This document shows positions 1-31,415 of a stretch of DNA of 31,415 nucleotides, one piece after another. Source of the stretch: a virus; the IMG/VR virus record IMGVR_UViG_3300021508_000004, positions 1-31,415 of that record; one strand, given 5' to 3'. Both the position numbers and the translations under genes were made by a program. A model generated the notes under the pieces. It was not told where the DNA came from, did no database searches, and was given only the letters and a program-made list of their open reading frames with translations. Each line of letters opens with the position of its first letter. The first letter of the stretch is position 1.

Positions 1-55
1 TATTTTTTGGGGTGGGGGGGTCACGGGGGGGTCGGGGGGGACCTCTAAATTCTCT
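1..55. repeat. Terminal direct repeat, identical to 31361-31415 (circular overlap)
   Basis: The first 55 bases are identical to the last 55. The small terminase reading frame is continuous when the two copies are merged, so this most likely reflects assembly of a circular or circularly permuted molecule. An overlap of exactly 55 matches a common assembler k-mer size. A real 55-bp terminal repeat cannot be excluded from sequence alone. Confidence 0.85.
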
Positions 56-273
56 AAAATAATTTCAGACTGTTTTTCTACAGATATAGGTACAGATTCA
101 TCTGCCGTAGGTACAGATTCATCTGCCGTAGGTACAGATGTATCTACCAAGGAGTGTTCTTTGGATGAGGTATTATTATCTTCTGTACTTGTATCTAGTG
201 ATGTACTATCATCTAGTGATGTACTATCATCTAGTGATGTACTAGTATCTTCTATGTGTTGTTCATCTCTCAT
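1..273 (-). CDS. terS: Small terminase subunit, N-terminal part (gene continues at 31360)
   Basis: This is the 5' part of the small terminase gene, which crosses the ends of the window. Read through the 55-base overlap, the frame stays open from ATG at 273 to base 1 and on from 31360 to 30770, giving about 287 residues. A GGAG site lies about 12 bases upstream of the ATG, and the ATG overlaps the end of the preceding gene (stop at 263), which suggests translational coupling. These roughly 90 residues are low-complexity: three copies of a 6-residue unit (STSLDD), then two and a half of a 7-residue unit (SVPTADE), then a proline run encoded by C tracts. Such an acidic, repetitive N-terminal extension is unusual for small terminases. 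The DNA-binding part is in the other half. The joining is seen directly; the role comes from the C-terminal half and the adjacent large terminase. Confidence 0.8.
   Translation of the reverse strand, partial: MRDEQHIEDTSTSLDDSTSLDDSTSLDTSTEDNNTSSKEHSLVDTSVPTADESVPTADESVPISVEKQSEIILENLEVPPDPPVTPPPQKI
9..40 (+). other. G-quadruplex-type tract inside the small terminase gene
   Basis: The plus strand carries four G runs of 4, 7, 7 and 7 bases (9-12, 14-20, 25-31, 34-40) separated by 1, 4 and 2 bases. This meets the usual G-quadruplex pattern. The plus strand is the template here, so the mRNA is C-rich and encodes a Pro-rich linker (PPDPPVTPPP). Packaging sites often lie in small terminase genes, so a structural role in packaging start is possible but unproven. 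The homopolymers could also slip. Confidence 0.6.
89..148 (-). repeat. 21-bp in-frame tandem repeat, about 2.8 copies
   Basis: Two perfect 21-bp copies (89-109 and 110-130) are followed by a diverged partial copy (131-148). Each encodes SVPTADE in the small terminase N-terminal extension. Because the unit is a multiple of three, copy-number change would keep the frame. Confidence 0.85.
193..246 (-). repeat. 18-bp in-frame tandem repeat, three copies
   Basis: Three adjacent 18-bp units (193-210, 211-228, 229-246) differ only at the last few bases of the third. Each encodes a six-residue Ser/Thr/Asp unit (STSLDD) near the start of the small terminase. The frame is preserved in all copies. Confidence 0.9.
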
Positions 274-538
274 TTATTAGTACTACTCCTTTGTTGTCGT
301 AGCTCTCTATGTATCTGTTTGGGTAAAGGAAGAGTTGCCGGGGGTCTGGGCCTGTGTAGTGTATAGCTACTCTACCCGTCTCTTGTATCACCCGTATATC
401 TGCCTCTGTATTGTATCTGAATAGGAGCTCCTCTATTGGTTCAATGTTCTCTGTGTCTAGTATCTTATATGAGGTGTATGGAGTTGCCCGGAGTTGGTCA
501 TCTATTGTGTACAGGGAGACTTGTGCGCTTTCCATCAT
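263..538 (-). CDS. Hypothetical protein (91 aa) with GPDPR/SYDN.GV motif
   Basis: I do not recognise a family. The ATG at 538 is preceded by AAGGAGATACA, a strong ribosome site, and overlaps the stop of the upstream sigma gene (ATGA type). Its end overlaps the small terminase start by 11 bases, so it belongs to the same operon. The C-terminal part reads Y.GPDPR, about 14 residues, then SYDNKGVVLI. The same arrangement occurs in the 156-residue protein at 1675-2145 (YIGPDPR, then SYDNDGVFIM), so the two are probably paralogues sharing a C-terminal domain. The position between a sigma factor and the terminase suggests a small phage regulatory or accessory protein; the function is unknown. Confidence 0.75.
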   Translation of the reverse strand: MMESAQVSLYTIDDQLRATPYTSYKILDTENIEPIEELLFRYNTEADIRVIQETGRVAIHYTGPDPRQLFLYPNRYIESYDNKGVVLINER

Positions 539-1026
539 TGTATCTCCTTCACCTTCTTACGTAGACTATATAGCCTTGAGTATACTGTTTGTATGCTTAT
601 CTCCTGTAGTTCGGCTATGTCTGAAGGGGAGTAGCCGCGGATTAACAACGCTAATAGTTCCTTATGTTGAGGCTTTAGCTCCTCCAATGTGAGGCATATG
701 TCGATATAGGATATAACGTCAGGTGTGGGTGCCTTGTAATCGACGAGCTCTTCAGTAGGTTTGTATGTATAGTTATACCAATCTGCACAGTTATTCTGTG
801 TCACTACCTTGAGCCACGGTTCAATAGGTCTGGTGTGGTCATATGTTGATATTCCCCTGAATACCTTCATGAATGTAGTCTGTACTACATCTTCCTTACT
901 TTCCATAGGGTATGGACGGAGAATGCCGCTGACCCAGTACTTAACAAGACCACTGTACTTGTTATAGAACCAGGACCATGCTGCTTCGTTTCCCTCTACT
1001 AGTTTGTCATATCGTTTGGAATCCAT
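535..1026 (-). CDS. ECF-type RNA polymerase sigma factor
   Basis: A 163-residue sigma-70-family protein. Residues 10-85 look like region 2 (EGNEAAWSWFYNKY, EDVVQTTFMKVFRG, then WLKVVTQNNCADW). Residues 114-160 look like region 4 with a helix-turn-helix (LEELKPQHKELLALLIRGYS, then SIQTVYSRLYSLRKKV). This two-domain layout without region 3 and this length are typical of ECF sigma factors, which direct host RNA polymerase to special promoters. I chose the ATG at 1026 because GGGGATATAACG precedes it and the upstream gene stops two bases before it; a longer reading from 1083 would overlap that gene. It sits just before the terminase and late genes, so it may switch on late transcription. That role is inferred. 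Confidence 0.85.
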   Translation of the reverse strand: MDSKRYDKLVEGNEAAWSWFYNKYSGLVKYWVSGILRPYPMESKEDVVQTTFMKVFRGISTYDHTRPIEPWLKVVTQNNCADWYNYTYKPTEELVDYKAPTPDVISYIDICLTLEELKPQHKELLALLIRGYSPSDIAELQEISIQTVYSRLYSLRKKVKEIQ

Positions 1027-1028
1027 CG

Positions 1029-1229
1029 TTATATCCCCGTCAGTATTTTCCCACATGCAGGGCACCTCCGTATATATGACCAACGACCATACCTCAACTT
1101 GAGTTTGAAGTTCTCCTCTATGAGTTCACCCTCTGCATTGTACATAGGACAATACTCTATAACCCCAAGGTCACACCATATTTCTATCAATGAACATAAG
1201 TTCTTGCAATAGTTGAGTGGTTTCGTCAT
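1029..1229 (-). CDS. Small cysteine-rich (zinc-ribbon-like) protein
   Basis: A 66-residue protein with cysteines near both ends (NYCKNLC early, EYCP in the middle, RRCPACGK at the C terminus), the spacing of a small zinc-binding fold. Start at 1229 is preferred because GAGGAAACA lies immediately upstream; a start at 1271 has no such site. The stop lies two bases before the sigma-factor start. Small zinc proteins of this kind are common in phage genomes; the partner or target is unknown. The upstream leader is unusually long and structured (1230-1435) and holds the repeated ACAAGTACA box. Confidence 0.7.
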   Translation of the reverse strand: MTKPLNYCKNLCSLIEIWCDLGVIEYCPMYNAEGELIEENFKLKLRYGRWSYIRRCPACGKILTGI

Positions 1230-1234
1230 TGTTT

Positions 1235-1254
1235 CCTCATTATACTGTACTTGT
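1235..1254 (-). promoter_or_regulatory. ACAAGTACA/TATAAT/GAGG box before a gene start (copy 1)
   Basis: Reading on the minus strand, ACAAGTACA (1254-1246), one base, TATAAT (1244-1239), then GAGG lies directly before the ATG at 1229. The same arrangement occurs at 14212-14204 and 28231-28223. It may be a phage promoter with a very short leader or an RNA operator overlapping the ribosome site; sequence alone does not decide. Confidence 0.45.
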
Positions 1255-1281
1255 ATTTGTCTGATTTCCATTTAAAAGGGA

Positions 1282-1329
1282 GTCGTGCCTCGCAACGTCA
1301 TGGGACGTTAGGAGTGCGCGAGGGACGAC
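1282..1329 (-). ncRNA. Large branched hairpin in the leader of the zinc-ribbon gene
   Basis: Bases 1282-1293 pair with 1318-1329: 5 bp, one G:G (or C:C) mismatch, then 6 bp. Inside is a second perfect 6-bp hairpin with a 4-base loop (294-299 with 304-309 of the same thousand). On the transcribed minus strand it is followed after four bases by a short T run, so weak termination or attenuation is possible. Otherwise it is a structured leader element. Confidence 0.55.
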
Positions 1330-1346
1330 CTACCCATAGGATGTTA

Positions 1347-1408
1347 CTTACGTTTTGTTGAAAATGTGCCTTGGATGTCACTGTGAGTACCTGCCGGTCC
1401 AACGTAAG
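1347..1408 (-). ncRNA. Second structured element in the same intergenic region
   Basis: CTTACG (1347-1352) pairs perfectly with CGTAAG (1403-1408), and TTGGA (1371-1375) pairs with TCCAA (1398-1402) directly on top of it, leaving an 18-base side bulge. It lies just upstream of the branched hairpin at 1282-1329. Together they fill most of the gap between stop 1436 and start 1229 with paired sequence. Confidence 0.45.
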
Positions 1409-1435
1409 ACACAACAACACTCTCACCACTTAATT

Positions 1436-1675
1436 CTAATGAATATCTCCCCATCCTAACGCCTCCAGTCCTTTTTGTGATAGTATTATATACTCTTCAC
1501 TGTCTGTGTCAATGTATGGTTCCAGTGCAGCAATCTCAGTCATAGGTACGACAGTTTGTAGTACAATGAGGGCAGCACATAACTTCTCAACTTCGAAGTC
1601 GTATCCACCTGCCAGAGATGCCTCTATCTGTAGTATTATCTCTAGGTATGTCCGTTGTCCTTTTGTTAGTTTCAT
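1436..1675 (-). CDS. Hypothetical protein (79 aa)
   Basis: No family recognised. The ATG at 1675 shares bases with the stop of the upstream gene (TAATG), and an AGGA site lies about 11 bases upstream, so it is translationally coupled. The protein is mostly helical and acidic, with no transmembrane segment or cysteine cluster beyond one Cys, and ends in GLEALGWGDIH. It is followed by a 206-base gap containing two structured elements. Confidence 0.65.
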   Translation of the reverse strand: MKLTKGQRTYLEIILQIEASLAGGYDFEVEKLCAALIVLQTVVPMTEIAALEPYIDTDSEEYIILSQKGLEALGWGDIH

Positions 1676-2145
1676 TACACATGTATCCTGGACATGATGA
1701 AGACTCCATCATTGTCATAGCTTGCTATCATAAGTTCCCCTAGTGACCAATCAAACCTATCTACGATGGGTCTGGGGTCGGGACCGATGTATCGTAACAC
1801 AGGTTTCCCACATATAGTTTCCGTCCTATCTACTATCTCACCATCTATGACAACGAACGACTTATCATATATGGTACGGGAGAGTGCCGCGTACCACTGG
1901 GTTATCTCTATCACTGCCTGATGTGTGACGACTTTACCCGAATCATTGATGAATGATGGCACATCCACGTATGTGAAGATTGGAGCATCATACCATGCAC
2001 TGTTTATATCTGGCATAACTACACCGATGTCCCTACGTACAAACTTCTGACCAGGTAGGACTAACCTACAACCAAAGGTCTTCTGATTCATACATTCACC
2101 ATTTACGATGTGTGCCACATCAATCTGTACTTGTTCTAGTTCCAT
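1675..2145 (-). CDS. Hypothetical protein (156 aa), paralogue of the 91-aa protein at its C terminus
   Basis: The start ATG at 2145 overlaps the end of the preceding gene by 10 bases. Function not recognised. Residues from about 115 to the end carry RYIGPDPR followed by SYDNDGVFIMSRI, matching the C-terminal arrangement of the protein at 263-538. The N-terminal two thirds are unique here. The shared module points to duplication within this operon, and the genes may act in the same process. Confidence 0.7.
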   Translation of the reverse strand: MELEQVQIDVAHIVNGECMNQKTFGCRLVLPGQKFVRRDIGVVMPDINSAWYDAPIFTYVDVPSFINDSGKVVTHQAVIEITQWYAALSRTIYDKSFVVIDGEIVDRTETICGKPVLRYIGPDPRPIVDRFDWSLGELMIASYDNDGVFIMSRIHV

Positions 2146-2642
2146 TTGATACCATCAGTTATTGTTAGTTTACTATCCGAGTATACGAAGATGTTTGGTC
2201 CTATGTTTAGAATGGACACGTTACCCGGGACAGATGTGGGTTCTTCATCAACCCACCTGCCATATACTTCTCTACATACTTCTACAACACCAGGGATGGA
2301 TGTGAGTTCGCAGGATTCTTTGAGTATAGCTAACGAATGTGGTCGTTCTACCTCTGTTCCCTCCGTGGAGTAGAATGAAGCATACTCTGAACCTTCCCAC
2401 CATTCATCTACATCTAGTTTTACTATGTATGCTCTAGTGAAACCATATATGTCATCTATTAAGTCATAGTCCATTGCATCTTCTATACCAAGTGTGGATG
2501 CTATGTCCTTTATGAACAATGCCATATGTTGGAGAGTAAGAGTTATGCCGTGCCCGTCGACGTTAAGCTTCTGGTACATTTGTAACAGGGATATGCGTCG
2601 ATTGAGCAGGTCAGTTATTTCTTGTTTTTCTTTCTTATTCAT
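2136..2642 (-). CDS. Hypothetical protein (168 aa), first gene of the minus-strand operon
   Basis: Start chosen at 2642 because GGGGAAACA lies immediately upstream; an in-frame ATG at 2705 would place 21 extra residues inside the promoter-like sequence and has no ribosome site. The protein begins MNKKEKQEITDLLNRRISLL, a charged helical stretch, and is acidic overall (LDVDEWWEGSEYASF in the middle). No family recognised. As the first gene after the divergent control region it should be expressed early in this operon. Confidence 0.7.
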   Translation of the reverse strand: MNKKEKQEITDLLNRRISLLQMYQKLNVDGHGITLTLQHMALFIKDIASTLGIEDAMDYDLIDDIYGFTRAYIVKLDVDEWWEGSEYASFYSTEGTEVERPHSLAILKESCELTSIPGVVEVCREVYGRWVDEEPTSVPGNVSILNIGPNIFVYSDSKLTITDGIKWN

Positions 2643-2678
2643 TGTTTCCCCATATTTGGTTTCTTTTATATATTTAGA

Positions 2679-2698
2679 ACAGCGTGTCGAAAACGGTT
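2679..2698 (-). promoter_or_regulatory. AACCGTTTT-N6-GCTGT motif, minus-strand copy
   Basis: On the minus strand AACCGTTTT (2698-2690), six bases, then GCTGT (2683-2679), pointing toward the gene starting at 2642. An inverted copy with identical spacing lies at 2788-2807. The distance to the start codon fits a promoter or operator. The core spacing does not match a standard -35/-10 pair, so a special sigma factor or repressor is possible. Confidence 0.5.
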
Positions 2699-2700
2699 GT

Positions 2701-2732
2701 ATCATCCAAGGGACACAGTCCCGAAGGATGAT
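2701..2732. other. Two-tier hairpin
   Basis: ATCATCC (2701-2707) pairs perfectly with GGATGAT (2726-2732), and GGGAC (2710-2714) pairs with GTCCC (2718-2722) around a 3-base loop, giving 12 bp in 32 bases. It lies between the two divergent 20-bp motifs. No T run follows on either strand, so it is not a simple terminator. Confidence 0.6.
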
Positions 2733-2780
2733 GACGGGAGAGTGAAGGCAACTTCTTTTTGTTGACTTTGCTCACCCGTC
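2733..2780. other. Long hairpin (about 18 bp stem)
   Basis: GACGGG (2733-2738) pairs with CCCGTC (2775-2780), an A:A mismatch follows, then 2740-2752 pairs with 2761-2773 (12 of 13 positions counting two wobbles) around a T-rich 8-base loop. It abuts the previous hairpin, so the two could form a cruciform or a structured RNA between divergent promoters. Confidence 0.6.
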
Positions 2781-2787
2781 GAAGGAA

Positions 2788-2807
2788 AACCGTTTTAAAA
2801 GTGCTGT
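2788..2807 (+). promoter_or_regulatory. AACCGTTTT-N6-GCTGT motif, plus-strand copy
   Basis: AACCGTTTT (2788-2796), six bases, GCTGT (2803-2807), followed at once by TATACA. It mirrors the minus-strand copy at 2698-2679. The 14 defined positions are identical in both copies, which is unlikely by chance this close together. Confidence 0.5.
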
Positions 2808-2816
2808 ATACATTTA

Positions 2817-2843
2817 TTTTTCTTTTCTTGAGGAAAAGAAAAG
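2817..2843. other. Polypurine/polypyrimidine hairpin
   Basis: An 11-base T/C stretch (2817-2827) pairs perfectly with an A/G stretch (2833-2843) around a 5-base loop. It lies 10 bases past the plus-strand 20-bp motif, so it would sit near the 5' end of any transcript started there. Confidence 0.5.
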
Positions 2844-3121
2844 GTTGAGTAACCCTCCCTGGTCCTGTTGTTATGTACTATCATCTTTAGGGTTTATTGC
2901 TACTCGATGCAGTAAAAAACCTTCTACACTAGTAATAGCGTATGAGAGGGTACTTTTGCGTACACTATTTGTCACTTATTTTTACTTCCATGTACGATTG
3001 TTCGTAACTTACTGTAAACAAAGGAGATGCCACCACTTATATAACTCTCCATATTTACTCATCACATATGTCCTTTATTATCAATGGGTTATGTGTGTGA
3101 TATTTTCAGAGTGTCTTTTCG

Positions 3122-3130
3122 TGGTATAAT
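3122..3130 (+). promoter_or_regulatory. Extended -10 promoter for the plus-strand operon
   Basis: TGGTATAAT is a perfect -10 box with the extended TG element; no good -35 hexamer is visible 17 bases upstream, as is common for extended -10 promoters. Transcription would start near 3137, giving a leader of about 45 bases before the ATG at 3182. This fits recognition by the host's main sigma factor at the start of infection. Confidence 0.7.
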
Positions 3131-3181
3131 AGAAGTGTGAGGAAAAGAAAACAATACATTACAAATACACAAGGAGATTCA

Positions 3182-3463
3182 ATGACTAAACATGACTACC
3201 CAGAGACTTGCATGGTATGTGAACATCTGACTCAGAAGAAACAACCCCTGTTGGCTGGTAGACTAAAGAGGTTGATTGGAGCAGAGAAGGGTGTAATGAA
3301 TGGTGGTAAGAGCAAGAAGGAGTACCGTTGTTGGACAGAAGTGAGACTGTGTCCCGTATGTAAGTCTGTACATTGGGGAGAGGAGTTGTTCCGCGATGAG
3401 GATACAAAAGATGCTAGAATAGAAGAACTAGAAGATTTAACGGGGATATACGAGGAACTATAG
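3182..3463 (+). CDS. Small zinc-ribbon protein (93 aa)
   Basis: Start at 3182 is chosen because ACAAGGAGATTCA directly precedes it; an in-frame start at 3137 lacks a site and would lie at the transcription start. Cysteine pairs ETCMVCEH near the N terminus and RLCPVCKS around residues 57-60 form a probable four-cysteine zinc site, with a basic central stretch between them and an acidic C-terminal helix. The stop shares a base with the next gene's GTG start. First gene of the plus-strand operon; function not known. Confidence 0.75.
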   Translation: MTKHDYPETCMVCEHLTQKKQPLLAGRLKRLIGAEKGVMNGGKSKKEYRCWTEVRLCPVCKSVHWGEELFRDEDTKDARIEELEDLTGIYEEL

Positions 3464-3918
3464 TGTTATACGAATACATTGGAAAATTAGTATATAAGAA
3501 CAAGTCCGTATACGGTGCCTGTTTTACCAATGAGGAAACTGAAGACATTATTTCGGATTGCGTATTGGAGTACCTGAGGCTTGCTGGGGATAGGAAGAAG
3601 CAGCTCCCTACCTTGGTTCATAATAACGTTGTTGACCGCCTGCGTCACAGGTCGGTAATAACATTTGTGGAGCTAGATGCTGCACCTGAACCGGCAACCT
3701 CACCTACCAATATGACAGATGTAATATATGATGTATCGAAGTACTTAGACGAAGATGAGATATATATAGTAAGGATGCGTGTGGCAGGGTTTACGTACAG
3801 AGAAATCTCGACCAAAACCAAACAGAACATATCAAGAAAAATGAAAGTAATAAAAGATAAATTAGCCGAATACAAAGAGCTAATAGAGGGAGAACCAAAT
3901 GAAGAACTACACGAATAA
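3463..3918 (+). CDS. Sigma-factor-like regulator (151 aa)
   Basis: A short sigma-70-like protein. Residues about 20-66 resemble region 2 (NEETEDIISDCVLEYLRLA, then LVHNNVVDRLRHRSV), and residues about 95-142 resemble region 4 (YLDEDEIYIVRMRVAGFTYR, then a helix-turn-helix through ISRKMKVIKDKLAEY). It starts at GTG, overlapping the upstream TAG by one base, with GAGGA seven bases before. The region-2 part is shorter and more diverged than in the factor at 535-1026, so it may be a sigma-like transcription regulator rather than a full sigma factor. Placed in the likely early operon, it could activate the divergent minus-strand arm. That is inference. Confidence 0.65.
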   Translation: MLYEYIGKLVYKNKSVYGACFTNEETEDIISDCVLEYLRLAGDRKKQLPTLVHNNVVDRLRHRSVITFVELDAAPEPATSPTNMTDVIYDVSKYLDEDEIYIVRMRVAGFTYREISTKTKQNISRKMKVIKDKLAEYKELIEGEPNEELHE

Positions 3919-4567
3919 GAGACACGGTGACTACCATGTTACGACCAAGACCGGGGAGAACAACGACCAGGGTTATAGGATATGGAATGCTTACTGTGTG
4001 TACTGTAGTAAAAGAATAACATTAACAACCCAACAAATATCAATGAACAGGCATCTACGATGTGGTTGTTGGGAAAACGATAAGAATACAACCGAAGGAA
4101 TAGCACTCATGGACACATTTGGTAAGTTGACAGTCTCCAATACATCAAAAGATGGATTTGTGTGTACATGTGAATGTGGAGAGACTGTAACGTGTACCGC
4201 ATACGACCTACTCTACCACATGCGGAGTTGTGGTTGTGCGATAGTCAAAGATGGTAGTTATATAGATGGTGATGGGTATCGTTACATACGAAAACCAGGA
4301 CATCCTCGGGCATCACAACATGGCTACGTTCGTGAACATATCGTAGTGATGGAAGATAAACTTGGACGTTCATTAAGAGAGGGAGAGGTTGTCCATCATA
4401 TAAATGGAATAAAGGATGACAACAGACCCGAGAACTTGTGGGTATTTGATAACAATACCCTCCATATGAGATTTCACCATCTACTGAAGAATCAAAACAA
4501 AGAACTACTAACTGAGTTTCCTGTTATTATGAAGGAAGAGTATCCAGACGTGATGGAGGTGCTATAA
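3899..4567 (+). CDS. HNH endonuclease with zinc-ribbon N-terminal repeats
   Basis: A 222-residue protein. The N-terminal half has two cysteine-rich modules (C33, C36, C55, C57, then C89 to C113), each resembling the zinc ribbons seen in phage homing-type nucleases. The C-terminal half has the HNH nuclease signature: REHIVVMEDKLGRSL, then GEVVHHINGIKDDNRPENLW around residues 162-181, with the His pair at 166-167 and the Asn of the motif following. Such enzymes cut double-stranded DNA and are often mobile. The gene overlaps the sigma-like gene by 20 bases and is followed by a TAATG junction, so it is well embedded in the operon rather than freshly inserted. It could act in packaging or in attack on competing DNA. 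Confidence 0.85.
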   Translation: MKNYTNKRHGDYHVTTKTGENNDQGYRIWNAYCVYCSKRITLTTQQISMNRHLRCGCWENDKNTTEGIALMDTFGKLTVSNTSKDGFVCTCECGETVTCTAYDLLYHMRSCGCAIVKDGSYIDGDGYRYIRKPGHPRASQHGYVREHIVVMEDKLGRSLREGEVVHHINGIKDDNRPENLWVFDNNTLHMRFHHLLKNQNKELLTEFPVIMKEEYPDVMEVL

Positions 4568-5013
4568 TGAAAACAACTGCTACAGAACTATGCTACTGGT
4601 GGAATGAAGAGACTGACAGACTATACCAGTACTATATTAAAGAAGGTAAGAACGAATATTTGTCAACGAGGATTGCTGCGGCAGCCACTAGACCAGTGTA
4701 TATAAATGACGAGGAGTTCTCCCGTATATGGAGGGACATAAACGAAATATACACAACATACCAAGCATGTTCCCATACCACCTCGATAATGGATTGGATG
4801 GAGATGGAATTAGTATATGACGAGGTTGTTCGTTGTAAAAGAGAGGAAATCCGAGCAAGGTTCGTTCTAGGTGGAGAGTGTTGGGAACGTGTTACAGAGT
4901 CACTTAATAAATTAATAGAGATATCAGAAGAATTAGGCGAAGCACTTTTAGAGATGACAAGAATAGTAGAGCAATTCAGGGATGAATTGGAGGAGAGTAA
5001 CATATGCAATTAG
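4567..5013 (+). CDS. Hypothetical helical protein (148 aa)
   Basis: No family recognised. Starts at a TAATG overlap, with GGAGGTG upstream. The sequence is predominantly helical. The last 45 residues form an acidic amphipathic segment (ESLNKLIEISEELGEALLEM and on) that may be a coiled coil. Its end overlaps the phosphoesterase start by 10 bases, so the two are likely co-translated. Confidence 0.7.
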   Translation: MKTTATELCYWWNEETDRLYQYYIKEGKNEYLSTRIAAAATRPVYINDEEFSRIWRDINEIYTTYQACSHTTSIMDWMEMELVYDEVVRCKREEIRARFVLGGECWERVTESLNKLIEISEELGEALLEMTRIVEQFRDELEESNICN

Positions 5014-5843
5014 TAGATTATAAAGTCGATGTCAAGGGTGTCAATGATGGTGTTAGTGTCTGGGGCATCGGTGACATACATGTGGGGAGCCGGGCTTGTG
5101 ATGAGAAGCTACTTCACTCAATAGTATCCCGGGTAAAGAAGAACAAGAAGGCTCGTGTTGTTCTCATGGGTGACCTCATAGAGGCAATCAACCCCACAGA
5201 CAAGAGGTTCGATGCAACCAACCTACCAGATTGGGTAGAGTTCAAAGACCTCGATAACCTGGCAATCATACAGTGTAATCGTGTTGTGGATATGCTCCTA
5301 CCCATTGCTGATAAAATCATATGTAGTGTTGCTGGTAATCATGAAGCCACGGCACATCGTCGCTACCACTTCGACCCACATGACTACATATTAACACGAC
5401 TTCGAGACAAGGCAAAGGTCATGATACACAATGGTGGTTATGGTCAGTGTATCCTACGTCTTAAGACCAAGAGGGGAAGCCACACAACCACAACGATGTT
5501 CTCCCTGTTCCACGGAAGTGGTGGTGGAGTAACCCTCGGAGGTACAATAAATAAACAGGTTAAGACACTGGACTACATCGAATGTGATGTGAAGATGTCC
5601 GGGCACACACACCAACTAACCGAGGCACTTGTTCCTCGTTGTTATGTACCTTCATCTGGCAAACTAGACCTTATAAGTAAACCAAAGGTCATAGTACAGA
5701 CAGGTTCATATCTAAAGACATATGGTGATGACTTCACGACATATAGTGAGATGCGGGAATATGCCCCGGTCCCTCTTGGCTCGCCGGAAGTAATAATTAC
5801 TGGTGATGTTCCTAAGATGCAGGTAATTTTACATACCGGATAA
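5004..5843 (+). CDS. Calcineurin-like metallophosphoesterase
   Basis: A 279-residue protein with the full set of binuclear-metal motifs of the calcineurin-like phosphoesterase fold in order: GDIHVG (23-28), GDLIEA (56-61), GNHEA (111-115), a later His in SLFHGSGG (about 170), and SGHTHQ (199-204). Family members hydrolyse phosphodiesters, including nucleic acids and cyclic nucleotides; phage versions often belong to DNA-processing or nucleotide-metabolism modules. It is similar in build to phage-encoded SbcD/Mre11-type or phosphatase proteins but lacks an SbcC partner here. Start has GGAGAGTAACAT upstream. The substrate is not determined. Confidence 0.9.
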   Translation: MQLVDYKVDVKGVNDGVSVWGIGDIHVGSRACDEKLLHSIVSRVKKNKKARVVLMGDLIEAINPTDKRFDATNLPDWVEFKDLDNLAIIQCNRVVDMLLPIADKIICSVAGNHEATAHRRYHFDPHDYILTRLRDKAKVMIHNGGYGQCILRLKTKRGSHTTTTMFSLFHGSGGGVTLGGTINKQVKTLDYIECDVKMSGHTHQLTEALVPRCYVPSSGKLDLISKPKVIVQTGSYLKTYGDDFTTYSEMREYAPVPLGSPEVIITGDVPKMQVILHTG

Positions 5844-5846
5844 ATA

Positions 5847-6293
5847 ATGAGTAGACTCAAAAATGAAATCAGGAACGTATACGGGAGACTCACTGTTGTT
5901 GCTCGTGCTCCAAATGTGGGTACGAAGACCGCGTGGGTATGTATATGTAGTTGTAGTGGGAAGAGTGTTATCGTACTTGGTACAAGTCTTCGTAGCGGTA
6001 ACACTCAGAGTTGTGGTTGCTACAACAGGGATATGGTGAGGGAAACGTGGCTGGGTAGAAGTCACACAAATGAGAGTAAAGATAGAATGAGTAAATCACG
6101 GACGGGTAAATATAAAGGCAAAAATTGTCCAAATTATAATGAAGAACTAACCGACGAAGAACGAAGAATTAATAACACGAGAACAAGCAGAGCAAGACAC
6201 AAAAAGTGGGTCATCCACGATATTCTGTCTTGGTGGGGAGAACGTGAACGGAGAGCCTGCTCAGTTTGGAAATCCCGGGATTACATGGGTTGA
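5847..6293 (+). CDS. Homing-endonuclease-like protein, HNH part missing
   Basis: Residues 1-60 are a zinc-ribbon module (WVCICSCSG around 30-38, SCGCYN around 55-60) of the type at the N terminus of many phage homing enzymes. Residues 70-91 (GRSHTNESKDRMSKSRTGKY) match the NUMOD3 DNA-binding motif. Normally an HNH or GIY-YIG nuclease is attached; here the expected nuclease segment after NYNEELTDEERRINN is absent and the last 38 residues look like filler. A second frame (+1) is open from 6151 to 6390, right up to the terminator. The gene is therefore probably truncated, frameshifted or fused to foreign sequence. The ribosome site is weak. Confidence 0.6.
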   Translation: MSRLKNEIRNVYGRLTVVARAPNVGTKTAWVCICSCSGKSVIVLGTSLRSGNTQSCGCYNRDMVRETWLGRSHTNESKDRMSKSRTGKYKGKNCPNYNEELTDEERRINNTRTSRARHKKWVIHDILSWWGERERRACSVWKSRDYMG

Positions 6294-6390
6294 GTGGCCG
6301 ACTCCCATTGATGTTGGTATAAAGATAGTGGGTTCGAATATAGGTATTGAATCCACATCGGTCGGGAACATCAAAGCAACCTTCAAATAA
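6151..6390 (+). pseudogene. Open +1 frame, possible gene remnant or frameshifted C terminus
   Basis: This frame has no ATG but is open for 79 codons, overlaps the end of the homing-enzyme-like gene, and stops at 6388-6390, 15 bases before the terminator stem. It translates to protein-like sequence (GENVNGEPAQFGNPGITWVE, later VGSNIGIESTSVGNIKATFK). A GTG at 6244 with GGGGAG just before could start a 48-residue protein. It may be the tail of a gene interrupted by the homing element, or the true C terminus reached by frameshift. Low certainty. Confidence 0.35.
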
Positions 6391-6404
6391 CTTTTGGTAA
6401 GAAC

Positions 6405-6437
6405 AAACCCCCATCAGAACGGTGGGGGTTTATTTTT
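6405..6437 (+). terminator. Intrinsic terminator of the plus-strand operon
   Basis: AAACCCCCA (6405-6413) pairs perfectly with TGGGGGTTT (6423-6431) around a 9-base loop and is followed by ATTTTTATA. It ends the plus-strand operon and lies 25 bases beyond the 3' end of the convergent minus-strand operon, whose reading through the same stem gives only a weak T run. Confidence 0.9.
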
Positions 6438-6461
6438 ATATACAGGGAGATTGTCAACCAT

Positions 6462-8276
6462 CTATACTAGTTTATAATAAAATTGCATGGTTGCAAAGTC
6501 CACATTAGATATACCATCAGACGGGCACCCTTCTAAACGAATGATAACCCCTCCAGCATTTGAACCAATGAATATATTTTCATCACCCGTAAAGTATGTA
6601 CTAAAATCAAACTGTTTTAGGACCAGGGTTGTGTTGTCTTCCCATATCTGAGCAACACCTGGGTTGTAGGAGCGGTCGTCTCCTCCCGTCCGTATTCCAT
6701 CCACTATCTGATTGCCAACAGACCCACTATCTGCACCGAAGTTCTCAACAGTTATCAGCTCAAATTTCTTACCAGTAGTGGACTTCACGTTGTAGATAAG
6801 TAACTTTATATCAGCGGAATTCCCTTGAGAGAACATATCGAAACGATACCCCAACATCTCAAAGTCATTATTTTGATAGTCAGAATATCCCAACACACCT
6901 ATGTCGTAGTCGATTCCGGTAATACCTGCTGGTATATCTATATTAGTTACTTCCCACCACTTCTTGTCTGATTGATAGTATACTGTGTCAGTATCAACAG
7001 TGATTGTCTCTGTATCACCCGTGACAGGGACTGCGGTTGTCTCGGCCAGTGATGTTCCAGTAATCGTAACATCACCACTCCCGGTCAATGAGTTAATATA
7101 AAGGTAAATATGGTTGTTAGATACAGCGAAGTCGGTAGTATAATCCCCGGTCTCACCCGATGTCACCTCTCTGAACTCACCCGTTATATTCAGTTGATTA
7201 TCTATCACTGTACGTAGAGGGAACGTAAATGATACCATTCTAACATCATCAATGTTTTCCCAACGGCTATCTGTACCATCCCACTGTAAAAGTTGTTTGT
7301 CAGCGATACCAGATATGAGAACATCACTCAACTCATTAGTGTTAGGTTGCGGAATTATTTTTACATACATCGAACCTTCGGTTGCATGTTTACGTAGAAC
7401 AACCCCTACAAACACCTGTGAATTAGGTTGTGTTGGTAGAGATGCCGACAATTCGCCAGCAGTTGTACTTAAGAATGCCGGTCGTCCATCAGCAGCTACG
7501 AAGTCGGTATCTATGTCACGGACGATACCATATGTTGTGAAGTATCCAAACTGGTTATTGAGAACCTGCTCTGTAGACACGGCTATGGTTGCATTCGCTA
7601 TAAGGTGTACCGTTGCGTCTGCCAGTCCCACTTCTGGGTTGATACCGTCTGCACCGGATATGTATACAGGTGTGCCATGTGCGATGGTGTCGCCACTTGC
7701 GTTCTTTGCTCGTATGTATAGTTCCTGCCCAACTTGAAGTGTAGACACTCCTCCAGCCATCCCTACTTCAAGTGTCTTGTCATCATCGTTCCAGTTTAAT
7801 CTACCCTCTTGGGTAGTTGGTGCTGCGGTAAGGTCGAAGTCAATGTAATCCAGGTCCTCTATGTCGTTACGACTTTCCCACTTACCCGTTGAAGCATCGT
7901 ATGTGAGGATTGAGTTGTCGGACGGGGTAGGTACGTCCACATCTATCAGGTCGTCTAACTCTCCTACCCTAATATGAAAAGGAGTAACATATAGTGTCAT
8001 AGTATTTGGCGCTGAAGATTTGTCGGTGATTTTACACCTTGTATATATGTAAACATGACCAACACTTACCTTTTCGTCCTTTATAACAGAGACAGTACCC
8101 GAGTCATACAACTCGTCCCATGTACTATCATCCGAACTTCCCTCTAATATAAGAGAGAAGGTGCCGTCCGCACCATCTATGTTAAAGTTAAATGTATCCT
8201 CTCCGCCCTTTCGAGTTAGAGTATGAGTATCGCTGGCTCCCGCTCCTAGTGAATATGTCAATGTTTGTAAAGCCAT
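6462..8276 (-). CDS. Tail appendage/fibre-like structural protein (604 aa)
   Basis: Last gene of the long minus-strand operon. The sequence is rich in Gly, Ser, Thr, Asp and short beta-like repeats, without cysteine clusters or transmembrane helices. Phage fibre-type phrases recur: LDDLIDVDVPTPSDNSILTY followed by a similar LSDVLISGIADKQLLQWDGT, i.e. two copies of the 'bind/describe' linker that punctuates tail-fibre and appendage proteins. The C-terminal 150 residues may be a globular receptor-binding or trimerisation domain. The ATG at 8276 sits two bases after the stop of the upstream gene with AGGAGAC before it. Exact role not shown. Confidence 0.65.
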   Translation of the reverse strand: MALQTLTYSLGAGASDTHTLTRKGGEDTFNFNIDGADGTFSLILEGSSDDSTWDELYDSGTVSVIKDEKVSVGHVYIYTRCKITDKSSAPNTMTLYVTPFHIRVGELDDLIDVDVPTPSDNSILTYDASTGKWESRNDIEDLDYIDFDLTAAPTTQEGRLNWNDDDKTLEVGMAGGVSTLQVGQELYIRAKNASGDTIAHGTPVYISGADGINPEVGLADATVHLIANATIAVSTEQVLNNQFGYFTTYGIVRDIDTDFVAADGRPAFLSTTAGELSASLPTQPNSQVFVGVVLRKHATEGSMYVKIIPQPNTNELSDVLISGIADKQLLQWDGTDSRWENIDDVRMVSFTFPLRTVIDNQLNITGEFREVTSGETGDYTTDFAVSNNHIYLYINSLTGSGDVTITGTSLAETTAVPVTGDTETITVDTDTVYYQSDKKWWEVTNIDIPAGITGIDYDIGVLGYSDYQNNDFEMLGYRFDMFSQGNSADIKLLIYNVKSTTGKKFELITVENFGADSGSVGNQIVDGIRTGGDDRSYNPGVAQIWEDNTTLVLKQFDFSTYFTGDENIFIGSNAGGVIIRLEGCPSDGISNVDFATMQFYYKLV

Positions 8277-8277
8277 A

Positions 8278-8448
8278 TTAGTCTCCTATGGGTAATATTT
8301 CGTATCCTAACATGTCGTAAGTTTGGGATGTGCCGTTCTTTCCAACAGCAACCTTATAGATGGTGTACAACATACCAAGGTCACATTCTACGGTCTCCTT
8401 GCTGACAACCTTTCCGACTTCATCTGTTCCTAATATTTTGACATCCAT
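8278..8448 (-). CDS. Hypothetical small protein (56 aa)
   Basis: Start placed at 8448, with AGAGG upstream and four bases after the TAG of the preceding gene. A longer version from 8541 would overlap that gene by almost 90 bases. The product MDVKILGTDEVGKVV... is beta-rich and ends TYDMLGYEILPIGD. It lies directly before the appendage protein and is possibly a small chaperone or connector; not recognised. Confidence 0.6.
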   Translation of the reverse strand: MDVKILGTDEVGKVVSKETVECDLGMLYTIYKVAVGKNGTSQTYDMLGYEILPIGD

Positions 8449-8452
8449 CTGA

Positions 8453-8872
8453 CTACCTCTGACTTGAACCATTGTATGATAACCAGTTGGTTGCTGGGAT
8501 AAGGTCCGCACATGCTTCGGCTGTGTCGAAATATTCTTCATCTATCTCTGCTATCAGGTCATAGATGTCCTCATGTATTGCTAAGGTGTCTGCCTTATTT
8601 CTAGCTGTGGTTGAAAGAGAATCGAACATGTCCACAACATCCTCCATCTTTTCAAAATAGAAGTCCTCGTAGTCTTCACACAAGGTACACACATCTGTGA
8701 ACCATTGTGGTGATGGTAGGCCCGGGGTGACTGCTCTAAAATTATATAGTATCGTCCATCCACCGACACCTCTCGGTGTCTTTTCATCTATGGTGTATGA
8801 TAAGTCCCTGGCTTCCATTTCAACTTCCGCGGGTGGTACGTGGTCGTACCAACACTCTGTAATTGCCGTCAT
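8453..8872 (-). CDS. Hypothetical acidic protein (139 aa)
   Basis: Start at 8872 has GAGGAGAGTAAA upstream; the in-frame extension to 8998 would overlap the membrane protein gene in another frame and has no site. The sequence is very acidic in its second half (CEDYEDFYFEKMEDVVDMFD) and helical. Not recognised. It lies between a membrane-protein cluster and the last appendage gene. Confidence 0.65.
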   Translation of the reverse strand: MTAITECWYDHVPPAEVEMEARDLSYTIDEKTPRGVGGWTILYNFRAVTPGLPSPQWFTDVCTLCEDYEDFYFEKMEDVVDMFDSLSTTARNKADTLAIHEDIYDLIAEIDEEYFDTAEACADLIPATNWLSYNGSSQR

Positions 8873-8883
8873 TTTACTCTCCT

Positions 8884-9126
8884 CTATACTATGATTGATA
8901 GAATATATATTAACAACATCACGCCAGATGTTGATGCTATTGCCCATCCATTCACGATAAGTGCAACAATGATGATTGTTCCCACCATAGAGCGCCAAAA
9001 CTTCTTCTCTTCGTTTGCCGCGTTAAGTTGTTCTTGTAATGAATGTACCGATGTATAGAGGTCATCAAAATACCCCCTACATACATCATATACTCTCTCT
9101 TTTGATTTTGTCGGTAGTTCGTTCAT
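8884..9126 (-). CDS. Small membrane protein (80 aa)
   Basis: Residues 1-45 are hydrophilic and helical (SVHSLQEQLNAANEEKKFW), followed by a long hydrophobic segment from about 47 to the C terminus that could form one or two membrane helices. Starts at a TAATG overlap with the upstream membrane protein. With its two neighbours it forms a three-gene membrane cluster in the usual place for lysis genes, so a holin or anti-holin role is plausible but unproven. Confidence 0.6.
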   Translation of the reverse strand: MNELPTKSKERVYDVCRGYFDDLYTSVHSLQEQLNAANEEKKFWRSMVGTIIIVALIVNGWAIASTSGVMLLIYILSIIV

Positions 9127-9410
9127 TAGATTAGTCCAAATGCCAGCTTAAGTACGGCAATAACCACCAGTGTTATGATACCAGATACCGTAGGAGTAAA
9201 GAGAGTTAGCACAACTCCAAGTATGACCCCTGCAATCTTCATTGTTGTTTGTATCTTAGTAACCTCGGTTGTGAGTTTGTCTATCTTACCATCTATAGTT
9301 ACTACATTTGCTGACACCTTTTCTATATCTTCCTTGTTCCTCTCCACCCTTGGAAAGAGGTTTGCCCCGACTAAACACTTATCATCACAGGTGTCGTTTT
9401 TATCTGTCAT
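9126..9410 (-). CDS. Small membrane protein with coiled-coil, holin-accessory-like (94 aa)
   Basis: A cysteine pair near the N terminus (DTCDDKCLVG) is followed by a predicted coiled coil (VERNKEDIEKVSANVVTIDG and on to about residue 55) and a hydrophobic C-terminal stretch (about 58-94) for one or two membrane helices. This build, helix then membrane anchor, recalls XhlA-type haemolysin/holin partners. GGAGA lies 10 bases upstream within the preceding gene, with an 11-base overlap. Confidence 0.6.
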   Translation of the reverse strand: MTDKNDTCDDKCLVGANLFPRVERNKEDIEKVSANVVTIDGKIDKLTTEVTKIQTTMKIAGVILGVVLTLFTPTVSGIITLVVIAVLKLAFGLI

Positions 9411-9678
9411 TGTTATAGGTCTCCGTGTATTTCTTATTAATTAGGTCCATGGTTACGTTACCCACGATATAGGTAGTCACGACCCCTGCCGTAGTAATAA
9501 ATACGTTTAGTGAATATGGTTGTAACCACTCAAACACAGGAATGGCTGGGAGTACGAATGCTGCAATAACCCCACATATGACTATACCTAGTGTTAGTCC
9601 AAACTTACGGCTGGTGAGCCGTTTGTAGAACATAAGAAAGGTTTTTATCGTGATGTCTAATTTTTCTTTAGTACTCAT
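9400..9678 (-). CDS. Putative holin (92 aa, two membrane segments)
   Basis: Two hydrophobic segments (about 27-47, GLTLGIVICGVIAAFVLPAI, and about 57-75, LNVFITTAGVVTTYIVGNV) are flanked by a basic N-terminal part and a charged C-terminal tail (INKKYTETYNNDR). This is the usual size and topology of a class II holin. GGAGGTG lies upstream, and its start overlaps the previous gene by 11 bases. No endolysin gene is adjacent, so the assignment rests on topology only. Confidence 0.55.
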   Translation of the reverse strand: MSTKEKLDITIKTFLMFYKRLTSRKFGLTLGIVICGVIAAFVLPAIPVFEWLQPYSLNVFITTAGVVTTYIVGNVTMDLINKKYTETYNNDR

Positions 9679-9907
9679 CTGGATGTATACACCTCCGTGG
9701 TCTGGGTATGCAGCCTATTGGTTGGTTATCTATTAAACTACAATCATTACCAACCTGTGCTTTACATCTCCCATCAACTGGTGCAATGGTGGGTCTCCCA
9801 CCACTGTCATATGTTATTAGGTCTGGATATTTTTCTATTATATGCTCGTCTCCGTCTCGTAGTACAACACCTGAGTAGCAACAATAACCACAGCGTTGAC
9901 AAGACAT
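9668..9907 (-). CDS. CxxCxxCC-type metal-cluster protein (79 aa)
   Basis: Starts MSCQRCGYCCYSG: the CxxCxxCC signature of the YkgJ/FliB-related zinc/iron-sulfur cluster family, plus further cysteines later (GRCKAQVGNDCSL, GCIPRPRRC), enough for a metal site. Family members are usually 80-120 residues and of unclear function. I chose the ATG at 9907, which overlaps the previous stop (TAATG). It is unusual to find one between a fibre-type gene and putative holins. Confidence 0.75.
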   Translation of the reverse strand: MSCQRCGYCCYSGVVLRDGDEHIIEKYPDLITYDSGGRPTIAPVDGRCKAQVGNDCSLIDNQPIGCIPRPRRCIHPDEY

Positions 9908-12006
9908 TAGATACCCCAAGTTATAGCGTGTACGACTGCGAATGCATCTTTACCTGGTTCCTTTGAATCCGCATTACAGTATACACCTATAGTATCACCA
10001 GCACTGAAGTAGTTCCAGTTGCCAGATGCACTTTCATAGTCTTCTCCGTTACCAAGGGTCACAGATAGTGGGGTACTTCCCCCACCTTCATACACGGTGA
10101 ATACATCATCACCGGTACCCGAGGCTTGCTCAGTTACTGTGATTCCATATACCAAGGCACATATTCCGATGGGTATGTGTCCCGTTATACCCTGACAGTC
10201 CATAAGACTATCAGTGAGGGAGCCCGACATACCAAACTCGAACTTGATGTACTGCCATGGACTTATAGATGTAAACTGGATTGGATATTCTGTTTGTGTG
10301 AACATCAGACCATCAATCAATGCTGTGATACGTGCTGCACCACTATTCTTTATACGAACCAAGACAGCTGTAGCACTTGGACTTATATAAGCAGTGACTG
10401 CCACTTGTTGCCAATCATCATAACTTTCCACCGGGAAACTAGCAGTTGCTACTGTTGCCCAACTTCCTGTATTTTCCTCAATCATAAGGTCAAGGTCTTC
10501 GGTATCAACACCATCATCCTTTAACCAGAGAGAGAATGTGACGTGTCTACCTACCAACTGTTGAATTGCAAACTCAGCTCCTGTAGAGAGACCGACCGTG
10601 TGTGAGAAATACTCTCCAGCACCTAATGTTATCTGCCAGCTTCTCTCACCAACATAATAATCGGTATCATCAACAGCAGTAACTCCATCTCCAGTCCATC
10701 CTGTTGGTGGAGACGTGTCTCCCTCTAACCATGCATGTCCCGGTTCCTTACCAGCAGATTCTCCTCTCAGGTCTCCGAAGGGTATAAAGTTGTATACTCT
10801 ATTGTCTAGTTGGTTGTGTACAACACTAGAATTAACAGATAATCCTATCTCAAATGCTGTCTCACCTGGGAATACTGATATAGCGTCCACATAGTGTGTG
10901 GTTGCAGTGACTGTACTTGACCGTATAATTCCATATACCTCAACTGCCGCAGCATCCACTGTTTTAGTTATAGAGATAAGGGTCCATGTATTGGCAGCAA
11001 CTGTTTGTACCGTTGTGTCATATCCACCAACATCGTCCCATATACCTATCTCGACATTATTAGCAACCGTGCCGCGATACCAACATGCTATGGTTATGTT
11101 CTTACCTTGAAGGTCCTTACCTATTGTCTGCGAGGCTCCCGGGTTAGTAACTCCACCCTCCTCTGGGTCAATGAGTACCTTAAGACCGACCCCACCAGCT
11201 GCGGTAACGAATTCCTGGGATGAGTCACCATGTTTTACGATAGTGGTTTCTTCCGCATAGGAACTTGCAGCGACTGTGGTTTCATCCAACCCATAAGCCA
11301 CGTCATATCTATATATAAACCTCTCACACGAACCATCCAATAGAATGTTCTTGGGAAGGTCATTCTCAAATGCAGCATCTGTACCCGTCTTCTTCACGTT
11401 CGATGCTTCTACAACGTCTGATTTCAAACCACCAGCTGTCTCAATAACAGAGTCTGCCTGGGTCTCAAGTGTTGTAACCTTTGTTGCCAACTTTGTGGTA
11501 TCCGCAGCACTTCTAGCTATGTCATCACCAGTTAGTGCTCCATCTCCAACAACAACTATCCTGTCTTTCTCGATAAGGTTCTCAACAGGTTGAACCACAA
11601 CTATAATGGCTGCGATAAACCCTGCGTTGTTATATGTAATAGATGGAGATGCCGGAGTTTCACAATCTGCGTCAGAGAACCTAATGTAAGGGTCTCCTCC
11701 ATCTTCAACAACATCTGTGGTCCACATGTGGTCAATACTTGCTCCACTAGCGTAATAGATGTATGCCTTTTCTCCTGCGACACATCCTTGTTTTGTACCA
11801 CTTTTATTTTCTAACCATATATCACAGTTATTTGCATCAGATGCTCTATCTTCTACATAGAATCGGCCAGCAAATATGGCATAAGACACATCGTCAAAGT
11901 CTGCGACGAGTTCTGACTGTTTTACACGACCGTTTTCACTAGTTGCTCCATCTCCTGGAGAAAGTGCGGGCGTAAAATCGTTGGTTATGATTCTTTCATT
12001 AGGCAT
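9907..12006 (-). CDS. Tail fibre/carbohydrate-binding-type protein, paralogue 2 (699 aa)
   Basis: The second of two tandem paralogues. The N-terminal portion (DFTPALSPGDGATSENGRVK, then a Ser/Asp segment) is nearly identical to that of the upstream gene; a helical linker follows (about 150-200, GDGALTGDDIARSAADTTKL). Then come two modules with the look of CBM4/9-type jelly-roll carbohydrate-binding domains (each: 'GASQTIGKDLQGK...WYRG', 'W.Q(V)AVTAYISPSA...', 'ALIDGLMF'). The C terminus differs from the upstream gene, suggesting a different specificity. GGAGGG before the ATG; only one base separates it from the preceding stop. Likely role: receptor or surface glycan binding at the tail tip; inferred. 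Confidence 0.7.
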   Translation of the reverse strand: MPNERIITNDFTPALSPGDGATSENGRVKQSELVADFDDVSYAIFAGRFYVEDRASDANNCDIWLENKSGTKQGCVAGEKAYIYYASGASIDHMWTTDVVEDGGDPYIRFSDADCETPASPSITYNNAGFIAAIIVVVQPVENLIEKDRIVVVGDGALTGDDIARSAADTTKLATKVTTLETQADSVIETAGGLKSDVVEASNVKKTGTDAAFENDLPKNILLDGSCERFIYRYDVAYGLDETTVAASSYAEETTIVKHGDSSQEFVTAAGGVGLKVLIDPEEGGVTNPGASQTIGKDLQGKNITIACWYRGTVANNVEIGIWDDVGGYDTTVQTVAANTWTLISITKTVDAAAVEVYGIIRSSTVTATTHYVDAISVFPGETAFEIGLSVNSSVVHNQLDNRVYNFIPFGDLRGESAGKEPGHAWLEGDTSPPTGWTGDGVTAVDDTDYYVGERSWQITLGAGEYFSHTVGLSTGAEFAIQQLVGRHVTFSLWLKDDGVDTEDLDLMIEENTGSWATVATASFPVESYDDWQQVAVTAYISPSATAVLVRIKNSGAARITALIDGLMFTQTEYPIQFTSISPWQYIKFEFGMSGSLTDSLMDCQGITGHIPIGICALVYGITVTEQASGTGDDVFTVYEGGGSTPLSVTLGNGEDYESASGNWNYFSAGDTIGVYCNADSKEPGKDAFAVVHAITWGI

Positions 12007-12007
12007 T

Positions 12008-14185
12008 TTATGCCCTCCATGTTAAACAAAATATTGTAAACGTTGCGTCTGCTCCACCGGCAGTCATACCGTTGCTGTCACATACTGCACTGAGCATTCG
12101 TCCAGCACCAACCAGGTAGGGTTCATTTGTAGAACCAACACCATCTGTGTCGTATTCTTCACTGGCTCCTGCTAGGCTTACAGTAATGTTGGTTAGGTCT
12201 GTAGTACCAAATGCGGCACCACCAGCATTCCATTTATACTCACGTGGATAGAACGTGTCTGTGTCGGCTGTTCGTATTGCTTCATATGCAGCCCCTCCGT
12301 ATAGTATGTGAGCTGTATCTAGTAATACTCTGGCATTTACTCCATATCCTATAGACATCTCTGTTGGTGATGTTGGTACGTTACCATTGAGGTACATTTG
12401 ATATGAGCACTGTTTCCAACCAGAGTTTGGTGTGAAAGCAACAGGTGTTGTCCCGGGGTGACACATTACTCCATCAATGAAGACATCCAGAGACGCCCCA
12501 CCATTATTAATGAATCTCACTCGAACCTTATCAGCACTTGTCGAGATATATCCAGTAACACACACCTGCGTCCAATCCGTATAATCATCCACGGTAAAAT
12601 CGGCAGTTGCTACGGATACATATCCAGCTCCAATATCCTGTGAAATCTCCAGCGTCACGTCTTCTGTGTTAGCAACCCCATCTGCCTTTATCCACGCACT
12701 AAACGTTGCCCATCTTCCTACGAGATTTGTCATCGGTGCCGTGTAGTCATCATTCATTCCAATATAATGATACATAGAACCACCAGCAACTAACGTCGCT
12801 TCAACACATGCGTTAGCAAATTTATATTCGGTTGTGTCTCGTACGATAGTGTTAAGACCAGCCGTTTGCCACCCTGTTGGGGGAACAGATGTTCCACCCA
12901 ACCACGATGCACTTTCAAAGTCGTTAGTAAGGTCCTCTTGGGCAGCAAAATCGCCAAAGGGGATTAAGTTCATGTATGGTTGTACTTCTAGTTGGTTATG
13001 TATTACCCTACTTTGGGTAGACGGAGCAACTTCAAAAGCCGTCCCACCCAGATATATAGCAACAAAATCAACATAGTTACTGGCTGCGCTCGCTGTGGCA
13101 CTACGAACGATTCCATAAACCTCCGTTGCGCTTGCATCTATAGTTACCGTAGCAGATACTAGTGTCCACGTATCAGCAGATATTGTCTGTGCTGTCGTGT
13201 CATAACCAGCTTGGTCGTCCCAGAAACCAATGGATATGTTGTTAGCCACATCTGAACGAACCCAAGCCACGATTGTACATTCTTTCCCAGCGAGGTTTTT
13301 ACCTATTTTTTGAGAGGCTCCAGGTGTGGTTATCCCACCAACCTCGGGGTCGATTAATGCCTTTATACCTACACCAGTCGCACTGGTAGTAAACTTCTGT
13401 GAAGATGAACCATGTTTCACAACTGTGGTCTCTTCAGAGTATGATGTGGCAGCAACCGTTGTTGCCTCAAACCCAAACGCTAAACCGTCCCCTTGTGAGA
13501 ACACTTCAGCTGTACCATCAAGTACCATGTTGTCGGGGTTATCATCCTCAAATATCGAGTCTGTTCCCTGTTTGACTACATTGGTAGCCTTCACTACATC
13601 ACTCTTCAACCCACCAGCTGTCTCTATAACAGAATCGGTTTGTGTCTCAAGTGTAGACACCTTGGTAGATATCTTTGTGGTGTCCGCGGCACTTCTAGCA
13701 ACATCGTCACCAGTAAGAGCACCGTCACCCACAACTATAATACTATCCTTGGGGATAAGTGATGTAGTAGGTTCTACTTTAATAGTGAGAGCATCTATAA
13801 AGGCTGCTGCACTATAGTCTGCAATCGCAGGAACTGCCGGGGTTTCACACTGCCCGTCACCAAACGATATGTAGTTATTACCACCATCGTTGGCTATCGT
13901 AGTAGTCCATACGTAGTTAGTAGAGTAGTATATTGTAACCTTGTCTCCTACCTCAAAACAGGTTTGATTACCACTCTTACTCTTTACCCAGATATTACAT
14001 GTGGCAGCAACAGAGCCTCTGTCACTACACCATGTGCCCTTTATTCTAGCCGAGAAAATAGCATATGAAATGTCATCAAAGTCAGCAATGAGCTCACTCT
14101 GTTTGACCCTGCCGTTTTCTGACGTGGCTCCGTCTCCCGGAGAAAGAGCGGGTGTGAAGTCATATGAGTATAGTTTTTCAGCCAT
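12008..14185 (-). CDS. Tail fibre/carbohydrate-binding-type protein, paralogue 1 (725 aa)
   Basis: Shares DFTPALSPGDGATSENGRVK with the next gene, and most of its length can be aligned to it (VGDGALTGDD..ARSAADTTK, AGGLKSDVV, PGASQ.IGK.L, PPTGW, WATFSAW). Two jelly-roll-like modules fill the middle. The last roughly 150 residues, after PVAFTPNSGWKQCSYQMYLN, diverge most. Such duplicated, divergent binding proteins usually widen host range. The start is preceded by the GAGGACAATAT site and by copy 2 of the ACAAGTACA box, so the fibre genes may have their own promoter. Confidence 0.7.
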   Translation of the reverse strand: MAEKLYSYDFTPALSPGDGATSENGRVKQSELIADFDDISYAIFSARIKGTWCSDRGSVAATCNIWVKSKSGNQTCFEVGDKVTIYYSTNYVWTTTIANDGGNNYISFGDGQCETPAVPAIADYSAAAFIDALTIKVEPTTSLIPKDSIIVVGDGALTGDDVARSAADTTKISTKVSTLETQTDSVIETAGGLKSDVVKATNVVKQGTDSIFEDDNPDNMVLDGTAEVFSQGDGLAFGFEATTVAATSYSEETTVVKHGSSSQKFTTSATGVGIKALIDPEVGGITTPGASQKIGKNLAGKECTIVAWVRSDVANNISIGFWDDQAGYDTTAQTISADTWTLVSATVTIDASATEVYGIVRSATASAASNYVDFVAIYLGGTAFEVAPSTQSRVIHNQLEVQPYMNLIPFGDFAAQEDLTNDFESASWLGGTSVPPTGWQTAGLNTIVRDTTEYKFANACVEATLVAGGSMYHYIGMNDDYTAPMTNLVGRWATFSAWIKADGVANTEDVTLEISQDIGAGYVSVATADFTVDDYTDWTQVCVTGYISTSADKVRVRFINNGGASLDVFIDGVMCHPGTTPVAFTPNSGWKQCSYQMYLNGNVPTSPTEMSIGYGVNARVLLDTAHILYGGAAYEAIRTADTDTFYPREYKWNAGGAAFGTTDLTNITVSLAGASEEYDTDGVGSTNEPYLVGAGRMLSAVCDSNGMTAGGADATFTIFCLTWRA

Positions 14186-14191
14186 ATATTG

Positions 14192-14212
14192 TCCTCGTTA
14201 TATTGTACTTGT
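14192..14212 (-). promoter_or_regulatory. ACAAGTACA box before the fibre genes (copy 2)
   Basis: On the minus strand ACAAGTACA (14212-14204), one base, TATAAC (14202-14197), then GAGGA lies just before the ATG at 14185. Spacing is identical to the copies at 1254 and 28231. It fills the 44-base gap after the tail protein stop at 14230. Confidence 0.45.
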
Positions 14213-14229
14213 GATTTGCCTAAATATTT

Positions 14230-14862
14230 TTAAAAATCTGTTAGGTCTGGTGATGTAGAACCTGTAGTTATTCTTACACGTCTCCGTTCTGCCGCAGAGA
14301 ATGTACTCCACGCACTTCCATCGTCTACAGAGAATGCGACTGCTTGTTCAGCTGGAGAATATGTACCCCACACATCATCTGCTGTGACATGTACATAATC
14401 CAAGTTACTCGGGATGAACGGTATTACATTAACACCAGTAAGTTCTATGAAACCACGGTGGTAAGCTCTATCAATCCCACCAACCTTAAACATGTTATAG
14501 ATGTCTCCACCTGTTACAATACACTCAAAGTGTATCGTTAGTAAATCCTGGTGAGGATACCATTTAATATGATTGGGGTGATTGAGGATTGCAGCCAGTA
14601 CATCCCTGCTAGTTTCATCTAGTAGTGGCCACTCGTACCGAGCACGGAATCGAAACCCACCGAACTTCTCATGTACGGAGCCATCGACTAGAACCTTCGT
14701 TGTTATAATCTTCTCCGGGTTCTCGTCTCTCATACAGTGAGTTACCAGGTCGTTATCTGCGTTAGTGAAGTCCATGTCAACGGTATCTTTAGTATTACCA
14801 TTGGCATCCAAAAAAACAACGCGAGGTTGGTCCCACCCACCGAAAATTGCACTCAATGCCAT
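14230..14862 (-). CDS. Tail tip-associated structural protein (210 aa)
   Basis: Begins MALSAIFGGWDQPRVVFLDA and continues with beta-rich sequence suggesting a distal tail protein. Residues about 165-200 contain two copies of a motif, W.TYSPAEQAVAFSVDDGS followed by W.TFSAAERRRV, an internal repeat. ATAGGAGCTAAC precedes the ATG; eight bases separate it from the preceding stop. The place between the 1044-residue tip protein and the fibre genes supports a tail role; family not recognised. Confidence 0.6.
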   Translation of the reverse strand: MALSAIFGGWDQPRVVFLDANGNTKDTVDMDFTNADNDLVTHCMRDENPEKIITTKVLVDGSVHEKFGGFRFRARYEWPLLDETSRDVLAAILNHPNHIKWYPHQDLLTIHFECIVTGGDIYNMFKVGGIDRAYHRGFIELTGVNVIPFIPSNLDYVHVTADDVWGTYSPAEQAVAFSVDDGSAWSTFSAAERRRVRITTGSTSPDLTDF

Positions 14863-14870
14863 GTTAGCTC

Positions 14871-17800
14871 CTATCTTAGTGTTTGATTTATATTTGTCAG
14901 TGATGTGTTGTTGATTGTGTATAATTCATACAACACAAGTTTGGTCATTCCCCGACCAAGTAGTTCTATTTCAACTACCTTACCACGGACGTTATTAATA
15001 TCATATACGTCACCAAAACGTATATCATGTCTGTATTCGTCGACAACGACTGTGTACTTACTTCTTATATCACTATAGAAGGTTAGTATATTGTCTCCGA
15101 TTGTCTTAGCATGTATGTAATCTGATACATAACTTAACATCCTTTTGTAGGTTAAGCTATCGTCAGTTGATGCTTTAGTTTCCGCAGAGTAGTATGTTCC
15201 ATTTATGTATGATATTTCAACTTCTTCAAACGGAGGAATATCCTCGCGTGTGATTGAAACGATGTTATCGATTTCTCCACGATAAACCAACGAGTCATCT
15301 CCCAGTACATATGTACCATTCCATTCATATAGAACCTGGTCATTTGCACCAGATATTTGCCCGAGTATGTCCCACCCACGTTTGTTGGTCTTGAACTCCT
15401 CGATATGTTCACTCCAATCTTTGGTGTATTGTCTCAGGGCATAGGATGGTTGTGTTATCGTATAGAACGTACCATCCAACTCTACAACATTACTGTATAT
15501 TCCACGTTCGTTAACACCAGGTGACCAGTTATCTTGGTGGTCTTTCAACCATATGTTGTAATCCTCGGTTGAGTAGTTGTAGAAGATTGTGTTGTCGTAT
15601 ACAAAGAGCGACTGTAACTCCCCAATGGGATAGTAGGTATATTCTACGTCAAACTCATCATCCAGATATTTGTTGTGTACATACACATATGTCTCATCAA
15701 ATCCAATACCTTGGTTGCGTTTCACATAGACAGTTCCTGTATCCGGTATCGAAATAGTAAGTTCGTTAGTGATGTCTGTCACAGTGAAGTCCTGCTCGTC
15801 AATCATAACTGACGACACATTCCTAACACGACTTCTGTTCAGGGAGAATCGTGGACAAAGTGTCCAATCATCGTCAGTTACAGCATTGTGTGTTTCTTTC
15901 AGAGGGTTGTCTGGGTCTGTCTGCCCTTCTAGTTCTTTTATATTTTCAAAGTATACTTCTTTGGTTATAACCCAGTTGTTGCCTTCTATGACAAACACTT
16001 CATCACGTATGTCGTATCCTTGGGATACTGATAATGTTTCTCCTAGTAGTTCAAATGCAACCTGGTTCGCATAAGAGGTACCTACTCCAATCCCCCACCA
16101 ATTTTCTACTGGAGGTGCATCCCAATTATTCATAGGTCTGATTGACCTTACTACCATCATTGTGTAGAGGTCTATCTGTGTATCCCAACTATCTATGATA
16201 AAGTCTCCATCAAGCTGTCGGGTTACTGTGTCTACCTCAGATATTCTGAATGTCTTCTTTACATCGTTTGTGCGTATTACACCCGGTGTAGTAAACAGGT
16301 CTGTTCTGTCTCCCCTCACAAGAATTGTTGCAGAGAGTCCTCCCAACCAATCGCTTGGTCTGCTCGCTGTTTGTGGAGGAGCAGCAAATCCCACAACCAG
16401 TTCAGTATCTGTCCAGTTGCGTTGATACTTACGTCTGAATCCATAGATGGAGCCTTCAGATACACATAACTCATGTCCCACATACGAATCTATGTTGGGA
16501 TAATACTTTGGTGAGTCTGTGTAGGCATCTCTATCGTGAAATACTTCTTCAAATCGGCTGTCAGTACTATTCCATCTACCTATCCTAACCTTTGTAAATA
16601 CATCTGGTTGTATCGACTGTCTTACTTCGTTAACCATAACATATATGTCACCAGACACGGGGTCTTTGTATAGATAGATATTTCCCGGGCAGGTAACAAC
16701 TGCGTCGTTCAACCACCTTGCATCTACTCCATTAACAGTGACCGTATTCCACCCACACATGGAGTGTTTGTTGTCCTGTCTATTATTCTCAACTACCATT
16801 CCCTCAGATAGTAAGTATTGCTGTCTTTTATCTATCCAACTAAAATCTATATAGAATTGGCATACCTTGGAACCATATGCTTCTTCCTGGGATAATGAGT
16901 TGGTGAATTGTTCGGGTGACATAGATGATACAAACGAATGCCAACCCGGGTCTAGGAATATCGACTCCCCCTCATCAGCATCTGCAACTGTATCGGGATA
17001 GAAGAACGATTCAAATCCTGCCTTTCTCCACTTTCTCTCTACTCTGACAGATTCTCTCGGTCTATCGGTAATTTCGTCGAAGTAGTATCCAACCTCAGCT
17101 TCCATGTACGTTGGAACAAATATATTTTCATATGGGGCATGTGCCCCTGGTGTATCGGTTGATAGATATACATATGAGTGTGTCCATATAGATGATGTTA
17201 GAGCATACTCTAGTGGATGCTCGAACTGGATAATCCATGTGCCAGATGACTTATGACCGATGATGTCGGTACACTTACCCAACCATTGGGTTTGCACTTC
17301 GTTGTCGCTATCGTATCCTACGGCCCATACGTAGTTTCCTACATACTGTTCATATGGTTTAGATGCGGCATCTCCACTTGGTTGTTCTACCCACGATGTA
17401 CCAACATGTACATGATGTTGACCTGCTGGTGCTGGGAATGTACTCACTTCAGAACGAACAGCAAGTAACTTGGGAATTCCACCATCCTTAAAAGGAGCAG
17501 GAGTTCCCCATCCTATCGTCTGTGTAAACCAACGACAAGTTCCCTCTTCCATACCTTCTCCACCGAGACGGTAGTTGTGGTACATTACTTCAAGGGAATC
17601 TACACGACATCCTTTATCATACTTATAGAATACACCACCATCAGGATATATATGAGACGCAACGTCTGTGAGGTCTATTGTTCCCCATGCACGAGTATGT
17701 GCCTCGTCCAGTGAGATGTCTTCCTCTGTAAACTCTACAACATAGTGTAGGTCTGTTCCGTCTACTTCCAGATATGAAACACGTAAGTCAGGGCTACCCC

Positions 17801-18005
17801 ATTCTACTTCACCAATTTTGAGAGCATCACCTGTGGTCATATCATAACGGATAATCCAGTTGTGGACACCTGCATATAGGTACGTACCATCCTCTGACAG
17901 TGCCTTACACTTATAATCAGTGGTATCACCCTCGGTTGGATTGGCATCCTGCTTTGAAGGAATTTGGCGGGCACTCCACCATTTCTCTGTTGCAGTTATA
18001 CTCAT
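14871..18005 (-). CDS. Large tail tip/baseplate protein (1044 aa)
   Basis: The longest gene. The N-terminal third has repeated short beta-blade-like motifs (EDGTYLYAGVHNWIIRYDMT, then similar VDGTDLHYVV and VGNYVWAVGYD), as in a beta-propeller or tip protein. The middle and C-terminal parts are long beta-rich stretches ending in a segment rich in YTVVVDEYRHDIRFGDVYDI. No peptidase or lysozyme motif is evident to me. Its ATG shares bases with the stop of the upstream gene (ATGA). Its position after the tape measure and before the fibres, and its size, fit the central tail tip protein that contacts the host surface. Confidence 0.65.
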   Translation of the reverse strand: MSITATEKWWSARQIPSKQDANPTEGDTTDYKCKALSEDGTYLYAGVHNWIIRYDMTTGDALKIGEVEWGSPDLRVSYLEVDGTDLHYVVEFTEEDISLDEAHTRAWGTIDLTDVASHIYPDGGVFYKYDKGCRVDSLEVMYHNYRLGGEGMEEGTCRWFTQTIGWGTPAPFKDGGIPKLLAVRSEVSTFPAPAGQHHVHVGTSWVEQPSGDAASKPYEQYVGNYVWAVGYDSDNEVQTQWLGKCTDIIGHKSSGTWIIQFEHPLEYALTSSIWTHSYVYLSTDTPGAHAPYENIFVPTYMEAEVGYYFDEITDRPRESVRVERKWRKAGFESFFYPDTVADADEGESIFLDPGWHSFVSSMSPEQFTNSLSQEEAYGSKVCQFYIDFSWIDKRQQYLLSEGMVVENNRQDNKHSMCGWNTVTVNGVDARWLNDAVVTCPGNIYLYKDPVSGDIYVMVNEVRQSIQPDVFTKVRIGRWNSTDSRFEEVFHDRDAYTDSPKYYPNIDSYVGHELCVSEGSIYGFRRKYQRNWTDTELVVGFAAPPQTASRPSDWLGGLSATILVRGDRTDLFTTPGVIRTNDVKKTFRISEVDTVTRQLDGDFIIDSWDTQIDLYTMMVVRSIRPMNNWDAPPVENWWGIGVGTSYANQVAFELLGETLSVSQGYDIRDEVFVIEGNNWVITKEVYFENIKELEGQTDPDNPLKETHNAVTDDDWTLCPRFSLNRSRVRNVSSVMIDEQDFTVTDITNELTISIPDTGTVYVKRNQGIGFDETYVYVHNKYLDDEFDVEYTYYPIGELQSLFVYDNTIFYNYSTEDYNIWLKDHQDNWSPGVNERGIYSNVVELDGTFYTITQPSYALRQYTKDWSEHIEEFKTNKRGWDILGQISGANDQVLYEWNGTYVLGDDSLVYRGEIDNIVSITREDIPPFEEVEISYINGTYYSAETKASTDDSLTYKRMLSYVSDYIHAKTIGDNILTFYSDIRSKYTVVVDEYRHDIRFGDVYDINNVRGKVVEIELLGRGMTKLVLYELYTINNTSLTNINQTLR

Positions 18006-18481
18006 ATAGATATACTCTCCGTACTAGTTATCTTATATACACTATTGAACAAAGTTAATGCATCTTTTATACTTATGAACTTGTAGTAATCGTCTCCGTC
18101 CTTCATACCTGGTTCGTCACTATCCCAGGTAAGAACCACGGATGTGAGTTCAATAGTAGTTGTCTCGTCGTTAAATTTGATGTTCTCTATCGGGAAGTGT
18201 TCACCAACGCCAGCAAATACCAAAGTCTTCTCATCCTCATTAAACAACTCATAGTATCTAACTTCACATAGAACACTATTGGCAGTCTCTGGAAATGGAG
18301 ATAGGAATGCCGTTAGGTCATCTGTGTAGAACGTAAGACGCATTGATGGTGCTACTGCCCGACGATGTCCCTCTCCCTCGTCTTCGAGTGTACGTTTAAT
18401 GGTTGCAACATCAAACGGCACAATGGTTGCTCGTTTGTTTGTATCTGTGCGTCGGAGTCTGATTTCAAATAAATCCTTCAT
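18002..18481 (-). CDS. Distal tail protein candidate (159 aa)
   Basis: Follows the tape measure with a TAATG overlap and precedes the tip protein with ATGA, so the three are translationally chained. Sequence MKDLFEIRLRRTDTNKRATI and FPIENIKFNDETTTIELTSV is beta-rich, with no cysteine cluster. The place between tape measure and tip suits a distal tail protein (Dit-like) or a hub component, though it is shorter than most Dit proteins. No motif proves it. Confidence 0.5.
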   Translation of the reverse strand: MKDLFEIRLRRTDTNKRATIVPFDVATIKRTLEDEGEGHRRAVAPSMRLTFYTDDLTAFLSPFPETANSVLCEVRYYELFNEDEKTLVFAGVGEHFPIENIKFNDETTTIELTSVVLTWDSDEPGMKDGDDYYKFISIKDALTLFNSVYKITSTESISI

Positions 18482-21195
18482 TAATTTGTCGTCCTTGAGG
18501 ATTTAATTCTACTTCCCCGTTGTGCAGCTTCGGAAATAGCTACGTCAACCTGTGAACCAATGACTGGATTCACATCAACTAAGAACGTAGGAGCCGCGGA
18601 GGTCAGCATAGCTTCCTGTGCACGTGCCCCACGTACAAACGATTGAGATGCGACTGTACCCAATCCCCTCATCTGTGCATTAAACTGTGGGAACAGAGGC
18701 ATTACCTCGTCCATCATTAGTCGATATCCGGTGTCATTAATTGGAGCAAACGCATTTACTTCATCTACACCAGCTTCTGCTGCAATAACCGGCACACCAC
18801 CTGGTCTATGTTTAAGTACATTGGCTCCAGTACGGTTAGCTAGATATAAACCATCGGCAGCATAGTGTACCTTATTGTCTGTCAGATATCCACCTGTGGC
18901 AAAACCAAGGAATGAGAGGAAACCACCAAAACCAGGTATCATCTTCAACAGACCAATAATGGCACTGGATATTGCATGTGAGAGGATTGTGTTTGCAACA
19001 GCACCAAACATCTGTTGTAAAGCACCACGTACATCCCCCGACATTATTGCATCAACAATACCTCTGGTGAATATACCAGCTACCCTCTTTTGAGCAGCAT
19101 CGTCCTTTCCTTCCTTCTCCTCTTTCGATAGCTTTTCTTCTCGCTCACGAACCGCTTCGGCATACGAAGATATACCTTCTCCAACCAGCTTGTCAGTAAG
19201 AGCAGGTGTTAGTTCGTCCAGAGACATGTCATAGACGGCCAGGGTTAGTTGGTCCAGTATTCCTTGTACTAACTCTGGGTCAGCCTCGGCTCCGAGTGCT
19301 GCCCGAAGTCCTACACCAACTTCCTCTGCTTTCTTAGCAAAGGGTTCTTCTTCTAATTCAACCTTCGTCCACTTGTCTCTATAGAAACTTTCTACTTCAC
19401 TACCGGCAGCGAGTACTTTACTTAGGAAGTCTCTTCCCTCTGGTGTGGCTACATCAACTCCACTAACTGCCTTAGCCTGTGCCTGTGCCAGATTGAACGT
19501 GTCCTCTTGTAGTTCCTCCATCGTCCCATCTAGTAAGTCAAGGGCCGCTATTAGTTTCTCTTCTCTGGTTGCTGCCTCAACTGCTCGGGTTCTTCTACCA
19601 CCAGCACCACCTGGGAGCACATCGTCGTCTCCCATGTCGGCCGCAATGGTAATAGTACCACCTGTGGGTGTGATGATTTCCCCACCCTTTTTGGTCATGA
19701 AGCTACCAAGTGGTATTTCTTCTTCCTCGGTTATCTCCTCGGTATCTTCCTTAATACCAAGGATTTCCTTACCGACCCGCTTGAAGTTGTCAAGCATCGC
19801 TCCGCCGGCAAGGTTCGTCATATGTTCAAGTAACGTTATCTGCCCTCGGAATAGGTCTCCCCAGGACCGTAGTGCGTCACCGATTGTAAGTATAACTGCT
19901 TCTAGTAGTTTGAAAATCCAATATATAGGATTGACAATGTTACCTATAGTTACCAGAGCATCCCTGACATCAATCAGGGATAGTGAAACACCTTCAGCCG
20001 AACTCTCGGTTCCGGTGAATAGGTAGTTTATATCACCAAGTAACTCAGCTATGGATACGAGGAAGCCGTTCGAATCCTCAAGGCCTTTCTTGATGCGTGT
20101 ACCAATTAGTTCAGCAATAGCAGTTAGAGGAGGAACCATCCCGTCCAACAGAGCAATTATGTTGTTGAGCAGTTCATCTATGTTCTCTTGTCCAATACCT
20201 GCGATGAACGACGCACCTATCTCAGCAAACTTATCTCCTACCCTAATTGAGAAGTCATCTACAGATGTGCCAGCTGCATCAAATATACCAGCAGCACTTT
20301 CACTATAAGCAGTGAATGCCTCGTCAAGGTCACCCTCAGTAGTTTCTATCTCATGGACAAGGTCTCGATATGCTTCTTTTTGCTCAAGGAGTGCTTGTAT
20401 AAATATAAGAGCATCAGCACGTGGGAATAGTTTGGCAAGGTCTCTACCTTCCAAATCATCCAACATCTGGTTCCAGTTATCGGTAGCAATACCGGCTTCC
20501 TCGAACTTCTCCTTGTTCTTCTCCATCTCAACATATACACCCTTGATACCGGTCTTGATTTGCTCTTCTTGGAGAGCAGGTGCTAGTTGTGAGAAGAGTG
20601 CCAGGGTTTCAACAGCGGAACCGTTGAGACCACTCATGGCTATAGCTGCTTCACCGAAGTTCTGTCCAAGTTTGTCACCCGAAATAACACCAGCATTAAC
20701 AGCAGCAACATAATCATCCAGGAAGACAAGTCCTTCCTCGGTGGTCATGTTGAATACTTTCATTGCCTTTGTAAGGGCATTTGTAGTTACTTCAGCAGTT
20801 GTGTTTGTGGCAATAGCTGCTTTACCAGCATCTGCGGCAAGTGTGAATGCAGCACCACTATCCTGTAGCAGGGATGTTAGAATGTATACAGATTCGCTAA
20901 GGTCTTGATACTCCTGGTTAGGGAGAGCCTTTTTTAGTTCTAATAGTTGCTCTTTGACCTTGGCTGTTTCCCTCTCCGACTTAGGTAGGAGAGTATTAAT
21001 CCTGATAACGTTCTTCTCGAATTCAAGGAAACTTTTGGTAACATTTACAGCCGCAGCAGCAACCGCATACAACGCAGTACCAAAAATCAAAGCAGAGCTT
21101 GTTATAGAACCAAACGCAGCACCAAGTGCAGCCAGGTTAGACTGGGCTGTTCTGGTATCTACTCCTACGTTAAGGGTTCTTATTTCATTAGCCAT
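18481..21195 (-). CDS. Tape measure protein (904 aa)
   Basis: Long, helical, Ala-rich protein in the tape measure position. A hydrophobic segment lies near residues 22-52, coiled segments run across 60-340, a second hydrophobic patch is near 410-435, and a strong hydrophobic region is at about 735-771 (SAIIGLLKMIPGFGGFLSFL). Phage TP901-type tape measures have the same build. Tape length sets tail length, so about 900 residues would suggest a tail of order 130 nm by the usual rule of thumb. The C terminus is Gly/Ala-rich (TNKV and GRRTRAV region near 540 is a low-complexity linker). GGAGAG precedes the ATG, and it ends at a TAATG junction. Confidence 0.9.
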   Translation of the reverse strand: MANEIRTLNVGVDTRTAQSNLAALGAAFGSITSSALIFGTALYAVAAAAVNVTKSFLEFEKNVIRINTLLPKSERETAKVKEQLLELKKALPNQEYQDLSESVYILTSLLQDSGAAFTLAADAGKAAIATNTTAEVTTNALTKAMKVFNMTTEEGLVFLDDYVAAVNAGVISGDKLGQNFGEAAIAMSGLNGSAVETLALFSQLAPALQEEQIKTGIKGVYVEMEKNKEKFEEAGIATDNWNQMLDDLEGRDLAKLFPRADALIFIQALLEQKEAYRDLVHEIETTEGDLDEAFTAYSESAAGIFDAAGTSVDDFSIRVGDKFAEIGASFIAGIGQENIDELLNNIIALLDGMVPPLTAIAELIGTRIKKGLEDSNGFLVSIAELLGDINYLFTGTESSAEGVSLSLIDVRDALVTIGNIVNPIYWIFKLLEAVILTIGDALRSWGDLFRGQITLLEHMTNLAGGAMLDNFKRVGKEILGIKEDTEEITEEEEIPLGSFMTKKGGEIITPTGGTITIAADMGDDDVLPGGAGGRRTRAVEAATREEKLIAALDLLDGTMEELQEDTFNLAQAQAKAVSGVDVATPEGRDFLSKVLAAGSEVESFYRDKWTKVELEEEPFAKKAEEVGVGLRAALGAEADPELVQGILDQLTLAVYDMSLDELTPALTDKLVGEGISSYAEAVREREEKLSKEEKEGKDDAAQKRVAGIFTRGIVDAIMSGDVRGALQQMFGAVANTILSHAISSAIIGLLKMIPGFGGFLSFLGFATGGYLTDNKVHYAADGLYLANRTGANVLKHRPGGVPVIAAEAGVDEVNAFAPINDTGYRLMMDEVMPLFPQFNAQMRGLGTVASQSFVRGARAQEAMLTSAAPTFLVDVNPVIGSQVDVAISEAAQRGSRIKSSRTTN

Positions 21196-21196
21196 A

Positions 21197-21535
21197 TTAG
21201 CTCTCCAGTTTGGCAGCTACGTGAGGGAGAACTCCGTATATGCGTTTTATAAAGTGTCTGTTATACCACGGGAACGCAGCACGTATATCGTCGTGAGTTT
21301 CTAGTACCATCTCTGGGTAACTATCAAACATCAGGTTGTGGAGAGCCATAGCAAAAAGATTCACTGGGTTTCTCCCATCCATCGTTTCCTTTGCACCCAC
21401 AGTCGTATACATTAGGAAGTCCTCATCCTTTGGATACGACACAGTTAGGACATGTCGTTTCTTGAAAACAAATCGTATACGTTCTTCTGTCCCTTCCTGG
21501 GTTATCGTGTTATCTTTTATATTAACAATTATCAT
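21197..21535 (-). CDS. Tail assembly chaperone candidate (112 aa)
   Basis: Immediately upstream of the tape measure (one base between stop and ATG), in the position where tail assembly chaperones are normally found. The protein (MIIVNIKDNTITQEGTEERI...) mixes beta and helix and is not clearly related to a known family; no slippery frameshift site or overlapping second frame is visible, unlike the usual chaperone pair. TAGGAGAATAC is the ribosome site. Assigned by place only. Confidence 0.45.
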   Translation of the reverse strand: MIIVNIKDNTITQEGTEERIRFVFKKRHVLTVSYPKDEDFLMYTTVGAKETMDGRNPVNLFAMALHNLMFDSYPEMVLETHDDIRAAFPWYNRHFIKRIYGVLPHVAAKLES

Positions 21536-21543
21536 GTATTCTC

Positions 21544-22116
21544 CTATTCTATTTCATCCCATTGGAAACGTGTACCGGGTCGTATATCTCCAATCTCTAC
21601 TGGTCCCTGACCTAGAGATGGTGTTTTACGTGCCAGTGATGCCAGTTTGAATGGGTCCCTACTGTGACGTAAGAAGTCTTCAGTGGCGATGAATCTTGGA
21701 CCTCCAGGCATCAGACCGAAAGCTGCCCGGTTTATTAACAGTAAGATAATGTCAACAGCACCCGGGGATATATATACATCTCTACCCATGCGCGATTGAT
21801 ACGCATGGTAGGGTATCTTTGTACCAACAATTACACCATGGACAGACTTGATAATCAAGCTATCCGCTGTCTTCTCCGTCAGGCTGGTCCACAATCTACG
21901 TGCTAATGTGTCCCATGGTTTCCTGGAACGACGTTTGGTTTTACGAGCAGTTGCTCCTTTTATAGGAGGTAACAGACCAGCATTCAACTGTCTCTCAAAA
22001 TCCTCGTGAATAACCTTAATCAGGGAATCACCTAGTGGTCCCTTCATCGCCAGAACCAAAGGAAGATTGACACGTCTGACGGCAACCCTTATAGCTATAC
22101 CAGCTTTAACCCCCAT
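21544..22116 (-). CDS. Phage virion morphogenesis-type protein (190 aa)
   Basis: Basic protein (GATARKTKRRSRKPWDTLAR) with a short central stretch HAYQSRMGRD that resembles the loop in Mu gpG-like virion-morphogenesis/tail-completion proteins. It lies within the tail block. AAAAGGAG sits immediately upstream, in the run that closes the terminator at 22131-22164, so expression depends on read-through or on a promoter within. Assignment to the gpG-like family is a guess from motif and place. Confidence 0.45.
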   Translation of the reverse strand: MGVKAGIAIRVAVRRVNLPLVLAMKGPLGDSLIKVIHEDFERQLNAGLLPPIKGATARKTKRRSRKPWDTLARRLWTSLTEKTADSLIIKSVHGVIVGTKIPYHAYQSRMGRDVYISPGAVDIILLLINRAAFGLMPGGPRFIATEDFLRHSRDPFKLASLARKTPSLGQGPVEIGDIRPGTRFQWDEIE

Positions 22117-22130
22117 ATATTTCTCCTTTT

Positions 22131-22164
22131 AAAAATCCCCCGGTTCATAGTATAGTACGGGGGA
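22131..22164 (-). terminator. Intrinsic terminator or attenuator inside the tail operon
   Basis: TCCCCCG (22136-22142) pairs with CGGGGGA (22158-22164), 7 bp with a 15-base loop, followed on the minus strand by a T run (22135-22131). It lies after the stop at 22196 and just before the ribosome site of the 190-residue gene. Full termination would cut off the tape measure and fibre genes, so partial read-through or antitermination is implied. Confidence 0.75.
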
Positions 22165-22195
22165 AATGATACATTCTACTTATTACAATAATACT

Positions 22196-22936
22196 CTAAT
22201 TGTAACCATCTGTATTGTTAACGTCACTCATCATTGCCTCGTGAACTCGTCTCTCTGTTTCGCTTGTTCTGTCTATCGAGGACACCATTGCAGCAAACTC
22301 AGCAACATTTACGCTGTCCATGAACACATGTGGTAGCATACCAAAATCCTTGGCTACACTATAAAATGATTCGCACTCTCCCATCAATGTATAACAGTGT
22401 TTGTATTCAATGTCAGAGAGCTTCTCCGAACCCATCCTTTCACCTATATCGTCCATCAACAGTACAAACCCCTCGAAGAGTAGTTTGATATGTCTCTTTG
22501 AACTACGAGGAAGGAGCCTCTTTTTAATGTCCGTCTTCATTCTTCGATGGGCATACACTGTCGACATACTATCGGGTATGCCTTGTTCATATGACCTTCT
22601 AAACGACAACCACTCCTCTCCCTTCACATTACACACAGCAAGTATCCAAACAGAATAGAATGCCCACATAGCAAGACTCTCCTTGGTGGGTTCCTTCGGT
22701 ACTATATTAATAATGTGATTGAAGGTAGACAGGGATGGGTATGGCAAGGATAGTGTTACTCCCTCTAATGTGAAGTAAAAATCCTTGAGTAAAAAGTCGG
22801 TGGGTTTGAAATGAAAGACCGTAGCCAGTTTGTCTGTGGGGTCTTTGTACTCACCGTATTTGTCTTCGAATTCTGCTCGTTCTTTAACAAGTTCTGCACG
22901 TATGTTAAAGAATTCATTTGATAGTTGTTCGGACAT
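22196..22936 (-). CDS. Hypothetical tail-region protein (246 aa)
   Basis: No family recognised. Helical throughout, with a basic middle (MKTDIKKRLLPRSSKRHIKL) and an aromatic-rich N-terminal half. Starts at 22936 with CTGGAGGGAA immediately upstream. It is the first gene after the structured RNA region 22937-23252 and is followed by a terminator, so it sits as a unit between the tail tube and the remaining tail genes. It could be a tail chaperone or a tail-completion protein, but the length is long for a chaperone. Confidence 0.6.
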   Translation of the reverse strand: MSEQLSNEFFNIRAELVKERAEFEDKYGEYKDPTDKLATVFHFKPTDFLLKDFYFTLEGVTLSLPYPSLSTFNHIINIVPKEPTKESLAMWAFYSVWILAVCNVKGEEWLSFRRSYEQGIPDSMSTVYAHRRMKTDIKKRLLPRSSKRHIKLLFEGFVLLMDDIGERMGSEKLSDIEYKHCYTLMGECESFYSVAKDFGMLPHVFMDSVNVAEFAAMVSSIDRTSETERRVHEAMMSDVNNTDGYN

Positions 22937-22966
22937 TTCCCTCCAGAAAAAGTATGTTATGTGAAT

Positions 22967-23047
22967 TGGAGAAGCTCAGACTCGAACTGAGGTCCGTGCC
23001 GGTTCCCACAAGGGGCTGTCCGCCACGTCGATACCATTCTCTTCCCC
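22967..23047 (-). ncRNA. tmRNA-like tRNA-like domain without message part
   Basis: An 81-nt element in RNA order. GGGGAAG (23047-23041) pairs with CTTCTCC (22974-22968) as a 7-bp acceptor stem with G3:U70, followed by A73, the alanine identity features of tRNA-Ala and tmRNA. Next is AGAATGGTATCGAC (23040-23027), a D-loop with no D stem, close to the 5' sequence of tmRNA. A capped stem follows: GTG/CAC and CGG/CCG, with a CCC/GGG tip. Then comes GGAC (as in E. coli tmRNA before its T arm) and a perfect T arm CTCAG-TTCGAGT-CTGAG (22991-22975). No anticodon arm fits. The tag frame and pseudoknots of tmRNA are absent: only 31 nt join D-loop and GGAC. CCA is not encoded. Family likeness is from memory. 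Confidence 0.6.
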
Positions 23048-23087
23048 TTTGGTGTCGGTCAAGTATTTCATGAGTTAGAATTCATTC

Positions 23088-23125
23088 CAATGTATGATGT
23101 ATACCCATGATACATACCGACATTG
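23088..23125 (-). ncRNA. Hairpin H4 upstream of the tRNA-like domain
   Basis: CAATGT (23088-23093) pairs with ACATTG (23120-23125), and inside ATGTAT (23097-23102) pairs with ATACAT (23110-23115), 12 bp with a small internal loop. No T run follows, so it is not a terminator. Confidence 0.55.
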
Positions 23126-23127
23126 TA

Positions 23128-23160
23128 GAGTAACAACCCAGCTATGCAAGATTGTTACTC
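23128..23160 (-). ncRNA. Hairpin H3
   Basis: A perfect 9-bp stem, GAGTAACAA (23128-23136) with TTGTTACTC (23152-23160), and a 15-base loop. It lies two bases from H4. No T run on the transcribed strand. Confidence 0.6.
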
Positions 23161-23166
23161 AGTTGT

Positions 23167-23195
23167 GTGCGAGATGGCGCTAACCATCATCGCAC
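23167..23195 (-). ncRNA. Hairpin H2
   Basis: GTGCGA/TCGCAC (23167-23172 with 23190-23195) continues as GATGG/CCATC (23173-23177 with 23184-23188) with one bulged base and a 6-base loop: 11 bp. This is the most stable-looking of the four. Confidence 0.6.
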
Positions 23196-23205
23196 GTGTG
23201 GTCTA

Positions 23206-23239
23206 TGTAGGTGTGACGGAGGGAGGACACAATCCTACA
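23206..23239 (-). ncRNA. Hairpin H1, just after the tail tube stop
   Basis: TGTAGG/CCTACA (23206-23211 with 23234-23239) and TGTG/CACA (23212-23215 with 23228-23231), with a two-base bulge and a 12-base loop. It starts 14 bases after the tail tube stop codon. There is no T run, so it could stabilise the mRNA end or belong to a larger structured RNA ending in the tRNA-like domain. Confidence 0.55.
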
Positions 23240-23252
23240 TTAATATTTGGTG

Positions 23253-24035
23253 TTACGACTTCTTCGCTTTCCAGTACATTACCTGTACGTCGCCTTCTAC
23301 TTCGTTAGCAATACTGAAGTTTACTGTCACAGGGGAGTGTGCTTTGTTTCCTGCACCACGTTCCTGGTCAATCTTCGGAGTAGCTTTCTTGAAGTAATAA
23401 GTAATCTGACCATCAGGCTCACCTGGACGTACCCATCTCATCTCAACCATTAGTTCGATTGGGTTGGGGGTCTGACCCGGTTCGTCGTATGCGTAGATTA
23501 CGTCGGCATCAGTGTACCAGTAAGTGGTATACACTTTTACATCGTTCTGGTCTACGTTAAATTCAATACCCGCTGGTGATGCTGTTACAACCATCTGGTT
23601 AGAGGTTGGTGCAGCAGCTACTCTGCTGTAGTATTGTTTGTCGTTGTTACTGTCCAGTTTGTATACCTCAGCAACACCTTCGCTGTCTGTATTAGTCAGC
23701 AAGGGAGTATTGTCAAGAGTAATCGCACCGGCCGCAACAGTTTGTTCCTCGTCGAGAGTCTTTACACCGGCACCTGAGCCTTCAATAGTATAACCAAGCA
23801 TCGCAGCGTCCGTATCAGGACCAGTCTGGTTGAATACTAGAGTCGTCTCTAGTTTCTTACCTAGCGTAAAGTCGTACTCTGTCATGGCTTCCTCGTTACC
23901 GATAGGGATAGAAACTGTGTCACCTGAATATTTCAGGTTAAACGAGTTGAAACCACCCAGAGAGATATGGTTCGTAGCGTCATAGGCAAATCCTTGACCT
24001 AATATACTACCTTCCATGTATGCGCGTCCAGCCAT
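23253..24035 (-). CDS. Major tail tube protein (260 aa)
   Basis: Beta-rich, soluble, with no membrane or cysteine motif; begins MAGRAYMEGSILGQGFAYDA. Its size, its strong ribosome site (AAGGAGATAAATA) and its place after the connector genes and before the tape measure fit the major tail tube protein that stacks as rings around the tape measure. The region after its stop is a structured RNA segment. No sheath gene is present, so a non-contractile tail is likely. Confidence 0.7.
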   Translation of the reverse strand: MAGRAYMEGSILGQGFAYDATNHISLGGFNSFNLKYSGDTVSIPIGNEEAMTEYDFTLGKKLETTLVFNQTGPDTDAAMLGYTIEGSGAGVKTLDEEQTVAAGAITLDNTPLLTNTDSEGVAEVYKLDSNNDKQYYSRVAAAPTSNQMVVTASPAGIEFNVDQNDVKVYTTYWYTDADVIYAYDEPGQTPNPIELMVEMRWVRPGEPDGQITYYFKKATPKIDQERGAGNKAHSPVTVNFSIANEVEGDVQVMYWKAKKS

Positions 24036-24051
24036 TATTTATCTCCTTGTT

Positions 24052-24348
24052 TTAGGTTATTGCTTCTGGATGTCTCCGTATGTAGGAAGCCACCCCATTT
24101 TTCTTTATATCGACTTCTGTCCCTGCAAGATATACGTTTCCCCTTATACAAACACGTATCGTCCATACTTTGGGTCTCGTACAATAAGGACAGATATAAT
24201 CTTCGTGGTTCTGTAGTTCATATGTTGTTACATGAACTTCCTCATCGCCACACTTTAAACATTTGGCCAGCCATCCGGTTTTGCCATCAATCGGTTCACC
24301 TTTTCCGTGAACCTTGAACTGCCCAAAGGTCTGTCCGTTTATTCTCAT
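24052..24348 (-). CDS. Small zinc-ribbon protein (98 aa)
   Basis: Contains CLKCG and CPYC pairs about 21 residues apart, a four-cysteine zinc ribbon, plus a basic C terminus (IKKNGVASYIRRHPEAIT). It lies between the 147-residue connector gene and the tail tube gene, an unusual place for a zinc ribbon in a structural operon. It may be an accessory insertion. The ribosome site is weak (GGGG), and it follows the previous stop by two bases. Confidence 0.65.
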   Translation of the reverse strand: MRINGQTFGQFKVHGKGEPIDGKTGWLAKCLKCGDEEVHVTTYELQNHEDYICPYCTRPKVWTIRVCIRGNVYLAGTEVDIKKNGVASYIRRHPEAIT

Positions 24349-24350
24349 AT

Positions 24351-24794
24351 TTACCCCGTATCGTCCCTCATGATAATCAACTTGAAATAGAACGCAACGA
24401 CACCGATCTGGGCTGTAGCCTCATCTCCAAACTGGTATGAATCTACTTCGTAATTAACCGACACCCATGGTGGTGACTTGCCCGCTAGTTTTGGTCGTAG
24501 GAGCCGGGTCGCACTCTCTACATCCTCAATGATTCCATACATAAGGTCCGTTATTTGTTCGTGTGCCGTGTTGTAATTAACATTGGCAGTCCGTACTTGA
24601 ATAGCATGACCAACTAACATATGACCATCGTCACCATATGTTGGGTATCCCGGTAGATTATCAATATAGAATTTGACATCTCCACTGTTGGGGGTCACAT
24701 CAAGCTCTGCTCGTCCCTCATTAACGGTATAACCTGTCCCGGTAGCAACCACGTTAGCAAGATGATTTTTAGAGCTGTCCATATAGTCTGGCAT
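24351..24794 (-). CDS. Head-tail joining/tail terminator-like protein (147 aa)
   Basis: In the position of tail terminator or connector proteins, between the gp6-like connector and the tail tube. Mixed alpha/beta sequence with LPGYPTYGDDGHMLVGHAIQ and a C-terminal beta strand pattern. No motif proves the family. GAGGAGA lies 12 bases upstream and the upstream gene ends just before it. Confidence 0.5.
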   Translation of the reverse strand: MPDYMDSSKNHLANVVATGTGYTVNEGRAELDVTPNSGDVKFYIDNLPGYPTYGDDGHMLVGHAIQVRTANVNYNTAHEQITDLMYGIIEDVESATRLLRPKLAGKSPPWVSVNYEVDSYQFGDEATAQIGVVAFYFKLIIMRDDTG

Positions 24795-25229
24795 CTAGCT
24801 GTCATCTCCTCTTATGGTAGCAGTTACATCACCTAATGTGAAGTTACTGTAACTTGTATCATTAAGACCAGCAGTCTTAACAGACACAGGACTTATGATT
24901 GTGTCGTCACTATCTTTGGGTAGATCAGCAAGTAATCCTTCCAGTCGTTGTATTTCACTTATCACTAACTCAAAGTTCTCAGGTAGTACAACGGAGTTGG
25001 TACTCATACCAGCTGCCATCATAACGTTCCTAAGAACTATAAGTGTAGATAAACCAACAACGAACTCGGGAACGGGACTGAGTGGCACGGGGTTACCATA
25101 CTTGGCTGCGATGATATCAATCTCACCATCAGCTTGGCTGATAAACTGAGTTATAGCAGCGTCTCCCACATCAGAAGCACCAACAACGGGTATTTGTGCT
25201 CTCACGTTTGCTATTGTGGTGTATGCCAT
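24795..25229 (-). CDS. Head-tail connector (DUF1320/gp6-like, 144 aa)
   Basis: Helical protein starting MAYTTIANVRAQIPVVGASD, with the repeated acidic-helix layout (FISQADGEIDIIAAKYGNPV, then a long helix ISEIQRLEGLL). It resembles the DUF1320/gp6 type of Mu-like and HK97-like head-tail connectors that ring the portal. GGGGAGATATAA precedes the ATG. The place after the capsid gene agrees. Confidence 0.65.
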   Translation of the reverse strand: MAYTTIANVRAQIPVVGASDVGDAAITQFISQADGEIDIIAAKYGNPVPLSPVPEFVVGLSTLIVLRNVMMAAGMSTNSVVLPENFELVISEIQRLEGLLADLPKDSDDTIISPVSVKTAGLNDTSYSNFTLGDVTATIRGDDS

Positions 25230-25613
25230 TTATATCTCCCCATTATTAATCCAGAATTTAGTTCTATTATCTCTACGCTGACCTGGTCCTAGACAAGTAA
25301 CACACGGTTCCTTATCGACCACATCAGTACGGGGAACAAGTATTGATTGAGGACTAGCATAGTGACAATCAACTTTGTGATATCTCCTTACAGTAGACAA
25401 GACCAATTCACAGTCACACTCAATATATCCATCTAGTATTGCGTATTTCAATGGTCCTGATAGTTCCACATCAGTCTCTAACCACTCTGGTGAAAATTGA
25501 ACGCGGTTGTACGTGATAGTGTGTTTAGCGTGTTCTCTTGCAAGGTGTTTGCCTGTTACTCGTAATCTCAATGCTCCCCCCGGTGGTATTAAGGGTGGGC
25601 GCGAAACACCCAC
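25230..25613 (-). CDS. Hypothetical head-region protein (127 aa)
   Basis: Pro-rich N terminus (MGVSRPPLIPPGG) with cysteines (IECDCELV, KVDCHY, EPCVTCLGPG) that may bind metal. GTG at 25613 lies inside the hairpin after the capsid gene and has a poor site; a TTG at 25571 with GGGGGGAG before it may be the true start (113 residues). The protein follows the capsid gene, and function is unknown. Ends just before the connector's ribosome site. Confidence 0.5.
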   Translation of the reverse strand: MGVSRPPLIPPGGALRLRVTGKHLAREHAKHTITYNRVQFSPEWLETDVELSGPLKYAILDGYIECDCELVLSTVRRYHKVDCHYASPQSILVPRTDVVDKEPCVTCLGPGQRRDNRTKFWINNGEI

Positions 25614-25615
25614 CC
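25593..25615 (-). other. Hairpin after the capsid gene
   Basis: GGGTGGG (25593-25599) pairs with CCCACCC (25609-25615), extendable by a G:T wobble, with a 7-base loop. It lies about 26 bases after the capsid stop. The following sequence is TTAAT, too weak a T run for good termination, so a 3'-end stabiliser or partial attenuator seems more likely. Confidence 0.6.
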
Positions 25616-25640
25616 CTATTGTTTGTCTATTTTGGTTGTC

Positions 25641-26558
25641 CTACTCGTCGCCAAGATAGCTCAGGAACCATGCACCAGGACCCATCTTATAGCGCTCATG
25701 TGACTTGGCGATATAGGTGAAGTCTAGTGGGTTCTCTACGATTTCTACCGTAGGAGCCTGACGGTTTTGGTATATGAACGGTTTGATGTACGGATGACGT
25801 GTATCAAACGCATACCACGCAGTTGCACTAGTAATCTGAGGAAGCTTAACCAGCGTCAAGTTGTAGCTTGAGAACGGGTTAGCATCGTTGTTCGTACTAC
25901 CAGGCAGCAACGGTGAATCAATTATCTGTTCCCACGCACGCGCAGTATCTCCATTACCTACAACGATTACATTCGGACGTACCTTAAGGTAACGACCAGC
26001 ACCGTTCGTAAACCCGAACATAGCAGTAAACGCGGTTTGAATGTTAGTTACAGAAGTGGCGATATCGGCAGTCGTGACGGCCAGGTTACCCAGGTTGTCA
26101 CCGGAAGCGTGACCATTACTATAGAAGGTCTCACCATCAGCAGACACTTCAGTAGTTGAAGTCAGCAACGTACTAAATACGTCTTCCATGTTAGCAACGT
26201 GGTCCATAGCCATGTTAGCCATTTTATCCGCAATGAAGCGGTTGGTGTTCATGTCGTCATCGAGTATTGCTTTCTTTATGACAGCAAACGAGCCGTATTC
26301 CCTGTTCGTAAGAACTAGGTCATCGTCAGCGTAGCCTTCGTAAGTCATAGCATCCTCAGTAATATCCCGTACCTTGGGACCTTCCTTCTCGAATATGTGG
26401 GTTTCGCTAGAGTGCGTCGAAGCGGACTCTTTCACAAGACCCATCCACTCGTAAGGATTGGCAGCAAGAATAGCGGCATATGCGTCTGCGAAATCTTTGC
26501 GTGCACCTACTGTTAGGGCAGCAACGAAGTCACTAGGACTTAGATTCGGAAGAGCCAT
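25641..26558 (-). CDS. Major capsid protein, Mu gpT-like (305 aa)
   Basis: The length of 305 residues matches Mu gpT, and the N terminus (ALTVGARKDFADAYAAILAA) and middle (FEKEGPKVRDITEDAMTYEG) agree with the Mu-like major head subunit family. The C terminus HERYKMGPGAWFLSYLGDE ends with beta-rich sequence typical of HK97-fold capsids. Strong ribosome site (AAGGAGAATATATA). It follows the decoration gene by a short gap, as in Mu-like head modules. Expected product: hexameric and pentameric shell. Confidence 0.8.
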   Translation of the reverse strand: MALPNLSPSDFVAALTVGARKDFADAYAAILAANPYEWMGLVKESASTHSSETHIFEKEGPKVRDITEDAMTYEGYADDDLVLTNREYGSFAVIKKAILDDDMNTNRFIADKMANMAMDHVANMEDVFSTLLTSTTEVSADGETFYSNGHASGDNLGNLAVTTADIATSVTNIQTAFTAMFGFTNGAGRYLKVRPNVIVVGNGDTARAWEQIIDSPLLPGSTNNDANPFSSYNLTLVKLPQITSATAWYAFDTRHPYIKPFIYQNRQAPTVEIVENPLDFTYIAKSHERYKMGPGAWFLSYLGDE

Positions 26559-26594
26559 TATATATTCTCCTTGTTATGTGGTTTATATTACTTG

Positions 26595-27011
26595 TTAAAC
26601 GTTCGCGTATCCGTCGATGGAAATTATTACGTTTCCGGTCGAGAGCACACGTACGACTTTCCCTACTTTAGGGCCTGTGGATGTATCCAACTGTACTGTC
26701 TTGGGGTTTGCGCCAGCGTATACTTCTATACCTACGGTCGGTGTAGTACCAGACGCTAGGAATTCGAAGTCGCCATTCACGTAGTGGGACGCACGAGTCG
26801 TGCCATCACCAGCTAGTTGTTCACCAGCAACACCCATGAAAGAGGCACTCGCGGTATTTGCAGCGAAGGTGATGGTGTTCTCTCCACTAACCGACTCAAG
26901 CAAGCTGCCCTTGTAGACAGTAACGGCATTCTTTACAGCTGTGTAATAAACATCACTTGCTGTGTTGAACCGCTGTCCGTTGGCATTCCAGTTTGCACTA
27001 ATGTTAGCCAT
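26595..27011 (-). CDS. Head decoration/cement-like protein (138 aa)
   Basis: Ala/Gly/Thr-rich beta protein starting MANISANWNANGQRFNTASD, with a single-domain beta-roll look (DUF2190-type capsid cement). It sits between the protease/scaffold gene and the capsid gene, the usual place for the decoration protein that binds the mature capsid surface. AAGGAGAATAACA precedes the ATG. Family membership is by place and composition. Confidence 0.6.
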   Translation of the reverse strand: MANISANWNANGQRFNTASDVYYTAVKNAVTVYKGSLLESVSGENTITFAANTASASFMGVAGEQLAGDGTTRASHYVNGDFEFLASGTTPTVGIEVYAGANPKTVQLDTSTGPKVGKVVRVLSTGNVIISIDGYANV

Positions 27012-27033
27012 TTGTTATTCTCCTTGTTGTGTT

Positions 27034-27489
27034 CTACTTATACTTTTCGATTTCTTCTACGGACATGCCCCGCTCTTTCAGATAAGTAACTGTCTCGGGT
27101 GTTAAACCTTCAACAACTGCTTCATCTTCCGGTGGGGTTTCCTCGTCTGCGTTGGTCAGGTCTTTCCGTGGGTCCATCTTGCTCAACACGGTGACTAACT
27201 GTTCACATTCGGGGAAGTCTGCTTTGAACTCATCTTTCTTCGCAGGCAATACTTTAAACTCACGCACGGCATCTTCCCATGTGCGGGTCCAGTCGGCTTC
27301 CTTCACAGTTTCCTGCTCAGTGGCTAACTCAGTCTTAAGAGTATCGAGCTCTGTCTTAACTTCGATAAGCTCGGTAGTCAATGCCTCATTCGAGTCGGTG
27401 AGTTCTTTGTTTTTGTCGGAAAGGTTCTTGATGCGAGTATCGTCATCAATCTTGAACAGTTCCTTCACCTTATTAAGAACATCGCTCAT
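27034..27489 (-). CDS. Nested scaffold protein (internal start in the protease gene, 151 aa)
   Basis: ATG at 27489 lies in frame inside the protease gene and is preceded by AAAAGGAGACAATA, as strong a site as any in the genome. The product starts MSDVLNKVKELFKIDDDTRI and then has a long coiled-coil (NSEALTTELIEVKTELDTLK) and an acidic C terminus. This matches the nested scaffolding proteins of lambda (Nu3) and Mu (gpZ), made from the same gene as the head protease. Function: internal scaffold for procapsid assembly, then removed by the protease. Confidence 0.75.
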   Translation of the reverse strand: MSDVLNKVKELFKIDDDTRIKNLSDKNKELTDSNEALTTELIEVKTELDTLKTELATEQETVKEADWTRTWEDAVREFKVLPAKKDEFKADFPECEQLVTVLSKMDPRKDLTNADEETPPEDEAVVEGLTPETVTYLKERGMSVEEIEKYK

Positions 27490-28206
27490 TATTGTCTCCT
27501 TTTCTATCCTGTTAGATGCAGAGAATCGTATCTCCTTGGTTTCTTTACCATCCTCACTCATGGCACGCTCGTATCCAGTCATCCCTGTAATAAACGGTTC
27601 GTTCGTTATAGAGATTTCCCGAATAACAGCAGGATGCATGACACCTTCATTATCTACAAAGTCACTGTAGATTGAGACAGAAGCATCAGCAAGTGTACCC
27701 ATCCGTACAGCCTTGTCCGTCTCCGGGTCCAGTATGTCCATTAAAGCAATAATACTTTCCCCCTCTACACTCAACCCACTAACCCAACCTTTATTTTCTT
27801 CCGGGTTTTTATCATGGTCAATGGGTATAAACATATTCAGACCCGCGGCTTTCGTGGAATCCACAAGTGTGTGTAGATAATCAATATCTACATTGAACTC
27901 CTCGTCACCATACATATAGCTGCCCGTCTTTAGTACCTCTTTACTGTATCTGGTGAATTGTTTGTCCATATTATTCTCCTTAGCTGCTTCTTCGAAGAGT
28001 CCGCCGTTTTCCTTACAGTGTTCGCGCGCTTCTTTCTCTGTCCAGTCCGCTACAGGATATCTATAACTCTGTACAGTAGTTGTGTCCTCACCCTTGAGCC
28101 GACCAATTATCATACGCATCTTACCCGATGTAATTGTACGAAAACTGTCCTTCTCAAACTTTTTAGGGTCGACTACGCGACACGAGTGGAATTTTTTAAA
28201 CGGCAT
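27034..28206 (-). CDS. Head maturation protease-scaffold fusion (Mu gpI-like, 390 aa)
   Basis: Residues 1-75 form a short domain ending in VADWTEKEAREHCKENGG, seen in head proteins of this class. Residues 80-220 resemble the Mu-like I protease (FIPIDHDKN, and DASVSIYSD near residue 175 as a candidate catalytic serine region). Residues 240-390 are a coiled-coil scaffold. Two in-frame internal starts with strong sites exist: 27969 (AAGGAGAATAAT, MDKQFTRYS) and 27489. The ribosome site of the outer start is GAGGAGAAT, preceded by copy 3 of the ACAAGTACA box. The protease removes scaffold during capsid maturation. Confidence 0.75.
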   Translation of the reverse strand: MPFKKFHSCRVVDPKKFEKDSFRTITSGKMRMIIGRLKGEDTTTVQSYRYPVADWTEKEAREHCKENGGLFEEAAKENNMDKQFTRYSKEVLKTGSYMYGDEEFNVDIDYLHTLVDSTKAAGLNMFIPIDHDKNPEENKGWVSGLSVEGESIIALMDILDPETDKAVRMGTLADASVSIYSDFVDNEGVMHPAVIREISITNEPFITGMTGYERAMSEDGKETKEIRFSASNRIEKETIMSDVLNKVKELFKIDDDTRIKNLSDKNKELTDSNEALTTELIEVKTELDTLKTELATEQETVKEADWTRTWEDAVREFKVLPAKKDEFKADFPECEQLVTVLSKMDPRKDLTNADEETPPEDEAVVEGLTPETVTYLKERGMSVEEIEKYK

Positions 28207-28211
28207 ATTCT

Positions 28212-28231
28212 CCTCATTAAAGTGTACTTGT
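28212..28231 (-). promoter_or_regulatory. ACAAGTACA box before the protease gene (copy 3)
   Basis: On the minus strand ACAAGTACA (28231-28223), one base, TTTAAT (28221-28216), then GAGGAG lies before the ATG at 28206. Same spacing as copies 1 and 2. It fills the 46-base gap after the portal stop at 28253. Confidence 0.45.
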
Positions 28232-28252
28232 ATAATGGTTAAATCTATTTAA

Positions 28253-29452
28253 TTATATAACCACGTCTTCCGCAAGACGTTTGTATATCTCATCTGCTAT
28301 CTCTCTTGTGGTTTCTGTTGCATTTTTTCCATCAATAACACGTTTTGTGAGTTCATATAGCAACTCTTTACGTATATCAGATACTGGTTCTGACTTGATG
28401 TAGACATTTGCTCCAGGGAAGTTGGCTTCAACTACTCTATCAATAACCTGCTTCTGGAAACCACGGTCTATCCATTGGCTTATCTCATCCAGGTTGTGTG
28501 AAAGCAGTTCAATAGCCGCACTTCTTTCCGCATATGAACCTGTCTCTGAACCAGAGCGAGTAGCAGTACCATCCGGTATTAGGACACCACGGAGGAGTAG
28601 TGTATCCAGGTATGTCATGTATGATATGAAGTTGTCCCCTGACGTATTACCTTCAAGATAACTTATCTCCCATACCTTCTCATTCTCTTCCGCTTTTTTT
28701 GGTAGTACAACAGCACCCGTTGAGGAGATGCCCTGTGCAATAGCCTCAGCATCACCTTTATATGTATAGTTACCCTCATCGTCTACATCATCTGGGTAAT
28801 ATATCTCGGGAACTGGGGAGCCTTGCTGTTCGAAGTGTCTGTCGGCATTCAGTTGGGCATATTGTAAAGAACGCCATGCTTCAAAGCTAGGTCGTGTTAT
28901 GGCAGTACCATAGAGGTTGCCATACAATCCTTCCCACACAGTGTATAGTGTCTTGTTACCATCTACTTCAACAGAGTCCACCTTGATTCCTGCATAGTCC
29001 CCTTCATCCTTTAGGAATATAATATCAGTTGGGTCTATTAGCTCGAATTGGTATGGATATATTAAGAGGTCGCTGTTGTATCTTACATCCTTCCACAACA
29101 TCTCTGAAACACTGAACCCAATATCCATACACTGAAGCATGTTGGTTATGATATCATCCATTTGTGGGGTTATGTATGTCTCGAAGAACTCCTGTACTGC
29201 TGGTGTGTCTGATAGTATTTCCCTCTTGACTCCACATACAGGGGATTTCAAGAGAGCAAGTCCCATTTTTATAGTTGGGTTTCTACTCATGGCTTTGAAG
29301 GTGTTTACTGTGACATCGTTTGTGTTGGTGACTCCAATGTTGTTAAGAATCACCTGCTCATGATATATTCTACGAGCACGTAACAAGTCACCACTTAGTC
29401 TTGAACCAGTTGCACCTGCTATTGCTTTTGTATTTTTGGTTTTGTTTGCCAT
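28253..29452 (-). CDS. Portal protein, Mu gp29/DUF935-like (399 aa)
   Basis: Hallmarks of the DUF935 portal family: IGFSVSEMLWKDV near residue 112, a beta-rich middle (VWEISYLEGNTSGDNFISYM), and PDGTATRSGSETGSYAERSA near 300, a conserved stretch of this family. The long C-terminal helix follows (HNLDEISQWIDRGFQKQVID). Twelve copies would form the portal vertex. AAAAGGAGAATAA precedes the ATG at 29452, 65 bases after the large terminase stop. Placed between terminase and protease as in Mu-like head modules. Confidence 0.85.
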   Translation of the reverse strand: MANKTKNTKAIAGATGSRLSGDLLRARRIYHEQVILNNIGVTNTNDVTVNTFKAMSRNPTIKMGLALLKSPVCGVKREILSDTPAVQEFFETYITPQMDDIITNMLQCMDIGFSVSEMLWKDVRYNSDLLIYPYQFELIDPTDIIFLKDEGDYAGIKVDSVEVDGNKTLYTVWEGLYGNLYGTAITRPSFEAWRSLQYAQLNADRHFEQQGSPVPEIYYPDDVDDEGNYTYKGDAEAIAQGISSTGAVVLPKKAEENEKVWEISYLEGNTSGDNFISYMTYLDTLLLRGVLIPDGTATRSGSETGSYAERSAAIELLSHNLDEISQWIDRGFQKQVIDRVVEANFPGANVYIKSEPVSDIRKELLYELTKRVIDGKNATETTREIADEIYKRLAEDVVI

Positions 29453-29517
29453 TTATTCTCCTTTTAAGGGGGGGTAGGTCCCATCCAAATCACGAACCAA
29501 TTACAATCTATAATGCC

Positions 29518-30795
29518 TTATTTCCTTTTGAACAGGCCAGACATAAAACTGTCTATAGAACGTTCTCTTGGAATAAGTGTAGGGATAGCTCTAGAACCCC
29601 TCTTCTTCATTGCTTTATACATCAAAGCCAGTGAGTTTACGTGGTCGTCGTGGTAACCATACGGAGCGTTGTAGGTGATGTGACCTCCCTTGGTCTCCTG
29701 TATGTCGTACACAGCAAGTTCCTCGTAGGTGTCATGCCAGTGAGGTATAACAAAGTCTCCATCTGAGATACCTATCCTAAGGTTGTCTATCAATGCTGGT
29801 TTAGTCTTCCTATTGTATTGTACTGACTGAACCTTGAAACCTTTTGACTTGAGGATGCCGCACACTCCACCTCTCTCACCTGTATCGTCTATACATGCAT
29901 ATGCATTGTTGTATGAACGTAGAATCTTGCCGATTTTCTCTGCTTGTTCCACATAGTCTATATCCTTGAACTTCTCCTGATGAACACCTTGCCTCCTGCC
30001 CATGTGTGCTATGGTAACGACAGTGGGGTCATCTACCCTACCCAAGTCTATACCAGCTACATACCTGGCACCTGCTTCTGGTGCTATGTGTGTAGGTATT
30101 GTCTTATCAATGATGTTGTCTATATTGGAGAATACCCGTCCCATATCATCCAACCACTCTGCCATTATCTCTGACTTGAATGCTGTGTCGGTCAGGGACC
30201 TGGCAAGTCTCTCTATCTCTGCTTTAGGTACTAACCCATCATATGATGTATAGTGGAATGCCTGGTGGTCTGGCTCAGTAGAGTTGTGGAACATGTGTGC
30301 GTGGTTCTTGAGTTTGGGTGTAAAGATAGCCAGCACCTTGGCCTTCTTAGCCATAAGTGTAGGCTGTACACAATCCACCCATGTGTATTCATTCCATAGG
30401 GAGAACTCCTCTGCTATCAATGCATCAAGGGAAAGTGGGCGAATCTTATCAGGTCTCTCCATAGATATGAAGAGTATGCGCGAACCATTGAAGAATGTCA
30501 CTACTCTATCTGTACGTGAGTATCCTATGTCCCAACTACCACCACGTAGGGTTTGTGGGGGAAGGAGCATTTGCGCCTCTGCCTTCACCTGTGAACTAAA
30601 GTATGGATAAGATGGCACGAAGTATCCTATCGTGAGGTTGGGTCTTTGTAGTGCCCATGCCATGGCTGTAATGATAGCACAGTATGTCTTACCTAGCTTC
30701 CTACCACCACATACAGATACTGTACGTAGGTTAGGGTCGAGACATGCGTTGAATATCTCCTGCTGTGGTCTACTCAGACTCAGATTCAAGTCCAT
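29518..30795 (-). CDS. terL: Large terminase subunit (425 aa)
   Basis: DNA-packaging motor ATPase and nuclease. Walker A GGRKLGKT at residues 30-37; Walker B region DALIAEE at 124-130; the nuclease domain has an RNase H-like layout with Asp in GIDLGRVDDP (D250), CIDDTGE (D303/D304) and YGYHDDHVNS (D383/D384). The order and length match phage large terminases. Start at 30795 overlaps the small terminase end by 26 bases, with AGAGG about 9 bases upstream. It works with the small terminase and portal in DNA packaging at the procapsid. Confidence 0.92.
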   Translation of the reverse strand: MDLNLSLSRPQQEIFNACLDPNLRTVSVCGGRKLGKTYCAIITAMAWALQRPNLTIGYFVPSYPYFSSQVKAEAQMLLPPQTLRGGSWDIGYSRTDRVVTFFNGSRILFISMERPDKIRPLSLDALIAEEFSLWNEYTWVDCVQPTLMAKKAKVLAIFTPKLKNHAHMFHNSTEPDHQAFHYTSYDGLVPKAEIERLARSLTDTAFKSEIMAEWLDDMGRVFSNIDNIIDKTIPTHIAPEAGARYVAGIDLGRVDDPTVVTIAHMGRRQGVHQEKFKDIDYVEQAEKIGKILRSYNNAYACIDDTGERGGVCGILKSKGFKVQSVQYNRKTKPALIDNLRIGISDGDFVIPHWHDTYEELAVYDIQETKGGHITYNAPYGYHDDHVNSLALMYKAMKKRGSRAIPTLIPRERSIDSFMSGLFKRK

Positions 30796-31415
30796 CTTCT
30801 ACTACCTCTGCTTCTATGATGTCCAGTGTATCTATGACATTCACGTTAAAGTTAACATCTACATTACCTTCATGTGTAACGTTGTGGTGCTTCTTGAGGA
30901 GCCCACGTCTCTCATAATACAATCTCATAGCATTAACATCACCAGAGATAGCCTTTCGGTGGCACACCTCATCTACCCCTACATCCAGTTCCTTGTAGTA
31001 TATATCCAATAGACGGTTAACATTGTCGAAGAACCCATCCTTATGGCTCCACTTACCTAATGTATTGGGATGTACACCTATTTCGGCTGCCATCTCCTTC
31101 CTGGTACGTCCATCAGGGTTAACCATCATCAACATATACCTCATTTGGTCATATGACCACTTACCCTTGATAAGATGTAGTACACCAGATGTTATATCCT
31201 CGGGTACAGCAGGGACAAGTGCGTCGTTTTGACATGTGTCATCTTGACATACCTCATTATTAGATGCGTCATTTTGGCGTACCTCAGTTTCAGACTCAAA
31301 AATTACCCCATTTTCATGATTTTGGTCATCACTTTTTTCCAAAATATTTTTTTCCAAAATTATTTTTTGGGGTGGGGGGGTCACGGGGGGGTCGGGGGGG
31401 ACCTCTAAATTCTCT
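30770..31415 (-). CDS. terS: Small terminase subunit, C-terminal part (start at 273 across the join)
   Basis: From residue about 84 of the full protein onward. Following a linker with imperfect repeats (VRQNDASNNEVCQDDTCQND), a helix-turn-helix appears near residues 175-203 of the full chain (RKEMAAEIGVHPNTLGKWSH), then a helical oligomerisation-type region (NRLLDIYYKELDVG, MRLYYERRGLL) and an acidic tail. This is the expected pattern for a DNA-recognising small terminase that feeds DNA to the large subunit. A GTG at 31384 could start a shorter product, but the open frame continues to the better-supported ATG at 273. Confidence 0.8.
   Translation of the reverse strand, partial: ENLEVPPDPPVTPPPQKIILEKNILEKSDDQNHENGVIFESETEVRQNDASNNEVCQDDTCQNDALVPAVPEDITSGVLHLIKGKWSYDQMRYMLMMVNPDGRTRKEMAAEIGVHPNTLGKWSHKDGFFDNVNRLLDIYYKELDVGVDEVCHRKAISGDVNAMRLYYERRGLLKKHHNVTHEGNVDVNFNVNVIDTLDIIEAEVVEDGLESESE
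31361..31415. repeat. Terminal direct repeat, identical to 1-55
   Basis: Second copy of the 55-base end repeat; merging it with 1-55 restores the small terminase frame. See the entry at 1-55. Confidence 0.85.

Follow-up and report, generated by a model that had tools for sequence, protein, structure and literature searches.

Genome setting of the divergent control region

Nearly all genes of the small uncultured virus of bacteria analysed here are read in two directions from one spot, which raises the question of what an inverted sequence motif flanking two large hairpins does at this spot. The ends of the window, i.e. of the whole stretch of 31,415 nucleotides that was analysed, overlap exactly by 55 bp (1–55 and 31361–31415). 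Therefore, the phage genome, about 31.4 kb in size, is most likely circular or circularly permuted. Its sole divergent control region (2643–3181) is enclosed by the first leftward ATG (2642–2640) and the first rightward ATG (3182), and the divergent context described in the initial annotation is thus correct. The leftward block of about 27.6 kb crosses the ends of the window and finishes at 6462. It contains an ECF-type sigma factor, terminase, portal and capsid, followed by genes of structural size. The rightward block (about 3 kb) comprises a small protein, a sigma-like protein, an HNH protein, a further gene, a metallophosphoesterase and a NUMOD protein. Relevant features outside the motif pair are:

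535–1083, minus strand: ECF-type sigma factor, a 182-aa ORF of the leftward block (TIGR02937, 4.7e-16; Pfam region 2, 1.3e-8)
2136–2642, minus strand: first gene of the leftward block
3103–3130, plus strand: sigma70-like promoter TTTTCA-16-TATAAT, its second hexamer preceded by TG, shortly before the rightward block
3463–3918, plus strand: sigma-like protein with weak support, encoded by the second gene of the rightward block (phrog_1740, 1.7e-4)
6405–6431, plus strand: intrinsic terminator-like hairpin where the leftward and rightward blocks converge
22163–22130, minus strand: terminator-like CCCCCG..CGGGGG-ATTTTT within the leftward block, immediately ahead of the gene at 22116

A further profile match of the sigma-like protein at 3463–3918 (0.025) was below the cut-off, and the structures predicted for both sigma-like proteins from single sequences were of no use (pLDDT 39 and 37). 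The proteins encoded at 263–538, 1675–2145 and perhaps 2136–2642 (minus strand) have a C-terminal pattern GPDPR...YDN-GV in common, recognized by eye, which suggests that they are paralogues. ORF 273–1 continues as 31414–30770 and encodes the small subunit of the terminase, which is extended considerably at its N-terminus; within this extension, a short tandem repeat at 200–245 (TCTAGTGATGTACTA...) codes for SLDDSTSLDDSTSLD.

The motif pair and the hairpins form one predicted fold

The motif reads AACCGTTTT-N6-GCTGT. Its left copy on the minus strand is AACCGTTTTCGACACGCTGT and its right copy on the plus strand is AACCGTTTTAAAAGTGCTGT; as described initially, both (2698–2679 and 2788–2807) are exact at all 14 defined positions. 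A third copy with two or fewer mismatches is absent from the whole record, the next-best sites within the window having three. The two abutting hairpins of 12 and 18 bp described between the copies were likewise found, separated from the motif by 2 unpaired bases at the left arm and 7 at the right arm:

2679–2698, minus strand: left motif copy, read leftwards; 5' strand of the basal stem P1 on the plus strand
2701–2732: hairpin P2, 12 bp (7+5), internal loop AA/GAA, loop ACA
2733–2780: hairpin P3, 18 bp (6+8+4), loop TTCTTTTT
2781–2787: purine-rich junction GAAGGAA, linking P3 to P1
2788–2807, plus strand: right motif copy; 3' strand of P1

In the same control region, an exact 14-bp repeat, TGAGGAAAAGAAAA, is present in two copies. 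One (2829–2842, plus strand) is located 22 bp past the right motif copy, and the other (3138–3151) just downstream of the promoter-like site at 3103–3130, starting 8 bp after its -10 element.

All 45 of the 45 predicted pairs belong to one closed three-way junction with junction stretches of 2, 0 and 7 nt. This single-junction fold is predicted on both strands, and on the plus strand the minimum free energy structure equals the centroid. P1 consists of 2679–2684 paired with 2802–2807 and of 2690–2698 paired with 2788–2796, with pair probabilities of 0.84–0.95. The 14 defined motif positions are exactly the P1 pairs, bar one extra wobble pair, and the variable 6-bp gap of the motif corresponds to the internal loop and this extra pair. 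The symmetry of the motif is thus explained without a second protein site. According to the predicted fold, the motif pair would be the base of one structure that includes the hairpins and need not represent two protein sites.

Chance does not account for the hairpins. Out of 2000 dinucleotide-preserving shuffles of the hairpin core (2699–2787), not one folded as well on either strand, and 2666–2795 is the most structured 130-bp stretch among about 480 windows across the 31.4-kb genome. The basal motif as a stem brings only a modest energy gain over shuffled flanks: with the hairpins fixed, shuffled AT-rich flanks were as good as P1 in 95 of 2000 cases on the plus strand and in 10 of 2000 on the minus strand.

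As RNA, the element has a fold energy of -59.8 kcal/mol on the plus strand versus -53.3 kcal/mol on the minus strand. Two wobble pairs of P3 (T2743.G2770 and G2744.T2769) and one of P1 (G2684.U2802), three in the predicted plus-strand fold overall, form solely in plus-strand RNA. In these models a rightward RNA is slightly preferred, being more stable and having wobble pairs of its own; as a guide to the strand, the modelled wobble pairs are weak. The z-scores of the full element, however, are equal on both strands (-7.2), and the conditional P1 test, at the 5% level on the plus strand and at 0.5% on the minus strand, favours the latter.

A putative structured RNA in the control region

We tentatively favour a reading in which 2679–2807 is one folded three-way junction, with the motif pair as its base P1 and with P2 and P3 as arms, that acts as RNA. 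It may well be a regulatory RNA, either a switch or a leader. From this one sequence we infer that it would be transcribed, with a slight preference for the rightward strand and an RNA start near 2680, and that the structured leader or small RNA would tune the expression level of the divergent blocks. For instance, RNA polymerase may be modified, or the transcript attenuated and stabilized, where a very long transcription unit begins. Consistent with the RNA reading, a weak promoter-like site on the plus strand (TTCCCC-17-TATATT, 2646–2674, 8/12) would yield an RNA beginning near 2680, at the edge of P1; 8/12 sites of this kind are common. Since the 27.6-kb leftward block has a single internal terminator-like hairpin, the one at 22163, a leader that alters termination would have a target. 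The P1 test with fixed hairpins counts against the preference for the plus strand. No clear terminator follows P1, and in Rfam the element scores above the threshold of no family. It is also conceivable that the leftward motif copy overlaps a promoter while the whole serves as a folded leader.

A bidirectional terminator, suggested by AAAACGGTT..AACCGTTTT, was rejected as the main reading: its loop would be 89 nt long and itself folded, and it would lie between divergent gene starts.

The putL and putR antiterminator RNAs of phage HK022 comprise about 70 nt with two adjacent stem-loops and are located near early phage promoters (PMC9378689). P2 and P3 likewise abut, span about 80 nt and are located in a divergent control region; this likeness is geometric only. 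In contrast to put, a basal stem closes a three-way junction here, and the phages are unrelated. A blastn-short comparison of 2699–2787 with HK022 24000–40000 returned only chance 9–11-mers. By analogy, the element perhaps works like put, with no membership in that family claimed. More speculatively, and in our view improbably, the locus may hold a hitherto undescribed kind of phage element, an RNA (or DNA) three-way junction that is the single control hub of a genome without recognizable replication genes. Examples would be a processive antiterminator of a new class or an origin that depends on the host.

Should the element function as RNA, this phage would have a compact switch controlling a genome that seems to be read entirely from a single spot, and the few known phage RNAs acting directly on transcription would gain a member. 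At present, it is a well-defined and testable candidate in an uncultured phage that has only distant relatives in the collections searched.

Binding sites, replication origin or chance repeat

It is possible, if rather doubtful, that the motif copies are outward-facing binding sites, namely divergent promoters of a phage sigma factor or operators of a phage regulator, as proposed in the initial annotation. In that case, transcription of the 27.6-kb block would depend on the leftward copy, and the rightward copy would give rise to a leader in the direction of the rightward block. The setting agrees with this proposal: the phage encodes a clear ECF sigma factor besides the weak second sigma-like protein, and its sole divergent control region holds the motif pair with the copies facing outward. 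In 2642–2947 no sigma70-like site of at least 8/12 points left; hence, the leftward block probably needs another promoter. SigmaE-type (ECF) promoters have AAC at -35 and TCTAA at -10. The leftward copy contains AACC-N16-TCTAAA, which we take to resemble these elements and their spacing, and ends 37 bp before the first leftward ATG. By this analogy it is a fair candidate for an ECF promoter. The proposal of a promoter pair, however, does not agree with the spacing. Only 6 bp separate the identical blocks AACCGTTTT and GCTGT (11 bp if counted from AACC), which is too close for -35 and -10 elements; -35 and -10 elements shared by both copies at 15–17 bp spacing were not found, and the candidate -10 differs between the copies (TCTAA versus ATACA). 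Moreover, the rightward copy is about 375 bp away from the first rightward gene, which has a better sigma70-like site of its own at 3103–3130. The motif has no further copy in the genome, and two binding sites leave unexplained the large hairpins that fill the space between them, a difference from divergent phage-sigma promoters; one single fold is the simpler reading of both.

An element acting at the DNA level, either an origin or a cruciform at which a phage devoid of recognizable replication genes recruits host replication proteins, is unlikely. It would account for a large, imperfect palindrome flanked by AT-rich sequence in the one long intergenic region from which genes diverge, in which respects the locus is similar to palindromic (cruciform-type) origins of phages and plasmids, and the DNA fold has a z-score of -7.35. 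Among the proteins scanned or read, a subset of the ORFs, no polymerase, helicase, primase or integrase was recognizable, and a distant relative (contig L115, see below) carries a DnaB-like helicase and RusA. Unlike such origins, however, the region has no DnaA-box-like site with up to one mismatch (2646–3181), the repeat search revealed no iteron array, and no initiator gene was identified. The GC skew, recommended initially as a check, tracks the coding strand, and the wobble pairs leave the two strands unequal. If the locus is an origin, it would show how the host is recruited by a phage without recognizable replication genes.

The hairpins may also be real, e.g. as a leader or an insulating structure, and the motif pair a chance inverted repeat, which we regard as quite unlikely. 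The chance criterion was an inverted pair within 130 bp in which a 9-mer and, at the same offset, a 5-mer match exactly. Of 200 shuffles of the whole window, 29 (15%) contained a pair of this quality, so that the motif pair alone is noteworthy only for its location, and the energy gain of P1 on the plus strand likewise reaches only the 5% level. Against a chance repeat, shuffling the control region 5000 times gave a comparable pair in just 27 cases (0.5%), and the copies bracket the hairpins within 2 and 7 bases.

Search for related control regions

No relative carrying the control region was found in any collection searched (very near records may be left out there); consequently, covariation support is absent. 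A comparison of window positions 1–8000 with phages returned no usable relative of the region, as did protein scans with the neighbouring gene product, TerL, the major capsid protein and the metallophosphoesterase. Genome contigs and distant blastn searches against phages and plasmids gave nothing usable for it either. In viral contigs, the motif-pair pattern had 23 matches, none with convincing homology around the motif, and a relaxed core pattern had none.

TerL alignments yielded distant relatives only, the best being contig L115, which has TerL, TerS, portal, capsid and metallophosphoesterase genes in common with this phage. In the stretch of L115 examined, all identifiable genes have one direction, the contig has no match to the phrog_1740 sigma profile, and its best motif sites have at least 3 mismatches. 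Directly ahead of its terminase genes, L115 has a Pfam CRISPR_assoc match (PF08798, 1e-24) at 9020–9529 on the plus strand; a DNA methylase and a PAPS reductase-like protein are also encoded.

Other structured elements

A tRNA-like element is located at 22966–23047 on the minus strand. It has a 7-bp acceptor stem (GGGGAAG/CUUCUCC) including a G3.U70 wobble, together with A73, an unpaired AGAAUGGUAUCGA, the T-arm CUCAG-UUCGAGU-CUGAG and, instead of an anticodon arm, a closing helix. It resembles the tRNA-like domain of tmRNA without a tag reading frame. ARAGORN gave no match for this element, Rfam only permuted tmRNA (11.7 bits, E 2.8), and the z-score of its fold is -0.6. Adjoining it, 23076–23205 ranks second among the windows of the genome in degree of structure (z -5.3 on the minus strand) and contains several strong hairpins.

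Follow-up and report, generated by a model that had tools for sequence, protein, structure and literature searches.

A tmRNA-type tRNA-like domain without a message in a viral genome, and its relatives among phages

Bacterial tmRNA combines a tRNA-like domain (TLD) with a message, and the viral record IMGVR_UViG_3300021508_000004 carries on its minus strand what appears to be the first of these without the second. The locus raises the question of whether such a reduced RNA is real and conserved and, if so, what a phage would use it for. The window analyzed here is the whole 31,415-nucleotide stretch of that record, and all positions refer to it.

Parts of the RNA and their detection

The mini-tmRNA (TLD-only tmRNA) comprises 81 nt (22967..23047, minus strand), as delimited from the sequence and from a covariance model match. 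It begins with the acceptor 5′ strand GGGGAAG (23041..23047, with G3 at 23045), which forms 7/7 pairs with 22968-22974. This is followed by a stemless D-loop of 14 nt, AGAATGGTATCGAC (23027..23040), with the equivalents of U17, C18, and G19; a capped arm of 31 nt, GTGGCGGACAGCCCCTTGTGGGAACCGGCAC (22996..23026), which replaces message and pseudoknots; the linker GGAC (22992..22995), equivalent to G332-C335 of E. coli tmRNA by our own count; and a T arm, CTCAG-TTCGAGT-CTGAG (22975..22991), with 5/5 pairs. The RNA closes with the acceptor 3′ strand CTTCTCC, containing U70 (22970), and the discriminator A73 at 22967 (together 22967..22974). The arm, assigned from folding and from covariation of the shared plan in relatives, consists of an outer stem with one G.G mismatch, an A-rich internal loop, and a CCC/GGG hairpin, and the spacing from D-loop to GGAC is these 31 nt and no more. 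Only in this D-loop does the window hold a perfect copy of ATGGNNTCGAC. The 3′ end is without an encoded CCA and reads AATTCA from A73 onward. Both alanine identity elements, G3:U70 and A73, are present, as are the equivalents of U17, C18, G19, and A334 (by position, with numbering matched by our own count), which are the SmpB contacts in tmRNA (PMC8363625). A preliminary description made from the letters of this DNA had claimed a 7-bp acceptor with G3:U70 and A73, a stemless D-loop, GGAC before a perfect T arm, and a 31-nt capped stem at the site of the tmRNA tag and pseudoknots; each of these was found where it had been placed, and the fold that it had read as a tmRNA-type TLD without a message is present.

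For detection, a covariance model (R1) was built from 16 aligned relatives with the window left out. R1 scored the window at 60 bits (E 1.1e-13, positions 22967-23045), and full-length bacterial tmRNAs and tRNAs reached 32 bits at most. ARAGORN returned nothing for the window mini-tmRNA, Rfam gave no match to it at gathering score, and RF00023 (tmRNA) had no match in the window record; the best Rfam tmRNA match was the permuted form (RF04321), at 11.7 bits versus a cut-off of 47. The Infernal and ARAGORN check proposed in the preliminary description thus divided, with the Rfam tmRNA and tRNA models and ARAGORN missing the window and R1 finding it. As with the window, most other mini-tmRNA genes were missed by ARAGORN or merged into false longer tmRNAs. 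A descriptor of acceptor plus T arm matched once in the window, against 0.19 matches per random window, and a match also carrying TCGAC and GGAC occurred in 0/150 random windows. The folding energy of the window RNA is ordinary (z -0.4); because stability is unremarkable, the evidence lies in the motif and its conservation.

Relatives and conserved pairing

Viral contigs were searched with the pattern ATGGNNTCGACN{16,46}GGACNNNNNTTCRANTC, in which the acceptor is free but GGAC and the core of the D-loop are fixed. The search matched at least 120 of them, and 117 of the 120 matches listed carry the fold; at these 117 loci the T stem is perfect and the acceptor has 6-7 pairs, although the pattern required neither. 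When applied to bacterial and archaeal genomes (257 billion bases), the same pattern gave 23 loci, with the fold in three (L134, L142, and L143). A strict window-like RNA pattern produced no matches. Removal of near-duplicates left a non-redundant set of 58 sequences with a mean identity of 63%, in which G3:U70 is found in 57/58 and A73 in 58/58, both at positions left free by the search pattern. Most relatives are 77-81 nt long. A73 is followed by C in 64/64 relatives on the plus strand of their loci (by A in the window), and on that strand the full CCA is mostly not encoded.

In the alignment of the 16 relatives, pairing holds in 96.2% of cells and 17/23 pairs show changes on both sides; 0/500 shuffles were as high for either value, and a larger set of relatives gave the same picture. 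In the acceptor stem, 3:70 stays G:U and positions 4 to 6 vary freely. The arm begins with an outer stem that covaries, continues into an asymmetric, A-rich internal loop, and is closed by a short capped hairpin. The look at covariation that the preliminary description had suggested was therefore favorable to it: acceptor and T-arm pairing and G3:U70 are kept in relatives, and the other pairs covary.

As the first pattern fixes both GGAC and the core of the D-loop, a second search was carried out via the arm, using AAAGCCGCACGCGGA followed by GGAC and TTC (the last two thus still being fixed). Of the 37 contigs matched, 33 were new, and 22 distinct sequences were obtained, all of which have a perfect acceptor, G3:U70, A73, and a perfect T stem. 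The D-loop GG..TCGAC is present in 19/22, and the remaining three hold variants of it, so that, of the SmpB-contact bases, which the first pattern had in part imposed, those of the D-loop were confirmed by the arm-based search. It follows from this search that the arm is a conserved part of the RNA; the arm of the window keeps the common plan, with one mismatch, but not the common arm sequence AAAGCCGCACGCGGA. Overall, at least 150 viral contigs carry the mini-tmRNA fold, in addition to four cultured phages, and on these sequence comparisons the mini-tmRNA is a real, conserved RNA that is very probably functional.

R1 was also used to scan bacterial genomes. In 396 Actinomycetota genomes it found one mini-tmRNA, that of the genome at the center of the search, and in 398 Pseudomonadota genomes it found none; as scoring was confined to the 11 best candidates of each genome, the negatives carry little weight. 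The three bacterial genomes with a mini-tmRNA have their own full-length tmRNA too, and in 2/3 of them the mini acceptor stem equals that of the host tmRNA, a number too small to conclude from. Among 40 phage records with a mini-tmRNA, an SmpB gene was found in none, 38/40 have a single RF00023 match, of ∼80 nt, and a full-length tmRNA was matched in none; the records may be fragments, so absence of SmpB or tmRNA from them is not proof that the phages have none. Relatives thus pass the RF00023 cut-off with the entire message domain missing.

Genomic setting and cultured phages

In the window, the mini-tmRNA lies among structural genes, between capsid and tape-measure genes, with an upstream gene of 260 amino acids (23253..24035, minus strand) and a downstream gene of 246 amino acids (22196..22936, minus strand), whose start is 31 nt past the mini-tmRNA and is preceded by GGAGGG (22939-22944). 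Directly upstream of the mini-tmRNA are four strong consecutive hairpins (23048..23252, minus strand; z -5.86, 0/200 shuffles). This stretch of 205 nt belongs to no Rfam family, and a match to RF02912 upstream of the mini-tmRNA (14.6 bits) was rejected as chance level. In relatives, z falls below -2 for the 160 nt upstream in 37% and for the 160 nt downstream in 18%. Another lineage has the mini-tmRNA between head protease and major head protein, and in other relatives it adjoins terminase, primase, helicase, or tRNA genes, with a tRNA within 1 kb in 15/58. Orientation to the neighbors varies as well, and 7/58 copies are antisense to both. Such varied contexts and orientations favor an RNA that acts in trans.

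For the window phage, the viral-contig scans gave no protein relatives and no sequenced relatives of its own lineage, and cultured isolates share no more than 21-29% identity with its TerL, portal, and capsid. The phage also encodes a sigma-factor-like protein (535-1083, minus strand; phrog_1740, E 3e-16).

Unannotated mini-tmRNAs were found in the Streptomyces phages LuckySocke, pSt2308, and BRock and in Stenotrophomonas phage Jojan60 (66-82 bits), in each case within or adjoining a tRNA cluster; GiJojo was matched by blastn. Other blastn matches were set aside: in Pseudomonas SM1, Ruegeria RpAliso, and cyanophages they were permuted tmRNAs, and in Wakanda and Phabba full ones. Gordonia PantheRoc, Microbacterium Skylord, and Vibrio D419 matched R1 weakly (28-37 bits) and were left out of the count. 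LuckySocke, a phage of Streptomyces lividans, offers a laboratory system for the mini-tmRNA.

Known TLD-type RNAs and the possible function

The preliminary description supposed that a tag-less phage version would be new, which does not hold. Mycobacterium phage DS6A has a "TLD only" tmRNA, and a similar RNA reportedly inhibits tmRNA in E. coli (PMC4131195, PMC11915505), independently of charging (PMC4131195). In the 2025 tmRNA database, nine entries are classed as "standard, no CDS" among 97,179 sequences, with DS6A the only phage example named there (PMC11915505). Matched by description, the DS6A type and the window RNA both have the tmRNA acceptor, D-loop, and T arm without a message; DS6A is one phage, whereas the window form occurs in at least 150 viral contigs. 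The primary paper on the DS6A TLD-only tmRNA and the inhibition is reportedly that of Mao et al. (2009, RNA Biol 6:355). No report of a widespread phage class of TLD-only tmRNA was found, which is weak evidence of absence given partial literature coverage. What looks new here is the breadth and the conserved arm, the TLD-only kind itself being already known and barely sampled. With four cultured phages and at least 150 viral contigs carrying it, a former curiosity becomes a class, and one can now test whether phages routinely shut down or rewire trans-translation.

Bacterial one-piece tmRNA (RF00023) shares with the mini-tmRNA the acceptor with G3:U70 and A73, the stemless D-loop, GGAC, and the T arm, but the mini-tmRNA is without tag frame, resume codon, and pseudoknots and has 81 nt versus 374 model positions. 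The absence of these three parts from the window RNA excludes a full-length tmRNA, and a permuted two-piece tmRNA was rejected because RF04321 is below its cut-off and the two halves stand in standard order. Tag-less mitochondrial tmRNAs (of jakobids and others) and the ∼65-bp plastid forms of Mallomonadaceae are likewise reduced to the tRNA-like part; unlike the mini-tmRNA, they are often permuted and are kept beside the SmpB of the same cell. Binding to SmpB is seen in a crystal for a TLD whose two pieces, 25 + 34 nt, are linked by UUCG (PMC3985003). This engineered Thermus thermophilus TLD (PDB 2CZJ) resembles the mini-tmRNA in having tmRNA ends joined by a short cap, but it is a laboratory construct with a UUCG cap and without the conserved arm.

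Phages probably use the mini-tmRNA to interfere with host ribosome rescue. The reading that we moderately favor is that of a decoy, by which host SmpB is kept occupied and trans-translation is blocked. The RNA would be expressed in infection and cut out of its transcript like a tRNA, CCA would be added by host enzymes, and host AlaRS would charge it with alanine via G3:U70 and A73. Its D-loop/GGAC elbow would then be bound by host SmpB. As there is no resume codon or tag frame, trans-translation would not be completed, so that SmpB would be tied up, possibly along with the A site where ribosomes have stalled. For the phage, the result would be that fewer of the proteins synthesized in infection are tagged and degraded. 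The decoy idea had been raised in the preliminary description, and the published inhibition by a similar RNA fits it; counted against it, the window arm is mismatched and divergent in sequence, sequenced relatives of the window lineage are lacking, and G3:U70 is stricter than a pure SmpB sponge should need. Because a pure decoy needs no charging, this strictness suggests that charging of the mini-tmRNA matters, and it leaves room for action on the ribosome, by blocking or by untagged freeing. A bolder version, which we put forward tentatively and consider somewhat doubtful, is that dedicated, widespread phage RNAs take over SmpB-dependent rescue, with the arm as a second functional module beyond SmpB titration; if true, stalled ribosomes might, for example, be held or freed without tagging.

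The same strict G3:U70 and A73 point to a use of alanine, as would be expected if the charged mini-tmRNA and host SmpB accepted the nascent chain and cleared stalled ribosomes with no degradation tag added, drop-off or a further release factor assisting. SmpB does occur together with mitochondrial tmRNAs that have no tag frame (PMC11915505, PMC7050145), but the mini-tmRNA has no stop codon for peptide release and the effect reported for the similar RNA is tmRNA inhibition; we regard such tag-free rescue as unlikely. The window RNA precedes a start codon by 31 nt within a run of genes on one strand and directly follows a highly structured stretch, a position that would suit a cis element: a tRNA-like mRNA signal that directs RNase P/Z processing or regulates the next gene downstream. 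Neighbors that differ between phages, the 7/58 copies antisense to both, and SmpB- and Ala-specific bases that cutting does not need make this distinctly improbable.

Two further origins can be weighed against the decoy. As tmRNA genes are frequent integration sites of phages and islands, which carry the 3′ part (PMC10865867), the RNA could conceivably be a relic of a host tmRNA gene or a fragment of it from an attachment site. Both TLD ends are kept and covarying in relatives, though, no integrase-like ORF is found among the window ORFs over 300 amino acids, and the RNA sits inside a structural gene run; the chance of such an origin is very slim, and the relic of a full tmRNA entertained in the preliminary description misfits the strong covariation and the breadth. 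An ordinary or degenerate tRNA would share the tRNA-like acceptor and T arm and the location of some copies in tRNA clusters, yet the window RNA has neither D stem nor anticodon loop, neither the Rfam tRNA model (RF00005) nor ARAGORN matches it, and tRNAs score no higher than 31 bits with R1, so that this identity is hardly credible.

Several relatives depart from the common form. A mini-like RNA of 69 nt near a tRNA-Ala (L032:3059-3127, minus strand) has U3.U70 in place of G3:U70 and, from its sequence, could be an uncharged natural variant. An Anaerolineae genome holds a degenerate second copy (L134:592-668, plus strand) with the same arm and a D-loop without TGG..TCGAC, 68 nt before an intact mini-tmRNA of 64 nt with a 16-nt arm. 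Another second copy, with an altered T loop, lies in a contig that also has an intact mini-tmRNA (L031:5-81, plus strand). In one further contig, a Pistol ribozyme (RF02679, 51.9 bits; L048:6093-6154, minus strand) shares the strand of the mini-tmRNA and precedes it by 106 nt.
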